Source of the DNA: Tahibacter aquaticus
Lineage (GTDB): Bacteria; Pseudomonadota; Gammaproteobacteria; Xanthomonadales; Rhodanobacteraceae
Reading direction: 5' to 3'
DNA: 64,000 bases
Assembly: GCF_004363655.1 (NCBI RefSeq)
Contig: NZ_SNZH01000007.1
Span: 124,001-188,000 of the forward strand
The translations under genes were made by a program, and so were the position numbers. Under the pieces are notes generated by a model. The model worked only from the letters and a program-made list of their open reading frames with translations, ran no database searches and was not told where the DNA came from. Positions 1-64,000 of this stretch are shown here, in pieces (position 1 is the first letter of the stretch; each line of letters begins with the position of its first letter).

Positions 1-111
1 ACCTGGCAGCGTGCCGGCCAGCTCGCTGCGCTGGTCGCGGCGGCGGCGGCGGTCTACCTGGCTGCCCTGTTGGCGCAGGGCTTTCGCCTGCGCGAGTTGC
101 GCGCCCATTGA
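1..111 (+). CDS. murJ: Lipid II flippase MurJ, C-terminal fragment
   Basis: Only the last 36 codons lie in the window, read in frame from base 1 to TGA at 109-111. They encode an Ala/Leu-rich membrane helix ending in a short basic tail (FRLRELRAH). MurJ (MviN) ends in such a helix and sits just before ribF in related genomes. The assignment therefore rests on synteny plus the character of the last helix, since no family motif is in view. MurJ flips lipid II across the inner membrane during peptidoglycan synthesis. Confidence 0.6.
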   Translation, partial: TWQRAGQLAALVAAAAAVYLAALLAQGFRLRELRAH

Positions 112-133
112 GCCGGCCGGTCCTGCCAGCCGT

Positions 134-146
134 TATACTCGGCCCA
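134..146 (+). promoter_or_regulatory. Possible -10 element just before ribF
   Basis: TATACT at 134-139 ends seven bases before the ribF ATG at 147, so a transcript from it would be almost leaderless. The only -35-like hexamer (TTGAGC, 108-113) is 20 bases away, which is too far for a standard sigma-70 promoter. This is a weak candidate. Confidence 0.25.
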
Positions 147-1097
147 ATGCATACGCTGTCCCGTGACGCCGCCGGCCCTGTGCTTGCGCCGCGCGGCAGT
201 GTGGTCTGTATCGGCGCATTCGACGGCGTACATCGCGGTCATCGCTACGTCATCGACCATGTCTGCCGTCGTGCTGCCGAGTTGAATCTGCCAGCCGCGG
301 CCATCAGTTTCGAACCCGTGCCACGCGAATTCTTCGCCCGTGGCGATTTGGTGCGCCTGAGTTCGGCGCGGGAAAAGATCGAGCAGTTGTTCGCCGCCGG
401 TCTGGACACGCTGCTGTTGCTGCGTTTCAACGACGCACTGGCGGCCATGAGTGCAGAGGATTTCGTTGCCGGCGTGCTGGTGCAGCGGCTCAACGTGCGC
501 GAGCTGTTCGTCGGTGCGGATTTCCGTTTCGGCCATGGCCGGCGCGGCGATATGGACTTGTTGCAGCGCCTGGGCGCGCACTATGGCTTCCGTGCGACCG
601 AGCTGCCGCCGCTGGTGCAGCAGGACGCGCGGGTGTCCAGCTCGGCCATCCGCAGCCTGCTGGCATGCAGCCAGTTCGATGCCGCGGCAGGCCGGCTGGG
701 GCGCCGCTTCGGCATTTCCGGCAAGGTTGTGCACGGGCAGCAACTGGGGCGCCAGCTGGGCTATCCGACGGCGAATATCCGCCTGGGCCGGCGCCTGTCG
801 CCATTGCAGGGCATCTTCGCCGTGCGTGTTCACGGTGCGGGGCTGGGCGATCATCCGGCCGTGGCTAGTCTCGGTGTGCGGCCTACCGTGGCCGGGCGCG
901 AGCCGCTGCTGGAAGCGCATCTGTTCGACTTCGACGGCGATCTGTACGGCCGCCGCCTCGAAGTGGAATTTGTTGAAAAGTTACGCGATGAAGAAAAGTT
1001 CCCGGACCTGGAAAGCATGGTCCGGCAGATCGACCGAGACGCCGCGCAAGCGCGGCACATCCTGGGCGCAGCCGCGACAGCGACCGCCGGAGCCTGA
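147..1097 (+). CDS. ribF: Bifunctional riboflavin kinase / FAD synthetase RibF
   Basis: A 316-residue protein that phosphorylates riboflavin to FMN and adenylates it to FAD. The N-terminal nucleotidyltransferase domain has GAFDGVHRGH (residues 23-32), the HxGH adenylylation motif. The C-terminal riboflavin kinase domain begins near residue 185 and contains GRQLGYPTANI. The open frame extends 13 codons upstream with a leader unlike the family, so ATG 147 is chosen because it gives the usual length of about 310. It is followed three bases later by ileS and probably co-transcribed with ileS-lspA-ispH, the standard arrangement in gammaproteobacteria. Confidence 0.95.
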   Translation: MHTLSRDAAGPVLAPRGSVVCIGAFDGVHRGHRYVIDHVCRRAAELNLPAAAISFEPVPREFFARGDLVRLSSAREKIEQLFAAGLDTLLLLRFNDALAAMSAEDFVAGVLVQRLNVRELFVGADFRFGHGRRGDMDLLQRLGAHYGFRATELPPLVQQDARVSSSAIRSLLACSQFDAAAGRLGRRFGISGKVVHGQQLGRQLGYPTANIRLGRRLSPLQGIFAVRVHGAGLGDHPAVASLGVRPTVAGREPLLEAHLFDFDGDLYGRRLEVEFVEKLRDEEKFPDLESMVRQIDRDAAQARHILGAAATATAGA

Positions 1098-1100
1098 ACC

Positions 1101-4076
1101 GTGACGACCGACTACAAGAACACGATCAACCTGCCCGAAACCCGATTCGCGATGAAGGCTGATCTGGCCAAGCGCGAGCCGGCCATGCTGGCGGACTGGG
1201 AAACCCGTCAGCTGTATCAGCAGATCCAGCGCGAAACCGCCGGGCGCGAACGCATCTTCGTGCTGCACGACGGCCCGCCGTATGCGAACGGCATGATTCA
1301 TCTCGGCCACGCGCTGAACAAGATCCTCAAGGACACGGTGGTCAAGTCCAAGCTGATGGCCGGCTACCGCTCGCCTTACGTGCCGGGCTGGGATTGCCAT
1401 GGCCTGCCGATCGAGATCGCGGTGGAGAAGAAGATCGGCAAGGTCGGGCAGAAGGTCGATGCCGCCACTTTCCGGCAGAAGTGCCGCGAATACGCCAGCC
1501 AGCAGATCGACCTGCAGCGCGCCGACTTCAAGCGCCTGGGCGTGATCGGCGACTGGGACAACCCCTACCGCACCATGGACGCGAAGTTCGAGGCGGACAT
1601 GGTGCGTGCACTGGCCACGATCTACGCCAACGGCCATGTGACACGCGGCTTCAAGCCGGTGCACTGGTGTTTCGACTGCGGTTCGGCCCTGGCCGAAGCG
1701 GAAATCGAATACCACGACAAGACCTCGCCGGCGATCGACGTTGCCTACGACGCCGTGGACAAGGAAGCCGTGCTGGCTGCCTTCCTCGGTGCGCGTAGCC
1801 AGGGCCATGCCCTGTGGCAGCAGTTCGACAGCCTTGTCGTTGCCGTGCCGATCTGGACGACCACGCCGTGGACGCTGCCGGCCAGCCTTGCCGTTTCGCT
1901 GGGGCCGGACCTCGAATACAGCCTCATCGAAGCGCCGGCGCGCAACGGCCAGCGCGTGCTGCTGGCTGTGGCTGCGGCGCTGGCGGACAAGTGCGCGGCG
2001 CGCTACGGCAGTGCCGGCGTCGACGGCGCAGCTGTGACCCACGGCGACGTGGCCAACGGCATGGCGCTGGAAAACCAGCTGCTGCAGCATCCGTTCTACG
2101 ATTTCCGCCAGGTGCCGGTGCTGCTTGGCGAGCATGTCTCGGCCGAAGACGGTACCGGTGCCGTGCATACCGCGCCGGGCCACGGCGTCGAAGACTTTGC
2201 TGTCGGCCAGAAATATGGACTGGTGGAAAAGTTCACCGCGGCCGAGCTGAATCCGGTCGGCGGCAACGGCGTCTATCTCGCCGGCACGCCGCTGGTGGAA
2301 GGCCAGTTCATCTGGAAGGCCAACGATTCCATCGTCGAGCTGCTGCGCGAACGCGACAAGCTGCTGGTGGCCACGCGCATCGAGCACAGTTATCCGCATT
2401 GCTGGCGGCACAAGACGCCGGTTGCGTTCCGCGCCACGCCGCAATGGTTCATCAGCATGGAAAAGGCCGGCCTGCGTGCCGATGCGCTGGAATCGATCAA
2501 GCGCGTGCGCTGGATTCCGGGCTGGGGCGAAGAACGTATCACCAGCATGATCGCCAGCCGTCCCGACTGGTGTATCTCGCGTCAGCGCACCTGGGGCGTG
2601 CCGATCACGCTGCTGGTGGACAAGACCACGCAATTGCCGCATCCGCGCAGTGTGGAATTGTTCGAAATTGTCGCCCGGCGCATGGAGCAAGGCGGCATCG
2701 ACGCCTGGTTCGCGCTGGATGCGGCCGAGCTGATCGGCGCCGAAGCAGAACAGTACGAGAAGGTCAGCGACGTGCTCGACGTCTGGTTCGACTCCGGCGT
2801 GACCCATCGCGGCGTGCTGGCCGAACGTCCGGAACTGGCCACGCCGGGGCCGGACGACAAGATCATGTACCTGGAAGGTTCGGACCAGCACCGTGGCTGG
2901 TTCCATTCCTCGCTGCTGACTTCGACGGCGATGTATCGCCATGCGCCGTACAACGAGGTGCTGACCCACGGCTTCACCGTGGACGAGCACGGCCGCAAGA
3001 TGTCCAAGTCGATAGGCAACGGCGTCGAACCGCAGGACGTGATGAAGAACTATGGCGCCGACATCCTGCGCCTGTGGGTTGCTTCGACCGACTATCGCAA
3101 CGAAATGTCGATGTCGAACGAGATCCTCAAGCGCGTTGCCGATGCCTACCGGCGCATCCGCAATACGGCTCGCTTCCTGCTCGGCAACCTGCACGGTTTC
3201 GATCCGGCCCTGCACCTGGTGCCGGTGGAAGAATCCCTGCTGCTGGACCAGTGGGCAGTGCAGCAGGCGTTCGATACGCAGCAGGCTGTCCGTGCGGCGT
3301 ACGAGCGCTACGATTTCCCCGAGATCGTGCAACGCGTGCAGAACTTCTGTACCAACGAGATGGGCGCACTTTATCTCGATATAACCAAGGATCGCTTGTA
3401 TACAATGCAGGCTGCGAGTCTGGGCCGGCGTTCGGCGCAGAGCGCGATGTACCGCATTCTCGAAGCGCTGGTGCGCTGGCTGGCGCCGGTGCTGAGCTTC
3501 ACTGCCGAGGAAATCTGGGCGGAAATGCCCGGCGAGCGCGGCGGATCGGTGTTCTTCGCCACCTTCTACGAAGGTCTGGCGGCAACGCAGGCCTCGCCGC
3601 AGCAGCGGTTGTGGTGGAGCGAACTGCTGGCTATCCGTTCGGCCACGTCCAAGGTACTGGAAGGCATGCGCGTGCTTGGCGGCATCGGTGCATCGCTGGA
3701 GGCCGAGGTCACCTTGTACGTCGATGCCGACCAGCGGGAGCGTTATGCCGAGGTGGCCGATGAGCTGCGCTTCGGTTTCATCACCTCCAAGCTGGAGCTG
3801 CAGGCGTTGCGTGATCGCCCGGTCTATGACGTGGTGGCCGCCAAGCTCGGCTTCGAGTCGTTCGTCGACGACGAGGCCAGACCCACGGCCCTCGCCGCCA
3901 GGGCCGATGTGCCCGAGCACGAAGTCTGGGTAGTGGCCAAGGCCAGTGAAGCGGCCAAATGCGTGCGCTGCTGGCATTACCGCAGCGATGTCGGCGCCCA
4001 TGCGGAACACCCGCAGCTCTGCGAGCGCTGCGTCAGCAACGTCGCCGGCAGCGGCGAACAGCGGCGGTTTTTCTGA
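1101..4076 (+). CDS. ileS: Isoleucyl-tRNA synthetase
   Basis: Class I aminoacyl-tRNA synthetase that charges tRNA-Ile and edits misactivated valine. HLGH (residues 67-70) and KMSKS (633-637) form the ATP-binding signatures of the Rossmann fold; the CP1 editing domain lies between them. The C-terminus ends in two CxxC pairs (CVRCWHY and CERC) of the zinc finger typical of bacterial-type IleRS. At 991 residues it is about 50 longer than the E. coli enzyme. It starts with GTG three bases after ribF and its TGA overlaps the lspA ATG by one base (TGATG), so lspA is probably translationally coupled. Confidence 0.97.
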
Positions 4077-4594
4077 TGGCGGCGCCGGGCGAGCGGTTGC
4101 CGCTGCGTGCCAATGCGCTGAGCTGGCTGGTGTTGTCGCTGGTGTTGATCGTGGCCGACCAGTGGACCAAGCAGATCGTGCTGGCGCATCTGGTCGAAGG
4201 CGTGCCGGTGCCGGTCATCGACGGCTGGCTGAACTGGACGCTGGCCTTCAATACCGGCGCCGCGTTCAGTTTTCTCGCCGATGCCGGAGGCTGGCAGCGC
4301 TGGGGTTTCAGCATCCTGGCCGTGGTGATCAGCGCCGTGCTGACGCTGTGGCTGGCACGCACGCCGCGGCGCGACTGGCTGACGGCACTGCCGCTGGCCC
4401 TGGTCGTCGGCGGTGCGCTGGGCAACCTGATCGACCGGTTGCGGTTCGGCCATGTGGTCGATTTCGTCCAGGTCTACCACGACAGCTGGGCGTTCCCTGC
4501 CTTCAATATCGCCGATTCGGCCATCTCGGTCGGGGCAGTGCTGCTGGCCGCCGCCAGCCTGCGTAGTGGGAAAGGGGAGGGCGCCGCGCGATAA
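4076..4594 (+). CDS. lspA: Lipoprotein signal peptidase (signal peptidase II)
   Basis: Inner-membrane aspartic peptidase of 172 residues that removes signal peptides from diacylglyceryl-modified prolipoproteins. Four hydrophobic segments are visible. The two catalytic Asp motifs are present: [16 protein letters not shown] and the later FNIADSAI. The asparagine-rich NTGAAFSF motif is also there. ATG 4076 overlaps the ileS stop by one base; longer in-frame starts would lie inside ileS. It would process the lipoproteins seen in this window, such as the TPR lipoprotein at 25.8 kb and the oligopeptidase at 41.5 kb. Confidence 0.96.
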
Positions 4595-4628
4595 TCCGGC
4601 GTCTGCCTGGTCCGGATACCGCTTTGCC

Positions 4629-5582
4629 ATGGAAGTCCTGCTTGCCAATCCCCGTGGGTTCTGTGCCGGCGTCGATCGTGCCATCGAGATCGTCGAGCGT
4701 GCGCTGGAAGTGTTCGGCGCGCCGATCTACGTGCGCCACGAAGTGGTGCACAACCGTTTCGTGGTGGAAGGCCTGCGCAACCGCGGCGCGGTATTCGTCG
4801 ACGAACTCGACGAAGTACCCGACGGCTCCACCGTGATCTTCAGTGCCCACGGCGTTTCCAAGGCCGTGCGAGCAGAAGCCGACCGGCGCGAGCTGCGCGT
4901 ATTCGATGCCACCTGTCCGCTGGTGACCAAGGTGCACATCGAGGTGTCCAGCCACTGCAAGGCCGGCCGCGACGTGGTGCTGATCGGTCATGCCGGTCAT
5001 CCGGAAGTGGAAGGCACGCTGGGCCAGTGGACTCGTTCCGGCGCCGTCGGGGAGATCTATCTGGTCGAAACTCCCGAAGACGTGGCCCGGCTGCGGCCGC
5101 GCAGTCCCGACGATATTGCCTACGTCACCCAGACCACGTTGTCGGTGGACGATACCAAGGCGGTGATCGACGCCCTGCGCCGGCATTTCCCGAAAGTGCT
5201 GGGCCCGCGCCACGACGACATCTGCTACGCCACGCAGAACCGCCAGGATGCCGTGCGCGTGCTCGGTCAGCGTTGCGACCTCGTGCTGGTTGTCGGTTCG
5301 GTCAACAGTTCCAACTCCAACCGCCTGCGCGAGCTGGCCGAGAAGCAGGGCGTACCTGCCTTCCTGATCGACAGCGCCGCCGACATTCGCGACGAATGGC
5401 TGGAGGGGCGCGAGCGTATCGGCGTCACTGCCGGCGCCTCGGCACCGGAAGAACTGGTCAACGACGTGATTGCCGCCCTGCGCCAGCGCGGCGCCGGTGC
5501 GGTTTCCGAGCTGGAAGGCGTGGCCGAACTGATGCGCTTTGCCCTGCCCAAAGAGCTGCGCATCGTGGTTTTGCCGGCCTGA
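4629..5582 (+). CDS. ispH: 4-hydroxy-3-methylbut-2-enyl diphosphate reductase IspH
   Basis: The last enzyme of the MEP isoprenoid pathway, reducing HMBPP to IPP and DMAPP with a [4Fe-4S] cluster. The three cluster cysteines are at C12 ([11 protein letters not shown]), C96 ([12 protein letters not shown]) and C199 ([11 protein letters not shown]), and the [10 protein letters not shown] active-site segment lies between the last two. The 317-residue length is normal. ATG 4629 is chosen because the family begins M-x-V-x-L-A-x-P-R-G-F-C-A-G; the frame runs further upstream but overlaps lspA. It is the last core gene before the pilin cluster, the same order as in Pseudomonas. Confidence 0.97.
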
Positions 5583-5729
5583 TCCGGAGCCCGCGCCGAG
5601 CCGCGCCACAGCTGAACCGCAGCCGGCCCGTCTGTCCGACATTCGCTACCAATCACCTCACCATACGTTGTCAGCCATTGAACACCCGGATAGCTTGGCC
5701 GAATAGCCGGCCAGCTACCGAGGTGTGCG

Positions 5730-6308
5730 ATGTCGATGTTCCGTTTCCGGTTGCGAACAGCTCGGCTGAACCGAGTTGCCCAGCGCGGCTTTACCCTGAT
5801 GGAGTTGCTGATCACGATGGCCATCGCCGCCATCCTTGTCGGTGTGGCGCTGCCCAGTTTCCGCGAATCCATGGTACGCACCGCCGTTACCCAGACCGGT
5901 AACGACATCGTCCTGGACCTGAATACGGCCCGTGCCGAGGCTGTGAAGCGCGGCTTCAATACGGCGGTGATCGCGAAAACGCCCGGCAATTGGACTCTGG
6001 GATGGGAAATCTGGGTCGACATCAACGGTAACGGTGTATTCACCGAGGCCGGAACCGATGTGTTGATCCGCGATCATCTTCGTATTGACGATCCGTATCG
6101 CGTGCTCGGTGCCCCTCGCTCGGGCGGCGCGGCAACCCAGATCGTCTACAACGGCACGGGCGCCGTCAACGGTGGCGCCTACGACTTCGTCGTCTGCCGG
6201 CCCAATACCCCGAACGGCCAGAACCGCGCCGTGCTTGTCGGGAACAACGGCACGGTCAGTAGCCAGCGCAAGCCACCTGCCGGCATGGCCGTGTCCTGCC
6301 CGCCATGA
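5730..6308 (+). CDS. fimT: Type IV minor pilin FimT/GspH-like
   Basis: A 192-residue prepilin. The leader ends in QRG, and PilD would cleave between G20 and F21; the following FTLMELLITMAIAAIL has the conserved Glu at +5 and starts the hydrophobic helix that anchors and assembles the pilin. The rest resembles the GspH/FimT globular domain. First gene of the minor pilin cluster, 147 bases after ispH. In Pseudomonas and Xanthomonas FimT/FimU with PilV, PilW, PilX and PilY1 primes pilus assembly. FimT proteins in some species bind DNA during natural transformation; that role here is only possible, not shown. Confidence 0.9.
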   Translation: MSMFRFRLRTARLNRVAQRGFTLMELLITMAIAAILVGVALPSFRESMVRTAVTQTGNDIVLDLNTARAEAVKRGFNTAVIAKTPGNWTLGWEIWVDINGNGVFTEAGTDVLIRDHLRIDDPYRVLGAPRSGGAATQIVYNGTGAVNGGAYDFVVCRPNTPNGQNRAVLVGNNGTVSSQRKPPAGMAVSCPP

Positions 6309-6331
6309 TCATCAATTGGAGAACTGCCGCC

Positions 6332-6883
6332 ATGAAGGGGAATCGGGGCAGCCGGGGCTTTACCCTGCTGGAAGTGTTGATCGCCGTCGTTATTCTGGGC
6401 ATAGGCCTGTTGGGTCTGGCAGGCCTGCTGATGGTTTCGGTGCGGACGAATCAGAGTGCGTATCTGCGCACCCAGGCTTCGTTCATGGCGCAGTCGATGG
6501 CCGATCGGATGCGTGGGAATCTGCGCGGCATATGGGCGGGCAGTTACAACGCGACCGTCCCAACTGGAAGCGGCAATGCCGGAGCGGCAACGACCTGTCC
6601 CTGCAACTCCGCACAGCTGGCTACGCGGGATCTGTTCTGGTGGAGCCAGGAAATCCACACGCTGCTGCCTAATTCGGGCGCAACGATCGCCTGCGTGCGC
6701 CGGCCGGGCAGTCCCATTGCGGGCCAGAACCTGGCCAATGCCACTCAGGCGAGACTGAGTTTCGACGGTGTCTGCACCATTTCCATTGTCTGGAACGAAT
6801 CCACCTTGAATGTCGGCGGTCCGGGCGCTGCGTCAGCAAGCACGCCTGAAGTACAGACATTTGTCTGGGCCTTCCAGCCATGA
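6332..6883 (+). CDS. pilV: Type IV minor pilin PilV
   Basis: A prepilin-like protein with leader MKGNRGSRG cut before FTLLEVLIAVVILGIGLLG, the signature of PilV/GspI-type minor pilins including Glu at +5. I chose ATG 6332 because GGAGA at 6318-6322 sits nine bases before it and gives a short basic leader. An upstream ATG at 6305 overlaps the fimT stop (ATGA) but lacks a Shine-Dalgarno sequence. The globular part has a CPC motif and further cysteines. Acts with FimT, PilW and PilX at the pilus tip. Confidence 0.9.
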   Translation: MKGNRGSRGFTLLEVLIAVVILGIGLLGLAGLLMVSVRTNQSAYLRTQASFMAQSMADRMRGNLRGIWAGSYNATVPTGSGNAGAATTCPCNSAQLATRDLFWWSQEIHTLLPNSGATIACVRRPGSPIAGQNLANATQARLSFDGVCTISIVWNESTLNVGGPGAASASTPEVQTFVWAFQP

Positions 6884-6900
6884 CTGCGGAGATCGACTTC

Positions 6901-8355
6901 ATGAAGCAAAAAGATCCGGCGCGCAGGCTCGTTGCAGTTCCGCTCATGCAGCAAGGCTTCACCCTGATCGAGCTGATGGTCGCCCTTGCGCTGGGCCTGC
7001 TCGTCAGCATCGGCATCATTGCGTTGTTCCAGAGCACCAGCAACACCAATCGTGTGCAGGATGCGCAGGCACGCGTGCAGGAAAACGGTCGCTATGCGAT
7101 GAGTCGTCTCATCGACGACATGCGCATGGGCTTCGGCCAGCCGCTGGCGGTCAATGCCATTGCGGCGAACCAGTCGGTCAATACCGAACTCGTGCAGGCG
7201 CCGATGATTGCCCCCATGGTCTACGTGGCTAATATCGCCTCCTTGCTGCCGCGCTGGCGCACGGGTGATACCGTGGTGCCGGCAGGCTGGTCAATGGCGC
7301 AGCCATATCCGCTATCGCCGCGATGGCTTATCCAGGGGCACGAGTGCTCGGTCACCGGCAGCGCGTGCAACCCCTCGGTTCCGACGGATCTGCCGGCGGT
7401 AGGAACGGTCGCAGGCAGCCGCGTGCAGGGAGCCGACGTGCTGACCGTGCGCTACATCGGTTCGCCGGGATGGACCATCGCGCAGGCTTCTGGCGGGGGG
7501 GCCACCGGCTCGGAGCAGCATTGCCCCGCTGCAGGGCAACCCAATGCCGGGTTCATTACAGACATCCTTGTAAGACCTGCCCCGGGCGAGCCAGCAACCA
7601 ATTTTGCTTCGGGCGATCTGGCATTGCTGTGGAATGGCAACCAGGGGGCCATCTTCAAGGTGAACGCCGCGGGTTTGGCGGGTTCCAACCAGACACTGAC
7701 CCCAATCGACGTACTGCCGACGGGCGGTATAGCGAGGATCCGGTGCGCTGATATCGGTTCCCTCAGCACCGTCACTGTGTACAACTTCAGCAGGGATCTT
7801 CGTACAGCGACTTATTTCCTGCAGCTGATCGCCGACCCCAGTCCGGATGCCAACCCCGCTAATCGTGTCATTCCCGCGCTGATGCGTTGGGTAGAAGGCG
7901 CGCCGTTGAACACGCGCGTTGCGGACATTCTTGCGACCGGAGTCGAGCGCATGGATTTCCTCTACGGCACGGAACAGCTGGCGTCCGCGTCGACAACCCC
8001 GTTCAATTTTCTCGACGCGAATCAGGTCCAGACCACCGGAAGCTCGGCCAACTGTCCGATACCACCGGTGCAGTACGTGACCTGGAACAATTACGCAGGG
8101 GCCATGGACAGCAACTGCCTCTGGCGCGCGGTGCGGACGATCGAAGTCCACTTGTTGATCAATACGATCAACGACATCCCGTTTCTGTCGCAATCGGATG
8201 AGGCCTATCGCTATAGCGTCAATGGCGGTACCGCGCTCAGCTATGTCCAGGCGCAAATTCCTACCGGTACTGTCATGCCAAACGGACTGCAGCGGGGCCG
8301 CATGATGCGGCGCGAATTCACGGCGCAGATCGCCGTGCGTAACAGCACACCTTGA
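6901..8355 (+). CDS. pilW: Type IV minor pilin PilW
   Basis: A prepilin of 484 residues with leader ending MQQG before FTLIELMVALALGLLVSIG, the PilW signature with Glu at +5. After the N-terminal helix the segment QENGRYAMSRLIDDMR is typical of PilW. It is larger than the Pseudomonas protein (about 270 residues), with an expanded globular region holding several Cys pairs. ATG 6901 is preferred over ATG 6880, which overlaps the pilV stop, because GGAG lies nine bases upstream of 6901. Part of the priming complex with FimT, PilV, PilX and PilY1. Confidence 0.9.
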   Translation: MKQKDPARRLVAVPLMQQGFTLIELMVALALGLLVSIGIIALFQSTSNTNRVQDAQARVQENGRYAMSRLIDDMRMGFGQPLAVNAIAANQSVNTELVQAPMIAPMVYVANIASLLPRWRTGDTVVPAGWSMAQPYPLSPRWLIQGHECSVTGSACNPSVPTDLPAVGTVAGSRVQGADVLTVRYIGSPGWTIAQASGGGATGSEQHCPAAGQPNAGFITDILVRPAPGEPATNFASGDLALLWNGNQGAIFKVNAAGLAGSNQTLTPIDVLPTGGIARIRCADIGSLSTVTVYNFSRDLRTATYFLQLIADPSPDANPANRVIPALMRWVEGAPLNTRVADILATGVERMDFLYGTEQLASASTTPFNFLDANQVQTTGSSANCPIPPVQYVTWNNYAGAMDSNCLWRAVRTIEVHLLINTINDIPFLSQSDEAYRYSVNGGTALSYVQAQIPTGTVMPNGLQRGRMMRREFTAQIAVRNSTP

Positions 8356-8369
8356 GCAGGCCAAACGCC

Positions 8370-9044
8370 ATGAATATCCGATCTTTCGGCAGTAGCCCTG
8401 CACACGCGCGTTCGCAACGCGGCGCCGTGCTGTTCGTGGCACTAATCTTCCTGGTACTGATGACGCTGATCGCCGTAGTCGCCAGCAATACGTCGATTCT
8501 GCAGGAACGCATGACTGGCGGCATGCGCAATGTGCAGATGGCCCAGATGGGCGCGGACAGCGGTGTGCGCGGCATGGAGGTGCAGATCTGGACCGCACCG
8601 GTGCGCGGCGTCAATCTGACCTGCGACGAAGGCGGTGGGCCCAGCACGGATTTCAAATGCTATAGCCGCGTTGTCGCATCGGCGGCGTCGGATACTTTGG
8701 TGTTGGACGACGTGGTGCGCAAATTCCGCTCGGAGAAGGGAAAGATTGCCAGCGACGGCGGCAGCAATTCGACCATCGACTACTCGGCAACAACCATTCC
8801 CGAATCGGCCCGGCTGGCTTCGCGCCCGCGCGTCATGGTCGAACTCATGGGGCGCGTGTCGGGCGCCGAAGATACCGAATCGCCGCACGCCGGCCTCAAG
8901 CCGGTCGCTGCCGGTCCTGGCGGCGGTGTGCAGGAATTCCTGGCCTACCGCATCACCTCGCGATCCACTGGTGGTAACGATTCAGCCGTTCGACTGGCGG
9001 AAAGCGTCTTTCTGGCGCAGATCCAGCCGATTGCGACGCCGTAA
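8370..9044 (+). CDS. pilX: Type IV pilus assembly protein PilX
   Basis: A 224-residue protein with QRGAVLFVALIFLVLMTL at its N-terminus. This is the PilX variant of the pilin signature, with Ala instead of Phe at +1 and no Glu at +5. The next segment (LQERMTGGMRN) is also typical of PilX. An upstream TTG at 8352 overlaps the pilW stop, but ATG 8370 gives a normal short leader. Its stop overlaps a possible pilY1 ATG by one base. PilX usually bridges the minor pilins and PilY1. Confidence 0.88.
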   Translation: MNIRSFGSSPAHARSQRGAVLFVALIFLVLMTLIAVVASNTSILQERMTGGMRNVQMAQMGADSGVRGMEVQIWTAPVRGVNLTCDEGGGPSTDFKCYSRVVASAASDTLVLDDVVRKFRSEKGKIASDGGSNSTIDYSATTIPESARLASRPRVMVELMGRVSGAEDTESPHAGLKPVAAGPGGGVQEFLAYRITSRSTGGNDSAVRLAESVFLAQIQPIATP

Positions 9045-9058
9045 TGGGGACGAAGACC

Positions 9059-12000
9059 ATGTCACTGACCAAATTCCTCCGTTCGCCTTTTCTTGCCGCT
9101 GCCGTCGCCGCGCTTACGCTCGGGGCTGGCCTTAGCGGAGCGCCCGCGACAGCGGGCACGGTCGATCTCGGCACCGCGCCGCCCGATCTGAGCAGTGCGG
9201 TGAATCCGAACGTCATCGTCACCTTCGACGATTCGGGCTCGATGGGCGCCACCGCACTTCCGGACGACATTGCGGACGAGTACGGCTACAGGTACTACTA
9301 CGATTCAAAATGGAACAAGATGTACTTTGATCCATTGAAGGACTATCCGCCGCCGATGCGCCCGGACGGTATCAACTTCCCGAATTCGAACTTCGACGCG
9401 GCCTGGCGTGACGGCATCTGCCACAACTGGTCGCCGAGCTACTGCTACAACGCCGGCAATACCAAGAATCTCGGTACCCGATTCTACGAGAGCTTCGGCA
9501 ACGAGACGGCGACGACGAACCGGCCGAATGCGCTGGCCGCTGACAATCGCACCATTCCATCCGCCTTCCGCCCGGCGAGCGGAGGCGCATTCTGGTTCGA
9601 GTGCCCGAACCGCAATGAGACCAACTGCGTCCTGAAGGTTGTCGGCACCGCCACCGATCCGAAGCCGGCGCCGCCGGCCCCGGAAGTGCTGGTGCCGATC
9701 AAGCAGCGTTTTGCCAACTGGTATTCGTATTACCGTACGCGCAACCTCATGACGCGTACTGCGCTGTCGCGCACGTTCGGCGGCCAGACACTGGACAACA
9801 AGGTGCGGGTGATCTGGCAGACCATCAACGCCGACTTCATCACCAGTACGCCGGCGATCCGCGGCCGCCAGGTCCAGGAAATGACCAGTACCTGGAAGAC
9901 CAGTTTCTTCAACTGGATGTTCGAGGTCACCAACAATGGCGGCACGCCGAATCGGCGCGCGACGATCGAAGCGGCCAAGGTGGCCGAGCGCTCGCTGAGC
10001 GGCGACAACATGAACCCGTACTACTACCCGCCGCTGGTTGCGGGCGGCAGTTTCCGCAGTCTGGAATGCCGGCAGAACTTCCACATGCTGGTGACGGACG
10101 GTTACTGGAACGAGGGCGATCCGACCACGCCTACGCCCTACGTCAAGCAGAACAGCGGCGTCACCCTGCCGGACGGCAAGGTCTATTCCGTCACGGACCC
10201 GCTGACCACGATCTACTGGAATGTGGCGGGTACGGCGTACGACTCGTCCATTTCCAATATTGCCTTCAACTACTGGGCGCGAGACCTGCAGCCGACGCTC
10301 GCGAACAAGGTGCCTGCGTACTGGGCGGATCGGACTGCTGCGGTGACGGTGCCGCCGAACGACCCCGGTTCGGTTCCCTCGGTGTACTGGAATCCGGCCA
10401 ATGATCCGGCGACCTGGCAGCATGTCGTGCAGTTCATGGTTGCCTTGGGCATCGCTGGCAATCTCAATTATCCGACGGACTACAACGCACTGCGCACCGG
10501 CACGCTGGCATGGCCTACGCCGTCCAACAATTCGAAGCCGGCTCTGGACGACACCTGGCACGCGGCCGTGAATTCCCGCGGCCAGTACTTCAGTGCGGAC
10601 AACCCGACCGTGCTGGTCGACAAGCTGACCGAGATCCTGACCAGCATCCTTACCCGCCGCGGCGCTTCGACCACCCCCGCGGTCAGCACCGGCGTGTTGA
10701 CCACGACGACGGCCGGCTATGTTGCCGGTTACGACTCGGCCGACTGGTCCGGCTATCTGATGGCGCAGAACATCGACGAGTTCGGCAACCTCCTATCGAC
10801 AGTCAACTGGGATGCGGGCTGCAAGCTGACGGGCGGGCCCTGCCCCTCGACCGGTTCGAGTGCCAACACGCCGGCCAAAGACCCGAGTTCCCGCGTCATC
10901 GTCACGTCCAGCGGCACACTCAACAGCGGCAAGCCGTTCCGCTGGACCTCGCTCAACGCGGTGCAGCAGGCCAACTTGAACGGCGTGGATGCCCGCGGTT
11001 CCGAACGCCTGAATTTTCTGCGTGGGGATCGCACCTCGGAAAATCTGACCACGAATCCGCTGCGCAAGCGTGGTTCGGTGCTAGGCCCGGTGGTCAATGG
11101 CCAGCCGCGCTATTACGGCCCGGTCGAGACCTTGTATGACGATCTTTGGCCAGCAGGCGCGCCGGAAATGGGCTTGCCGTTCAAATCGTTCAGCAAGTAC
11201 CGCACCGAAAGCCTGACGCGCAAGGAACGTATTTTCCTGGCGGCGAACGACGGCATGCTGCATGCGTTCGACAAGGACGGCAACGAGGCCTGGGCCTATA
11301 TCCCCAGCACGTTGTTCACCAATGGAAAACTGCGCCAGCTTACAGCGCAGAACAGCGGCCTGGTGCCTACCGTCGACGACAGGCCGATCATTGGCGACGC
11401 ATATATTCGCGGCAAATGGCGCTCGATTCTCATTGGCAGCCTGCGATTTGGCGGCCGCGGTATCTATGCTCTCGATATCAGCGACGCGGCCGCGACCGAA
11501 TCCGAAGGCGGCGTCGCCGGCAAGGTTCTGTGGGAGTTCAACGCGCTTAACGCGGATGGCACCACCAATCCCGATGCCGCCAATCTGGGCTACACCTACG
11601 ATTCGGCCAACCTGGCGCGTCTGGCCAATGGCAAGTGGGTGGTACTGATCTCCAGCGGCTACTTCCCCAAGACTGGCCCCGACAGCACGATTGCGCCGGC
11701 GATAGCCAACCAGACCTCGCTGTTTGTGATCGATCTCGACACCGGTGCGCTCATTCGCGAGCTACGCACGCCGGCCGCGGTCACCAGCTACGGCCTGTCG
11801 GGCCCCGAAGTGGTGAACTACAACCGTGGGCGCGATACCAACATCGATTCGTTCGCTGTGGCGGGCGATCTTGCAGGCAATCTGTGGCGGTTCGATCTGG
11901 AGAAGCCGAATCCTGCCGACTGGACCGTTACCCTGATGTTCCAGACCTACGATGGCGTCGCGGCGAATATCGGCAAGCAGCCGATCAGCGTTACACCGAT

Positions 12001-12652
12001 TGCCTTCAGCGACGCGCCGCGCGGTCCGGCCAAGTCGATCCTGCTGTTCGGCACCGGCAAGTACCTGGGCGACGAGGACCGTCTTGCCACCGGCACGCCG
12101 CAGCAATACCTGTATGGCATTCGCGACAGAGGTCCGGGAATGAGCCGGACCACGCTGACGCAGCTGGTGAATCAGACCATGCTCAACGAGCCGAACAATC
12201 GCCGGTCGGTTACCAAAAATCCGATGCTGGATACCCAGGAGGGCTGGCGCATCAATCTGCCGACTCTGGGCGAGCGCAACGTCGTTACGCTGACGCCGAT
12301 TTTCGCGAACGGTTTTGCGGTGTTTTCGACGGTGATTCCGGCTGGCGACAACCCCTGCGATCCGGCACGTACGGGCGCCATTATCGTGGTCGATTCGCGC
12401 AACGGTGGTCCGCCGGGTACGCTGCTCGACAGCGCGTTCGGCGGTTCTCCGGGAGCAGGAAAAGCCTTTGCGGGTGTGGTCGTAGCGAATCCGCCGGCTG
12501 CGGGACAGCTAGGTGCTGTGAATCGGCTCGGTGGCGGTAGTCTGATCCTGCCAGGCATTACCCCGGTTGGCGGTGGTCCGCCGGTAGAGCTCAACGTTGT
12601 CCCGGTCTGGCGCCGCGGTTCCTGGCGCGAAGCCCTGGATTTCACCGAGTAG
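9059..12652 (+). CDS. pilY1: Type IV pilus tip adhesin PilY1
   Basis: A large secreted protein (about 1197 residues) with a signal peptide ending near APATA. A von Willebrand factor A-like segment starts with the MIDAS motif DDSGSMG (D57, S59, S61). The C-terminal part is the PilY1 beta-propeller, including RDTNID followed by GDLAGNLWRFDLE near residue 925, which matches the calcium-binding loop region of the Pseudomonas protein. ATG 9059 has GGGGA upstream; ATG 9044, overlapping the pilX stop, adds five residues and is possible. PilY1 caps the pilus, controls extension/retraction and mediates adhesion and surface sensing. Intact and full length. Confidence 0.93.
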   Translation: MSLTKFLRSPFLAAAVAALTLGAGLSGAPATAGTVDLGTAPPDLSSAVNPNVIVTFDDSGSMGATALPDDIADEYGYRYYYDSKWNKMYFDPLKDYPPPMRPDGINFPNSNFDAAWRDGICHNWSPSYCYNAGNTKNLGTRFYESFGNETATTNRPNALAADNRTIPSAFRPASGGAFWFECPNRNETNCVLKVVGTATDPKPAPPAPEVLVPIKQRFANWYSYYRTRNLMTRTALSRTFGGQTLDNKVRVIWQTINADFITSTPAIRGRQVQEMTSTWKTSFFNWMFEVTNNGGTPNRRATIEAAKVAERSLSGDNMNPYYYPPLVAGGSFRSLECRQNFHMLVTDGYWNEGDPTTPTPYVKQNSGVTLPDGKVYSVTDPLTTIYWNVAGTAYDSSISNIAFNYWARDLQPTLANKVPAYWADRTAAVTVPPNDPGSVPSVYWNPANDPATWQHVVQFMVALGIAGNLNYPTDYNALRTGTLAWPTPSNNSKPALDDTWHAAVNSRGQYFSADNPTVLVDKLTEILTSILTRRGASTTPAVSTGVLTTTTAGYVAGYDSADWSGYLMAQNIDEFGNLLSTVNWDAGCKLTGGPCPSTGSSANTPAKDPSSRVIVTSSGTLNSGKPFRWTSLNAVQQANLNGVDARGSERLNFLRGDRTSENLTTNPLRKRGSVLGPVVNGQPRYYGPVETLYDDLWPAGAPEMGLPFKSFSKYRTESLTRKERIFLAANDGMLHAFDKDGNEAWAYIPSTLFTNGKLRQLTAQNSGLVPTVDDRPIIGDAYIRGKWRSILIGSLRFGGRGIYALDISDAAATESEGGVAGKVLWEFNALNADGTTNPDAANLGYTYDSANLARLANGKWVVLISSGYFPKTGPDSTIAPAIANQTSLFVIDLDTGALIRELRTPAAVTSYGLSGPEVVNYNRGRDTNIDSFAVAGDLAGNLWRFDLEKPNPADWTVTLMFQTYDGVAANIGKQPISVTPIAFSDAPRGPAKSILLFGTGKYLGDEDRLATGTPQQYLYGIRDRGPGMSRTTLTQLVNQTMLNEPNNRRSVTKNPMLDTQEGWRINLPTLGERNVVTLTPIFANGFAVFSTVIPAGDNPCDPARTGAIIVVDSRNGGPPGTLLDSAFGGSPGAGKAFAGVVVANPPAAGQLGAVNRLGGGSLILPGITPVGGGPPVELNVVPVWRRGSWREALDFTE

Positions 12653-12661
12653 TTCACAATC

Positions 12662-12698
12662 GGCGGGAAGGCTTGCGGATGTTGCTTGCCTTCCCGCC
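12662..12698 (+). terminator. Strong hairpin between pilY1 and pilE
   Basis: A perfect 11-bp inverted repeat (GGCGGGAAGGC at 12662-12672, its complement at 12688-12698) with a 15-base loop, starting ten bases after the pilY1 stop. No T-run follows, so it may be a weak terminator or an mRNA-stabilising hairpin that sets pilE expression apart from the upstream genes. Confidence 0.5.
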
Positions 12699-12745
12699 TC
12701 TCCTCAGCCATAACGGCGCGAATGTCATCAGTTAGGGGAAAGGTC

Positions 12746-13201
12746 GTGAAACAGAAAGTCAGTCAGGGCTTCACCCTGATCGAAGTCATGATCGTTGTGG
12801 CCATCGTCGCCATCCTGACTGCGATCGCCGTGCCGAACTACTCGCGCTATGTCGAGCGCGGTCGCCGCGCCGAGGCGCGTGAACTGATGATGCGCGTGGC
12901 GTCGGCAGAGGAGCGCTATTACACCAACTTCAACCGCTATACCAACGACATCGCAGGGGCCGCCCCGGCCGGGCTTGGTATGCCGAATTTGCGCAGCGAG
13001 TACTACACCGTTGCGGTGCAGCTGGTCGGCGGCAACCAGCAGTATCTGATCCAGGCAACCGCGCCGACCGTATTCCCTGCCGGCCACCCCAATGTCGGCA
13101 AGCCGAACCCCCAGGCCAAGGACAAGTGCGGCACGCTGACGATCACCAATTCGGGTGTGAAGGGCAAGTCCGGCACCGACACTAACGGCAAGTGCTGGTA
13201 A
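12746..13201 (+). CDS. pilE: Type IV pilin PilE
   Basis: A pilin of about 151 residues. With the GTG start at 12746, which has AGGGGA and AAGG just upstream, the leader is the classic short MKQKVSQG before FTLIEVMIVVAIVAIL, with Glu at +5. ATG 12722 would give a 16-residue leader and cannot be excluded. The helix is followed by AVPNYSRYVERGRRAEAR and a C-terminal pair of cysteines (DKCGTL and KCW) like the D-loop of pilins. PilE at the end of the fimT-pilY1 cluster is a minor pilin in Pseudomonas and Xanthomonas; no major pilin pilA is in this window. Confidence 0.9.
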   Translation: MKQKVSQGFTLIEVMIVVAIVAILTAIAVPNYSRYVERGRRAEARELMMRVASAEERYYTNFNRYTNDIAGAAPAGLGMPNLRSEYYTVAVQLVGGNQQYLIQATAPTVFPAGHPNVGKPNPQAKDKCGTLTITNSGVKGKSGTDTNGKCW

Positions 13202-13239
13202 GTGCCCTGGCAGCGGGACCGATCCATTCCTCGGTCGCC

Positions 13240-13268
13240 TTGCTACGCCCACGGCGAGTAACTATACT
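13240..13268 (+). promoter_or_regulatory. Sigma-70 promoter of the tRNA operon
   Basis: TTGCTA (13240-13245) and TATACT (13263-13268) are separated by 17 bases. The discriminator that follows (GCGCGGCC) is very GC-rich, as in stable-RNA promoters under stringent control. The predicted start is near 13275, just before tRNA-Thr. Confidence 0.7.
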
Positions 13269-13280
13269 GCGCGGCCTTTC

Positions 13281-13356
<76 letters not shown>

Positions 13357-13411
13357 AGGTTGTTGTTGCGATTGACCGGGTAGACCGGACGGTTTAAAGT
13401 CCGCGCCCTCC

Positions 13412-13486
13412 GGGCGGTTAGCTCAGCGGTAGAGCACTGCTTTCACACGGCAGGGGTCACAAGTTCGAAACTTGTACCGCCCACCA
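13412..13486 (+). tRNA. tRNA-Val (anticodon CAC)
   Basis: A 75-base cloverleaf with CCA encoded. GGGCGGT pairs with ACCGCCC. The D-arm is AGCTCAGCGGTAGAGC, the anticodon stem CTGCT/GGCAG encloses loop TTCACAC, and the T-loop is TTCGAAA. It reads GTG codons. It lies 55 bases after tRNA-Thr and is presumably processed from the same transcript. Confidence 0.97.
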
Positions 13487-13505
13487 TACAATTCAGTGTG
13501 ATAGA

Positions 13506-13532
13506 CAAAGGCCCGGGAAACCGGGCCTTTGT
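13506..13532 (+). terminator. Hairpin between the tRNA operon and the BON gene
   Basis: CAAAGGCCCGG and CCGGGCCTTTG form an 11-bp stem around a short loop. It lies between the tRNA-Val end and the stop of the convergent BON-domain gene. Both flanks are only modestly A/T-rich, so it could serve both directions. Confidence 0.65.
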
Positions 13533-13553
13533 CGTTGGCCGTTGCCCCCGCCG

Positions 13554-14192
13554 CTATTCCGCGACCACAAGTTGAACCGCGTCGACCGAGCGCACGCCGA
13601 TCGTGTTTTCGGCCGCGGCAATCGCCGCCAGGCGGGCGGAGGCCGATACGGCGGTGCCGCGCAGTTCGACGATGCTGTTGCTGGCGCTGACGGCGATCGC
13701 ACAGCTGGCGATGGTCTGCGAGAACGACAGCGTGTAGCTGACCGCGGCACTCAGCCAGCGGTCGGACTGCGATGCTCGCGCCAGTCGCTCCTGCTGGCGG
13801 GTGGCTGCAGTGAGCTGCGCGGTCTCGGTGTGCGGCGACCAGTCGTTGACGTCGATCTGATTGCTCAGGCTGGCGGCGCCGTAGGTGTCCAGCGCCAGGC
13901 TGCCGGCCAGTGTCTTTTGCGCTTCGCTGCGCGCCAAGCCCCATAGCTCGACACGTCCGCCCGTTGCGGCGACATTGATGTCGGTCGCATCCAGCAACAC
14001 GTTCCATTGCAGGCGCGCCAGGACCGCCGCCGCGGTGCGCTGGTCGCTGGCGGCGCTGTCGCAGCGCCGCGCACCGTCGACGGGAACATCCGCAGGTGCC
14101 GCCGCAAGCTGCATGGAGGCCAGTGCCAGCGCGAGCGTCGCCGTCGCCCCCAGCCTTACGGCGCGGCGGCGTGCGGCGTTTGAGAGTGTCAT
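13554..14192 (-). CDS. Secreted protein with two BON domains
   Basis: A 212-residue protein with a basic N-terminus and hydrophobic stretch ending in LAAAPA, a likely Sec signal peptide. Two BON domains follow (about residues 48-115 and 140-210); each has the VELWGLA- or VELRGTA-type glycine motif that marks the family. BON proteins such as OsmY bind phospholipid surfaces in the periplasm and help during osmotic or envelope stress. The two repeats end with similar hydrophobic strands (DTYGA...QIDV and NTIGVRSVDAVQLVV). ATG 14192 has GGAG in the right place and an excellent promoter lies 130 bases upstream. Confidence 0.8.
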   Translation of the reverse strand: MTLSNAARRRAVRLGATATLALALASMQLAAAPADVPVDGARRCDSAASDQRTAAAVLARLQWNVLLDATDINVAATGGRVELWGLARSEAQKTLAGSLALDTYGAASLSNQIDVNDWSPHTETAQLTAATRQQERLARASQSDRWLSAAVSYTLSFSQTIASCAIAVSASNSIVELRGTAVSASARLAAIAAAENTIGVRSVDAVQLVVAE

Positions 14193-14327
14193 GGTCTACT
14201 CCAGTGATTCGCAGGCAGGAAGCCGGCAACAGAATGCGGATCTATCGGCCATCAAACTGGATGCGCCCGGCGGTGTTTGCAAGGCCATGCGCGCGAGGCG
14301 CGCGTGGCGATTTGGCAGTTTATATAA

Positions 14328-14355
14328 ATTATATATGTGGACATATATTTGTCGA
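14328..14355 (-). promoter_or_regulatory. Strong promoter of the BON-domain gene
   Basis: On the minus strand TCGACA (14355-14350) is followed after 16 bases by a perfect TATAAT (14333-14328). It sits in a strikingly A/T-rich island (about 14315-14385) inside GC-rich DNA. The predicted start near 14320 gives a leader of about 128 bases. Confidence 0.65.
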
Positions 14356-14612
14356 TTCGTAACGGACAAATAACAAATTTAGGCGCATAGTCGCGCAGCA
14401 ACCCTCCGAACTACGACGCCCCTGTCGGGTTCCCGACGATGCCGAGTCGTCCAGCTGCTTTTCTCTATCGAATGCAATGGCTTCGCCGTGCGCGATCTGC
14501 TGTTGCGGCTTACTCATGTGCCGGGCGCCGGCACGTCCAACACGACGGGTCATGCCCGTTGTCGCCTTTTTCGCATGCAATACGCCACGGACGGTATTCA
14601 GGAGTGATTGCC
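14356..14612. other. Intergenic leader before the small acidic ORF
   Basis: Beyond the A/T-rich island this stretch holds a hairpin with GTCGGG/CCCGAC arms at 14424-14437 and no convincing gene. It could be the 5' leader of the 57-codon ORF at 14613. I looked for known riboswitch cores and recognised none. Confidence 0.3.
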
Positions 14613-14786
14613 ATGAACAATTCCCATAACGCCAGCAACGCCAGCGTCAAAGACGATTCCCACGCGGAGCCGGTCGCTACGCCGGCCACAGTCAGCGAGC
14701 CGGATGGCGCGGATGTCGCGAAGTCGGAGCCCGAATCGGAAGCCGGCGCAACCCAGCTCTCTGCCGTCGTCGAACCGCAGAGCTGA
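14613..14786 (+). CDS. Small acidic low-complexity protein
   Basis: A 57-residue ORF that I do not recognise. AGGAG at 14600-14604 lies eight bases before the ATG, a better ribosome site than most genes here have. The peptide is rich in Ser, Ala, Glu, Pro and Asp, with no hydrophobic segment and no cysteine, so it is probably soluble and disordered. A 7-bp GCCGCTC/GAGCGGC hairpin (14808-14833) separates it from the next gene, which is also unrecognised. The strong ribosome site is the main reason to think it is translated. Confidence 0.45.
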   Translation: MNNSHNASNASVKDDSHAEPVATPATVSEPDGADVAKSEPESEAGATQLSAVVEPQS

Positions 14787-14878
14787 TCGCGCGTAACTTG
14801 GTGAATGGCCGCTCGGGCTTCTGCTTGAGCGGCTGTGCTGCACGCCGGTGTTCGCACCAGAGTTTGGAAACCCGCGCC

Positions 14879-15406
14879 ATGAAGAACGTGCGAGTACATC
14901 GCCCGACGCAGGATTTCTCGTATCTCGCGGCGGTCGATGCCTTCATTTCCGAAGGCGGTTTCGTTCCGCCTGCGCCTCGGGTGGCAGCTCGCTGCGTCCG
15001 CGCAGAAACCGTTTGCCGGTCTCGCGCGGAGATTCCCCTGCCTGGACAAAAATGCTCGCCTGCCGATCTGGCCGTCATGCAACAGCACGCCATTACGTTT
15101 GGCGACGGCCATTTTCATTACGCCGGCTATCGCTACGAGCGGCTGAGCGATGCGGCTGCCTATGCCCTGTTGAATGGCCCGCTCCGCCGCACCGTCGATA
15201 GCAGCAGCAATGCTCCCCAGGCCAGGCCCGCTGCGCTTCTGTCGGAAACCGATCACCGCCGCATGGCCATGTTCGCTATCGTGCGTGAAGGTGCCCGCTT
15301 CCGCTGGGGACCGTATCGCTACGACCGGCTGGCCGATGCCATCGCCTATGCCACCCTGATGCAGCGGCGCGACGAAAGCGTCCGCGCCCAACGCCGGCAA
15401 AGCTGA
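14879..15406 (+). CDS. Uncharacterised protein with a duplicated YRY-RL-DA-AYA motif
   Basis: About 175 residues, no known family. The start is taken at ATG 14879; the frame is open 27 codons further but with no better start. No signal peptide or membrane segment. The protein contains two copies of a segment of about 28 residues: HYAGYRYERLSDAAAYALL near residue 85 and RWGPYRYDRLADAIAYATL near residue 145. The shared pattern is G-[YP]-Y-R-Y-[ED]-R-L-[SA]-D-A-x-A-Y-A-x-L. The linker is Ser/Ala-rich. The repeat looks like a small helical or beta-hairpin module, perhaps for binding a ligand or nucleic acid, but that is a guess. Confidence 0.6.
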   Translation: MKNVRVHRPTQDFSYLAAVDAFISEGGFVPPAPRVAARCVRAETVCRSRAEIPLPGQKCSPADLAVMQQHAITFGDGHFHYAGYRYERLSDAAAYALLNGPLRRTVDSSSNAPQARPAALLSETDHRRMAMFAIVREGARFRWGPYRYDRLADAIAYATLMQRRDESVRAQRRQS

Positions 15407-15725
15407 TTGCACCAGCCCGCGGCCATTGCCGCGCTCGCACTTCGCTGCATCGTTCTCGCTCAAATCCTCCCTGAAAAAAGCATCGACGAGTACTGGCCGA
15501 ACCGCGACCGCCAATGTTCGGCCGCCGTTGCCTGCATCGTTCGTACAGGCAGGCGGTGCCGCTTGCGAGCGCGCTCGCCGACGCCGTCAAACTGAAGGGG
15601 TTCACGCGGTTGCGGCCCCGCTGTGCTGACAGGAAAAGCCGCGACCCTGCGTACTATCTGCTGACTTTGACGGCGTATAGTCGCCACCACCGGGCCAGGC
15701 TGGCCCGTTTGCTTTGGAGCTTGCC
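15407..15725. other. Intergenic region, no gene supported
   Basis: About 320 bases between the duplicated-motif gene and the S1 protease. Short open frames here have no ribosome site and no recognisable protein signal. TATAGT at 15676-15681 could be a -10 element for the protease but has no good -35 partner. Confidence 0.4.
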
Positions 15726-17480
15726 ATGAAATTGCGGTCCGCCAGCGTGATGCTGGCCCTGTCTCTGGTTGCTGCGGCGAATGCAGCGGAATACGCGCAG
15801 ACGAGCAGCGAGGTCTACCGTCCCGATCCGGCATCGGCGCCAAAACAGGAACAGTGGCGCGCGGGCGCTGCAAAGGCTGGTACCGCAACGCTGCGCTTGC
15901 CGGCGCTGGCGCCAGAACGAGCTACGGCGGTGCGCAAGCGCAATGCGGAGGCGCGCCAACGCCGCCTGCAGGTCGGCATAGGCCGGGCGATTGCCAGTGA
16001 AGCGGTAGACGATCTGCCGCGGCTGCAGTGGCAGGCGGTAGCCGGCGGTTCGGTCGCAAGGCTCGATGTCGCCTCGACCGGCGCCAGCGCCCTGCGCACC
16101 GGCCTGCGTGTCGCCAACTGGCCGGACACAGCGGAGTTGCGCGTAGCCGGTACGGATTACAGCGAGCAGATCTATGCCGTCGACGGCGCGGCGGCCAAGG
16201 CCCAGGCAGGTGCCGACGGTGTGTACTGGACGGCAGTGACCGACGGCGAACTGCAGCACCTGGAATTGTTCGTGCCGGCCAACGTCGATCCGGCCACGGT
16301 CGTGCTGAACGTGGATGCAGTTTCGCATCTGCTGCTGCGCCAGCAGGCACCCGAACCGCTGAGCAAGGCGCTGGGCGATTCCGAGAGCTGCAATGTCGAC
16401 GTGGTTTGCCTGGCCGGTACGCTGGGCGCGAATTTCACCAGCGTGAAGAACGCTGTCGCGCGCATGCTGTTCCAGTCAGGCGGCAGCACCTATACCTGCA
16501 GCGGCACGCTGATCAACGATCTGGTCGACAGCAGTCAGATTCCCTGGTTTTTCACGGCGCACCATTGCATCGGGAACCAGTCGGAAGCCTCCTCGCTGGT
16601 GACCTTCTGGAACAATGAGACGCCGAGCTGCGGCAGCGACCAGAACGGCCCGAACATCCAGGTCGGCGGCGGTGCGCAGTTGTCGTATTCGCAGTCGACT
16701 ACCGACGGCGCGCTGCTGCGCCTGAACGGCAATCCGCCGGCTGGTGCGGTACTGGCGGGGTGGAGTGCCAATCCGCTGACGCCGAACAGCGCGATCCTCG
16801 GCATCCATCATCCGTCGGGCGACATCAAGAAGGCCAGCCGCGGCACGCATAGCGGCGTCACCGATAATCTCAATCTGGGCGGCCAGCTGATCAATAGTAC
16901 CTTGCGCGCCTCCTGGAGCAGCGGCACCACCGAAGGCGGCAGCAGCGGCTCGGGCCTGTTCACCCTGGGCAGCAACGGCTATCAGCTGCGCGGCGGCCTC
17001 TACGGCGGCCGCGCCTCGTGCAGCAACAGCGGGCTCAGCGAAGCAGCGGGCAATGTGGATTATTACTCCCGCTTCGACCAGATCTACCCGTCCATCCAGC
17101 AGTTCCTCGGTGCGGCGGCGAGCAACGGACCGACGCGCGATTACACCGGCCAGTGGGATCTTTCCAGCGAAAGCGGCCGTGGCTTGAGCATGTTCCAGTT
17201 CAACCAGCTGCTGTTCGCGTTGTGGTTTGTCTATGACGGCCAGGGCCGCGCCTCGTGGTACCAGCTGGACCCGGCCTGGACCGGCGTGGACGTCGCCAGT
17301 GGCCGCGTCGTGCGCTGGACCGGTTCGCCCTGGGGGCCGAACTACAATCCGGACGCGCGCCAGCTGACCAATGTCGGCACGTTCACCCTGACCTTTACTT
17401 CGGCCACGCAGGCGAATTTCAGCTACAACGTCGACGGCGTGAACCGTTCCATCGTGCTGAGCAAGATCAGCGTCAACTGA
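15726..17480 (+). CDS. Secreted trypsin-fold (S1) serine protease with C-terminal accessory domain
   Basis: A 584-residue exported protease. Signal peptide about residues 1-20 (ends in AANA). A pro-region runs to about residue 210. The catalytic domain shows the full triad: H280 in FFTAHHC, D327 in STTDGALLRL and S407 in GGSSGSGL, the arrangement of lysyl-endopeptidase-like secreted S1 enzymes. After residue 470 a separate C-terminal domain of about 115 residues is rich in Trp, Tyr and Phe (DYTGQWDLSSESGRGLS, LLFALWFVYDGQGRASWY); similar domains follow many secreted proteins in this order. The start is ATG 15726 rather than the in-frame start 12 bases upstream. A bidirectional terminator follows. 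Confidence 0.85.
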   Translation: MKLRSASVMLALSLVAAANAAEYAQTSSEVYRPDPASAPKQEQWRAGAAKAGTATLRLPALAPERATAVRKRNAEARQRRLQVGIGRAIASEAVDDLPRLQWQAVAGGSVARLDVASTGASALRTGLRVANWPDTAELRVAGTDYSEQIYAVDGAAAKAQAGADGVYWTAVTDGELQHLELFVPANVDPATVVLNVDAVSHLLLRQQAPEPLSKALGDSESCNVDVVCLAGTLGANFTSVKNAVARMLFQSGGSTYTCSGTLINDLVDSSQIPWFFTAHHCIGNQSEASSLVTFWNNETPSCGSDQNGPNIQVGGGAQLSYSQSTTDGALLRLNGNPPAGAVLAGWSANPLTPNSAILGIHHPSGDIKKASRGTHSGVTDNLNLGGQLINSTLRASWSSGTTEGGSSGSGLFTLGSNGYQLRGGLYGGRASCSNSGLSEAAGNVDYYSRFDQIYPSIQQFLGAAASNGPTRDYTGQWDLSSESGRGLSMFQFNQLLFALWFVYDGQGRASWYQLDPAWTGVDVASGRVVRWTGSPWGPNYNPDARQLTNVGTFTLTFTSATQANFSYNVDGVNRSIVLSKISVN

Positions 17481-17589
17481 GGCGGGCGCTCGATTGCGGC
17501 AGGCAATCTGTGGGGGGCTTGCCTCGGCGCCGGCGTGTGCCCGCGGTGTGTTCGCAACCTGCGCAGCTTAGAAAGTCCGGCAAGAAGAC

Positions 17590-17623
17590 AAAAAGAAAGC
17601 AGCCGCGAGGCTGCTTTCTTTTT
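17590..17623. terminator. Bidirectional rho-independent terminator
   Basis: A 15-bp perfect stem (A-run plus GAAAGCAGCC and its complement) around the tetraloop GCGA, flanked by A5 on the left and T5 on the right. It can stop the S1 protease transcript on the plus strand and the cysK transcript on the minus strand. Confidence 0.9.
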
Positions 17624-17659
17624 GCGCTGGCACCAGGCCATGCCGCTATCGCGACGGCA

Positions 17660-18613
17660 TCAGAGGCTTTGCAGCCACTCGTCGTCCGAGCCCTCGTTGA
17701 CGCCTTCGAACAGAAAAGTGGACAAGTAGCGTTCGCCGGTGTCGGGCAGCATAGACAGGATCACCTGGCCTGCGGTGGCGCTACGTGCCACTTCCAGTGC
17801 CGCGGCAAAGGTGCCGCCGGCGGAAATGCCGCAGAAGATGCCTTCCTGTGCGGCGAGCAGGCGTGCCGTATCGCGCGCCAGCACGTCGTCGACCGGAATG
17901 ATGCGATGGGCAACATTGCGCTTGAGCACGGCGGGGACGAAATCCGGTGTCCAGCCCTGGATCTTGTGCGGCTTCCATTCGTTGCCGGCCAGCAGCGAAG
18001 CGCCGGCCGGTTCGGTGGCGACAATTTCCACTTCGGGACGCGCCAGGCGAAGCATTTCGCCGACGCCGGTCAAGGTACCGCCGGTGCCCCAGCCGGTGAC
18101 GAAGGTATCGAGTCGGCGGCCGGCGAAATCCTGCAGGATTTCCGGGCCGGTGGTATTGCGGTGATAAGCCGGGTTGGCTTCGTTCTCGAACTGGCGGGCC
18201 AGGAAGGCGCCGTGCCGGGCGGCAAATTCTTCGGCGCGCCTGACCATGCCGCTGCCGCGCTCGGCCGCCGGCGTGAGGATCACCTTGGCGCCGAGCGCAC
18301 GCATGATCTTGCGCCGCTCGATGGAGAAGGTTTCCACCATGAAGGAAACGAACTGATAGCCCTTGGCCGCGCAGACCATGGCCAGGGCGATGCCGGTATT
18401 GCCCGAGGTAGCCTCGACGATCATCTGGCCCGGTGCCAGCAGGCCTTTGGCTTCCGCGTCGAGCACGATGGCCAGGGCCAGGCGGTCCTTCACCGACGAC
18501 ATCGGATTGAATGCCTCGAGCTTGACGTACATCTCCACGCCCGCCGGTGCGAGGCGATTGATGCGGACGACGGGGGTGCGGCCTACGGTATCGAGAATGC
18601 TGTCGTGGATCAT
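17660..18613 (-). CDS. cysK: Cysteine synthase A (O-acetylserine sulfhydrylase)
   Basis: A PLP enzyme of 317 residues making cysteine from O-acetylserine and sulfide. The PLP lysine is K42 in SSVKDRL. TSGNTGIALA binds the substrate carboxylate, GWGTGGTLTGVG binds the PLP phosphate, and CGISAGG completes the site near the C-terminus. ATG 18613 has CGGAGCG seven bases upstream. Downstream is a bidirectional terminator; upstream a paired inverted repeat separates it from the end of the large glycosyltransferase gene, so it is likely transcribed alone. CysK and CysM are hard to tell apart; the GSGM..A segment and length favour CysK. Confidence 0.93.
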   Translation of the reverse strand: MIHDSILDTVGRTPVVRINRLAPAGVEMYVKLEAFNPMSSVKDRLALAIVLDAEAKGLLAPGQMIVEATSGNTGIALAMVCAAKGYQFVSFMVETFSIERRKIMRALGAKVILTPAAERGSGMVRRAEEFAARHGAFLARQFENEANPAYHRNTTGPEILQDFAGRRLDTFVTGWGTGGTLTGVGEMLRLARPEVEIVATEPAGASLLAGNEWKPHKIQGWTPDFVPAVLKRNVAHRIIPVDDVLARDTARLLAAQEGIFCGISAGGTFAAALEVARSATAGQVILSMLPDTGERYLSTFLFEGVNEGSDDEWLQSL

Positions 18614-18691
18614 GCGCGCGCTCCGCAGTGAAAGAACGCGCGCACCTTAGCAGAGGTTGCCGCGCGGCGGCATTGCGCTTTGGCGCCGCCT

Positions 18692-18797
18692 CGTAGGGGG
18701 CGATGAGCGCAGCGAATTGCACCGCAAGGCAGCCGGGTCCTTGTCGCAAACGGCCAGACCGCGACGGTGCAATTCGCTGCGCTCATCGCACACTGCG
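18692..18797. repeat. Paired inverted repeat, copy A (REP/BIME-like)
   Basis: A perfect 24-bp inverted repeat: left arm 18701-18724 (starts CGATGAGCGCAGCG), right arm 18765-18788, with 40 bases between. The left arm is preceded by CGTAG. The same arm sequence recurs at 36.8 kb and 39.3 kb. Each arm is framed by short GGYGC/GCRCC ends that can pair, and the GTAG head resembles the REP sequences of Xanthomonadales that RAYT transposases mobilise. It fills the gap between the glycosyltransferase stop and cysK. Confidence 0.75.
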
Positions 18798-18802
18798 GAT
18801 GT

Positions 18803-21800
18803 TCAGGCGAGGATTCGCGCGAGTGCCTTCTTCGCCGCGTCGAAGGAAAAATGCCTTTGTACGTTGGCCAGGCCGTTGGCCGACAAGGTCTGCCACAGCG
18901 CTGCGTCGTCGTACAGGCGCACGATGGCCTCGGCAAAGCCGCTCGCATCGGTGGCGACCAGCACGTCGCTACCGGCCTGGATGTGCATGCCTTCCACGGC
19001 GGCGGTGGTTGCCACTACCGGCAGGCCGTAGCTCATGGCCATGTTGACCTTGCCCTTGACGCCCGCACCGTAGCGCAGCGGCGCGACCGAAATACGGCAG
19101 CCGTCCATGAACGGTTCCAGGTCGGCAACGAAGCCGTGCAGCACGAAATGCTCGCTTTCGAACTCGCGCAGGGCTTGCGGCACCGGCTGGCCGATCACGT
19201 GCAGGCGCACCTCGGGCAGCGCGGTGCGCACCAGCGGGAAGATGTCGCGGGCGAACCAGAGCATGGCGTCTTCGTTGGGCGGATGCTGGAAGCTGCCGAC
19301 GAAGAGCAGGTCCTTGCGTTCGGCGAATGCCGTGCGGCAGCCAAACACTTCGTGCACATTGGAAAGAATATCCACGCGCGCCTGCGGTAGTTCGCGCGCA
19401 AGCAGGGCCTGTTCGACCGGGCTGACCACCAGGGTCGCATCGCATTCGCGGATCAGCTTGAGTTCCTGTGCCCGCGTGCGTTCGGCCTTGCGCTTGAGTT
19501 CTTCGCTGTGTTCCAGCGCAGCGGCGCGCTGTTCGCGCAGGTAATGCAGGTCTACCGTGTCGAAGATCAGCTTGGCCTTGGGCGCGTACAGGCGCGCAAG
19601 ACCGAGATAGTTGATGGCGACGTAGTGGCGCGACAGCAGGATGGCATCGAACTCGCCGCCGCGCTGGCGGAACAGGCGGATCGGATCGTTCATGTACGGC
19701 GCGTACAGCACTTCCACGCCCAGGGCCTGCAGCGCCGGGGTGTAGCCGTCGAGGTAGAGGCGGTTCTCGGAGAAGAATGTGACCTGCCAGCCCAGGGCGT
19801 CGAGCAGGCGCATCAGGTTGACCATGCGCAGCGAGCCGGAATCCTGGTCCGGCGTCGGCGTGCAGGCGTCGACGATCAGCAGCCGCCGGGACTTGCGGAA
19901 GCTGGCTGCGTGCGGCGCCTTGGCTGCGTCGTCGATAGGCAGCGGCTGTCGTGTGAGCGCGTCTTTCCATTTTTCCAGGAATTTTTCCTGGTTCACCACC
20001 TGGTAGCGTTTCATGCCGCTGGCGGTATCGGTGCCGGCGCTGATGCCTTCGAAGTGCACGACGGTGGATTGCGGTTCGTAGTAGACCTTGAGGCCGGCGG
20101 CGCGTACGGCGAAGGCGAGGTCGGTGTCTTCGTAATAGGCCGGCGCGTAGCGGCGGTCGAAGCTGCCGAGCTGCTCGAACAGGCTGCGCCGCAGCATGAT
20201 CGCTGCGCCCGAGCAGTAGTCGGCTTCGCGGCGGAAGTTGTAGCGTGGATCGGCGGGATCTTCGAAGCGGCCGTAGTTCCAGCCCGAGCCGTCGCGGAAC
20301 ACGATACCGCCGGCTTCCTGCAGGCGGCCGTCCGGATAGACCAGCTTGGCGCCGACCAAGCCGGCGTCGGGCTGCTCGGCAAAGCAGCGCAGCAGCGCTT
20401 CCAGCCAGCCCGGCGTGACCACGGTATCGTTGTTCAGAAAGAGTACGAATTCACCGTGTGCTGCGGCGGCACCGGCATTGCACGAGCCAACGAAACCGAG
20501 GTTCTGTGTGTTGCGCACCACGCGCAGGCCGTCCACGTCGGCCAGGCTTTTGGGCGTGTCGTCGCTGGAGCAGTCGTCCACGACAATGACTTCGAAGCTG
20601 GCCTTGCCGGCGTGCTGCGCCAGCGAAGCGAGGCAGGCGAGGGTATAGGCGATCTTGTTGTAGACCGGAATGACGATGGATACCTGCGGCTGCGGCCAGG
20701 CCGGCAGGACGATGCTGGTCGCCGCCTGTTGCGGCAGGCCTTGCAGCACGGCCACGGCCGGTGGCTTGCCGCGCCGGAATTCGCGCAGCGCGCGCTGCAC
20801 GGTCCCGGCCAGGCCGCGCCGTTTTAGGCTGCCGCGCATGCGCTGCAGCAAGCCGCGGCTGCGGGTCAGGCTGAAGGCCAGGCGTGCACGCGCGCCACGC
20901 AGTTTGCGCATGGCATAGCGCAGCGGCCGGGTCAGGCGCCAGGACAGGCTGCCGTGGGCGAGATCCAGTTCGGTTTTCAGGTTCAGTGCCCAGCGCGTGC
21001 GCAGTTCGAATTCCGTTTCCAGACGGCTGTAGTCGTCCTGGGTGCGCTTGAGCCATTCGGTGCGCTGCTCGCCTTCGGCGACCAGGCGATCGATCTCGCT
21101 GCGGCCCAGGTCGATGGTGAGCTGGTGATGGCGCACGTCGCGCTGGGCGCGGCGCAATGCGCGATCCAGGCCCGACGCCCATTCGGCACGTTGGTCCAGT
21201 TCCTGCGTCTGTTTTTTCAGCGTGGCGGCCTGCCGCTGCAGCGCCTGCTGCTGGGCGGCCAGTTCGCCCTGCTGAACCAGCAGCTGAATCTGCTCCGGGC
21301 TGGCATGGCGCAGCGGCGGCGCGGCGGATCGCGGCGCCGCGGGCAGCAACGCGGCGTAGTCGGCGCTCATCTGCGCCAGCGTGCGTGGTGCGTGGGTACG
21401 CAGGCGAGCGCGCACGCGTTGCAACTGCTGCGGCGCCGCGGCGATGGCCGCGATGCGGGCAAGCAGCGCAGCGGCATCGGGTTTGGCCAGGAAGCCGGTT
21501 TCGCCATCCTCGATGCGCTCGGCCAGGGCACCGACGCGGGTGGCGATCGGCGGCAGGCCCAGGCTCCAGCACTCGGACAAGGTATAGCTGAAGGTTTCCG
21601 CGACTGTCGGCAGGATCAGCGCCGCATCGGGCTGCAGCGTGGCCACGAGCCGGGGCAGGTCGGCATGCGCATAGTTGAGCAGCACATGCACGTCGCGCTG
21701 CCCGAAGAAGTGCTCGCCTTCGGCGCCGGCGCCCAGCAGGATCAGTTCGGCATGCTCGCGCAGTCCCGGCAGCATGGCGTGCAGCAGCTCGGCGCCCTTG

Positions 21801-23206
21801 CCGCGGCGGACGCGGCCGGGTACGAGCAGGCGCAGGCGTTGCCGCGGCGGCGGTTCGCTTGCGGCCGGTGGCTGCGGCCATTGACCCAGTCCATGCGCAA
21901 TCACCTGCTGGCGCAGCGCGCCGAATTCGGGTGCCAGGCGCAGCACATTGGCCAGCGCACTGCGGCTGGGGGCGGCCAGCGTGGCGCCGCTGTCGACCAC
22001 GGCGCGCACATAGCCGTCGCGTAGTGCCTGCCAGTAACGCGGCTCGCGGCAGGCAAACTCGAATTCGGCATCGGCGGCGGCGAGGTCGCTGTGCAGCTGG
22101 GCGGCGTCGAAGGGCAGGGCGGCATCGCCGAAATCGCGGTGCAGAAGCGGCCACAAGGGATAGCAGTCGTGCGTCACGACGCAGGTCGGCAGGCCACTGC
22201 GCAGCGCATCCAGGCTATGACCGATCAGCGAAGACACCAGCAACGCATCGACGCGGTAGTCGGCCAGCACGCCGTGGAAGAACTGCTGCCAGTCGTAGGC
22301 GGCCAGCGCGGTGTCGGCGATCGGCCGAGGCAAGACCAACTGGCGCAGCGGTGGTCCGAGGAAACTGCCGTCATACAGTTCCAGCACTTCGCCGAAGCGG
22401 CGTCGGGGAAAATTGCCGCGGGCCAGCAGGACCAGATGCGCATGGGCGCTATCGCTGGCGGCCAGGTCGCGCACGAAGCGTTCGGCGCCGCCGCCCCAGC
22501 CGTGCAGTACGTGCAGCAGCACCGGTCGGCCGTCGTAGCCGAACAGCGCCGGCTGGAAATCGCCGGACTGCAGCGCCTGGGCCAGGCGCTGGCGCAGTTC
22601 GCCCAGGGCGCTGGCCGGAGCTGTGGCAGGCTTGCTCCGGGTGCCACTGCCGCTGAGATACAGCGTGTCGATGCGCACGCAGCGGCCGGGTAGCGAGGCC
22701 AGGCCGCTGGGCAGACTGGCCAGATCCAGCGCCGCCAGGCCGCGGCCCTGCCAGGCGCTGGCCAGGAGCGAGACTTCGCCGCTGTCCAGGGCGAAGCCCC
22801 GGCCATAGGCGCGGCACAGCGCGTCGATGCGTTCGCTGGTTGTGCTTGCGGCGTCGGCGCAGGGATTCCACGCGCTGCTGTCGTCGAGCGGGCTGGCTGC
22901 CAGAACGCCGTCCAACGCCAGTGCTGCCAGCAGCCGTTCGGCAAAGCGCGGCGGCGTCTGCGTGCCGGCCTGCAGCAGGATGACATCCTGCTGCGGCCAG
23001 CGCGTGCGCGCCTGCTGCAGCAGCGACGCCAGGCTGTCGCCGGCGACCGCCTGGCAGGGGATGCCGTCGAGGGGACAGTCGGCCGAGGCACAGGCAAGGG
23101 CGGCCTGGGCCGGCAGCTGTTGCTGCAAAGCCTGCCACCAGGCGGCGCTGGCGCTGCCGTGTACCAGCAGGCGGACGGAAGTGACGTTGCTTTCGGTTTC
23201 CGGCAC
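18803..23206 (-). CDS. Giant multi-domain glycosyltransferase (GT4-like, coiled coil, GT2, GT4-like)
   Basis: A 1467-residue protein with three catalytic-looking modules. Residues about 230-600 are a GT4-like domain (HGWGGGAERF, then LLVPGRVRRGKG near 459 and ETFSYTLSECWSLG near 540). Residues about 630-760 form a Gln/Arg-rich coiled coil. Residues about 840-1090 are a GT2 domain with VSIVIPVYNK, VDDCSSDD and LNNDT. A second GT4-like domain (RRLLIVDACTPTPDQDSGS onward) fills about 1110-1467 and ends in a typical Rossmann half. No membrane segment. Such proteins build O-antigen or other surface polysaccharide, but no wzx/wzy or sugar-nucleotide genes are nearby. The GTG start at 23206 has AAGGA 12 bases upstream, so the start is less certain than the rest. 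Confidence 0.85.
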   Translation of the reverse strand: MPETESNVTSVRLLVHGSASAAWWQALQQQLPAQAALACASADCPLDGIPCQAVAGDSLASLLQQARTRWPQQDVILLQAGTQTPPRFAERLLAALALDGVLAASPLDDSSAWNPCADAASTTSERIDALCRAYGRGFALDSGEVSLLASAWQGRGLAALDLASLPSGLASLPGRCVRIDTLYLSGSGTRSKPATAPASALGELRQRLAQALQSGDFQPALFGYDGRPVLLHVLHGWGGGAERFVRDLAASDSAHAHLVLLARGNFPRRRFGEVLELYDGSFLGPPLRQLVLPRPIADTALAAYDWQQFFHGVLADYRVDALLVSSLIGHSLDALRSGLPTCVVTHDCYPLWPLLHRDFGDAALPFDAAQLHSDLAAADAEFEFACREPRYWQALRDGYVRAVVDSGATLAAPSRSALANVLRLAPEFGALRQQVIAHGLGQWPQPPAASEPPPRQRLRLLVPGRVRRGKGAELLHAMLPGLREHAELILLGAGAEGEHFFGQRDVHVLLNYAHADLPRLVATLQPDAALILPTVAETFSYTLSECWSLGLPPIATRVGALAERIEDGETGFLAKPDAAALLARIAAIAAAPQQLQRVRARLRTHAPRTLAQMSADYAALLPAAPRSAAPPLRHASPEQIQLLVQQGELAAQQQALQRQAATLKKQTQELDQRAEWASGLDRALRRAQRDVRHHQLTIDLGRSEIDRLVAEGEQRTEWLKRTQDDYSRLETEFELRTRWALNLKTELDLAHGSLSWRLTRPLRYAMRKLRGARARLAFSLTRSRGLLQRMRGSLKRRGLAGTVQRALREFRRGKPPAVAVLQGLPQQAATSIVLPAWPQPQVSIVIPVYNKIAYTLACLASLAQHAGKASFEVIVVDDCSSDDTPKSLADVDGLRVVRNTQNLGFVGSCNAGAAAAHGEFVLFLNNDTVVTPGWLEALLRCFAEQPDAGLVGAKLVYPDGRLQEAGGIVFRDGSGWNYGRFEDPADPRYNFRREADYCSGAAIMLRRSLFEQLGSFDRRYAPAYYEDTDLAFAVRAAGLKVYYEPQSTVVHFEGISAGTDTASGMKRYQVVNQEKFLEKWKDALTRQPLPIDDAAKAPHAASFRKSRRLLIVDACTPTPDQDSGSLRMVNLMRLLDALGWQVTFFSENRLYLDGYTPALQALGVEVLYAPYMNDPIRLFRQRGGEFDAILLSRHYVAINYLGLARLYAPKAKLIFDTVDLHYLREQRAAALEHSEELKRKAERTRAQELKLIRECDATLVVSPVEQALLARELPQARVDILSNVHEVFGCRTAFAERKDLLFVGSFQHPPNEDAMLWFARDIFPLVRTALPEVRLHVIGQPVPQALREFESEHFVLHGFVADLEPFMDGCRISVAPLRYGAGVKGKVNMAMSYGLPVVATTAAVEGMHIQAGSDVLVATDASGFAEAIVRLYDDAALWQTLSANGLANVQRHFSFDAAKKALARILA

Positions 23207-23418
23207 GGTAGGTATAGATCCTTGTTGCGCAACGAAAACCGCGCACGCGAAAAGAGGCGGATTATCGCGGATAGGGCAGCGCCGCGAAACCGTCAGTACC
23301 GCGCAGACGTTCAGGGCAGTGCTATCGACGCATCGGGTACACTGCCGCGACCCGCGCCGGCCTGGACTGTGGCCGGGCCGTATCGGCGTCGCGGCCGGGG
23401 CCAGGCCCCGCCGGCGGC

Positions 23419-25761
23419 TTGGCTACCTCGACCCGGGTCTGGATCGCTTTGACCTTCATTGCTCGCTGTGCCGAGCTGGCGCGTTTGTCCTGGCGCTGGC
23501 TGCGTGCCCCGTTCTGGTTAGGCCTGGGCGCCGTCGTCGCCTTTCTGGTGCCCTATACGCTGTACCTCGATGCGCAGGTGCGCGAGCGCTTCGACGATCT
23601 GTCCTGGGAAACGCCGACGCGCATCTATGCGCGGGCGCTGGAACTGCGTCCGGGCCTGCCGCTGGATGCGCCGACCCTGCGCCTGGAGCTGGAAGCCGCC
23701 CGCTACGACGAAATCACCGGCGCCCGGTCGCCGGGCAGCTTCATGCGCGACGGCGACCGTTTCGTCATTTCGCGCCGCGCCTTCGCCTCGCTGGACGGAC
23801 TGGAGAAGGCCCGCCGCATCGAGGTGCTGCTGGCGCGTTCGCGCGTGGCCGGCCTGAAGGACATCGACACCGGCAAGGCACTGGAACGCGTGCGCCTGGA
23901 TCCGGCACGCATCGCCACCTTGTACGGCGCCGAGCAGGAAGAGCGCCGCGTGGCCAAGCTGGGCCAGATGCCGCCGCTGCTGGTGTCGGGCCTGCAGGCG
24001 GTGGAAGACCGTAATTTCAAGCATCACCACGGCGTGGATTTCATCGCCATCCTGCGCGCCAGCTGGGCCAATCTCAGCGCCGGCCATGTGGTGCAGGGCG
24101 GTTCCACGCTGACCCAGCAGCTGGTGAAGAACCTGTTCCTCGACCGCGGCCAGAACTTCCTGCGCAAGGGCAACGAGGCGCTGCTGGCCTTGCTGATCGA
24201 GTCGCGCTACGACAAGCAGCGCATCCTCGAGGCCTATGTCAACGAGATCTTCCTCGGCCAGCAGGGCGGCCAGGCCGTGCACGGCTTCGCCGCCGCGAGC
24301 GAGTTCTACTTCGGCCGCGAGCTCAATACCTTGCGCGCGCCCGACGTGGCCTTGCTGGTCGGCCTGGTGCAGGGGCCCAGCTATTACGATCCGCGCCGCG
24401 CGCCCGAGCGCGCGCTGAACCGGCGCAACCTGGTACTGCAGCAGTTTTTCGACACCGGCCTGATCGACGCGGACGAGCTGGCCCGGGCCAAGGCCAGTCC
24501 GCTCGGCATTGCCGAAACGCCAGGCCTGCCGCGCAACCGCTTCCCGGCCTTCATCGACCTGGTGCGTGCCCAGCTCAAGCGCGACTACGACGATGCGGCG
24601 CTGCGCGGCGCCGGCCTGTCGGTGCTGACCACCCTGGCTCCATCGGCGCAGATCTCGGCCGAACAGGCACTGCAGCAAAGCCTCAAGGCGCTGGGCAAGA
24701 AGCAGGAAGAAACCCAGGCCGCGCTGGTCATCACCGGTGCGCGCGACGGCGAAGTGCAGGCAGTGATCGGCGACCGCGCGCCGGACCAGCCCGGCTTCAA
24801 CCGTGCACTGGATGCGCGCCGTCCCATCGGGTCGCTGGTCAAGCCGTTCGTGTTTCTGGTCGCTCTGGCCCAGCCGCAGCGTTACTCCCTGGCCAGCATC
24901 GTCGAAGACGCGCCGGTCAGCCTGCCCCAGCCCAGCGGCAAGCCCTGGATGCCGCAGAACGCTGACAAGGTCGCTCATGGCCGCGTCGCCCTGATCGACG
25001 TGCTGGTCAATTCCTGGAACCTCTCCACGGTGCGCCTGGGCATGCTGGTGGGGGTGGATCGCGTGCGTGCGCTGATCGCCTCGTTCGGCTTTGGCCGCGA
25101 CATCAATCCGAATCCGTCGCTGCTGCTCGGCGCGCTGGATATGTCACCTTTGGAAGTTGCGCAGTTGTACCAATATTTTGCCGCCGACGGGCATGCGCTG
25201 CCGGTGATCGCGGTGCGCGGTGTGCTCGACCGCGATGGCAAGCCGCTGCGCCGCTACGGCACCAAGCCCGGTGCCGGCGACTATGTCGAGGCGGCACGCC
25301 TGGTCACCTATGCGATGCAGCAGGTGAATACGCGCGGCACTGCCCGTGCGGTGGGCGCCGGTCCGCTGGCCAGCCTGAATTCCGCCGGCAAGACCGGCAC
25401 CAGCGACGATTCCCGCGACAGCTGGTATGCCGGTTTCACCGGCGATCACCTGGCGGTGGTCTGGGTAGGCCGCGACGACAACAAGCCCACCGGCCTGGTC
25501 GGCGCGACCGGTGCGCTCAAGGTGTGGACGGCGCTGTTCGACCAGCTGCCGACGCGGCCGCTGGATCTGCCGCTGGGGCAGGGCCTGGAACTGGCCTGGG
25601 TCAATCCCGAGTCGGGCCAGCGCACGGCGCCAGACTGTCCGGGCGCACGCCAGCTGCCGTTCGTGGCTGGCTATGTGCCGCAGGAAGAGCAAGGGTGCAC
25701 AATGGAGCGTTTGCGCGAATGGTTCGGCGGCACTTCCAGTGACGTGCCGCCGCAGGATTGA
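23419..25761 (+). CDS. mrcB: Penicillin-binding protein 1b (bifunctional class A PBP)
   Basis: A 780-residue membrane enzyme with one N-terminal transmembrane helix (about residues 30-50). It polymerises lipid II and cross-links the glycan. The GT51 domain contains QAVEDRNFKHHHG with catalytic E196 and GGSTLTQQLVKN. The transpeptidase domain has SxxK at S472-K475 (GSLVKPF), an SxN-type motif in VNSWNLSTVRLG, and KTGTS at K658. The first part carries the UB2H-like segment of PBP1b, where LpoB binds in enterobacteria. The frame begins with TTG 23419; no ATG or GTG in frame precedes the membrane helix, so the start is unusual and uncertain by a few codons. Confidence 0.93.
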   Translation: MATSTRVWIALTFIARCAELARLSWRWLRAPFWLGLGAVVAFLVPYTLYLDAQVRERFDDLSWETPTRIYARALELRPGLPLDAPTLRLELEAARYDEITGARSPGSFMRDGDRFVISRRAFASLDGLEKARRIEVLLARSRVAGLKDIDTGKALERVRLDPARIATLYGAEQEERRVAKLGQMPPLLVSGLQAVEDRNFKHHHGVDFIAILRASWANLSAGHVVQGGSTLTQQLVKNLFLDRGQNFLRKGNEALLALLIESRYDKQRILEAYVNEIFLGQQGGQAVHGFAAASEFYFGRELNTLRAPDVALLVGLVQGPSYYDPRRAPERALNRRNLVLQQFFDTGLIDADELARAKASPLGIAETPGLPRNRFPAFIDLVRAQLKRDYDDAALRGAGLSVLTTLAPSAQISAEQALQQSLKALGKKQEETQAALVITGARDGEVQAVIGDRAPDQPGFNRALDARRPIGSLVKPFVFLVALAQPQRYSLASIVEDAPVSLPQPSGKPWMPQNADKVAHGRVALIDVLVNSWNLSTVRLGMLVGVDRVRALIASFGFGRDINPNPSLLLGALDMSPLEVAQLYQYFAADGHALPVIAVRGVLDRDGKPLRRYGTKPGAGDYVEAARLVTYAMQQVNTRGTARAVGAGPLASLNSAGKTGTSDDSRDSWYAGFTGDHLAVVWVGRDDNKPTGLVGATGALKVWTALFDQLPTRPLDLPLGQGLELAWVNPESGQRTAPDCPGARQLPFVAGYVPQEEQGCTMERLREWFGGTSSDVPPQD

Positions 25762-25801
25762 GGTGACGGAAGCGATGGGGAAGACAATGGAAGGCAACAG
25801 C

Positions 25802-26329
25802 ATGAAATCGACGCGGGCTGGCATCCGCTACGCCGGCGTGGCCGCAGCCCTGCTGCTGCTGGGCGCCTGCGGCGGCGAAGGCGGCACGATCAGCGGCAAG
25901 GGCTCGCGGCCTGATCGCGACGCGGTCAAGGAAATCCGCGACGCCGGCCGCAGTACTGCCTCCTCGGTCGAAGTGGCGCCGCTGCGCGACCCGGCCGTGG
26001 ACGGTTTTCTCAAGCAGGCGGCGGACCTGGAAGCCGGACGCAAGTTCGCCGAGGCGGTGACGGCGATAGACCGTGCCCTCAAGCTGGCGCCCGATGCACC
26101 GGAAATTCTCCAGCTCAAGGCCGAACTGCTGATTGCCCTGCGCAAATTCCCTGATGCGGAAGCGCTGGCGCGCAAATCGTTCGAGCTTGGCCCCAAACTC
26201 GGCAGCCTGTGCGCACGCAACTGGGCCACGGTGATCGAATCGCGCCGTGCGGCCAAGGACGAAGCCAGCGCCACGAGCGCCAAGGCGCAGCTGGCGAACT
26301 GCAAAGTGCCGCCACGCCAGCGGCTGTAA
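25802..26329 (+). CDS. Lipoprotein with tetratricopeptide-like repeats
   Basis: A 175-residue lipoprotein. The lipobox LLLLGAC places the lipidated cysteine at C23. After a Gly/Ser-rich linker, residues about 65-150 form two or three TPR-like helical hairpins (FAEAVTAIDRALKLAPDAPEILQLKAELL, then a second copy). ATG 25802 has GGAAGG six bases upstream; ATG 25775, just after a GAGGTGA, would lengthen the n-region and is possible. It lies 41 bases after mrcB and may be an accessory factor of PBP1b, in the way Lpo lipoproteins are, but sequence gives no direct evidence for that. Confidence 0.75.
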   Translation: MKSTRAGIRYAGVAAALLLLGACGGEGGTISGKGSRPDRDAVKEIRDAGRSTASSVEVAPLRDPAVDGFLKQAADLEAGRKFAEAVTAIDRALKLAPDAPEILQLKAELLIALRKFPDAEALARKSFELGPKLGSLCARNWATVIESRRAAKDEASATSAKAQLANCKVPPRQRL

Positions 26330-26334
26330 GCGCG

Positions 26335-28239
26335 GTGGCGCACGACGTCAGGGAATTGCTCGGGCCTGACGGCCCGTTCGCGCGCGAGGTGGCGGGCTTT
26401 GCCCCGCGCAGCTCGCAGCAGGACATGGCTGCGGCTGTGGCCGAGGCCATGGACGACCGGCATATCCTCATCGCCGAAGCCGGCACCGGCACTGGCAAAA
26501 CCTTTGCCTACCTGGTGCCGGCGGTGCTGTCGGGCAAGCGCGTGATCGTCTCCACCGGCACCAAGACCTTGCAGGACCAGCTGTTCCATCGCGACCTGCC
26601 CCGCGTGCGCCAGGTTACCGGCGCGCGCATCAAGGCCAGCCTGCTCAAGGGGCGTGCCAACTACGTCTGCCTGTACCGGCTGGACCAGACCCACCGCGAC
26701 GGCCGCCTGGCCTCGCGCGAGCAGGTCGGCCAGCTGCAGGTGTTGCGTACCTGGGCGCAGCGCAGCAGCAGCGGCGACAAGGCCGAAGTGCTCGGCGTGC
26801 CGGAAGACTCGCCGCTCTGGCCGCGCGTCACCTCGACCGCGGAAAACTGCCTCGGCGCCGACTGTCCCCAGTTCAACGAATGCTTCGTGGTCAAGGCGCG
26901 CCGTGCGGCGCAGGAAGCCGACCTGGTCGTGGTCAACCACCACCTGCTGTTTGCCGACCTGGCGATCAAGCAGGAGGGCTTCGGCGAAATCCTGCCCGGT
27001 GCGCATGCCTTCATCCTCGATGAGGCGCACCAGATTCCGGACCTCGCCGGGCAGTTCTTCTCAGTCACGTTTTCCGCCCGCCAGCTGCAGGAACTGGGCA
27101 ATGACACGGAAGCCGAATGCGGCTCCGTCAGCGGCGCCTTCGCCGTGCTGCGCGAGCCGATTGCGGCGACCGGCTCGGCCTTGCGGCGCGTGCGGCTGGC
27201 GCTGGACAAGCATCCGGCCAAAGGCTCGTTCACGCTGATCGAGCAGGATCGCTTCGCCCTGTCGGAACTGCGCGAACTGCAGGCCGCGCTGCGCGAGCTG
27301 GAAGCCGCCCTGGGCAGCCAGGCCGAGCGTTCGCGCGGGCTGACCGCCATGCACGAGCGCTGCCAGGGACTGGTGGAAAAACTCGACCAGGTACTCGACG
27401 GCGGCGCGCGCGACTGGGTGCACTGGTACGAACTGACCAGCCAGGGCTTTGCCCTCAGCGCCACGCCGCTGGACCTGGCCCCGCCGCTGCGCGCCCTGCG
27501 CCAGCAAAGCCGGGCCGCCTGGATCCTGACCTCGGCCACCTTGTCCGTCGCCGGGGAGTTCCAGCATTTCGCACGCCAGCTGGGCCTGGACGACCCGGTC
27601 ACCTTGAGCCTGGCCAGCCCGTTCGACTACCCACGCCAGGCGTTGACCTACCTGCCGCGGGGATTGCCCGATCCCGGCGCGCAGGACTATACCGACCGCG
27701 TCGTCGACACCGTGCTGCCGGTACTGGAAGCGTCGCGTGGGCGCGCCTTCTTCCTGTTCACCTCGCACCGCGCCCTGCGCCGCGCGGCCGAGCGGCTGGG
27801 CCAGCTGCCGTATCCGCTGTTCGTGCAGGGCACGGCGCCGCGGCACCAGCTGCTGACCGATTTCCGCAACTCGGGCAATGGCGTGCTGCTGGGCGCTGCC
27901 AGCTTCTGGGAGGGGGTGGACGTGGCCGGCGAGGCCCTGTCTTGCGTGATCATCGACAAGCTGCCCTTCGCCGCGCCGGACGACCCGGTGCTGGAGGCAC
28001 GCCTGGCGGCAATGCGTGATGCCGGCGGCAATCCCTTCGTGCAGTGGCAGATTCCGTCGGCCGTGATTGCCCTCAAGCAGGGGGCCGGCCGCCTGATCCG
28101 CGACGTCAACGACCGCGGCGTGCTGGTGCTGTGCGACCCGCGGCTGACCTCGCGCCCCTACGGCAAACTGTTCCTGAAGAGCCTTCCGGCCACGCCGATC
28201 ACGCGCGAAATCGAGGATGTCCGGACTTTCTTCGGCTGA
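26335..28239 (+). CDS. yoaA: ATP-dependent DNA helicase of the YoaA/DinG (XPD-like) family
   Basis: A 634-residue superfamily 2 helicase. Walker A AEAGTGTGKTFAYL has K55, and DEAH is at residues 229-232. Four cysteines of an Fe-S cluster lie between them: C in YVCLYR, then NCLGADCPQFNEC. Motifs V-VI (FWEGVDVAGE and QGAGRLIR) are at the C-terminus. Length and cysteine spacing match YoaA, which in E. coli binds the HolC clamp-loader subunit and unwinds forked DNA during repair. GTG 26335 starts five bases after the TPR lipoprotein stop; the ribosome site is poor and the frame is open upstream. Confidence 0.88.
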   Translation: MAHDVRELLGPDGPFAREVAGFAPRSSQQDMAAAVAEAMDDRHILIAEAGTGTGKTFAYLVPAVLSGKRVIVSTGTKTLQDQLFHRDLPRVRQVTGARIKASLLKGRANYVCLYRLDQTHRDGRLASREQVGQLQVLRTWAQRSSSGDKAEVLGVPEDSPLWPRVTSTAENCLGADCPQFNECFVVKARRAAQEADLVVVNHHLLFADLAIKQEGFGEILPGAHAFILDEAHQIPDLAGQFFSVTFSARQLQELGNDTEAECGSVSGAFAVLREPIAATGSALRRVRLALDKHPAKGSFTLIEQDRFALSELRELQAALRELEAALGSQAERSRGLTAMHERCQGLVEKLDQVLDGGARDWVHWYELTSQGFALSATPLDLAPPLRALRQQSRAAWILTSATLSVAGEFQHFARQLGLDDPVTLSLASPFDYPRQALTYLPRGLPDPGAQDYTDRVVDTVLPVLEASRGRAFFLFTSHRALRRAAERLGQLPYPLFVQGTAPRHQLLTDFRNSGNGVLLGAASFWEGVDVAGEALSCVIIDKLPFAAPDDPVLEARLAAMRDAGGNPFVQWQIPSAVIALKQGAGRLIRDVNDRGVLVLCDPRLTSRPYGKLFLKSLPATPITREIEDVRTFFG

Positions 28240-28241
28240 AC

Positions 28242-28274
28242 AAACCGTACCAGATGTACAGCAAGCGGTTTTTT
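28242..28274 (+). terminator. Probable terminator after yoaA
   Basis: AAACCG and CGGTTT close a stem whose interior contains a second stem (GTAC-CAGAT-GTAC), followed by a T6 run. It starts three bases after the yoaA stop. The outer stem is short, so efficiency is uncertain. Confidence 0.45.
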
Positions 28275-28373
28275 GCGCATTTGTCTTATTCGTCCGTCAT
28301 TACGTAGAAATTAGCCAATAAATACGCGAGCGGATCGAGGTTGTGGCGGGTACTCCGTCCGAGGGCGGATGTT

Positions 28374-28389
28374 GGTGACAGATTTCACA
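28374..28389 (+). promoter_or_regulatory. CRP/Clp-type binding site before the subtilase
   Basis: GGTGACAGATTTCACA matches the CRP consensus TGTGA-N6-TCACA at nine of ten fixed positions. In Xanthomonas the CRP homologue Clp activates extracellular protease genes. The centre lies about 87 bases before the predicted transcription start. Confidence 0.45.
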
Positions 28390-28432
28390 TTTTGGATGCG
28401 GAACTTTTCGGCCGACTTTGCCGCGACGCAGA

Positions 28433-28462
28433 TTGAGAGGGGCGTTGGCTCGGTGCTATAAG
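28433..28462 (+). promoter_or_regulatory. Sigma-70 promoter of the subtilase gene
   Basis: TTGAGA (28433-28438) and TATAAG (28457-28462) are 18 bases apart; each matches the consensus at five of six positions. The predicted start near 28469 gives a 5' leader of about 177 bases with no other gene in it. The remainder of the 28275-28645 gap shows no coding signal. Confidence 0.6.
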
Positions 28463-28645
28463 AAATGTCTGGACGAATGTTGCGGTGGTTGCGTCTCAGT
28501 GAGACGGCGACGGAATACGGTTGCGGCTGTTTCCCGGTCGCCAGGCTGTTTCGTTGTTATTCCTCGCGTTCTTCCGTGCGCCGGCCGTACCGACGGTGGT
28601 CAAGTGCGGCCGTTTCTTTGAGTAGTGCCTGTTGGGAGGTTTTAC

Positions 28646-31534
28646 ATGGGTAAGTCGATTCGGGTAACAGTGTTGGCGTCGGTCATCGGCGTCGTGCTGG
28701 CGGGCGGTATCGTGAGTTTGCCGGTGGCAACGGCGCAGTCGGTGACAGCGGCCGCCACTGAAAGCTACATCATCACATTCAATGAGCCGGGCCTGCTGTA
28801 CTACCGTGGCGGCGCTGGTTCCCTCGAAGCGACGGCACCGGAAGCACGTGGCCAGCGTCGTCTCGACGCCAAGAGCCCGGCTGCGGTCGCCTACCGCAAC
28901 TACCTGCAGACCGAACGCGCCTCGCACGTGCAGTCGATCTCCTCGGCCCTGGGTCGCTCGGTATCCCCGACGCACCAGTATGGCGTGACCAAGAACGGCG
29001 TCGCCGCCCAGCTCACCGCAGCTGAAGCCAACACCGTGCGCAACCTGCCGGGAGTCAAGTCCGTCGTTGTCAGCGTCAACTATGAACTCGACACCTTCCG
29101 CGGCCCCAGCTTCATCGGCGCTGACACCGTGTGGAGCGGCGCCAATGTCCCGGGCGCCGTGGGCACGCGCGGCTTCGGCAAGACCATCGGTGTGATGGAC
29201 GGCGGCACGAATGCCGACCACCCGTCTTTCGCCAACGATGCCACCTGCGGCTACAACGCAGGCAACCCCAAGCTCAAGACCGCTGTCGATTGCTCCAGCA
29301 CCGATGCGGGCGGCGTCTGTAACGGACCGGAACCCGAAGACACCTCGGTCGGCCACGGCGTGCACACGGCCAGCACCGCCGCGGGCAACGTGGTGACCAC
29401 CAGCGCGACCCCGGCTCCGGTGTTCCCGGCTCCCTATACCAGCATGTCCGGCGTGGCGCCGTGCGCCGCCGTGCGCTCGTACCGCGTCTGCCAGACCACC
29501 ACCTGCGCCAGCGCCGACATCGAGGCTGGCCTGGAAAGCGCCATCGTTGACGACGTCGACGTGGTGAACTACTCCATCTCCGGCGGCCGCGATCCCTGGA
29601 ACGATGCCGACCGCATCTTCCTCGACCTGGTCAATGCCGACATCATCGTCGCCGCCTCGGCCGGTAACACGCGTACCGAAACGCCGGTACCGATCGGCCA
29701 GGTCAACCACCTGGGCCCGTGGACGATGACCGTTGCCGCGTCCACCCATGACGCCGCCGTGCTGGCCTTCTCCAGCCTGACCGGCCCGGGCACCCCGCCC
29801 AGCACCGGCGTTGGCGTGCGCATGAACCGCGGCAGCACCACCCCGGTCGGCAGCCTGCTGCCGCCGACCACACCGATCAAGAGCTTCCCGGCCAACCTGG
29901 AAGCCTGTACCGCCGGTACGGCCATTCCGGCTGGCTACTTCGCCAACTCGATCGCCTTCGTGCGTCGCGGCACCTGCAGCTTCGCCGAGAAGATCACCAA
30001 TGCGGTGAACGGCGGTGCGATTCTGGTGCTGGTCGGCAACAACCAGATCGGCCCGATCTCGATGAACACCACCGGCGCACCGACCACGGTGCCGGCGTAC
30101 AGCATGACCCAGGCCCCGGGCGACGCGATCCGCGATTTCATCGCCGCCAATCCGACCACCGCCACCGCCAACTTCAACCCGGACGGCCGCCTCGGCGACG
30201 TGCTCGGCGACTTCAGCCTGCGCGGCCCGGTGCCGGCTGGCTTCCCGAACGTCACCAAGCCCGACATCACGGCTCCGGGCGTGGACATCTACGCCGCGGT
30301 CAATGCGGCCAACGGTGAATACGGCTTCATGAGCGGCACCTCGATGTCCTCGCCGCACGTGGCCGGCGCTGCACTGCTGGTTCGCGCTGCCAAGCCGGCC
30401 TGGTCGGCAATGGAAGTCAAGTCCGTGCTGCAGATGACCGCCAAGCCGGACGGCTACGACGACAACGGCAGCACCGCCTGGGATCCGGATGACGTCGGCA
30501 ACGGCCGTGTCGACCTGACCAAGGCGATCAAGTCCGCGCTGGCCATGAACGAGACGTTCGCGAACTTCGTCGCGGCGAATCCGACCGGCGGCAGCATCGA
30601 TGCCAAGACGCTCAACATCCCGTCGATGCGCAATACCAACTGCGCGCCGACCTGCTCGTTCACCCGTACCGTGACCAGCAAGGTCGCCACGGGCACGACG
30701 TGGACTGCGACCTTCGTCGGTACGCGTCCCTCGGGCAATCCGACCGTCACCATCACCCCGTCCAACTTCACGGTGGTCGGCGGTGGCACGCAGGCGCTGA
30801 ACATCGCGGTCGACCTGGGCTACGGCTCTCCCGTAACGGCGGCCGAACCGGCCTTCGGCTACGTGGTGCTGACCCCGAGCGACAACACCCTGCCGACCCA
30901 GCGCCTGACGCTGGCGGTGGCTGGTACCCGCGATGGCATCTTCAAGGACGACTTCGGTTCGGTCCAGCTGTGCCCGTCGCAGCTGCTGCTCGATCCGAGC
31001 TTCGAAGCGACCACCGCAGGCACCTACACGAATCCCAACTGGGCTTCGACCTCGACCAGCGGCGGTGCCTCCGGTAGCTCGATCTGCGACGCCGATTGCG
31101 GTGCCGATGTGGCCCGTACCGGTCTGTTCTGGACCTGGTTCGGCGGCTGGGGCACGGGTTCCGAAACCGGCACTGTCAGTCAGTCGGTGACCCTGCCTGC
31201 CGGCCCGGCGCGCTGGATCAACTTCTACCTGCTCCGTTCGGCGACCACGTCCAATGCCGCCATGACGGTCAGCATCGACGGTACCGTCGTGCAGACCTAC
31301 CCGGGCGTCACGGTGACCGAACCGGCGTATGGCCTGCAGTCGATCCCGGTTCCGGCGACCTACCTCAACGGTGCTTCGCACACGGTCGAGTTCAAGTTCG
31401 TCAAGACCGGCGCCGCTAACATGGGCAACATGCACGTCGACGACGTCACCCTGGACTGCAGCGTCGGTACCCGTGGCGCGACCCGCCCGGCCTCGCCGAC
31501 CGTTGTCGAGCTGATGCGCCGCAACGCCCAGTAA
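28646..31534 (+). CDS. Secreted subtilisin-like serine protease (S8) with PA domain
   Basis: A 962-residue exported subtilase. Signal peptide about residues 1-33, then an I9-type propeptide to about 155. Catalytic triad: D185 (GVMDGGTNADHP), H237 (GHGVHTAS) and S566 (SGTSMSSPHVAG). A protease-associated (PA) insertion sits at about 410-510 between His and Ser. A beta-rich region follows, then a short IFKDDFGS segment near residue 770 and a C-terminal jelly-roll-like domain to the end. GGGAGG six bases upstream fixes ATG 28646. The gene is framed by its own promoter and strong terminator, with a CRP/Clp-like site upstream. Likely a nutrient-scavenging exoprotease. Confidence 0.93.
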   Translation: MGKSIRVTVLASVIGVVLAGGIVSLPVATAQSVTAAATESYIITFNEPGLLYYRGGAGSLEATAPEARGQRRLDAKSPAAVAYRNYLQTERASHVQSISSALGRSVSPTHQYGVTKNGVAAQLTAAEANTVRNLPGVKSVVVSVNYELDTFRGPSFIGADTVWSGANVPGAVGTRGFGKTIGVMDGGTNADHPSFANDATCGYNAGNPKLKTAVDCSSTDAGGVCNGPEPEDTSVGHGVHTASTAAGNVVTTSATPAPVFPAPYTSMSGVAPCAAVRSYRVCQTTTCASADIEAGLESAIVDDVDVVNYSISGGRDPWNDADRIFLDLVNADIIVAASAGNTRTETPVPIGQVNHLGPWTMTVAASTHDAAVLAFSSLTGPGTPPSTGVGVRMNRGSTTPVGSLLPPTTPIKSFPANLEACTAGTAIPAGYFANSIAFVRRGTCSFAEKITNAVNGGAILVLVGNNQIGPISMNTTGAPTTVPAYSMTQAPGDAIRDFIAANPTTATANFNPDGRLGDVLGDFSLRGPVPAGFPNVTKPDITAPGVDIYAAVNAANGEYGFMSGTSMSSPHVAGAALLVRAAKPAWSAMEVKSVLQMTAKPDGYDDNGSTAWDPDDVGNGRVDLTKAIKSALAMNETFANFVAANPTGGSIDAKTLNIPSMRNTNCAPTCSFTRTVTSKVATGTTWTATFVGTRPSGNPTVTITPSNFTVVGGGTQALNIAVDLGYGSPVTAAEPAFGYVVLTPSDNTLPTQRLTLAVAGTRDGIFKDDFGSVQLCPSQLLLDPSFEATTAGTYTNPNWASTSTSGGASGSSICDADCGADVARTGLFWTWFGGWGTGSETGTVSQSVTLPAGPARWINFYLLRSATTSNAAMTVSIDGTVVQTYPGVTVTEPAYGLQSIPVPATYLNGASHTVEFKFVKTGAANMGNMHVDDVTLDCSVGTRGATRPASPTVVELMRRNAQ

Positions 31535-31559
31535 CAACGGGCGCCATGCGTTGATCCTG

Positions 31560-31589
31560 AGGGGCCTTGCGCAAGCAAGGCCCCTTTTT
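31560..31589 (+). terminator. Strong rho-independent terminator of the subtilase
   Basis: An 11-bp stem (AGGGGCCTTGC with its complement), loop GCAA, then a run of five T. It starts 25 bases after the subtilase stop. Confidence 0.9.
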
Positions 31590-31626
31590 CATGCGCGGCG
31601 TTCCCAGGGCTGGAAAAAGGCGCACG

Positions 31627-31653
31627 AAAAAACGGCCGCCAAGGCGGCCGTTT
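31627..31653 (-). terminator. Terminator of the minus-strand small gene
   Basis: AAACGGCCGCC and GGCGGCCGTTT form a GC-rich stem; on the minus strand it is followed by T6. It lies downstream of the gene that ends at 31700 and faces the subtilase terminator. Confidence 0.75.
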
Positions 31654-31699
31654 GCGCATGCGGGTAAACCCGTACTGGCCGGTGTTGGCGGCCCCTGTC

Positions 31700-32020
31700 T
31701 TACGCCGCGCTAACCACCAGCGTCAGTTTCGGACGCGCAGACGTGACCTCGGTCACGGCCTGACCGCCCCAGTCCTGCTCGTCCGGGCCCGGCGTCATCT
31801 CGGCGAAGCTGTCTTCGAAGCGTTCGAAACGGGCTTCCGCTGCGCGCGCCACGCTGGCCGGAACAATGCCGGCGGCCAGCAATTGCTGCACCAGGGCGCG
31901 GTGTTCGGCGCTGAAACCAGGGTCTTTCAAGGCCTCGTCCAAGGCATTGACCAGGGCTGCCAGCCAATGGGCATTCGGCGCGCGCAGGGCAAGCAGCATT
32001 TCCTGGGTAGACAAAGCCAT
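31700..32020 (-). CDS. Uncharacterised 106-residue soluble protein
   Basis: I do not recognise this family. The start is taken at ATG 32020 (MALSTQEML); the frame is open 13 codons upstream. The first 70 residues look like a bundle of amphipathic helices (LRAPNAHWLAALVNALDEAL, RALVQQLLAAGIV), and the C-terminus ends in a beta-like stretch (PKLTLVVSAA). No cysteine, signal peptide or membrane segment. It has its own terminator and is divergent from creD, with 272 bases between them that show no clear promoter. Confidence 0.55.
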   Translation of the reverse strand: MALSTQEMLLALRAPNAHWLAALVNALDEALKDPGFSAEHRALVQQLLAAGIVPASVARAAEARFERFEDSFAEMTPGPDEQDWGGQAVTEVTSARPKLTLVVSAA

Positions 32021-32292
32021 GGCAAAAGTCCGCAGAGGTCGAAGGGCAGGAAAGGACAATCGGGAATGTTTACTGCAGGAAAAGTGCCAAAGTGCTGCAT
32101 GCCGACCGGACGCAGCCGAACGGACTGTCGGCCGGTGGTCAACTGGTCCTTAGCCCTTGGCCCTCGGCCCCGGGGCGGCGAAGCCGCCGTGCCGGCAAAT
32201 TGCCCTGTTTCGCCCGGCTTGCGCCCGCGCCGCGCCGGGCGCCGGTCCTGCCCGGCTGCGGCAATAGCCGTACCCCGACCGCGAGACTGCTC

Positions 32293-33603
32293 ATGCTTCC
32301 TACCGCACATTCATTCACCCTCAAGGTGCTGGGCATAGCCGGCCTGGCCTTGCTGATGCTGATACCGCTGCTGCAAGTGCAAGGCCTGGTTGCGGAGCGC
32401 AGCGGCTTGCGCGACCAGGCCATCGCCCAGGTGGCTTCGCGCTGGGGCGAGGCGCAGACCATCGGCGGCCCCCTGCTGGTCCTGTCGCAGCTGCAGCGCT
32501 GGAAGACCGACCAGGGCTGGAGCGAACGCCGCGTCCAGCGCGTGCTGCTGCCGGCTGATCTCAGCTTCGCTGCCGGCCTCGACATCGAATCGCGCGCCTA
32601 TGGCATCTACGAGACGCCGGTCTACAAGGCAGCGGTCAAGCTCAGTGCACGCTTCGCCCCGGAAGACCTGGCCGAGCTGCGCGGTGCCATCGCCGACGAT
32701 TCGGCCAGGCTGGAACTGCGCCTGCCGCTGTCGGATGTGCGTGGCCTGCGCGAAGTGCGTTCCTTCAGTCTCAACGGCGTGCCGGCCCGGCTGCAGCCGG
32801 GCTTGCAGATCCTGGGTTTCTCCACCGCTGCGCTGGCACTGGACAAGAGCGTGCTGAACGCGCCGCTGGCGTTGGAGCTGGACATGATCGTCGCCGGCAC
32901 CGAACGCCTGCAATTCCTGCCGCTGGCGCGTACCACCCACCTCAGTGTGCAGGCACCCTGGGGCGATCCCAGCTTCATCGGTGCCTTCCTGCCCGCGCGC
33001 CATCAGGTCGAAGCGAACAGCTTCCAGGCCAACTGGCAGGTGCTGGAACTCAATCGTGGCTATGGCCAGCAATGGGACGTGGGCGAGGTCGACGATGCGC
33101 ACCTGGCCGCGTCGGCTTTCGGCGTCGCCCTGTATCAGCCGGCCAGCGTCTACCAGCAGAACGAGCGCGCGGGTAAATACGGCGTGCTGTTCATTGCCTT
33201 GAGTTTCGTCGCCTTCTTTCTGTTCGAGGTGTTGAAGAAGCTGCGCGTACACCCGGTGCAATACCTGCTGATCGGCGTGTCGCTGTGCACTTTCTATCTG
33301 CTGCTACTGGCCTTGTCCGAGCAGATCGGCTTCGGCGCCGCCTACACCGTGGCCGCCGCTGCGGTGGCGCTGATGGTGGGCGGCTATGCCGCGGCCGTGC
33401 TGTCCACGCGCCAGGCCGGGCTTATGCTCGGCGGCAGCCTGGTCGTGGTGTATGGCCTGCTATACGGCCTTGTCGCCAGCGAGCGATACTCGCTGCTGAT
33501 CGGATCGGTCGCCCTGGTCGCTGTGGTTGCCCTGCTGATGTACCTGACTCGCCAGGTCGACTGGTATGGCGAAGGCCGCGGCGGCGCGCCGCGTACCGCG
33601 TAA
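32293..33603 (+). CDS. creD: Inner-membrane protein CreD
   Basis: A 436-residue membrane protein matching CreD (Cet). One N-terminal membrane helix (about residues 12-30) precedes a large periplasmic domain of about 270 residues that includes a WGDPSFIGAFLP motif. Six hydrophobic helices in the last 150 residues follow the YGVLFIALSFVAFFLFE segment typical of the family. In enterobacteria creD belongs to the CreBC regulon and influences envelope integrity and beta-lactam response; no creB or creC gene is adjacent here. ATG 32293 lies in an open frame that continues upstream; the hydrophobic helix right after it supports this start. Confidence 0.88.
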   Translation: MLPTAHSFTLKVLGIAGLALLMLIPLLQVQGLVAERSGLRDQAIAQVASRWGEAQTIGGPLLVLSQLQRWKTDQGWSERRVQRVLLPADLSFAAGLDIESRAYGIYETPVYKAAVKLSARFAPEDLAELRGAIADDSARLELRLPLSDVRGLREVRSFSLNGVPARLQPGLQILGFSTAALALDKSVLNAPLALELDMIVAGTERLQFLPLARTTHLSVQAPWGDPSFIGAFLPARHQVEANSFQANWQVLELNRGYGQQWDVGEVDDAHLAASAFGVALYQPASVYQQNERAGKYGVLFIALSFVAFFLFEVLKKLRVHPVQYLLIGVSLCTFYLLLLALSEQIGFGAAYTVAAAAVALMVGGYAAAVLSTRQAGLMLGGSLVVVYGLLYGLVASERYSLLIGSVALVAVVALLMYLTRQVDWYGEGRGGAPRTA

Positions 33604-33662
33604 TCGCCGCGCTGCCGCTGTCGCCTTGCGCGCCGATCCTCCCGATCTGTGATGGAATCCGT

Positions 33663-34349
33663 ATGAACCTGCTTGCCATAGAGACCTCCACCGAAGCCTG
33701 TTCGGTGGCCTTGCATCACGCCGGCGCGGTGATCGCGCGCAGCGAAATCGCACCGCGGCGGCATGCCGAGCTGGTGCTGCCCATGGCCGAGGCGCTGCTG
33801 GCCGAGGCCGGTATCCGCCGGCGCCAGCTCGATGCGATCGCCGTCGGCCGCGGCCCCGGCGCGTTCACCGGCGTGCGCCTCGCTGTCTCCATCGCCCAGG
33901 GCATGGCCCTGGGCCTGGACCTGCCGGTGATTCCGATCTCCTCGCTGGCCGCTCTTGCCCTCGATGCACCCGACAACGGTGCCGCTATCCTCGCCGTGAT
34001 CGACGCGCGCATGGGCGAGGTCTATGCCGCCAGCTACCGGCACGATGCAGGCGGCGGCCTGATCGCACTGGACGAGGAAAGAGTGTGCCCGCCCGAACGC
34101 TTGCAGCTGCAGGCACAGGCGGCCTGGAACATCATTGGCAGCGGCTGGGCCAGCTATGGGCGCGTACTCGCCGAGCAGCTGCCCGCGCCGGTCTGGAGCG
34201 ACGGCGCGCGCTACCCGCAGGCGCAGGCGGTTGCCGTGCTGGCGGCGGCGGAGTTTGCCGCCGGCCGCGTGCTGCCGCCGGAACAGGCCTTGCCGCTATA
34301 CCTGCGCGACAAGGTTGCCCTGACCCTGGTGGAACAGCGCGCGCGCTGA
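33663..34349 (+). CDS. tsaB: tRNA threonylcarbamoyladenosine biosynthesis protein TsaB
   Basis: A 228-residue ASKHA-fold protein that partners TsaD and TsaE to place t6A at position 37 of ANN-reading tRNAs. The N-terminus MNLLAIETSTEACSVAL and the later GRGPGAFTGVRLAVS are TsaB signatures. The substrate-binding His of TsaD is absent, as expected for TsaB. The start follows from the family N-terminus. Its TGA (34347-34349) directly abuts the stop of the convergent mgtE gene with no base between them. Confidence 0.95.
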   Translation: MNLLAIETSTEACSVALHHAGAVIARSEIAPRRHAELVLPMAEALLAEAGIRRRQLDAIAVGRGPGAFTGVRLAVSIAQGMALGLDLPVIPISSLAALALDAPDNGAAILAVIDARMGEVYAASYRHDAGGGLIALDEERVCPPERLQLQAQAAWNIIGSGWASYGRVLAEQLPAPVWSDGARYPQAQAVAVLAAAEFAAGRVLPPEQALPLYLRDKVALTLVEQRAR

Positions 34350-35711
34350 TCAGCGCACCAGCAGCACGGTGGAAAGCCCGAGGAAGGTGGCGAAGCCGCA
34401 GCAGTCGGTGACCGTCGTCAGCAGCACGCCGCCGGCCAGCGCCGGGTCGATGCCGACCCGGCGCAGGGCCAGCGGCAGAAATACGCCGGTAAACGCCGCG
34501 GCCAGCAGGTTCAGCACCATGGCGGCGCCGAAGGCGAGCGCGAGCCAGGCGTCGCGGTAGATCAGCAAGGCCACGCCGCCGACCGTTAGCGCCCAGAGAA
34601 TGCCGTTGGCCAGCGCCACCAGCATTTCCTTGCGCAGCAGGTGCATCGCATTGGATGCGCTGACCTGGCCCAGCGCCATTGCACGGATCATCAAGGTCTG
34701 CACCTGGGTGCCGGCGACACCGCCCATGCTCGCGACGATCGGCATCAGCACGGCGCAGGCGACCACCTGTTTCAGCACATTCTCGAAATTACCGATCACC
34801 CATGAAGCGAGGAAGGCGGTCAGCAGGTTGATGCCCAGCCAGACCGCACGGCGCTTGGTCGTGCGCGGCACCGGTGCAAACAGGTCTTCCTCTTCGTCCA
34901 GGCCGGCGGCGCCCAGGGCCTGGTGCTCGGCCTGGTCGCGGATGATGTCGACCACGTCGTCGATGGTGATATGGCCCAGCAGCACGTTGTTCTCGTCGAC
35001 CACCGGCGCGCTAAGCCAGTCGTAGTTGGCGAAGCGCTGCGCCACTTCCGCCACTTCGGTTTCCGCATCGATCGCCGGCTGGTCCGCATCCATGATGCGG
35101 TTCACTGCGACGGCCGGGTCGGCCGTCAGCAGCTGCGCCAGCGAAAGCCGTCCCTGGTACTGGCGGCGCCGGCTGACCACGTACAGATGATCCGTCGCCT
35201 CGGGCAGTTCGCCGCGCAGCCGCAGGTAGCGCAGCACCACGTCTACCGTCACGTCGGCGCGCACGGTGACCACGTCCGGGTTCATCAGGCGGCCGGCCGT
35301 GTCCTCGTCGTAGGTCAGCATCTGCTCCAGTCGTTCGCGATTCTCGCGATCCATCGACTTGAGCACTTCGTCGACCACCGTATCGGGCAGATCCTCGAAC
35401 AGGTCGGCCAGATCGTCGATATCCAGCGATTCCGCCGCCGCGACGATTTCGTCCGTATCCATCGCGCGCAGCAGATCTTCGCGCACGTCTTCGCCGACAT
35501 GGACCAGCACCTCGCCATCGTCCTCGGCGTCGACCAGCCCCCACACCACCTGGCGCTTGGCCGACGGCAGCGATTCGAGCAGATTGCCGATCTCCGCCGC
35601 CGACAAGGTGTTCACCAGCCGCTTCACCGGCCCCAGCCGGCCCGAATCGAGTGCTTGTTCCAGCAGGCGCAACTGCTTGGCGGTCTTGTCCTGCTGGGTG
35701 GTTTCGGCCAT
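34350..35711 (-). CDS. mgtE: Magnesium transporter MgtE
   Basis: A 453-residue channel-like Mg2+ transporter. An acidic N domain (about residues 20-130) is followed by a CBS pair (about 135-260), a plug helix near 265-280, and five membrane helices in the last 175 residues. The pore region carries GGVAGTQVQTLMIRAMALGQV and the final helix ends PALAGGVLLTTVTDCCGF. The N and CBS domains sense cytoplasmic Mg2+ and close the pore. ATG 35711 has GGAG seven bases upstream. I saw no M-box riboswitch in the leader. Confidence 0.94.
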   Translation of the reverse strand: MAETTQQDKTAKQLRLLEQALDSGRLGPVKRLVNTLSAAEIGNLLESLPSAKRQVVWGLVDAEDDGEVLVHVGEDVREDLLRAMDTDEIVAAAESLDIDDLADLFEDLPDTVVDEVLKSMDRENRERLEQMLTYDEDTAGRLMNPDVVTVRADVTVDVVLRYLRLRGELPEATDHLYVVSRRRQYQGRLSLAQLLTADPAVAVNRIMDADQPAIDAETEVAEVAQRFANYDWLSAPVVDENNVLLGHITIDDVVDIIRDQAEHQALGAAGLDEEEDLFAPVPRTTKRRAVWLGINLLTAFLASWVIGNFENVLKQVVACAVLMPIVASMGGVAGTQVQTLMIRAMALGQVSASNAMHLLRKEMLVALANGILWALTVGGVALLIYRDAWLALAFGAAMVLNLLAAAFTGVFLPLALRRVGIDPALAGGVLLTTVTDCCGFATFLGLSTVLLVR

Positions 35712-35867
35712 GAGGCACTCCGTGTGATCCGGAGATTGTCGCGGAGTAGGGCGCGCGCGCCTACCCGTATGCCTGGCCTGTAGTGAATGTTTTCTTCGCG
35801 GAGGCTGCGGCGGTGCCGGACCGGCGGGTCGGCCCTGATGGCCGTGCCCTACGGCCATGGCCGGTGG

Positions 35868-35905
35868 AATTTTAATATATTTGTAATATTTAATAAATAT
35901 ATGGC
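35868..35905 (-). promoter_or_regulatory. A/T-rich island upstream of mgtE
   Basis: About 35 bases of almost pure A/T in GC-rich DNA, about 160 bases before the mgtE start. Several overlapping TATATT- and TATTAA-like hexamers can be read on the minus strand. It is the most likely promoter or UP-element region for mgtE, but no single -35/-10 pair stands out. Confidence 0.4.
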
Positions 35906-35921
35906 ATTCCGGCGAAACGGA

Positions 35922-35955
35922 AACACAACGGCCGCCTTGCGGCGGCCGTTGTGTT
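35922..35955 (-). terminator. Strong hairpin terminator after the cysteine-rich gene
   Basis: A perfect 15-bp stem (AACACAACGGCCGCC and its complement) around TTGC. It lies 46 bases downstream of the cysteine-rich secreted protein gene on the minus strand. The tail is only moderately T-rich, but the stem is very stable. Confidence 0.7.
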
Positions 35956-36001
35956 CTGCCGAAGCGGAGGGGAGCCGGCCCGGCGCTTGTTCAGCCCTTG
36001 C

Positions 36002-36496
36002 TCAATACCCGCCGCGACCGAGGAAGCCCGAACCGATCATGCAGTTCGGCGAGCAGGAATTGCAGATGTCTTCGGCGCGCTTGAACTTGTCCTTGTCCTG
36101 CGCCGACAGGCTGGCCACTTCCGCGGCGAAAGCGTCGCTGCCGGCCGCGGCCTTGGCCAGCAGGCGCTCGGTGACCGGTGTTGCCGCCATGGCGGCGTTG
36201 TACAGACCGCTGCACTTGCTGTCGACATAGCAGAAGCCATCGTGCACGGCGACATAGCCGGTATAGCCGACCTTGGCCAGTTCGGCCTTGCAGCCGACCG
36301 TGGCGCTGGACAGGAAGCTGCGCATGTCGCAGTAGCCGTTCTTGCACTCCAGCCCCACGTCGCAGCGCGCGATGATGCTGCTGTCCTCGCCGCAGGCGCC
36401 GCCCAGCTGGCGCGTCACTTCCTTCTTGGCGCCGACCGAGGCCGAGAACAGTGCCATCAGAGCCAGCAGGCAACCGCCAACGAAATGCCTTGTCAT
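36002..36496 (-). CDS. Small secreted cysteine-rich protein
   Basis: A 164-residue exported protein that I cannot assign. Signal peptide about residues 1-23 (cleavage after SVGA). The mature part has ten cysteines, enough for five disulfides. The first four follow C-x9-C-x6-C-x4-C (ARCDVGLECKNGYC), a spacing that recalls Dickkopf- or EGF-like disulfide knots. The C-terminus ends with a CNSCSPNC cluster and a Gly-rich tail. AGGAGA lies at the right distance for ATG 36496. An A/T-rich stretch at about 36680-36730 may hold its promoter. Confidence 0.65.
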   Translation of the reverse strand: MTRHFVGGCLLALMALFSASVGAKKEVTRQLGGACGEDSSIIARCDVGLECKNGYCDMRSFLSSATVGCKAELAKVGYTGYVAVHDGFCYVDSKCSGLYNAAMAATPVTERLLAKAAAGSDAFAAEVASLSAQDKDKFKRAEDICNSCSPNCMIGSGFLGRGGY

Positions 36497-36770
36497 GGTG
36501 TTTCTCCTTTTGATTGCGAGGTGTTTTCGCCGTTGCGGCGAAACGCGCGGAACTGGACTGATGCCGGGAAACCGCCAGCCTACAGGCAGGGCGCTGCACT
36601 GCCCGGGCATGCCGCGCCGTATGCAGGAAAGCAGCGCCCTTTTGCCAATCCAGCGCCGCGAATGGTGTGCTACGTTGTAAGTTAATGCAATATGCTGACA
36701 ATGAATATAGGAAAAAAGTATACGAATATCGAAGAACTGGGTGATTTCCCCGCCTGGGCCTGGGGGTGAC

Positions 36771-36874
36771 CGCAGGGTGCGCCGCGCGCAGCGAACTGCG
36801 CCTCGCCATCGGTGCTGCGCCGTGGTGAATTGCTGCAATGACGGTGCAGTTCGCTGTGCTTGTTGCACCCTACG
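36771..36874. repeat. Paired inverted repeat, copy B (REP/BIME-like)
   Basis: A diverged copy of the element at 18.7 kb. The left arm CGCAGGGTGC plus GCGCAGCGAACTGCGCC is at 36771-36802; the right arm, read on the minus strand, begins CGTAGGGTGCA and contains CAGCGAACTGCACC (36842-36874). The arms match imperfectly. It lies between the cysteine-rich gene and the TonB receptor remnant; the rest of 36497-37044 has no gene. Confidence 0.65.
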
Positions 36875-37044
36875 CCAGCCATCGGGGCGCGGCGTACTGC
36901 CGCGTTGCGGCTGCCCTGCCGGCTGTTCCAGTATCGCCGCCCTCGACCGGGACAGACCTGTCCCCCGATCTTTTTGCCAGCATTACCGGGCTTCGCACCC
37001 CTCACCTCGCCAGCGATCCTTTCCGATACGCAAGCGAGGCAATC

Positions 37045-37830
37045 ATGCGCAACACTCTGCTGCTCTCTGCCCTGGCCCTGTGCCTGCCGGTTTCCGTCTT
37101 CGCGGCCGACGGCGAGGTCGACACGCCGTTCTCCTCGGCGCAAGACACCGAAAAGAAAAGAGCAGGGCAAGACCACTTCGCCGGAACAGGTCACTGTGAC
37201 GGCGATGCGCATCAAGGGCGAAGCAATGGCCTATCCGGGTGCCGTCACGGTGCTGTCGCCCGAGGTGATCGAGCGCGAACAAGTGTCGAACATGATCGAC
37301 TTGCTCAATCTGGTGCCGGGCTTCAATCTCGACTACGACATAGGCCGCAACTTCACCCTGCGCGGCCGCCTGAACCAGTACCAGAATCTCAAGGCGGTAA
37401 AGCGCAGAGGCAACGAAATCGAAGGCAGCTTCCGCCAGGGGCCGTGGAGCGCAGAGCTGGTCTATTCGCACCTGGCCGTACGCGACGGTAGTACCGGCAA
37501 AGACGCGCCGCATGCATTTGCCGACAAGCTGCTGCTGACCGCGGGCTATCGCATCCGGCCCATCGACGTCGACCTGAGCTGGCGTCTCAATGGGTACTTT
37601 GCGACGCCGAACAACCCGTCATTCAACAGCAGCAATCAATTGGCAATCGACCAGAGCTTCAAGACCCATGACGTCTTCGTCGGCTGGCGCCCGCGCGCCT
37701 ATCCCGGCTTCACGATCAACGGCGGCGCGCGCAATGCGTTCAACCAGAAAGTGATCCGCCCTGGCTATGCCGGCACGACGACCCAAGTCGGCATGGGCGT
37801 AGCGCGTTTGTCGAGCTGGCTTGTCAGTTC
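37045..37830 (+). pseudogene. TonB-dependent receptor remnant
   Basis: ATG 37045, with GAGG upstream, opens a good signal peptide ending in VFAAD, but the frame is lost around 37150-37170 in an A-rich run. The receptor continues in the +1 frame with SPEQVTVTAMR and the plug segment VIEREQVSNMIDLLNLVPGF. The plug then jumps from FTLRGRLNQ straight to barrel sequence (YQNLKAV), so most of the plug and barrel, roughly a kilobase or more, is deleted. The last strands (GFTINGGARNAFNQKV...GMGVAR) are present but the usual aromatic C-terminus is missing. An outer-membrane siderophore or substrate receptor is therefore inactive here. Confidence 0.8.
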
Positions 37831-37845
37831 TGACTTGCCGGCCAC

Positions 37846-37888
37846 TTGCCGTTGCCCCTATTTCATGTACTATTCAAAGTTACATGAA
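37846..37888 (+). promoter_or_regulatory. Promoter and operator of the Rrf2-reductase operon
   Basis: TTGCCG (37846-37851) and TACTAT (37868-37873) are spaced by 16 bases. A perfect 8-bp palindrome, TTCATGTA (37862-37869) and TACATGAA (37881-37888), overlaps the -10 element and the ATG of the Rrf2 gene itself. The layout fits autorepression by the Rrf2 protein. The transcript would have only a few bases before its start codon. Confidence 0.6.
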
Positions 37889-38345
37889 CAAAGACAGCCG
37901 CCTTTCCTCCGTGCTGCATGTGCTGCTGCATATGGCACACAGCGAACGTCCGCTCACTTCCGACGAGCTGGCCAGCTATCTGCACACCAACGCCGTCGTG
38001 GTGCGGCGCACGCTCGCCGGCCTGCGCGATCTGGGCTATGTCGCTGCAGGCAAGGGGCATGGCGGCGGCTGGACCCTGGCGGTCGACCTGCACCGCCTGA
38101 GCCTGCGCGACGTCTATGCCGCGCTGGGCGAACCGGCACTGTTCGCGCTGGGGCATCGCAGCGACAACCCCAGCTGCCTCGTCGAGCAGGCCGTCATCCA
38201 CGCCATCGATGCCGCCGTGGCCGAGGCCGAGGCGCTGCTGCTGCAGCGTCTGGGCGAAGTGACACTGGCCGACCTGGCAACCGAGTTCAATCGCCGCGCC
38301 GAGGCATTGGGCTACGACAAGCGGAAAACAAAAAATGCACACTGA
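37884..38345 (+). CDS. Rrf2-family transcriptional regulator
   Basis: A 153-residue winged-helix regulator. The N-terminal HTH (LLHMAHSERPLTSDELASYLHTNAVVVRRTLAGL) and the wing (GKGHGGGWTLA) match the Rrf2 family. Only one cysteine (PSCLVEQ) is present, so the three-Cys Fe-S site of IscR or NsrR is absent, as in the YwnA-like branch. It overlaps the next gene by 11 bases, and this pairing with a thioredoxin-reductase-like enzyme recurs in other bacteria. A palindrome over its start codon is the likely operator. Confidence 0.88.
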   Translation: MNKDSRLSSVLHVLLHMAHSERPLTSDELASYLHTNAVVVRRTLAGLRDLGYVAAGKGHGGGWTLAVDLHRLSLRDVYAALGEPALFALGHRSDNPSCLVEQAVIHAIDAAVAEAEALLLQRLGEVTLADLATEFNRRAEALGYDKRKTKNAH

Positions 38346-39237
38346 GATAAATTTCGACGTTGCCATTGTCGGCGGCAGCTATGCCGGCCTGTCTGCAGCC
38401 CTGCAGCTGGCGCGTGCGCGCCGGCGCGTAGCGGTGATCGACGCGGGCCAGTGGCGCAACCGCTTTGCCCCGACTTCGCACGGTTTCCTGACCCAGGACG
38501 GTGCGGCGCCCGCGCAGATCATCGGCACCGCCTGGCAACAGCTGCAGGTCTATCCGACCGTACAGCGCATCGACGGCCAGGCCGTGCAGGCGGACGGCGC
38601 CAACGGCGACGCGTTCGCGCTGCGGCTGCAGGATGGCCGTCACCTGCAGGCTCGGCGCCTGGTACTGGCCACCGGCGTGGTTGACGAACTGCCGGCCATT
38701 GCCGGCCTGGCCGAGCGCTGGGGCCGCAGCGTATTCCACTGCCCGTATTGCCACGGCTACGAACTCGACCAGGGCCGCATCGGCGTGCTGGCCAGTAGCG
38801 AACTGTCCCTGCATCACGCCCTGATGCTGCCTGATTGGGGCACGGTAACCCTGTTCTGTGGCGGTGTATTCGAGCCCGACGCGGCGCAGCGGCAGCAACT
38901 GGCTGCGCGCGGCGTCTGCATCGAGGAAACCGCGGTACAGGCCATTGTGGACAAGGCAACTGTACAACTGGCCGACGGCCGCCACGCCGCCATGGATGGC
39001 CTGTTCACCCTAAGTCGCACGCAGATGGCCAGCCCCCTGGCCGCGCAGCTTGGCTGCAGCTTCGACGACGGTCCACTGGGCGAATTCATCCGCACCGATG
39101 CACTCAAGGCAACGACGGTCGCCGGCGTATTCGCCTGCGGCGATGCGGCGCGCGCCATGGGCAGTGTCGGCTTCGCCGTCGCCGACGGCGCCATGGCTGG
39201 CGTGGCGGCGCACCAGTCGCTGTTCACGCCTAGCTGA
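38335..39237 (+). CDS. Thioredoxin-reductase-like FAD/NAD(P)H oxidoreductase
   Basis: A 300-residue pyridine nucleotide-disulfide oxidoreductase. FAD binding is shown by VAIVGGSYAGLSAAL (residues 9-23) and the late VFACGDAARAMGS. The redox pair is C136-P-Y-C139 (FHCPYCHGYE). The NADPH domain keeps a GVLASSELSLHHALML segment in place of the usual GxGxxA motif, so cofactor preference is unclear. Its ATG lies inside the end of the Rrf2 gene, indicating coupled translation. Likely under Rrf2 control; the substrate (a thioredoxin-like protein or a small disulfide) is unknown. Confidence 0.88.
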   Translation: MHTEINFDVAIVGGSYAGLSAALQLARARRRVAVIDAGQWRNRFAPTSHGFLTQDGAAPAQIIGTAWQQLQVYPTVQRIDGQAVQADGANGDAFALRLQDGRHLQARRLVLATGVVDELPAIAGLAERWGRSVFHCPYCHGYELDQGRIGVLASSELSLHHALMLPDWGTVTLFCGGVFEPDAAQRQQLAARGVCIEETAVQAIVDKATVQLADGRHAAMDGLFTLSRTQMASPLAAQLGCSFDDGPLGEFIRTDALKATTVAGVFACGDAARAMGSVGFAVADGAMAGVAAHQSLFTPS

Positions 39238-39303
39238 TTCGTGCGGCGCGAAGCGTGCAGCACATATTGCCGCATGGTAGTGCGACGAAAGCCGGATTGG
39301 ACA

Positions 39304-39397
39304 CCTGCGGTGCAATTCGCAGTGCTCATCGCGCCTTACGAAGGCAAGCTGCGGTTCGCTGTGGCAGGGCGCCGATGAGCGCAGCGAATTGCGCCGT
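39304..39397. repeat. Paired inverted repeat, copy C (REP/BIME-like)
   Basis: Two copies of the 18.7-kb arm in opposite order: CGGTGCAATTCGCAGTGCTC at 39308-39327 running to CGCGCCTTACG, then GCGCCGATGAGCGCAGCG at 39370-39387 running to GCGCCG. The pair points inward, where copy A points outward. It fills the space up to the stop of the hydrolase gene. Confidence 0.7.
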
Positions 39398-39403
39398 GGC
39401 CGC

Positions 39404-40798
39404 TCAGTCAGACGCAACCGGTATGGGTTGTGCGGCCTGTGGCAATGCCAGCACTTGCGCCCTGCCATATACCCCGTCGATCTTCCCCGCGCGGATCCAG
39501 TCTGTCAGCAAACCCAGATACCCGTCCGCCACGCGCGTCGGTCTGCGCGAACCGTCGGGCAAAGTATCGAATTCCAGAATGCCGTGGTCGGTGTCGGGGA
39601 ATTCGACCAGGGTGACGTTGCCGTTTTCCTGCGCCACCGACAGCAGGCGCCGCCGGGTTTCGTCGGGTGGCGCTTCGCGGTCGGCGCCGGCGAGTATCCA
39701 GAGCAGCGGCACTTTCTGTGCGCGCAGCGCCGGCATGGGGTCGTATTCCCAGCTGGTACCCTGGTCGTACATCGGCCCGAACAGGCGCAGCGCAAAGGCC
39801 GGGTTGTTGGCGACATCGCCGCTGAATTCGCCGTGCATGTCTTTCCACCAGGGTTCCTTGGCGTATTTCTGCTTCAGCGCATCCAGCCGTGCATAGCCGT
39901 CGCGGAAACCGGAAGCGACGATGGCGCCGGTGGCATCGGTGACTTCGCGCGCCTTGGCCAGTACTTCATCGCCGTGACCGGCTTGTTTCAGATCCAGCAT
40001 GACCTGGTCGCGGTCTTCCGCCAGCGGGCTGTCGGCCAGGCCGTAGCCGATGGCGACGAACTGGGCGTCGCTGCGCGTGGCGGCCAGCGGCGCGATCCAG
40101 CCGGCCTGGCTGCCGCCACTGAAGCCGATGCGAGCGATGCGCGCGCCAGCCAGCAGGCGTGCCTGCTTCAAGGCGGCGACAGCATCGTTGGCCAGCAGGC
40201 CGAAATCCTGCGAATACCTGCCGCCGCTGTCGCCGGTTCCGCGCTTGTCGTAGACGAAAACGCCGATGCCGTGCGCGGGCAGCAGGCGCTGGAACCAGGC
40301 GTAGGTGCGCGCGGAATAGGCTTCCGATCCATGTACCAGTACGGCGACCGGCACGGCGGCGCTGCCGGCCGGCATGACCAGGCGGCCGGCGAGTTCGACT
40401 CCGTCGCCGGCGAAGCGTGTTTCCTGTGTCGCAAATTCCAGTCTTTTCCCCGCCTGGCCGTCGAAGTTCAGCCGTGGGCTGGCGCAGTTGCCCAGGTCGA
40501 CGGGCAGCGGATCGGCCTCGCTGCTCCAGCCTTTCTGGCCGCTCCAGCGGCCGCCGTCGTGCAGGCCCAGCTTGCCGCTGCGGCCGTCCAGCAGGCGCCA
40601 GCGCAGGGTGTCGCCGTCGGTCAGCGGCGAGATGTCGACAATGCGGCCGTCATCGAGCCGATAGGCGCCGACATGGCAGGCCAGCTGCGGCGCCACCGCC
40701 TTGTATTTGGGCCGCGTATACCACCAGGCGCCGGCGACGGCGGCAGCAAGCACGGTGATGCCGATGATCCGCTTCCAGCCCATGGCCAGCTTTCCCAA
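39404..40798 (-). CDS. Membrane-anchored alpha/beta hydrolase
   Basis: A 464-residue protein with one N-terminal membrane helix (about residues 10-26) that may also be an uncleaved signal. A beta-rich N-terminal domain runs to about 140. The alpha/beta hydrolase fold follows with the oxyanion strand VAVLVHGSEAYS, the nucleophile elbow GFSGGSQAG near residue 225, an acid in ILAGADREAPPDE and the His in FPDTDHG. It resembles dienelactone-hydrolase/S9-like esterases of unknown substrate. ATG 40798 or ATG 40783 could start it. Its stop abuts repeat copy C. Confidence 0.82.
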   Translation of the reverse strand: MGKLAMGWKRIIGITVLAAAVAGAWWYTRPKYKAVAPQLACHVGAYRLDDGRIVDISPLTDGDTLRWRLLDGRSGKLGLHDGGRWSGQKGWSSEADPLPVDLGNCASPRLNFDGQAGKRLEFATQETRFAGDGVELAGRLVMPAGSAAVPVAVLVHGSEAYSARTYAWFQRLLPAHGIGVFVYDKRGTGDSGGRYSQDFGLLANDAVAALKQARLLAGARIARIGFSGGSQAGWIAPLAATRSDAQFVAIGYGLADSPLAEDRDQVMLDLKQAGHGDEVLAKAREVTDATGAIVASGFRDGYARLDALKQKYAKEPWWKDMHGEFSGDVANNPAFALRLFGPMYDQGTSWEYDPMPALRAQKVPLLWILAGADREAPPDETRRRLLSVAQENGNVTLVEFPDTDHGILEFDTLPDGSRRPTRVADGYLGLLTDWIRAGKIDGVYGRAQVLALPQAAQPIPVASD

Positions 40799-40869
40799 AG
40801 GGGTACAGGTGGCGAAGTATCCAACAACGCCACAGCGAACGCGTGCTGCGCTGCGGTGGCCGCAACGGG

Positions 40870-41346
40870 CTACTGCCGGGTTGCGGCGGCGCGCAGTTCG
40901 GTAATGTCTATTTTTATCATTTTTAGCATGGCCTGCATCACGCGCGAGGCCCTGGCGCGGTCGCGATCAGCCAGCAGTCCGGCCAGTTCGCGCGGCACGA
41001 TCTGCCAGTTGAAGCCGAACCTGTCCTTGAGCCAGCCGCACTGCACCGGGTGGCCGCCGCCGGCGACCAGCTGCTGCCAGTAGTCGTCCACTTCTTCCTG
41101 GCTGTCGCACTTCACCACCAGCGATACGGCTTCGCTGAAGGGGAATTGCGGCCCGCCGTTGAGGGCCTCGAATTCCTGCCCGGCCAGCTCGAACTGGATC
41201 AGCAGTACCTTGCCCGTGTGTGCCGGCGTTTCATCGCCGTAATAAAGGGTGCGCCGCACGCGGGAGTTGCGGAATATGCCGAGGTAGAACGCGACTGCCT
41301 CTTCGGCGTTGAAATCGAACCAGAGGCAGGTGGAGATGGTTTGCAT
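40870..41346 (-). CDS. VOC-family protein (PhnB-like)
   Basis: A 158-residue protein of the glyoxalase/dioxygenase superfamily. MQTISTCLWFDFNAEEAVAFYLGIF and FEALNGGPQFPFSEAVSLVVKCDSQEEVDDYW are typical of the group often annotated as PhnB or 3-demethylubiquinone methyltransferase-like. Such proteins have a paired beta-alpha-beta-beta-beta fold; no enzymatic role is established for this branch. ATG 41346 is chosen because it matches the family N-terminus; the frame is open upstream. Same strand as the hydrolase, with 71 bases between. Confidence 0.85.
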   Translation of the reverse strand: MQTISTCLWFDFNAEEAVAFYLGIFRNSRVRRTLYYGDETPAHTGKVLLIQFELAGQEFEALNGGPQFPFSEAVSLVVKCDSQEEVDDYWQQLVAGGGHPVQCGWLKDRFGFNWQIVPRELAGLLADRDRARASRVMQAMLKMIKIDITELRAAATRQ

Positions 41347-41441
41347 GGGCTCGCTCCGGCGGCAGGGCGGAAGCCAGCTTAGGCTGTGTCCACGTAAAGA
41401 CCACGTCGACGGCGGTGCAGTGCAGCGGCAGCGCAACACAT

Positions 41442-41473
41442 AAAAAACGCGCGGTCCGCATGGACCGCGCGCT
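41442..41473 (-). terminator. Rho-independent terminator of the prolyl oligopeptidase gene
   Basis: A 10-bp stem (CGCGCGGTCC and its complement) around GCAT. On the minus strand it is followed by T6. It lies about 40 bases after the oligopeptidase stop. Confidence 0.88.
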
Positions 41474-41514
41474 GGTGCTTGCTGCAGCTGTCCGCGGCGC
41501 TGCCGCGGCGCGGC

Positions 41515-43650
41515 TTATTGCGCCATGCCGAAGGCGTTGAGGATGAAGGCGTAGACGTCGGCGGCCTCGGCGATCTGCTTGCCCGTCGGCTTGCCTGCAC
41601 CATGGCCGGCGCGCACGTCGATGCGGATCAGCTGCGGCTTGCCCTTGGGGTTGGCCGCCTGCATTGCCGCGGCGAACTTGAAGCTATGCGCCGGGAAAAC
41701 GCGGTCGTCGTGGTCGCCGGTGGTGATCAGCGTCGCCGGATAGGCAACGCCGGATTTCACGTTGTGCAGCGGTGAATAGGCGCGCAGCGCAGCGAACTCC
41801 TGCACGTCCAGCACCGAGCCGTAGTCCGACTCCCAGGCCTTGCCGATGGTGAACTCGCGGAAGCGCAGCATGTCGAGCACGCCGACGGCGGGCACGGCGG
41901 CGGCAAACAGGTCGGGACGCTGCAGTTCGACCGCAGCCACCAGCAGGCCGCCGTTGGAGCCGCCCTGGATGGCCAGGCGCTGCGGCGATGTATACTTTTC
42001 CTGAACCAGGTATTCGGCGGCGGCAATGAAATCGTCGAACACGTTCTGCTTGTTGAGCTTGGTGCCGGCCTCGTGCCACTCGCGGCCGTACTCGCCGCCG
42101 CCGCGCAGGTTGGCCACGGCGAACACGCCGCCCTGGTCCAGCCAGGTAGCGATGGACGGCTTGAAGCCCGGCACCTGCGAAATCTTGAAGCCGCCATAGC
42201 CGTACAGGATGGTCGGGTTGTTGCCATCGAGGTTCAGTTCTTTCTTGCCGGTGATGAACATCGGCACGCGCGTGCCGTCCTTGCTGGTGTAGAACACCTG
42301 GCGCGTTTCGTACTGGTTGGCATCGAACGCCGTTGTCGGTGCGTGCAGCAGGGCGCCCTTGTTCTTGCCGATGTCGTAGCTGTAGACCGCGGTCGGCGTG
42401 GTGTAGCTGGTGAAGGTGTAGTGCAGCAGCTTGTCGCCGGCGCGGCTCTGGATGCTGGGCACGGTGCCCAGGCCGGGCAGGGCGATGTCGCCCTTGGCCT
42501 TGCCGTTCATATCGAAGCGGCGCAGGCGCGAGCTGGCGTCGTGCAGGTAGTTCAGCACCAGCTGGCCGCCGGCCATGTTCGCCTTGAGCAGCGAGTCGTC
42601 GCTCTGCTCGACGATGGTCTTCCAGTTCTTTTCCGCCGGCTTGGCCACGTCGATGGCGATGAGGCGGCCGCGCGGCGCGGCGTCGTCGGTACGGAAATAG
42701 AACTTGCTGCCGACATTGCCGACGAAGTCATACTCGGCTTTCCACTGGCCGATCAGTTCCTTGAACTCGGCGGCCTTGCCCTTGGCCTTCAGATCGCGGT
42801 AGAGCACCAGGTTCTTCTGCTCGGTGCCGCGGGAGACCGAAACCACCAGATAGCGGCCGTCATCGGTTGCGTCGGCGCCGAAGGACCAGTCGGGCTGGTC
42901 CTTGCGCTCGTATACCAGCACGTCTTCGGACTGCGGCGTGCCGCGTTTGTGGAAATAGAGCTTTTGGTATTCGTTCTTGGCCTTGAGCACATTCTCGCCC
43001 TGGGGCTCGTCATAGCGGCTGTACCAGAAGCCCTTGCCGTCGCGGCTCCAGTCCACGGCGGAGAACTTCACCCACTTCAGCACGTCTTCGGTCGGCTTGC
43101 CGCTGGCGACGTCGAGCACGCGCCATTCTTCCCAGTCAGAACCGCCGCTGGACAGGCCGTAGGCCATGTACTTGCCGTCGGCACTGAAGGCCGTGTCCTT
43201 CAGCGCGACCGTGCCGTCGGTGGACAGGCTGTTGGGGTCGAGCAGCACCCGGCCGTCGCTGTCAGGCTTGTCGCCGGCATACAGCACGGCCTGGTTCTGC
43301 AGGCCGTCGTTCTTGGACCAGAACCATTGCTTGCCTTCGCGCGAAGGCGCGCTCCAGCGGTTGAAATTCCAGATTTCGGTCAGGCGCGCGGCGATGCGCT
43401 CGCGGCCGGGAATGCGGGCCAGGTAGGCTGTGGTGACGTCGTTCTGTGCCTTGACCCAGGCGGCGGTGTCGGCCGAGTCGATGTCTTCGAGCCAGCGGTA
43501 CGGATCGGCGATCTGCTGATCGTGATAGGTGTCGACCTGGCTTACCTTCTTGGATGCCGGGTAGGTCAGGCTGGGGACGGTTTCCTTCTTTACGGGCTGG
43601 CAGGCAGCCAGCACGAGCAAGGCGGGAAACAGGATCAAGGGCAGGCGCAT
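41515..43650 (-). CDS. Prolyl oligopeptidase (S9A), predicted lipoprotein
   Basis: A 711-residue serine peptidase that cuts small peptides after proline. Lipobox LLVLAAC gives a lipidated C17, so it is anchored in the envelope. The beta-propeller (about residues 90-440) is followed by the hydrolase domain. The nucleophile is S565 in GGSNGGLL, the Asp lies in [11 protein letters not shown] near 648 and the His in RAGHGAGK near 682. The propeller limits access to short peptides. ATG 43650 precedes the lipobox signal directly and has GGAG ten bases upstream. It may act downstream of the secreted S1 and S8 proteases. Confidence 0.93.
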
Positions 43651-43944
43651 CGGCGCAAACTCCAAAGGGGCTAGGCAAACCCGCGAAGATAGAGGGCGGC
43701 AGCGTGCGCGTCCAGCAGAAGTGCGATAAGTCATGACGGAGTGCGCACAAGCCCGGCGCGCTACAGCCACCGTTGCGGCAATGCCCCAGCCGGAATTTGG
43801 ATTTTCCTGTCGCACCGGCCGGCTTTGACGGATGCAACGGCGGCTGCCACCATCGCACAGCACGGCCCGGTAGCGATGATGGTGGCCGTTCCTGTCTTTT
43901 CTGATGCACCGGCCTGTCCGGGTGCAAGTCTGCACCGGAGTTCC

Positions 43945-46362
43945 ATGTCCCGCGCCTCGTCGCTGTATTCGGATACGTCTTTCCTCGCCGGCGGCGGCGA
44001 CATGGGCGAGATCATCCGCCGCTTTGCCTGGGAAACGACGCCGCTGGGTCCGCCGGCGCAATGGCGGCCTACGCTCAAGGCGATGGTGCGCATGGCGCTG
44101 ACCACGCGCCATCCGATCTTCATTTTCTGGGGCGAGGCGCTGACCTGCCTGTACAACGACGCCTACAGCGCGTCGCTGGGGCCGGAAAAGCATCCGTCCA
44201 TCCTGGGCATGCCGGGACGCGAAGCCTGGCCCGAGATATGGCACATCATCGGCCCGCAGATCGAACTGGTGCGCAGCGGCGATGGCGCCACCTGGCACGA
44301 AAATCAGCTCGTGCCCATTCTGCGCCACGGCCGCCTTGACGAGGTCTACTGGACCTATTCCTACGGCCCCATCGACGACGAGCAGGCGCCCAACGGCGTC
44401 GCCGGCGTGCTGGTGATCTGCACCGAAACCACCGCCCAGGTGCTGCAGGAGCAGCGCCTGGCCAGCGAGCGCGAACGCTTCAGCGAACTGTTCGAGCAGG
44501 CGCCGTCGTTCATGGCTGTGCTGCGCGGGCCGCAGCACGTGTTCGAGCTGGCCAATCCCGGCTATCTGCGCCTGGTCGGCGAGCGCGAAATACTCGGCAA
44601 GCCAGCCGCGCACGCCTTGCCCGAAGCCGCCGAGCAGGGCTATGTGGCGCTGCTGGACCAGGTCTATTCCAGCGGCAAGCCTTTTGTCGCCAGCGGCGCG
44701 CGCATCGCGCTGCAGTCGGGCGACGAGGCAGAGCGCTACCTCGATTTCGTCTACCAGCCTATGCGCGACGCGTTTGGCGCCGTGAGCGGTATATTTGTGC
44801 AAGGTGTGGACGTTACGCACAAGTGGCAAGTGGAAAATCGCCTGCGCGACGCGGAAAGCCGTTTGCGCCTGGCGGTGGATTCGTCCTCGCTGGGCACCTT
44901 CGACGTGGAGCTGCCGCAGGGGCAGACAGTACTGTCGCGGCGCGGCCAGGAACTGTTCGACGTGGATGCCGAAAGCGTCGCGCTGGAACTGCTGCTGTCG
45001 CGCATTCCGCCTGAGGACCGCAGCCGGGTCGAGGCCAGTGTCGCCGCAGTCCGCGCCGACGCTGGCGAAGGCATCTACAGCCAGCGCCATCGCATACAGC
45101 GGCGCGACGGCAGCATCGGCTGGGTCGCCGTGGCCGGGCGCCTGAGCCGCGGCGAAGCCGCCGGCGGCGACGGGCGCGAACGTCTGGTCGGCGTGCTCTG
45201 GGACGTGACCGAACAGCAGCAACTGATGGAATTGCTGCAGCAGGGCGACCGGCGCAAGGACGAGTTCCTGGCCACGCTGTCGCATGAGCTGCGCAATCCG
45301 CTCGCGCCGATCCGCACCGCCGGACACCTGTTGCTGGCACCGGACCTGAGCAGTGCGCAGGTACAGGAATGCGGCCAGCTGATCGAACGCCAGGCGCGCA
45401 GCATGTCGCACCTGCTCGACGACCTGCTGGACATTTCGCGCATCACCAGCGGCAAGATGGAACTGCGCAACGAGCCGGTGGACGTACATGCCGTGATCGA
45501 GGCAGCGCTGGAAGCGGCGCGGCCGCTGATCGACGGCAAGGGGCATGCGCTGAGCCTGCAGCTGCCACCGCCACCGCTGTGGCTCAATGCCGATCCGCTG
45601 CGCCTGCGCCAGATCCTGACCAATCTTTTGAACAATGCGGCTAAATATACTGACCCGGGCGGGCATATCCGCATCGACGTGCGCCGGTCTGGCGATGCGC
45701 TGCAATTCGACATCGTCGACAACGGCGTCGGCCTGGCGTTCGATGCGCGCGCGCAACTGTTCGAGATGTTCCACCAGGTACGCGGCACCCTGAACCGTTC
45801 CCAGGGCGGCTTGGGCATAGGCCTGGCGCTGTCGCGTGGGCTGGCACAGCTGCAGGGCGGCAAGCTGGAGGCGCTCAGCGACGGGCTGGGCCATGGGTCG
45901 ACCTTCCGCCTGAGCCTGCCCTTGTCGCTGTCGCTGGACAAGGACATGCAGGTTCCCGCCGTGGAGCAGGCTGTGGCGCACGCCGTGGCCACGGCGCGGC
46001 GTTGTGTGCTGATCGCCGACGACTATGTCGACGGTGGCCGCATGCTGGCCTTGTTCCTGGAAAGCGAAGGTTTCGAGGTCGTGCTGGTACACGACGGCCT
46101 CAGCGCGCTGGAAGCGGCGGCACGGCGCCGGCCCGAGGCGGCCTTCATGGACATCAGCATGCCGGGCCTGGACGGCTACCAGCTGGCGACGCGCCTGCGC
46201 GCCACCGACTGGGGGCGCGACATCCTGCTCGTCGCTACGACGGGCTGGGGGCAGGCGGAAGACCGGCGCAAGGCCATCGAATCGGGATTCGATGTGCATA
46301 TGACCAAGCCGGTTTCGCCGGATGCGGTGTTGAGGGTGTTGGTTGAGCGGTTTGGTGCTTAG
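43945..46362 (+). CDS. Hybrid sensor histidine kinase with three PAS domains and receiver
   Basis: An 805-residue cytoplasmic kinase. Three PAS-type sensor regions occupy about residues 20-150, 170-290 and 300-425. HisKA follows with H447 in LSHELRNPLAPI, then HATPase (NLLNNAAKYT, DNGVGLAF, GGLGIGLALS), and a C-terminal receiver with D736 in FMDISMPG and a conserved Lys in MTKPVSP. No transmembrane segment, so it senses an internal cue; the PAS folds give no obvious cofactor. ATG 43945 is chosen because GGAG is five bases upstream. No DNA-binding partner gene lies beside it. The 294 bases before it show no clear promoter. Confidence 0.9.
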   Translation: MSRASSLYSDTSFLAGGGDMGEIIRRFAWETTPLGPPAQWRPTLKAMVRMALTTRHPIFIFWGEALTCLYNDAYSASLGPEKHPSILGMPGREAWPEIWHIIGPQIELVRSGDGATWHENQLVPILRHGRLDEVYWTYSYGPIDDEQAPNGVAGVLVICTETTAQVLQEQRLASERERFSELFEQAPSFMAVLRGPQHVFELANPGYLRLVGEREILGKPAAHALPEAAEQGYVALLDQVYSSGKPFVASGARIALQSGDEAERYLDFVYQPMRDAFGAVSGIFVQGVDVTHKWQVENRLRDAESRLRLAVDSSSLGTFDVELPQGQTVLSRRGQELFDVDAESVALELLLSRIPPEDRSRVEASVAAVRADAGEGIYSQRHRIQRRDGSIGWVAVAGRLSRGEAAGGDGRERLVGVLWDVTEQQQLMELLQQGDRRKDEFLATLSHELRNPLAPIRTAGHLLLAPDLSSAQVQECGQLIERQARSMSHLLDDLLDISRITSGKMELRNEPVDVHAVIEAALEAARPLIDGKGHALSLQLPPPPLWLNADPLRLRQILTNLLNNAAKYTDPGGHIRIDVRRSGDALQFDIVDNGVGLAFDARAQLFEMFHQVRGTLNRSQGGLGIGLALSRGLAQLQGGKLEALSDGLGHGSTFRLSLPLSLSLDKDMQVPAVEQAVAHAVATARRCVLIADDYVDGGRMLALFLESEGFEVVLVHDGLSALEAAARRRPEAAFMDISMPGLDGYQLATRLRATDWGRDILLVATTGWGQAEDRRKAIESGFDVHMTKPVSPDAVLRVLVERFGA

Positions 46363-46477
46363 GTCTGTTTTTTCTTTTCAAATCTGTAGCAGATCGGGTG
46401 ATGTTGCTATGTCATGTGCTTTGCGCGGCCTGGCCAGCGCGAGTTTTTTGCCGATTGCGCCGCCTTCGTTTTAGTCC

Positions 46478-46505
46478 CTCTTCCCCAAGCTTGCTTGAGG
46501 GAGAG
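46478..46505. repeat. Small palindromic repeat-like hairpin
   Basis: CTCTTCCCCAAGC and GCTTGAGGGAGAG are imperfect inverted arms. Similar CTCTCCC...GGGAGAG palindromes are dispersed in many Xanthomonadales genomes. It lies between the histidine kinase stop and the end of the Ser/Thr kinase gene and could also act as a terminator. The rest of 46363-46647 has no gene. Confidence 0.35.
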
Positions 46506-46647
46506 TTTAGGTGGGGGCAGGAATGCCTGCATGGCTCAGCGCTACGCTTTTCGCCAGACAGCAATGTGTCTGAAACGCGGCCAGCAAGTTCCATCGCCGC
46601 TGCACATGAACGGGCAGTGCGCCTGGGCCTGGCCGCACCGCGCAACC

Positions 46648-49011
46648 TCAATGCCGGTCGCTGCAGGCTTGTGCCTGGTGCTCGAAATGGCGCTTGTCGC
46701 CCGGTGCTACGTGCATGTCGGCGAGCAGGGCGGCAAGTGCCGTCGCCACGCTTTTTGCGGCGGCTTTTTCCCCGCCGCGGCATTCGGCGACCGCCAGCGC
46801 CAAGCGCGCCGACCAGCGCGAGCGTTCGGGTATTTCCTTGTCGTCTTCGCGCAGGGCAACCGCCTCTGCCAGCTGCGTCAGCGCCAGCGCACGATCGCCG
46901 TAGGCGTTGTTCCACTCGCCCATGATCTGCAGGGTCAAGGGGCAGCGCACGTGGTCGCCGAAGCTTTTCTCGCAACGCGCCAGTGCGGTATCGAGCAACG
47001 GTTTGGCTGCCGCTGCATCGCCCAGGCGCAGCAGGCTGCGGGCGAGACCGGTTTCGGTATTGGTCAGGCGGCGGTCGCTCGCTTCGAATAATTTTCTTTG
47101 TTCACTAAGTACTTTTTCGTACAGGCCGCGCGCCGCAGCGGCTTCGCCGCGCATCAGCAGCAGGCTGGCGGCGTAGGCGGAAACTGCCTGTGGCTCGGGA
47201 TGGCTGTCGTTGCCGCGCAGGGCGCGGAAGGCGGCGGCGGCGGCGAAGGCGGTCTGTTGCGCGTCGTCCCAGCGGCCTTGCGCTTCGCGCACGTGGGCGA
47301 GATTGTCTGTGGCGTAGGCGCGGTGCTCGGCTTCCCGGCTGCCCAGGCGCGGCAGCAGCGCCAGTACGCGCTCCAGGGCAAGTGCGGCTTCGTCGGTGCG
47401 GTCCAGCCATTTCAGCGCCATGGCGCGGGTGTTTTCCAGCTCGACCCGGCGTTCGGCGTCTTCGTCGCCGATGCGGTCCAGCAGGACCAGCGCCTGGTCG
47501 GCGGCTTCCAGCGCACCGCTGCGGTTGCCGCTGCGGGCGCGGATGCTGGCGAGCAGCGCGATGCGGTCGGCACGCAGGCGGCCGATGTCGAAGCTGTCGC
47601 CGCTGGTGGCGGCGATCGAAGCCTGGATCAGGTGCTCGGCGCGCTCGTGCTCGCCCAGGCCGCGCATGGCCAGGGCCAGTGTCTGCTGTAGCGCAGCGCG
47701 GATCTCGGGCTGGTCTTTCAGTTCGGTTTCGATGCGAGCGGCGCCTTGTTCCAGCAGGGTGCGTGCATCGGGTTTCGCCCCGCGGTTGTTGGCCGGATCG
47801 GCCTGGCCGAAAAGCGAGACGAGGAAATCGTTGACTGCGACGGCGCGGGCCGATTCGCGCCTGGCCTGGGCCAGTGCGTTGGCTGCATTTGCCTCGGCGA
47901 CGACGGCGCGGCGGCGCTCCGCATCAAGGCGCCAGACGAACATGCCGGCCAGTACCAGCGCTGCGGCAGCCATGGCTACGCCCAGGCGGTGCCGATGCAG
48001 GAATTTGCGCAAACGGTACAGCGGCGTGTCGGCGCTGGCGCGTAGCGGCCGGCCGCTGCGATAGCGTGCCAGATCTTCGGCGAAAGCCTCGGCGCTGGCG
48101 TAGCGCAGCGCCGGATCTGTCGCGGTGGCGCGGGCGACCACACCGCGCAATTCGGCGTCCAGCGCGGTCGTGCCGCCGCGTGCGTCGGCGCCGAGCAGCA
48201 GGTCGCGCAGCAAAAGTCCCAAGGTGTAGATGTCGCTCGCCGTGGTGATCGGGCGGCCGGCTTGCTGCTCCGGGCTGGCCCAGGCCGGCGTCATCACGCG
48301 GGTCGAGGTATCGCGCGTGCCGTCGTCGCCTTCGACCAGCTTGGCGATACCGAAGTCGAGCAGGCGCGGCATGCCGTCGCTGCGCACGAGGATGTTCGCC
48401 GGCTTCAGATCGCGATGTACGACCAGGCGCTGGTGCGCGTGCTGTACTGCGGCGAGTACGTGCTCGAACAGCTGTAGGCGCTGGCCGCGGCTGGGCGAAT
48501 GCTGCGCTACCCATTCGCCAAGGGGCAGGCCGGCGACATATTCCAGCGCCAGCCAGGGCTGGCCGGCCGGGGTTTCGCCGCCGTCGAGCAGGCGCGCGAT
48601 GCAGGGATGGTCCAGGGTCGCCAGGATCTGCCGTTCCTGGCGCAGGCGGCGCATGCCGTCGCGGGTGGGAAAGCCGCGCAGCAGTTTGATCGCGACCTGC
48701 TGCGCATAGGCACCGTCGCTGCGTTCGGCCAGGAATACCGTGCCCATGCCGCCGCTGCCGATCTCCTGCAGCAGGCGGTAGGCGCCCAGCTGCAGCGGCT
48801 GGGCCGGCAGATCCAGCGTGCGCATCGCGTCGCCGACGACGACGGCGAGCGGATCGGAGGCATCGCTGTCGGCGGCAAGAAGTCGCAAAAGAAATTCGTG
48901 GAATTCATCGCCTTGTTCGCGCCGCCAGCGCTGCAGTGCGGCGGCGCGCTCGGGGGCGCCGAGCAGCAGCAGTTCGTCCAGAGCGGCGAGGGCGACCGCG
49001 TCGGCCGCCAT
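46648..49011 (-). CDS. Ser/Thr protein kinase with TPR C-terminus
   Basis: A 787-residue Hanks-type kinase. Gly loop GSGGMGTVF (86-93), catalytic Lys K109 (VAIKLL), catalytic loop HRDLKPAN with D201, and DFG at 219-221 show it is active. After the kinase domain one membrane helix (about 343-360) is followed by a roughly 400-residue TPR-like helical region ending in acidic repeats. With a single helix and no signal peptide, the kinase faces the cytoplasm and the TPR region the periplasm. Its ATG lies one base after the stop of the sigma factor gene, so the two are coupled. Confidence 0.92.
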   Translation of the reverse strand: MAADAVALAALDELLLLGAPERAAALQRWRREQGDEFHEFLLRLLAADSDASDPLAVVVGDAMRTLDLPAQPLQLGAYRLLQEIGSGGMGTVFLAERSDGAYAQQVAIKLLRGFPTRDGMRRLRQERQILATLDHPCIARLLDGGETPAGQPWLALEYVAGLPLGEWVAQHSPSRGQRLQLFEHVLAAVQHAHQRLVVHRDLKPANILVRSDGMPRLLDFGIAKLVEGDDGTRDTSTRVMTPAWASPEQQAGRPITTASDIYTLGLLLRDLLLGADARGGTTALDAELRGVVARATATDPALRYASAEAFAEDLARYRSGRPLRASADTPLYRLRKFLHRHRLGVAMAAAALVLAGMFVWRLDAERRRAVVAEANAANALAQARRESARAVAVNDFLVSLFGQADPANNRGAKPDARTLLEQGAARIETELKDQPEIRAALQQTLALAMRGLGEHERAEHLIQASIAATSGDSFDIGRLRADRIALLASIRARSGNRSGALEAADQALVLLDRIGDEDAERRVELENTRAMALKWLDRTDEAALALERVLALLPRLGSREAEHRAYATDNLAHVREAQGRWDDAQQTAFAAAAAFRALRGNDSHPEPQAVSAYAASLLLMRGEAAAARGLYEKVLSEQRKLFEASDRRLTNTETGLARSLLRLGDAAAAKPLLDTALARCEKSFGDHVRCPLTLQIMGEWNNAYGDRALALTQLAEAVALREDDKEIPERSRWSARLALAVAECRGGEKAAAKSVATALAALLADMHVAPGDKRHFEHQAQACSDRH

Positions 49012-49012
49012 T

Positions 49013-49579
49013 TCAGGCCTCGATCGCTACTTTCAGCCAGGCCCGTGCCAGGCGCAGGTCGCGATCGACGGTGCCTTCGGACACGTCCAGCGTGGCGGCG
49101 ATCTCGGCGCGCGAGTAGCCACCGAAATAGACCAGTTCGATGGTGCGGGCGCGGCGCTGGTCGCTGCGTCCGAGTTCGGCCAGGGCAGCGTCGATGCGCA
49201 GCAGCTGGGCATCGGAATCGGCGCTGGCGATCTGCTCGGCCGCCTCGGCGATGTCGATGCGCTCGACCGCACCGCCGCGCTTGTCCGCATGACGGCGTCG
49301 CGCGGCGTCGACCAGGATCTGCCGCGTGGCCTGGGCGATGACGTGGAAGAAATGCCGCCGGTCCTGCCAGCCGGCCTCGGCGCCGAGGATGCGCAGCAGT
49401 GCCTCGTGGGCGATTTCGGTCGGTGTCAGCGTGGCGCCGGGGGCATGCCTCAGCGAACAGGCGGCGATGGCGCGGACATGGTCGTAGACCAGGTTGACGA
49501 CCGATTCGCGCGCGACGCCGTCGCCGGCCTCCCAGGCGCGCAGAAGCTGGGTGATCTGTTGCGGAGGCGAAGCGAGCAT
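49013..49579 (-). CDS. ECF sigma factor (kinase-associated, ECF43-like)
   Basis: A 188-residue ECF sigma factor. Region 2 lies around residues 20-90 (NLVYDHVRAIAACSLRH, WQDRRHFFHVIAQATRQILVDAARRR), region 4 in the last 60 residues with the helix-turn-helix GYSRAEIAATLDVSEGTVDRDL. The IAHEALLRIL segment and the HFFHVIA motif are typical of the group linked to Ser/Thr kinases and lacking an anti-sigma factor. No anti-sigma gene is adjacent; the kinase immediately downstream is the likely regulator, by phosphorylation. Confidence 0.9.
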   Translation of the reverse strand: MLASPPQQITQLLRAWEAGDGVARESVVNLVYDHVRAIAACSLRHAPGATLTPTEIAHEALLRILGAEAGWQDRRHFFHVIAQATRQILVDAARRRHADKRGGAVERIDIAEAAEQIASADSDAQLLRIDAALAELGRSDQRRARTIELVYFGGYSRAEIAATLDVSEGTVDRDLRLARAWLKVAIEA

Positions 49580-49698
49580 GCGTCAGTCCTGCGGGCGGTG
49601 CGATCTGGCCTGGGCATTATCGGGGTATCGGCGCCGGTGCTGTCGGGGTTTTGCCCACAGTCGTACTGTCGATCCGGTCACACTGGGGGGCGATTTTT

Positions 49699-51192
49699 TT
49701 ACAGGCAGGCTGCGGTCTCCGCCACGTCGCCGACACAGAGCTGCGGCGTTTCGCTGCGCTCCAGCGCGGTGGGCAGTCCTTGCGACAGATCGTCCGCATA
49801 AGCTGGCGCGCCCGCATAGGGCAGGCGCAGGTGCAGGTTCCAGCCGCGCCGGGCCAGGGCGCGCTGTGCCGTTGCCGAGGCTTCGCCGCCGATCAGCAGG
49901 CTTTTGTCTTCGATGCGGAATTGCCGCGCGGCGAAGAACTCGCCCATGTCTGCCGTCCAGCTGAGCCAGTCCAGCGGCAGCGGCAGCAGCAGCCGGTTAC
50001 CATCGCCGGAGCGCCAGGCCAGTGCGGCGCCGACCACGAACAGCTCGCCGCCCTGCGCCTGCTGGCTGCGCAGCAGGCGCAGGGCATTGACCAGGTAGCG
50101 GGCTTCCAGCTCGGAGCGCGTGCCGGCACCGATCTCGATCAGGTCGTTGCAGCCTTTGGCGGGTTTGAGCTGGTCCAGTTCGTCGGCCAGCGCAGTGCGC
50201 AGGCTGTCGTTGAAACCGCCGCGGCGCAGGAACTGGCGCAGGGCGAATTCGTCGCTGCACCAGCGTGCTATACGCACGCGGTTGCGTTCGCGCAGGTTCT
50301 CTTCGTCCAGCTCCCAGACCAGGGAATTCAGCCGGCCGCCGACCGACATCACTTCCGCTGCCGTGCCGCCGACCGCATCCAGCGCGGTGCCGGCGGTGAA
50401 ATTGCCCGCGACGGCAGCCCAGGCCAGCGTGTCCAGGCGTTCGCGCAGCAGCGGATTGCTGGAGCTGGGGTCTACGCCCAGGTGCTGGGCGATCTGCCGG
50501 CGCATCTTGCTGTAGTCGAGCTGGCGCCTGGCTTCGCGGCCGATTTCCTTGCCGACACTGCCATACCAGGGCTTGTCCACTTTTTGCGTAATTTCGCCCG
50601 GCAGGGCAGCGCGGGCAGAGGACATCGGTGCCTGCGCGCCGCGGAAGGGATCGCCGTCCACGCCGAGTTCGCGCGCGGCGCGGTCGCTGACCGACTGGGC
50701 GCGGCCGCTCCAACGTTCGATCTGTTTCCTGAAATAGCGCGCCACGCCGGCGGGCAGGCCGGCTACGGTGCCGACCGGATGGCTGACCACCTGCCAGATC
50801 GATTGGCCGGTCTTCTTGAACTTCTCGCCCAGTGCATGGGCGAAGGCGCCGCGGCGGCTGGCCTGCTCCAGCGTTTCGATGGCGGGAATCTCGGCCTGGC
50901 GGATGGCCAGCAGCTCCACGCTTTCGGCAGCGAGCGGGCCGAACGGCGTATCCAGCGCGAAGCGCGCCATGTAGCCATGTACGCGCGCCTCGGGCGCTAC
51001 CGTCGCATTCGGCGCCGACAGCAGCGCCGGCTGCACGATCGCGGCGGCGTCCAGGCGCGGCTCGTCTTCGAACGGCTCGTCGCCGTCGGCACGCGCGGTA
51101 GAGACCAGGCAAAGCAACAAGCCCAGGCTCAGCGCCTGGGCTTTGCATGCACGGGGCTGCGGCGATGCGGCAGCGGGCAGGTACGGATTCAT
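49699..51192 (-). CDS. Uncharacterised secreted protein, about 500 residues
   Basis: A 497-residue protein I cannot assign. A signal peptide is likely (residues about 17-36, LGLLLCLVSTARA). The middle part is helical with a glycine/alanine stretch (WAAVAGNFTAGTALDAVGG) and an acidic WELDEENLRERNR segment. Residues 330-480 look alpha/beta (ALRLLRSQQAQGGELFVVGAAL, LLLPLPLDWLSW). Few cysteines. It lies 120 bases from the start of the sigma factor gene and about 30 bases after the tdh stop, on the same strand as both. It could be a target of the nearby sigma factor, but I see no shared promoter. Confidence 0.6.
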   Translation of the reverse strand: MNPYLPAAASPQPRACKAQALSLGLLLCLVSTARADGDEPFEDEPRLDAAAIVQPALLSAPNATVAPEARVHGYMARFALDTPFGPLAAESVELLAIRQAEIPAIETLEQASRRGAFAHALGEKFKKTGQSIWQVVSHPVGTVAGLPAGVARYFRKQIERWSGRAQSVSDRAARELGVDGDPFRGAQAPMSSARAALPGEITQKVDKPWYGSVGKEIGREARRQLDYSKMRRQIAQHLGVDPSSSNPLLRERLDTLAWAAVAGNFTAGTALDAVGGTAAEVMSVGGRLNSLVWELDEENLRERNRVRIARWCSDEFALRQFLRRGGFNDSLRTALADELDQLKPAKGCNDLIEIGAGTRSELEARYLVNALRLLRSQQAQGGELFVVGAALAWRSGDGNRLLLPLPLDWLSWTADMGEFFAARQFRIEDKSLLIGGEASATAQRALARRGWNLHLRLPYAGAPAYADDLSQGLPTALERSETPQLCVGDVAETAACL

Positions 51193-51223
51193 GCCAGGCG
51201 GCGGCAGCGTGGCGCCGTCGCAG

Positions 51224-52258
51224 TCAGTTCCAGCTGCAGACGACCTTGCCGCAATTGCCCTGTTCCATCAGGTCGAAGCCTTTCTGGAAGTCGTCGATAT
51301 GGATCTGGTGGGTCAGCACCTTGGCCAGCGGGAAGCCGCTGAGCACCATCTGCGTCATCTTGTACCAGGTCTCGTACATGCGCCGGCCGTACATGCCGTG
51401 CAGCACCAGGCCCTTGAAAATGACCTTGTCCCAGTCGATGCCGGCGCCCTTGGGCATGATGCCGAGCAGGGCGATCTTGCCGCCGTGGTACATGCATTCG
51501 AGCATGTCGCCGAAGGCCTGCTGGTTGCCGCTCATTTCCAGGCCGACGTCGAAGCCTTCGATATGCAGTTCCTTGACCACGTCCTTTAGCGACTGCTTGG
51601 CCACGTTGACCACGCGCGTGGCGCCCATTTCCGCGGCCAGCTTGAGGCGGTAGTCGTTGACGTCGGTAACCACAACATTGCGTGCACCGACGTGCTTGCA
51701 GATGCCCGCGGCGATGATGCCGATAGGGCCGGCGCCGGTGATCAGCACGTCTTCGCCGATCAGGTCGAATTCCAGCGCGCAGTGCGCGGCATTGCCGTAG
51801 GGGTCGAAGAAGGCCGCCAGCTCGGACGGAATCTGGTCGGGAATCGGCCAGAGGTTGGAAGCCGGCATGGCGATGTATTCGGCAAACGCACCGGGCCGGT
51901 TGACGCCGATGCCGACGGTGTTCGGACACAGGTGCTGGCGTCCGGCGCGGCAGTTGCGGCAGTGGCCGCAGACGATATGGCCTTCGGCGGAAACGCGCTG
52001 GCCGATCTGGTAGCCGCGTACGCCGGCGCCCATGTCGACGATGCGGCCGACGAATTCGTGGCCGATGACCAGGCCGGGCTTGATGGTGCGCTGGGACCAC
52101 TCGTCCCATTTGTAGATATGCAGGTCGGTGCCGCAGATTGCGGTCTTTTCCAGCTTCACCAGCACATCGTTGGGGCCGATCTCGGGCATCGGCACTTCTT
52201 CCATCCAGATGCCCTTGGCCGCTTCGCGCTTGACCAGGGCTTTCATCGTCTTGGACAT
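51224..52258 (-). CDS. tdh: L-threonine 3-dehydrogenase
   Basis: A 344-residue zinc-dependent medium-chain dehydrogenase oxidising threonine to 2-amino-3-ketobutyrate with NAD+. The catalytic zinc ligands are C42, H67 and E68 (GHEFVG), and the structural zinc ligands C97, C100, C103 and C111. The NAD-binding motif is [14 protein letters not shown]. The extended match to E. coli Tdh (for example [12 protein letters not shown] and [15 protein letters not shown]) separates it from other alcohol dehydrogenases. The partner ligase kbl is not adjacent. ATG 52258 fits the family start. Confidence 0.95.
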
Positions 52259-52361
52259 GGGGAACCTCGCGGTGGGGCGGCGATTATAGGCGCGATGGGC
52301 CAGCTGCAGACCTGTGCCGGACGGCCGAGGTTCAGCCGCACGGCGCGGGCGGCAGGCCAGG

Positions 52362-53213
52362 CTATTCCTGGACCAGCCACTCCACCGTGTGCTGGCCGAA
52401 GCGGCCCTGGGCCAGGTGCTGGCTCAGCACGGGCAGCAGTTCCTCCAGCTGGCGGTCGAACTTCCAGGGCGGATTGACGATGGCCATGCCACTGCCGTTC
52501 AGGCGCAGGGCGGAGTTGTCCGGGTGTACCAGCAGTTCGGCCAGCAGTACCTTGCCGAAGCCGCTGCCCTTGAGCCAGCGATGGAAACCGGCCAACTGCT
52601 GGCGCAGTTTGATCGGATACCAGATGGCGTAGATGCCGGTGGGCCAGCGCGCCTGGGCCTGCTTCAGGGCGGCTTCGATCAGGCGGAACTCGCCGTCCTG
52701 GGCCTCGAATGGTGGATCGATCAGTACCAGGCCGCGCTTTTCCTTCGGAGGCAGCAGGCTTTTCAGCGCTTCGTAGCCGTCGCGTTCGTGCACGGCGACG
52801 CGCGCATCGCCGCGGAAAAGGCTGCGCAGATGACCGGCTTCTTCCGGCTGCAGTTCGCACAGCTGGGCGCGGTCGCCGTCGCGCAGCAGCAGGCTGGCCA
52901 GCAGGGGCGAGCCGGGATAGACGGAAATGTCGTGGCCGCCGCGGTTGCCGTTCAAGGCCCGCACCAGGTTCAGGTAGACATGCAATGCCGCCGGCAGGCG
53001 CGAGGCATCGAGCAGGCGCATCACACCGTCGGAGAATTCGCGCGTCTTGAGGGCTTCCTCGCCATGCAGGTCGTAGCGGCCGCGCCCGGCGTGGCTGTCG
53101 AAATAGCAGAACGGCGTCTGCTTCTGCTTCAGCGCCTCGATCAGCCCGACCAGTACGCTGTGTTTGAGTACATCGGCGAAATTGCCCGCATGATAGGCAT
53201 GCCGGTAGTTCAT
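52362..53213 (-). CDS. rlmJ: 23S rRNA (adenine-2030-N6)-methyltransferase RlmJ
   Basis: A 283-residue SAM-dependent methyltransferase. The N-terminus [18 protein letters not shown] is the RlmJ hallmark. [12 protein letters not shown] binds SAM, and LIDPPFE is the catalytic DPPF/Y motif of N6-adenine methyltransferases. The C-terminal [14 protein letters not shown] is also conserved. AGGAGAGCCC before ATG 53213 gives a good ribosome site. It is divergent from the DUF885 gene, with 168 bases between them. Confidence 0.95.
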
Positions 53214-53381
53214 GGGCTCTCCTTCGCACGACGAACGGCGATGCAGTATACGGGCGCACCCGCGCGGGTTCTGCGCGAAACCGCCCGATCGTACCCACCG
53301 CTATGACTTCCGGCACCTACTTCCGGCGTGCAACATGCGAAAGTCTGTTCACGTTGCTATCACCTTGCCCCTGGGGAAACC

Positions 53382-55202
53382 ATGAAACGCCTGTTGAAAT
53401 GGCTGTTCAGCCTGTTTTTGGTTCTGGTCGCGGTCATTGGACTGCTGTTCGCTAATTTCTGGTACTTCAAACCGGTCAGTCTGAACTGGTTCTACGGCCG
53501 TGTATTCGCCAAGTTCGCGGTGGCCAGTCCGGAAATGCTGTCGAGCATGCGCATCGTGCCGCCGTGGCTGGATTTCTACAGCGATGACCTGGGCGACGCG
53601 TCGCCGGCCGAGGACGAACGCCAGTTCCAGCTGGTCAAGGACAGCCACGACATGCTGCTGACCTACCACCGCAGCGGCCTGGATGATGCAGGCAAGCTGT
53701 CCTACGACGTGATGGAATATTTCCTGCGCGTCCAGGTGGAAGGCGACAAGTTCCGCGGCTACGGCTTCCCCGTCAACCAGATGTTCGGCATCCAGAGCAG
53801 CCTGCCCGATTTCATGGCGCAGCAGCATCCGGTGGCGAGCGAGGGCGAGGCCAAGGACTACGTCAAGCGCTTGAACAAGTTCCCGCTCAAGTTCGACCAG
53901 ACCCTGGAAAGCCTGCGCCTTTACGAGGGCAAGGGCATCGTGCCGCCGCGCTTTACCGTGGACAAGGTGATTACCCAGATGCAGGGGTTCACCGGCGTGC
54001 CGGCCAAGGAAAACATCTTGTACGTCACGTTCAAGGACAAGCTGGACAAGATTCCTGCCGACAGCATGAACCAGTCCACCCGCGACGGCCTGCTGGCCGA
54101 GGTGGAGAAGGCGATCAACGACAGCGTCTACCCGTCGTACAAGAAACTGATTGCGCACGAGGAAGCCCTGCGCGCGAAGGCCGACGGCAACTACGGTGCC
54201 TGGCATCTGCCCGACGGCGACGCCTACTACGCCTGGTGCGTGCGCAACCACACCACCACCGAGATGAGCGCCGACCAGATCCACCAGATCGGCCTGGCCG
54301 AAGTGGCCCGCGTCAGCGGCGAGATGGATGCTATCCTGCGCGAACGCGGCATGACCGAAGGTTCGATCGGCGACCGTGTACGCACGCTCACCGCCAGCCC
54401 GGACCAGCTCTTCCCGAACACGCCGGAAGGCAAGAAGGAGCTGCTGGCACGCTTCCAGGCCATCATCGACGACATCGACGGCAAGCTCGGCCCGGCCTTC
54501 GACATCCGGCCCAAGCTGGGCGTGAAAGTGGAGGCGGTGCCGGAGTTCTCCCAGGCCACCGCGCCGGGCGCTTACTACCAGCCAGGCGCCTTCGACGGTT
54601 CGCGGCCTGGCGTGTTCTATGCCAATTTGCGCAATGTGGCAGAAATGCCAAAGTTCACCATGCGCACGCTGGCCTATCATGAGGCAATTCCCGGCCATCA
54701 TTTCCAGATTGCCATCCAGCAGGAACTCAAGGGCGTGCCGTTCTTCCGCCGCATACTGCCGTTCACTGCCTATGCGGAAGGCTGGGCGCTGTATACCGAG
54801 CGGCTGGCCTGGGAACTGGGCTTCGAGAACGATCCGCTGGACAACCTCGGCCGCCTGCGCGACGAAATGATGCGCGCGGTGCGCCTGGTGGTGGATACCG
54901 GCATCCATTCCAAGAAGTGGACGCGCGAGCAGGCGGTCGAATACATGCTGGCCAATACCGGCATGGTCGAGACCGATGTGGTGGCTGAGATCGAGCGCTA
55001 TTTCGTCATGCCCGGCCAGGCTCTGGGCTACAAGGTCGGCATGCTCAAGATCCTGGAGCTGCGCGAGAAAGCCAAGAAAGAACTCGGCGACAAGTTCGAT
55101 ATTCGCCAGTTCCATAATGTCATTCTCAAGCAGGGCTCGCTGCCGCTGGTGCTGCTCGAACGCGTTGTTGACGAGTGGATCGCCAAGAGCAAGAGTGCCT
55201 GA
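53382..55202 (+). CDS. DUF885-family metallopeptidase-like protein
   Basis: A 606-residue protein with one N-terminal membrane anchor (residues about 5-27). The DUF885 domain carries HEAIPGHH (residues 433-440), a gluzincin-like zinc motif, followed about 26 residues later by YAEGWALYTE, which supplies the third ligand in related carboxypeptidases. The C-terminal segment PGQALGYKVGMLKILELREKA is conserved in the family. It is probably a membrane-bound or periplasmic peptidase; the substrate is unknown. The start is taken as ATG 53382, where the hydrophobic anchor begins; upstream in-frame codons give no better signal. Confidence 0.87.
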   Translation: MKRLLKWLFSLFLVLVAVIGLLFANFWYFKPVSLNWFYGRVFAKFAVASPEMLSSMRIVPPWLDFYSDDLGDASPAEDERQFQLVKDSHDMLLTYHRSGLDDAGKLSYDVMEYFLRVQVEGDKFRGYGFPVNQMFGIQSSLPDFMAQQHPVASEGEAKDYVKRLNKFPLKFDQTLESLRLYEGKGIVPPRFTVDKVITQMQGFTGVPAKENILYVTFKDKLDKIPADSMNQSTRDGLLAEVEKAINDSVYPSYKKLIAHEEALRAKADGNYGAWHLPDGDAYYAWCVRNHTTTEMSADQIHQIGLAEVARVSGEMDAILRERGMTEGSIGDRVRTLTASPDQLFPNTPEGKKELLARFQAIIDDIDGKLGPAFDIRPKLGVKVEAVPEFSQATAPGAYYQPGAFDGSRPGVFYANLRNVAEMPKFTMRTLAYHEAIPGHHFQIAIQQELKGVPFFRRILPFTAYAEGWALYTERLAWELGFENDPLDNLGRLRDEMMRAVRLVVDTGIHSKKWTREQAVEYMLANTGMVETDVVAEIERYFVMPGQALGYKVGMLKILELREKAKKELGDKFDIRQFHNVILKQGSLPLVLLERVVDEWIAKSKSA

Positions 55203-55203
55203 G

Positions 55204-55800
55204 GTGACGCGCATCGAATGCCTGTCGGGTACGGCGGTGACGCCGCACCTGGCGGCGGTGGCTGCATTGCGCATCGACGTATTCCGCGACTGGCCGTATT
55301 GTTACCAGGGCAGCGCGGAATACGAAGCACGCTATCTGTCCACTTATGCACATTCGCCGCGCAGCCTGTTCGTGCTGGCCTTCGACGGCGACGCCGTCGT
55401 CGGCGCTTCCACGGCAATTCCCCTGGCCGACGAAACGGCGGCATTCCAGCAGCCGTTCCTGCAGCGCGGCATGACGCTGGACACGGTGTTCTATTTCGGC
55501 GAATCCGTGCTGCTGCCGGCCTATCGCGGCCGGCGCCTGGGCCACGCGTTCTTCGATGCGCGCGAGGCACGGGCGCGCGAACTCGGCGGCTTTGCGCTGA
55601 CCGCCTTCTGCGCGGTGGAGCGCAGCGCCGACGATCCGCGCCGCCCGCCACGCCATCGCGACAACGATGCGTTCTGGTGCAAGCGCGGCTATCGCCGCCA
55701 GGACGACATGTTCTGCCGGCTGGAATGGCAGGAAATCGGGCACGAGCAGACCAGCTTGCACGATCTGCGCTTCTGGCTGCGCCCGTTGGACGAGGAGTGA
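55204..55800 (+). CDS. GNAT-family N-acetyltransferase
   Basis: A protein of 198 residues with the GNAT fold: an N-terminal beta-alpha part (ALRIDVFRDWPYCYQG), strand 4, and the acetyl-CoA pyrophosphate loop in LLPAYRGRRLGHAFFDARE (R/Q-x-x-G-x-G/A type, here RGRRLG). The start is uncertain: GTG 55204 lies one base after the DUF885 stop, and GTG 55195 would overlap it. It is followed two bases later by the nitrilase-type gene. In other bacteria these two domains are fused into one protein, so a shared substrate pathway is likely. Confidence 0.82.
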   Translation: MTRIECLSGTAVTPHLAAVAALRIDVFRDWPYCYQGSAEYEARYLSTYAHSPRSLFVLAFDGDAVVGASTAIPLADETAAFQQPFLQRGMTLDTVFYFGESVLLPAYRGRRLGHAFFDAREARARELGGFALTAFCAVERSADDPRRPPRHRDNDAFWCKRGYRRQDDMFCRLEWQEIGHEQTSLHDLRFWLRPLDEE

Positions 55801-55802
55801 CG

Positions 55803-56678
55803 ATGCGCATCGCCAGCGCGCAATGGCCGGTCGGCGAGCCTGCGCATTTCGATGTATTTGCCCAGCGTCTGCAGGATGAATTGAGCGCCGCGGCGCAGCG
55901 CGGTGCGGTATTGGCGGTGCTACCCGAATACCTGTCGCTGGAACTGGCTGCGGTATTTGATGCCGAGGTACGCGGCGATTTCGTGCGTTCGCTGGCGGCG
56001 CTGCAGGCTTTCTTTCCGGCGTGGAACGCGTTGTTCGGCGCTATGGCGCGCGAGTGCGGATTGCATGTGCTGGCCGGCAGTTTCCTGCTGCGCCAGCCAA
56101 ACGGCCGCTATCGCAATCGCTCGATACTGTATGCGCCCGACGGGCGCCAGTGGTTCCAGGACAAGCTGCTGCTGACCGGCTTCGAACGCGCCAGTGGCGT
56201 GATCGAAGGCGGCGATGTCTTGCAGGTATTCGATACGACGCTCGGCCGCATCGGCGTGAATATCTGCTACGACGCCGAATTTCCCCTCTTTGCGCGGCGC
56301 CAGTACGAATCCGGCGCACGCCTGCTGCTGGTGCCCAGCTGTACCGACACGCCAGCTGGTGCAACGCGCGTACGCGTGGGCTGCCAGGCGCGCGCACTGG
56401 AAAACCAGGTCCATGTCGTACAGGCCGTCACGGCTGGCGAGGCGGCCTGGAGCCCGGCGCTGGATACGAATACCGGCAGCGCGGCGATCTATGCGCCCAG
56501 CGATCGCGGCCTGCCCGACGACGGCGTCGTGGCGCGGGCGTCGCCCGGCGACGCCTGGCTCGTTGCCGATATCGCTGCGGATGCCTTGGACGAAGTACGC
56601 AGAGACGGCCAAGTTGCCAATGCCGTCGATTGGGAAGGGCAGCTGCGGCCTGGGCTTGCGGCGGCAATCGTGCGATGA
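55803..56678 (+). CDS. Carbon-nitrogen hydrolase (nitrilase superfamily)
   Basis: A 291-residue nitrilase-fold hydrolase. The Glu-Lys-Cys triad is visible: E42 in LPEYLSLE, K121 in FQDKLLL and C155 in VNICYDAEFP. This branch includes amidases and N-carbamoyl hydrolases; no substrate can be inferred. It starts two bases after the GNAT gene (TGACG ATG) and is probably co-translated with it. GNAT-nitrilase fusions in other taxa support a joint role, perhaps acetylating a small amine or amide and hydrolysing it. Confidence 0.9.
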   Translation: MRIASAQWPVGEPAHFDVFAQRLQDELSAAAQRGAVLAVLPEYLSLELAAVFDAEVRGDFVRSLAALQAFFPAWNALFGAMARECGLHVLAGSFLLRQPNGRYRNRSILYAPDGRQWFQDKLLLTGFERASGVIEGGDVLQVFDTTLGRIGVNICYDAEFPLFARRQYESGARLLLVPSCTDTPAGATRVRVGCQARALENQVHVVQAVTAGEAAWSPALDTNTGSAAIYAPSDRGLPDDGVVARASPGDAWLVADIAADALDEVRRDGQVANAVDWEGQLRPGLAAAIVR

Positions 56679-56857
56679 CAACCCGCCATTTTCACCGGCG
56701 AGGTCTGGTGGCTATTCTGGCCACCCTGTGTCGTGGCCATGCGTAGTAACGGCACACGAGTAGCAACGGCACAGGACATGTTCAACACTGGCGAAAGTGG
56801 ACCGGGCATGCAGATGAATCGCTTGATGACCTATGAGGCCGGTATCTGGCTGCCTAT

Positions 56858-57169
56858 ATGGCCTACCGCGGCTTTTGGGATGTTCCGCGTCTACTGTTGA
56901 CGCAGGACGCTGCCGGTTTCTGGATTCTCGATTGCCGCTTTGATCCGGAGCGGGATGAATACCCGTCCGTGTTCAAGCTCTACTATGCCGGCTTCGATAC
57001 AGCGGCGGCGATGTCGATCTACGAAAACCACAATGCCGAAATCGTCGCCGGGTATCGCGGCGAGATCGCTTTCGCGGCGCTGGAATTCGATCCGAGCCGG
57101 CGCAAGCAGGTGCGCATTGCAGTGGGGCCGCGGTCGAACCGGGCAGTGTCTAGCCCGGCAGCAGCGTAA
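56858..57169 (+). CDS. Uncharacterised 103-residue protein
   Basis: I do not recognise the family. The peptide starts AYRGFWDVPRLLLTQD and has mixed beta strands (FWILDCRFD, FKLYYAGFD) and a basic tail; no signal or membrane segment. ATG 56858 is the first start after an in-frame TGA, and its ribosome site is weak. An ATG at 56815 in another frame (MNRLMTYE) reads only a short way, so a frameshifted longer gene is possible but not shown. Its end overlaps the convergent PAP2 gene by 20 bases. The 179 bases before it hold no other gene. Confidence 0.5.
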   Translation: MAYRGFWDVPRLLLTQDAAGFWILDCRFDPERDEYPSVFKLYYAGFDTAAAMSIYENHNAEIVAGYRGEIAFAALEFDPSRRKQVRIAVGPRSNRAVSSPAAA

Positions 57170-57710
57170 CTCCGGGCACCACCCACAACGAAACAGAAGC
57201 CAGGCCGCTGCCAATCACGGCAGCGGCCACTACATCGCTGGGAAAGTGCAGACCGAGGATCACGCGTGACGCGGCGACGAGCAGCGTGAACGGCAGCAGC
57301 AGCACAGCCAGCATCGGGAAATAGGCGATTGCGACAAGGCTGAAGCTCACCGCGTGCAAGGTATGTCCGGACGGAAAACTGTATTCGTCCAAGGGTGGAA
57401 TATGCGCCACGATGCCGTGGTGGGCGCGGAACGGGCGTGGCCGGCAGGTGCGTTTTTTCAGATTGCGGTAGAGCAGCAGGGCGACAATGCCGACGACGGC
57501 CATGTGCAGCGCCGCCTGGGCGCCGCGGCTGCCGCCGAACAGGGCCAGTACGGCCATCAGGCTGTACCAGAACACACCGTCGCCGGCGCGGCTGACCGCA
57601 CAGAAAAAGCGCGCGATGGTGCGGCGTGTGCCCCAGCGATTGGCGGCAAGGCAGACGCGCCATTCGCCGCTGCGGACTTCCAGGCGGTTCCAGCGTTCGA
57701 TCGCGTTCAT
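57150..57710 (-). CDS. PAP2-family lipid phosphatase
   Basis: A 186-residue membrane phosphatase with five to six hydrophobic helices. The three PAP2 motifs are intact: KKRTCRPRP, FPSGHTLH and SRVILGLHFPSD, which supply the catalytic His residues and Asp. Family members dephosphorylate phosphatidate to diacylglycerol or undecaprenyl pyrophosphate. Its ATG overlaps the stop of the GT4 gene (ATGA), so the two are translationally coupled. That pairing, and a Pho-box-like sequence before the GT4 gene, suggest phosphatidate as substrate during phosphate starvation. Confidence 0.9.
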   Translation of the reverse strand: MNAIERWNRLEVRSGEWRVCLAANRWGTRRTIARFFCAVSRAGDGVFWYSLMAVLALFGGSRGAQAALHMAVVGIVALLLYRNLKKRTCRPRPFRAHHGIVAHIPPLDEYSFPSGHTLHAVSFSLVAIAYFPMLAVLLLPFTLLVAASRVILGLHFPSDVVAAAVIGSGLASVSLWVVPGVTLLPG

Positions 57711-58837
57711 GCGCGGCTCCTCAGGTTCGCCAGCAGTTCGGCAAAGTGGTCGGTGACGGATTGGGGACTCAGGCCGCGCATCGCATCGCGGCCAGCGGCA
57801 GCAAGGCGGTGGCGCAGTGCGGGATCGCGGGCGAATTGCACAGCAGCTTCGACAAAGGCCTCGCCGTTGCTGCAGGCGATGCGGCGGCCGTTGCCGCCGT
57901 CGACGATGTGTTCGCGCGCCGCGCCGTAGTCGAAGGCGAGCGTGGCCACGCCACTGGCCATGGCTTCCAGGGTGACGTTGCCGAAGGTCTCGCTGAGCGA
58001 GGCAAACAGGAATAAATCGCAGCTGGCGAAATGCCGCGCCAGTTCTTCGCCGCGCAGCGTGCCGGCGAAGATGAAGTCGGGATTCTGCCGCGCCAGTTCG
58101 GCCCGGGCCGGGCCGTCGCCAATCCAGATATAGCGTGCCGCCGGACAGTGCTGCTGCAGCGCGCGGAAGGCGCGCACGTTCAGGGCGAGGTTTTTCTCCG
58201 GCGCAATGCGGCCGACGTAGACCACGGCCAGTTCGTCGTCGGTCAGGCCCCAGCGGGCGCGTAGCGCGGCATCGCGCCGGGCCGGATCGAACAGCTGGGT
58301 ATCGACCGCGCGGCGCAGCAGGCGCACATGATTGAAGCCGTTCTTGCCGAGGAAATCGGCCAGTTCCTGCGTCGGCACCAGCGTCGCGGCGGAACGGCCG
58401 TGGAAATGGCGCAGCCAGGCGAACACCAGCGGTGTGAGAAAACCCACGCCGTAGTGGCGGGCAAAGTCGTCGAAGCGGGTATGAAAGCCGGTACTGGCGG
58501 CAATGCCCAGCCGGTTTGCCGCGCGCAGGGCGGAATGGCCCAGCGGCCCTTCGGTGGCGACGTAGATGGCATCGGGGCGCTGCGCTTTCCACAGCGATTC
58601 CAGGCGGCGCCGCGCCGGCAGGCCGAAGCGCAGGCCCGGGTAGCGCGGCAGTGCGGCGCCGGTGACTTGTACGTCGTCGTCGACCAGGGCTGCATCGGCG
58701 TCGGCCGCTGGCTGGCGCGGGCGGATCAGCTGCACCTGGTGGCCGCGGCCGTGCAGGCCCTGGGCCAACGACTGCACCGTCAGCGCGACGCCGTTGATTT
58801 CGGGCGGATAGGTTTCGGTGACGATGGCGATGCGCAC
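57707..58837 (-). CDS. GT4 glycosyltransferase (glycolipid-type, MgtA-like)
   Basis: A 376-residue GT-B glycosyltransferase. The start at GTG 58837 is preferred because it gives the family N-terminus M-R-I-A-I-V-T-E-T-Y-P-P-E and has GGAG upstream; the frame is open 14 codons further. The N-terminal Rossmann half contains TGFHTRFDDFARHYG, and the C-terminal half VYVGRIAPEKNL, GDGPARAEL and the E-x7-E motif in SETFGNVTLEAMASG. Relatives transfer mannose or glucose to diacylglycerol or other lipids. Coupled to the PAP2 gene and divergent from pstC. Confidence 0.88.
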   Translation of the reverse strand: MRIAIVTETYPPEINGVALTVQSLAQGLHGRGHQVQLIRPRQPAADADAALVDDDVQVTGAALPRYPGLRFGLPARRRLESLWKAQRPDAIYVATEGPLGHSALRAANRLGIAASTGFHTRFDDFARHYGVGFLTPLVFAWLRHFHGRSAATLVPTQELADFLGKNGFNHVRLLRRAVDTQLFDPARRDAALRARWGLTDDELAVVYVGRIAPEKNLALNVRAFRALQQHCPAARYIWIGDGPARAELARQNPDFIFAGTLRGEELARHFASCDLFLFASLSETFGNVTLEAMASGVATLAFDYGAAREHIVDGGNGRRIACSNGEAFVEAAVQFARDPALRHRLAAAGRDAMRGLSPQSVTDHFAELLANLRSRA

Positions 58838-58945
58838 GGCGCGGACTCCGGACGCATCAGCGTTCTGCCGTGTCGCCACAGCCGGCTGGCATCCTCAGGT
58901 TTGGTCCATGCTGCGGCGGGGCGATTGCGCGCCGGTTGCGCTGGC

Positions 58946-58963
58946 GTGACGTCGCCGTGACAG
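58946..58963 (-). promoter_or_regulatory. Pho box candidate facing the GT4-PAP2 operon
   Basis: On the minus strand the 18 bases read CTGTCAC-GGCG-ACGTCAC. The first repeat fits the PhoB half-site CTGTCAY completely and the second matches the same 7-mer at five of seven, with the required 4-base spacer (11-base period). It lies about 110 bases before the GT4 start. Confidence 0.55.
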
Positions 58964-58983
58964 CGTACGGCCATGGCCGGGCT

Positions 58984-59001
58984 ATGTAATATGACTGTCA
59001 C
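58984..59001 (+). promoter_or_regulatory. Pho box candidate facing pstC
   Basis: ATGTAAT-ATGA-CTGTCAC: the downstream repeat fits the PhoB half-site CTGTCAY completely and the upstream one matches CTGTCAT at five of seven, again in 7-4-7 spacing. TAGCTT ten bases downstream (59012-59017) could be the -10 element, giving a start next to the pstC ATG at 59025. Confidence 0.6.
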
Positions 59002-59024
59002 AATCACCGCCTAGCTTGGTCCAA

Positions 59025-60119
59025 ATGTCCGTTCCGGCTGCATCTTTCCCGCCTCACTCGCTCACTGCCCGATTTGCCGCACGCGCCGCGCGGCGGCAGT
59101 GGCGTGAGCGTTGGCTGGGACGCGGCCTGCGTGGGCTCAGCCTGTTGCTGGCCCTGTTGCTGCTGGCCTTGCCGCTGTTTCTGCTATTCAACGCCCGTAT
59201 CGACGATGCCTGGCGCGAAGCCTTGCTGCCCTTGCTGGCCGGCAGTTTCAAGGCGGCGCTGTACGCCATGCTGGTGGCCTTGCCGCTGGGACTGGGCGCG
59301 GCGATCTGGTGCGCGCGCTTTGCCACGCCAGGGCTGCGCGGCCTGCTCAAGCCGGTGTTCGAACTGTTCGAGGCGGTGCCCGCGGTGGTGCTGGGGCTGA
59401 TCGCTGCCTTGATACTGGCGCCCTGGCTGGCGCAGCGTGTACTGGGCCTGGTGCTGTTGTTGGCCTTGCTGCCGCTGCTGGCACTGGCCGCGGGCTGGCT
59501 ATGGCAGCGGCTGGCGCCGGCAGGCTGGCAACGCTTCTGGCGCGGCCGCGAAATCGGGCTGCTGCTGCCGCTGGCGGCCTTGCTGGTGCCGTTGGCCCTG
59601 GGGCTGGGTCAGGCGCCGCTGTTTGCGTCCTTCGCTGCCCAGTTGCAGCCGGCCTCGCCCTGGAATGGCCTGGTCATCGGCCTGATGCTGGGCCTGGCCA
59701 CCATGCCGGTGATATTCACTCTGGCCGAGGACGCCTTGTTCGCCGTACCGGCCGATCTCGCTACCGGCGCGCAGGCGCTCGGGGCGACGCGCTGGCAGGC
59801 CTTGTGGCGGCTGGTGCTGCCGGTCGCTGCGCCGGGCATTGCTGCGGCAGTATTGCTGGGTTTCAGCCGCGCCCTGGGCGAAACCATGATCGTGCTGATG
59901 GCCAGTGGCAACACGCCGTTGTTGCAGGTGTCGCCGCTGAGCGGTTTGCGTTCGGTCGCGGCGAACCTTGCCCTGGAAGCGCCCGATGCGGTTCGCGGCA
60001 GTGTGCATTACGGCCAGCTGCTGTTCTCGGCGCTGTTGCTGTTCGGCCTGTGCCTGTTGCTGAATGCCCTGGCCGAGGGCGTGCGTGCACGCCTGCGCCA
60101 GCGCCTGGCCGGAAGCTAG
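59025..60119 (+). CDS. pstC: Phosphate ABC transporter permease PstC
   Basis: A 364-residue inner-membrane permease. About seven hydrophobic helices are visible. The ABC permease coupling motif is ATGAQALGATRWQALWRLVLP (the EAA loop, here in shortened quotation), and GETMIVLMASGNTP follows. After the first helix there is only a short periplasmic stretch. ATG 59025 is favoured over TTG 59016. It is the first gene of pstC-pstA-pstB-phoU; no pstS gene precedes it, since the divergent GT4 gene begins 187 bases upstream. Confidence 0.93.
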   Translation: MSVPAASFPPHSLTARFAARAARRQWRERWLGRGLRGLSLLLALLLLALPLFLLFNARIDDAWREALLPLLAGSFKAALYAMLVALPLGLGAAIWCARFATPGLRGLLKPVFELFEAVPAVVLGLIAALILAPWLAQRVLGLVLLLALLPLLALAAGWLWQRLAPAGWQRFWRGREIGLLLPLAALLVPLALGLGQAPLFASFAAQLQPASPWNGLVIGLMLGLATMPVIFTLAEDALFAVPADLATGAQALGATRWQALWRLVLPVAAPGIAAAVLLGFSRALGETMIVLMASGNTPLLQVSPLSGLRSVAANLALEAPDAVRGSVHYGQLLFSALLLFGLCLLLNALAEGVRARLRQRLAGS

Positions 60120-60124
60120 CGGCG

Positions 60125-61441
60125 ATGGCGAGTAATGCTTCCAGGCCGGTGCAGCGCCGGGATCTTGGCCTCTGGCTGGCGGCTGCCGCCGTGAGCACCA
60201 GCCTGCTCGCGCTGGCGGCCTTGCTCTGGGTGTTGCTGGCGCAGTCCTGGCAGGCGTTTGCGCCCGCGCCGGTCGCACTGCTGCAGTGGCGCGACGATGC
60301 CGGCGAACACAGCCTGCTCGCCAGCGTGCTGGCGCAGGACGAACAGGTGCTGATTGTGCGCGGCAGCGAGTGGCAGCGTCGTGGCGATGCCTACCGGCGC
60401 GTGCTGCGTTCTTCCCTTGTGCACTTGTCCTTTCCGGCGGATGCCTTGAACCTGCGCCTGGCCGACGGGCGCGAAATCCTGCTGCGCGGCAGCGAGCAGT
60501 CCTGGCGCGGTCTAGATCCGCAGCAGCGGCTGGTACTGCCGGGGGCGGACGGCGAAGTTCCGGTGCGCGGGGCCGATCTGGTGGAAGTCGTGGCGGTCAA
60601 CGCGCTGAGCGGCTGGCAGCGCCTGGGCACAGGGCTGCAGCGGGCGCTGGGTTTTGCCGGCGGCACCGGCGGCAGCGGGCTGTTCGCTGCGCTGCTCGGT
60701 ACCGTCGTTCTGGTGATGCTGATGAGCGTGCTGGTGATGCCGCTGGGCGTGCTGGTGGCGCTGTGGCTGCACGAGTACGCCGGCAACGACCAACTGGCAC
60801 GCGGCCTGCGCGCCGCCATCGCCAACCTGGCCAGCGTGCCGTCGGTGATCTACGGCCTGTTCGGCCTGGTGCTGTTCGTGCACGGTATCGGCGGCAGCCT
60901 CGATGTCTTGCTCAGTGGTACGACAGCGCCGGTGCCGCACTGGGGCAGGGGTGGTTTGCTCTGGTCGGCGTTGACCCTGGCCCTGCTGACCTTGCCGGTG
61001 GTGGTGATTTCGGTGGAGGAGGGCCTGGCGCGCGTGCCGCCGGGACTGCGCCAGGCGGCACTGGCCCTGGGCGCGACGCGGGCGGAAATGCTCTGGCGCG
61101 TGGTGTTGCCGGTGGCGCGGCCGGCCCTGCTGACAGCGCTGATTCTGGCCGTGGCGCGGGCGGCCGGCGAAGTGGCGCCGCTGATGCTGGTGGGCGCGGT
61201 CAAGTACGCGCCGGCGTTGCCGCTTAATGGAGAATTTCCGTATTTGCATTTATCGCAGCAATTCATGCACCTGGGGCATGGCGTGTACGACCTGGCGCTG
61301 ACCGGCAGCGACGGGCCGCGCGACCTGGCCCAGGCGCATGCGACGGCGCTGCTGCTGTTGCTGGTGGTAATAGGCCTGAACGCCTCGGCCATCGTCGTGC
61401 GCAACCGCTTGCGCGAGCGCAGCCGCGAGTTGTCCGCATGA
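60125..61441 (+). CDS. pstA: Phosphate ABC transporter permease PstA, with large periplasmic insert
   Basis: A 438-residue permease, about 140 longer than E. coli PstA. The first membrane helix (about residues 12-35) is followed by about 130 residues of hydrophilic beta-type sequence (VLIVRGSEWQRRGDAYRR, GREILLRGSEQSWRG) facing the periplasm. The usual permease core starts near residue 180 with the EAA-loop motif in QAALALGATRAEMLWRVVLP. Similar insert-bearing PstA proteins occur in pseudomonads. It starts five bases after pstC and overlaps pstB by four (ATGA). Confidence 0.92.
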   Translation: MASNASRPVQRRDLGLWLAAAAVSTSLLALAALLWVLLAQSWQAFAPAPVALLQWRDDAGEHSLLASVLAQDEQVLIVRGSEWQRRGDAYRRVLRSSLVHLSFPADALNLRLADGREILLRGSEQSWRGLDPQQRLVLPGADGEVPVRGADLVEVVAVNALSGWQRLGTGLQRALGFAGGTGGSGLFAALLGTVVLVMLMSVLVMPLGVLVALWLHEYAGNDQLARGLRAAIANLASVPSVIYGLFGLVLFVHGIGGSLDVLLSGTTAPVPHWGRGGLLWSALTLALLTLPVVVISVEEGLARVPPGLRQAALALGATRAEMLWRVVLPVARPALLTALILAVARAAGEVAPLMLVGAVKYAPALPLNGEFPYLHLSQQFMHLGHGVYDLALTGSDGPRDLAQAHATALLLLLVVIGLNASAIVVRNRLRERSRELSA

Positions 61442-62256
61442 GTGCGCCGGCACCTGTGGCCGCCATGCCCGGCGGCTTGCTTGACGGCCAGGAGCTGGCC
61501 TTGCAGGCGCGCGGCTTGAGCCTGGACTACGGCTCGCGCCGCGCGCTGGATGCGGTAGACCTGGCCGTGCCCTGCCGTCGCGTCACTGCGCTGATCGGCC
61601 CTTCCGGCTGCGGCAAGTCCAGCCTGCTGCGCTGTTTCAACCGGCTCAACGACGAGATTGCCGACTGCCGCATCGTCGGCGACGTGCGCGTATTCGGTGC
61701 CGATGCGTATGCGGCGGAGCTGTCCTTGCCGGAGCTGCGCCGCCGCGTCGGCATGGTGTTCCAGAAACCCAACCCGTTTCCCCAGTCGGTCAGCGAAAAC
61801 GTGGCCTTCGGCCTGCGCCTGGCGGGCCTGCGTGCGCGCCTGGAGCTGGAAGACCGCGTCGAGGCGGCACTGCGCGCCGCCGGCCTGTGGGAGGAAGTGC
61901 GCGACCGCCTGGGCGAAAGCGCGCTGCGCCTGTCGGCCGGCCAGCAGCAGCGCCTGGTGATCGCGCGCGCGCTGGCGGTGGAGCCGCAGGTATTGCTGAT
62001 GGACGAGCCAGCCTCGATGCTGGACCCGATCTCCACCCTGCGCTTCGAGGAACTGGTGGTGGCCCTGCGCGAGCGCTACAGCGTACTGCTGGTGACCCAC
62101 AATATGCAGCAGGCGGCGCGCGTGGCCGACTACACGGCGTATATGCAGGCTGGCCGGCTGCTCGAATTCGATACTACCGACCGCATTTTCACCAACCCGC
62201 GCCTGCGCGGCACGGAAGACTACATTACCGGCAAGCTGGCGCGGGACGAGGAGTAG
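61438..62256 (+). CDS. pstB: Phosphate ABC transporter ATPase PstB
   Basis: A 272-residue ABC ATPase. Walker A GPSGCGKS is at residues 54-61, the Q-loop in MVFQKPNPFP, the signature LSAGQQQRL at 165-173, and Walker B VLLMDEP at 185-191. The D-loop reads SMLDPIST where most PstB have SALDPIST. The RCFNRLND and PNPFPQSV segments are PstB-specific. Its ATG overlaps the pstA stop, typical of coupled subunits. phoU follows after a 147-base gap with its own Pho box candidate. Confidence 0.95.
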   Translation: MSAPAPVAAMPGGLLDGQELALQARGLSLDYGSRRALDAVDLAVPCRRVTALIGPSGCGKSSLLRCFNRLNDEIADCRIVGDVRVFGADAYAAELSLPELRRRVGMVFQKPNPFPQSVSENVAFGLRLAGLRARLELEDRVEAALRAAGLWEEVRDRLGESALRLSAGQQQRLVIARALAVEPQVLLMDEPASMLDPISTLRFEELVVALRERYSVLLVTHNMQQAARVADYTAYMQAGRLLEFDTTDRIFTNPRLRGTEDYITGKLARDEE

Positions 62257-62334
62257 CACGGAGGGCAGTGAAATTCCTTGCCTGGGCCGTCTTTCTGTTT
62301 TTTTCGCTGGTATTCTCAGACTAGATTTTTCTCA

Positions 62335-62352
62335 ATGTAAACACGGTGTCAT
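62335..62352 (+). promoter_or_regulatory. Pho box candidate before phoU
   Basis: ATGTAAA-CACG-GTGTCAT: the second repeat matches CTGTCAT at six of seven positions and the first at four of seven, with 4-base spacing. TACGCT at 62364-62369 could be a weak -10. It would give phoU its own PhoB-controlled promoter. Confidence 0.5.
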
Positions 62353-62403
62353 CGGGCCAGACCTACGCTAGCCTGCTTACGCCCCACGGACACGACGATA
62401 CCT

Positions 62404-63126
62404 ATGGATCGCTTGCATCTAGGCCAGCATATTTCCCAGCAGTTCAACAGCGAACTGGCCGCGCTGACGCGCCAGGTGCTGGCCATGGGCGGACTGGTCG
62501 AGGCACAGCTGGCCACGGCGCTGGAAGCGCTAGCCGCGCGCGACCTGCGCCAGGTGGCACAGGTGATGGCGCGGGAAGACGAGGTCAATGCGGCCGAGCT
62601 GGAAATCGATGCGCGCTGCACGCAGATCCTGGCACGGCGCCAGCCGGCGGCGTCGGATCTGCGCCTGGTGCTGGCGGTGGTGCGCATGGTGGCCAACCTG
62701 GAGCGCATCGGCGACGAAGCCGAGCGCATCGCCCGCATCGCCGAAAAGCTCGGTGCGGCGGAGCTGGCCGAACACTACCTGGTCAAGCTGATCCAGATGG
62801 GCAACCTGGTGCGCGACCAGTTGCGCGGCACCTTGGATACTTTTGCACGCATGGACGAAACCCGCGCGCTGGAACGCCTGCGCCGCGACCGCGAAGTGGA
62901 TGTGCTGTACAAGGAGCTAACGCGCCTGCTGGTGGACCTGATGCAGCGCGAATCCGAACGCGTGCCCGCCGCGCTGGAACTGCTGTGGAGCGCGCGCGCG
63001 CTGGAACGCATCGGCGATCGCTGCAAGAACATCTGCGAACAGGTGATCTACCTGGTGCGCGGCAAGGATGTGCGCCACACCGGCCTGGCACGCAGCGTTG
63101 CGCCGCTGCCCGACGTGAAATCGTAG
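62404..63126 (+). CDS. phoU: Phosphate signalling regulator PhoU
   Basis: A 240-residue all-helical protein made of two PhoU repeats, each with an E/DxxxD metal motif: LERIGDEAERIARIA near residue 100 and LERIGDRCKNICEQVIYL near 203. PhoU links the Pst transporter to the PhoR kinase and lowers PhoB activation when phosphate is plentiful. phoB and phoR are not in the window. The final residues are a short low-complexity tail. A 165-bp structured element follows the stop. Confidence 0.95.
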   Translation: MDRLHLGQHISQQFNSELAALTRQVLAMGGLVEAQLATALEALAARDLRQVAQVMAREDEVNAAELEIDARCTQILARRQPAASDLRLVLAVVRMVANLERIGDEAERIARIAEKLGAAELAEHYLVKLIQMGNLVRDQLRGTLDTFARMDETRALERLRRDREVDVLYKELTRLLVDLMQRESERVPAALELLWSARALERIGDRCKNICEQVIYLVRGKDVRHTGLARSVAPLPDVKS

Positions 63127-63142
63127 AAGCGAATGTTGAGTT

Positions 63143-63310
63143 CGTAGGTTGGGGAAAGCCGCAGGCGCGCCCCGACATCGAGGTGCCGCACCATCGGAGA
63201 ACCGATGCCGAAGGGCATTTTCCGCACGCAGCGAGATTCCTTCGGCACGGGGTTTTTGTTGTGGATACACCAGCGACGTTGGGGGCGCCTGCGGCTTGCC
63301 CAAACCTGCG
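63143..63310. repeat. Composite palindromic element between phoU and ybeY
   Basis: About 165 bases bounded by inverted arms: GTAGGTTGGGGAAAGCCGCA at the left (63144-63163) and GCGGCTTGCCCAAACCTGC at the right (63291-63309). Inside are CATCGG-AGAA-CCGATG (63192-63207) and GCCGAAGG/CCTTCGGC (63208-63246). Nested hairpins with GTAG at the edge suggest a REP-derived or MITE-like element. It lies between two convergent genes and may also stop transcription. Confidence 0.65.
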
Positions 63311-63333
63311 GTCTCGCTGTCGTGATCGCACCG

Positions 63334-63801
63334 TTATGCGGTTTCGTAGGGATCCGCGATTCCCAGCTGTGCCAGCGCCCTGCGCTCCAAAGCCTCCATG
63401 CGTTCGGCCTCGGCATCGACAAGATGGTCATAGCCGAGCAGATGCAGCACGCCATGTATGGTCATGTGCGCGTAGTGATGGCGCAGCGGCTTGTGCTGTT
63501 CGGCTGCTTCGCGAGCGACGACCGGCGCGCAGAGGATGAGGTCGCCGAGCAGGGGCAGGCGCACGCCGGGCGGCAGCTCGGCCGGGAAAGACAATACGTT
63601 GGTGGCGTAGTCGCGGCTGCGGTAGTGCCGGTTCAGTTCGCGCCCTTCTGCACTATCGACAATGTATACGGACAGCTCGCTGGCGCGCCGCCGCCGTACC
63701 GCCTGCAGCGCGGTCTGGGCCCAGTTGCGGAAACTGTCGGCGCGGGGAATGCCGCGGGCGGAAAGTCCGGCAGCGCGGCTGACATGTACCTGCACCGGCA
63801 T
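63334..63801 (-). CDS. ybeY: Endoribonuclease YbeY
   Basis: A 155-residue metal-dependent RNase involved in 16S rRNA 3'-end maturation and ribosome quality control. The zinc motif H116-x3-H120-x5-H126 ([11 protein letters not shown]) is intact. [19 protein letters not shown] is the other conserved segment. The ATG overlaps the stop of the upstream minus-strand gene by one base (TGATG). The usual neighbours (phoH, ybeX, miaB) are not seen on this side. Confidence 0.95.
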
Positions 63802-64000
63802 CAGCGTTCGAAATCGTCGGCGAACAGGCTGGCGGCGCAGCCGGCCGGCACCAGGGTGATGCGATTGGCGCTGGTCTCGGGTATGGCCAGGTCGCCGCTG
63901 CGTGCGCCGAAGTCGATGTCGGCCGGCGCGGTCAGTGCCGGGCCCAGGCTGACGGGTGTGGATGCGAGCGTGAACGGCGGATCGAAGCGGCGCAGGCAGC
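63801..64000 (-). CDS. C-terminal end of a secreted protein with an FADDFE tail
   Basis: The last 66 codons of a gene that begins beyond the window. They read as beta-strand-like sequence ([25 protein letters not shown]) and finish [15 protein letters not shown]. Short tails of the type hydrophobic-F-x-D-x-F-[ED] recur at the C-termini of exported proteins in this order, which suggests a secreted protein. Nothing else about its function is visible. Its stop overlaps the ybeY ATG by one base. Confidence 0.6.

Follow-up and report, generated by a model that had tools for sequence, protein, structure and literature searches.

The closest described system is PlcP–Agt lipid renovation, which is presented for Pseudomonas aeruginosa (PA3219/PA3218/PA0842), Pelagibacter, and Methylosinus (PMC8528852, PMC4796936, PMC9239053, PMC8231724); PMC8231724 gives Agt (GTcp group) the motif FPSxTDTFG with a catalytic Asp. 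In cyanobacteria, phosphatidate phosphatases are suggested as a source of diacylglycerol in PMC4796936. The stretch of Tahibacter aquaticus DNA analyzed in the present study (64,000 nucleotides, hereafter the window) contains a GT4 glycosyltransferase gene and a PAP2 phosphatase gene beside the pst genes (Table 1), and we put at roughly 0.6 the probability that these two genes form an operon that is activated by PhoB and remodels the membrane so as to save phosphorus. The likeliest identity of the pair is a Pho-regulated variant of the PlcP–Agt system that couples an Agt-like enzyme with PAP2. No description of a PAP2–glycosyltransferase Pho operon was found in the titles and abstracts among the matches listed by a literature search that had subscription journals and preprints outside its range.

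Table 1. Features of the GT4–PAP2 region and the adjoining pst genes, in window coordinates.
Feature	Position	Strand	Remarks
PAP2 phosphatase	57150..57710	(-)	186 aa; Pfam PF01569
GT4 glycosyltransferase	57707..58837	(-)	376 aa, GTG start; clade grouping with Agt lipid glycosyltransferases
-10-like hexamer CAGCAT	58908..58913	(-)	10 bp beyond GT4-side array; read by eye
GT4-directed Pho array	58924..58963	(-)	four 7-mers, 11-bp spacing: CTGTCAC, ACGTCAC, GCGCAAC, GCGCAAT
Pho box, GT4-directed 18-mer	58963-58946	(-)	CTGTCAC-GGCG-ACGTCAC, 12/14 vs CTGTCAY-N4-CTGTCAY
Pho box, pst-directed	58984-59001	(+)	ATGTAAT-ATGA-CTGTCAC, 12/14 vs CTGTCAY-N4-CTGTCAY
-10-like hexamer TAGCTT	59012..59017	(+)	10 bp beyond pst-side box; 7 nt ahead of pstC ATG
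pstC	59025..60119	(+)	ATG at 59025; divergent from GT4; NCBIfam TIGR02138, 160 bits, cut-off of 196 not reached
pstA	60125..61441	(+)	NCBIfam TIGR00974, 198 bits
pstB	61438..62256	(+)	NCBIfam TIGR00972, 335 bits, slightly under the 343-bit cut-off
phoU	62404..63126	(+)	NCBIfam TIGR02135, 208 bits

As described in the first-pass annotation, the GT4 and PAP2 genes, both on the minus strand, overlap by 4 bp (last base of GT4 at 57707, ATG of PAP2 at 57710) and are divergent from pstC, which begins on the plus strand. Since the orthologues of GT4 mostly begin with MRIAIVTETYPP or a near variant, the start of the window GT4 is most likely the GTG at 58837; the same comparison led to the rejection of the first start codon in frame, at 58879. 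GT4 domains were recognized in the product by Pfam, its AF2 model had a pLDDT of 91.5, and a PhoB protein above the family cut-off is encoded in the same genome.

Both of the 18-bp sequences in 7-4-7 Pho-box geometry claimed earlier, one in each direction, are present at 58946-58963 and 58984-59001. Taken alone, the window sites are weak: three Pho-box matches were found in 64 kb at an expectation of 1.13 (sd 1.17), and at least three occurred in 13 of 100 shuffles. Comparison of the 160 bp upstream of GT4 with shuffles of the same region gave p ~0.01 for a Pho array. It should be noted that 7-mers 3 and 4 of the GT4-side array (GCGCAAC and GCGCAAT) are weak, with 3/7 each, and that an offset reading with two 7-mers farther upstream has an equal score (18/28); the four-repeat form therefore rests on orthologues such as L051, the array of which scores 21/28.

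The order loci, of which those taken from the genome search have flanks of ~1.5 kb, were reduced from 68 to 58 by dropping L064, L067, and L068, which have no full GT4 frame under the rule applied, and the near-duplicates L002-L007 and L011. Pho-box scores in these orthologous regions, which had been proposed as a check, were mostly above background. Within the 160 bp upstream of GT4, Pho half-sites at 11-bp spacing formed an array directed at this gene in 34–35 of the 41 non-redundant loci in which no pst genes were seen alongside, against 0–6 at eight control spacings. Counting against the array, the opposite strand gave 7 of the 41 and one scrambled 7-mer 12; the locus counts are non-independent tests because orthologous promoters share common ancestry. 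No significant array was found in 6–7 of the 41 loci; L034 fails the 160-bp test since its box is located at a distance of over 200 bp, and L041, in which only ~450 bp upstream of GT4 are covered, may actually adjoin pst. In the class sample, period-11 arrays faced GT4 in 19 of 29 loci (0–2 at other periods) and no significant array was found in the other 10; arrays were present in 17/23 loci where the genome has a strong PlcP match and in 2/6 where it has none, a split that counts against a PlcP-free Pho route. Similar arrays were found upstream of pstS in 24 of 27 loci tested (out of 30, with L111-L113 omitted as under the family cut-off) and upstream of plcP in 16 of 20 order-set loci, the Tahibacter aquaticus genome being included in both; the plcP loci fetched (20 of the order set and 30 of the class) were a subset of the genomes with a match. 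Thus, conserved tandem CTGTCAY half-sites at 11-bp spacing, by which Pho-regulon membership is recognized in sequence, lie upstream of the pair; given the arrays in orthologous regions, the window sites are not attributable to chance. The PhoB-type control proposed for GT4–PAP2 is consequently well supported at the sequence level, also away from pst, and in many Gammaproteobacteria the pair appears to be induced when phosphate runs short.

The PAP2–GT4–pst arrangement that was to be looked for in relatives was recovered in part. The pair itself is kept, with the PAP2 start (start codons picked by rule) located −40 to +30 bp from the GT4 end in 56 of the 58 non-redundant order loci, whereas a position next to pst is of local occurrence, seen in only 17 of the 58, in the window genus and some other genera. 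The Lysobacterales with matches include Tahibacter, Dokdonella, Rudaea, and Arenimonas. Beyond GT4 and PAP2, no other gene family was shared by more than 5 of the 24 loci without pst that were examined (L031-L067, 30 largest clusters, obtained with a rough ORF caller and left unannotated). Outside the order, a plcP-like gene stands between the two genes in L131 and L133 (GT4-plcP-PAP2), olsB- and olsA-like genes flank GT4 in L118, and GT4 is neighbored by dgkA in L128 and by a UDP-glucose 6-dehydrogenase gene in L134. Since plcP, olsBA, or dgkA can lie beside GT4 in other families, a glycerolipid-glycosylating role of GT4 is likely.

Phylogenetic analysis grouped the GT4 clade with PlcP-adjacent Agt on one branch (support 100/99), the window-GT4 clade (90/96) standing beside the Agt clade (100/100) and not nested inside it, in a midpoint-rooted tree in which the tool flagged long branches, including those linking Agt and GpgS to the remainder. 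The tree included 10 of the 42 order rows, and the sequence of L196 in it was only 105 aa; L136, L147, L164-L166 (at the positions of L133, L131, and L139), L171, L176, and L181 were left out. The names PlcP and Agt were assigned here from homology, operon context, and published motifs, not from reference sequences. The Agt-type FPSxTDTFG with its catalytic Asp is absent from the window GT4 clade in the 42-row alignment, where Glu283 is invariant instead. The donor-site residue was Glu in 25, Asp in 1, and unmatched in 3 of the 29 class loci of the GT4 clade, and Asp in 23 and unmatched in 3 of the 26 PlcP-adjacent GT4 sequences.

No plcP gene was found adjoining the window GT4, the neighbors of which are PAP2 and pstC. 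A plcP-like gene (G000:C1:665308-666048, 289 bits) is present on another contig of the Tahibacter aquaticus genome; its translation, read by eye, carries metallophosphoesterase motifs, and a Pho array lies upstream of it (p = 0.02). GT4 and PlcP co-occur both in the class (both, GT4 only, PlcP only, neither: 24/8/55/187, Fisher p 9.5e-9) and in the order set (41/7/5/8, p 0.0015), with p values that serve only as a guide because the genomes are related; G117, G172, and G180 (GT4 E ~1e-71) were scored in the class counts as being without window-type GT4. The proposal that the pair represents a route different from PlcP–Agt is therefore unsupported in Tahibacter aquaticus, where the plcP-like gene has its own Pho array and GT4 groups with Agt, and it is further weakened by the two genomes with the order GT4-plcP-PAP2. 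The proposed lipid remodeling as such is supported by the phylogeny and by the gene neighborhoods outside the order; the pair probably serves to put sugar lipids in place of phosphate-containing membrane lipids. As a strong PlcP match was lacking in 7 of the 48 genomes with GT4 in the order set and in 8 of the 32 in the class, a PAP2-only route free of PlcP could still operate in these.

While the Pho arrays, the operon, its conservation, the Agt kinship, and the plcP-like gene are well supported as sequence features, we infer PhoB binding and induction, the acceptor and sugar of GT4, and the substrate of PAP2. At low phosphate, PhoB~P would bind the 11-bp-spaced half-sites 10 bp ahead of the -10-like element, and GT4 and PAP2 would be co-induced; the opposite-facing box would act in the same way for pstCAB-phoU. 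PAP2, with a putative active site on the periplasmic side, as in PgpB and LpxE, would dephosphorylate a phosphorylated lipid, for which phosphatidic acid is the likeliest candidate, to diacylglycerol, from which GT4 (GT-B, presumed cytoplasmic) would form a phosphate-free glycolipid with a UDP-sugar. Part of the diacylglycerol used by GT4 would perhaps be provided by the Pho-linked PlcP encoded elsewhere.

An unlikely, though serious, alternative is that PlcP alone supplies diacylglycerol for GT4 and that PAP2 has a separate phosphate-saving job on phosphatidylglycerophosphate, undecaprenyl diphosphate, or lipid A phosphate. Besides the Pho-arrayed plcP-like gene in the same genome and the occurrence of PAP2 together with PlcP in L131 and L133, the affinities of PAP2 itself are in its favor. 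The residues K85, R92, P93, P113-H116, S148, R149, H155, and D159, belonging to motifs that we take to be KX6RP, PSGH, and SRX5HX3D, are invariant in 41 rows and, together with the fold (AF2 model, pLDDT 92.5), place the protein in the PAP2 superfamily; its Foldseek matches are YodM, PgpB, and LpxE (TM 0.83 by target length against 6ebu), the LpxE model NF007159 weakly matches 5 of the 41 members, and the best NCBIfam match is undecaprenyl-diphosphatase SepP (61 bits vs. a cut-off of 250). This alternative is opposed by the tight GT4–PAP2 linkage in the order loci, with plcP elsewhere in Tahibacter aquaticus, and by the retention of GT4 in genomes without strong PlcP. The SepP match would also suit a role of the pair in making polyprenyl-linked glycans, where PAP2 would recycle undecaprenyl diphosphate, a reading that is very improbable in view of the Pho arrays, the Agt kinship, and the lack of a conserved neighbor family among the unnamed clusters.

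Glycosylation of an intact phospholipid such as phosphatidylglycerol in the manner of GpgS, with a product that retains phosphate, is improbable, even though the GlcNAc-phosphatidylglycerol synthase model NF053787 is the top NCBIfam match of GT4 and matches 42 of 42 aligned members. The scores are 137–139 bits vs. a cut-off of 480, 11 of 12 GpgS rows form their own clade (the twelfth is truncated), the operon partner is PAP2 and not a deacetylase, and eight GT4-bearing class genomes encode, in addition, a protein of GpgS type (E<=1e-100), which in six cases exceeds the family cut-off; the identity of GT4 with GpgS was rejected on these scores, the separate clade, and the co-occurrence. That both Pho boxes serve pst only, with GT4–PAP2 as a bystander, would fit the adjacency in the window genus and some others, but this reading is scarcely credible and was rejected, given the GT4-facing arrays kept in loci not seen beside pst. 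The phosphorus-saving operon is thus preferred; its extension to a second widespread Pho branch of lipid renovation, in which PAP2, as a phosphatidate phosphatase, would act with an Agt-like GT4 of a separate clade to yield glycosylated de novo diacylglycerol beside PlcP in most hosts and in place of PlcP where it is absent, is put forward only tentatively.

If the main reading is true, a phosphatase-coupled branch would be added to PlcP–Agt renovation in Lysobacterales and other Gammaproteobacteria, and GT4–PAP2 would be a gene pair bearing on how such bacteria save membrane phosphorus. Since comparable glycolipids of P. aeruginosa are reported in PMC8528852 to give protection from polymyxin B, the importance of the lipids may not be limited to the saving of phosphate. 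Among the known systems, glucosaminyl-phosphatidylglycerol synthesis by GpgSDF (PMC12713373) shares the GT4 family and a lipid acceptor with the locus, whereas the window GT4 falls into a separate clade far under the family cut-off and has no adjoining deacetylase or flippase gene. OlsBA ornithine-lipid synthesis is similar in giving a phosphorus-free surrogate lipid and in the ols-like genes flanking GT4 in L118, although ols genes are not beside the window pair. The phosphatidate phosphatases considered for cyanobacteria in PMC4796936 are likewise a possible diacylglycerol source for glycolipids, but the window PAP2, a putative phosphatidate phosphatase, shares a Pho-linked operon with a glycosyltransferase. 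PlcP–Agt renovation has in common with the locus the Pho-box control, a GT4 enzyme of a neighboring clade, and a Pho-arrayed plcP-like gene in the genome; unlike it, the window pairs the Agt-like gene with PAP2 and not with the unlinked plcP, has Glu in the donor-site motif where the Agt clade has Asp, and represents a type of pair that adjoins pst in some genera.

The overlap of the glycosyltransferase (GT4) and phosphatase (PAP2) genes by four bases, which had been described in the first-pass annotation together with Pho boxes in both directions, was confirmed, and each of the two 18-mers proposed as Pho boxes agreed with CTGTCAY-N4-CTGTCAY at 12 of 14 positions (consensus used: CTGTCATNNNNCTGTCAT, from PMC8528852). 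The host genome is 7.27 Mb in size (window, G000:C7:124001-188000), and the matches to GT4 listed as the closest named ones included Tahibacter species (78–84% identity) and unclassified Lysobacterales. Translation of GT4 most likely starts at GTG 58837 rather than at the earliest start codon of the frame (58879), because MRIAIVTETYPP or a near variant opens most orthologues. The KX6RP, PSGH and SRX5HX3D residues were present in PAP2, all of them invariant in an alignment of 41 rows. The genes divergent from the pair were pstC, pstA, pstB and phoU, without an adjoining pstS; the single TIGR00975 match of the genome was pstS (locus L069), located approximately 19 kb before the window start and adjoining, by eye, an apparent second permease pair. 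A reading frame of 103 aa that converges with PAP2 had no match in Pfam or NCBIfam, and a 35% match to its residues 4–85 was found at the same place in two related loci, L003 and L031.

Features of the GT4-PAP2 region and loci (L-numbers; L001, window locus) sharing the layout before pstC
Feature	Position	Strand	Details
GT4	3′ end 57707	minus	overlaps PAP2 by 4 bp
PAP2	begins 57710	minus	downstream of GT4, 4-bp overlap
GT4-side Pho array	58963-58924	minus	CTGTCAC, ACGTCAC, GCGCAAC, GCGCAAT
Half-site/TAGCGT-like layout before pstC	58995-59027 (L001)		also L009, L010, L031-L034, L036, L038, L039, L044, L048, L051, L058
pstCAB-phoU	59025-63126		
103-aa frame	56858-57169		

Three matches with no more than two mismatches were found in the window against 1.13 expected, and three were reached in 13 of 100 shuffles; the Pho-site signal of the window alone was thus weak, and orthologous regions were therefore compared. 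The third and fourth 7-mers of the GT4-side array matched at 3/7 each and tied with an offset reading, so that their role in the window rests on the orthologues. This array was followed after 10 bp by CAGCAT, and the pst side likewise by TAGCTT; by eye, TAGCCT and TACAAA stood 10 bp after the plcP and pstS arrays of the same genome, respectively. A half-site, a 10-bp step and a TAGCGT-like hexamer preceded pstC in 14 of the 17 pst loci scanned, and pstC is probably leaderless, since the hexamer lies only 5–7 nt from its ATG.

The relatives from the host order provided 68 loci; after removal of near-duplicates and of loci lacking a complete GT4 frame, 58 remained. The search for the PAP2-GT4-pst arrangement in these genomes upheld the pair, with PAP2 starting (starts by rule) between −40 and +30 bp relative to the end of GT4 in 56/58 loci and the exact 4-bp overlap in 34/58 (exceptions to the tight pair: L033, 163 bp, and L066, 274 bp, with the GT4 match split over two frames), but pst adjacency only in part, as it was found in 17 loci and not seen in 41. 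In the sample across the class, GT4 was hit at E ≤ 1e-70 in 35 of 274 genomes; PAP2 was directly downstream (≤120 bp) in 19 of the 27 loci read outside the order (L117-L143), one gene further in three (L131, L133 and L139), and not seen within flanks of ≤1.5 kb in five (L118, L128, L130, L132 and L134). Several single loci were chosen for their absent or displaced PAP2. A PlcP-type metallophosphoesterase lay between GT4 and PAP2 in L131, L133 and, on the opposite strand, L139. In L118, GT4 was flanked before and after by olsB-like and olsA-like genes (164 and 149 bits, both under cut-offs); L128 had a prokaryotic diacylglycerol kinase gene (dgkA) just upstream, a second GT4 and, further upstream, a PlcP-type hit with one stop; and L134 had a UDP-glucose 6-dehydrogenase downstream on the opposite strand. 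An olsB-like gene was also seen by eye beside GT4 in L127.

When the 160 bp upstream of GT4 were scored for arrays of four 7-mers spaced by 11 bp, p ≤ 0.05 against shuffles was reached in 35/41 non-pst and 14/17 pst-adjacent loci with 200 shuffles (34/41 and 13/17 with 100), these promoters being of common ancestry and hence not independent trials. Period 11 stood far above the others, since periods 7, 8, 9, 10, 12, 13, 14 and 15 gave 1, 0, 6, 0, 2, 0, 1 and 1 of the 41 non-pst loci. Eleven scrambled 7-mers gave 0–3/41 and one gave 12/41; the opposite strand was positive in 7/41, and scoring with two 7-mers was weaker (20/41 non-pst, 12/17 pst-adjacent). In 25 of the 41 loci, the start of the best array was 77–85 bp upstream of the GT4 start codon. 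The same test was positive at pstS in 24/27 loci (other periods, 1–3) and at GT4 in 19/29 class loci, two of these 29 belonging to the order; with periods 9, 10, 12 and 13, the class loci gave 1, 0, 2 and 2. The pstS arrays of the order (L085-L110 and L069) were looser than the published consensus: CTGTCAY and CTGCAAC/CTGAAAC half-sites occurred together in them, spaced by 11 bp. Pho control of the pair is very likely, judging from these promoter sequences.

The suggestion that PAP2-GT4 is a route different from PlcP-Agt was weakened for this genome by a strong PlcP-like hit (G000:C1:665308-666048, 289 bits) preceded by the array CTGTCAT-CTGACCC-CGGCAAC-CGGAGAC (p 0.02). The plcP-agt layout and the distance to LpxH, which serves as an outgroup in PMC9239053, point to PlcP as the family; operons of the known layout were found in G043, G045, G053 and G055, and an Agt-type GT4 was directly downstream on the same strand in 21/30 PlcP loci of the class set. 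Arrays were present at 16/20 order-set plcP loci fetched (periods 9, 10, 12 and 13: 4, 0, 0 and 1) and at 18/30 class ones (2, 0, 1 and 4). Genomes with both genes, GT4 only, PlcP only and neither numbered 24, 8, 55 and 187 in the class (p 9.5e-9) and 41, 7, 5 and 8 in the order set (p 0.0015), in which four of the five PlcP-only genomes were the plcP-agt ones. Seven order genomes had GT4 and no strong PlcP (G001, G013, G023, G029, G033, G038 and G048; G001 and G033 are only ~95% complete). Among class loci without strong PlcP, arrays were found in 2/6 read versus 17/23 for the others. Four order loci from genomes of this kind were read: the 160-bp test was passed by L014 and L022 and failed by L013 and L034, the latter having a box further out. 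These results count against a PlcP-free Pho route; in genomes without PlcP, a different route may still operate.

A lipid role of the pair is likely. Phosphorylated PhoB would activate GT4-PAP2, PAP2 would convert phosphatidic acid, its presumed substrate, to diacylglycerol, and GT4 would glycosylate this diacylglycerol and perhaps also that from PlcP, acceptor and sugar being putative. Phosphatidate phosphatases and PlcP are put side by side as diacylglycerol sources in a section of PMC4796936. The AF2 models of both proteins were confident, with Foldseek matches to YodM, PgpB and LpxE (PAP2) and to BshA, MshA and PimA (GT4), by which substrates are not settled.

The two best NCBIfam matches of GT4, GlcNAc-phosphatidylglycerol synthase and alpha-monoglucosyldiacylglycerol synthase, were both far under cut-off. 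No second Agt-like enzyme was found in the genome with the GT4 protein search and the GlcN-PG model, because the sole match at E ≤ 0.001 was GT4 itself and the six other GT4 found with the model were weaker (next-best, 62 bits). In a 76-row tree (bootstrap unsettled, midpoint root, long branches flagged, including Agt and GpgS), one branch (100/99) united GT4 with the GT4 found immediately next to PlcP and set them apart from GpgS and from four further GT4 of the host genome; Agt formed one group (100/100), and the GT4-PAP2 clade had support of 90/96. In PMC8231724, the motifs GRVAXEKN and FPSXTDTFG are reported for GTcp and its homologues, and a change of the Asp of the latter motif to Glu is reported to have cut activity by >90%. 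The TDTFG-type motif carried Asp in 23/26 PlcP-adjacent rows (three unmatched); Glu was found in 25/29 class loci of the GT4-PAP2 clade (Asp in one, three unmatched) and in all 42 rows of the order alignment. GT4 is placed by sequence beside the Agt clade and not inside it, because of this residue and its position in the tree.
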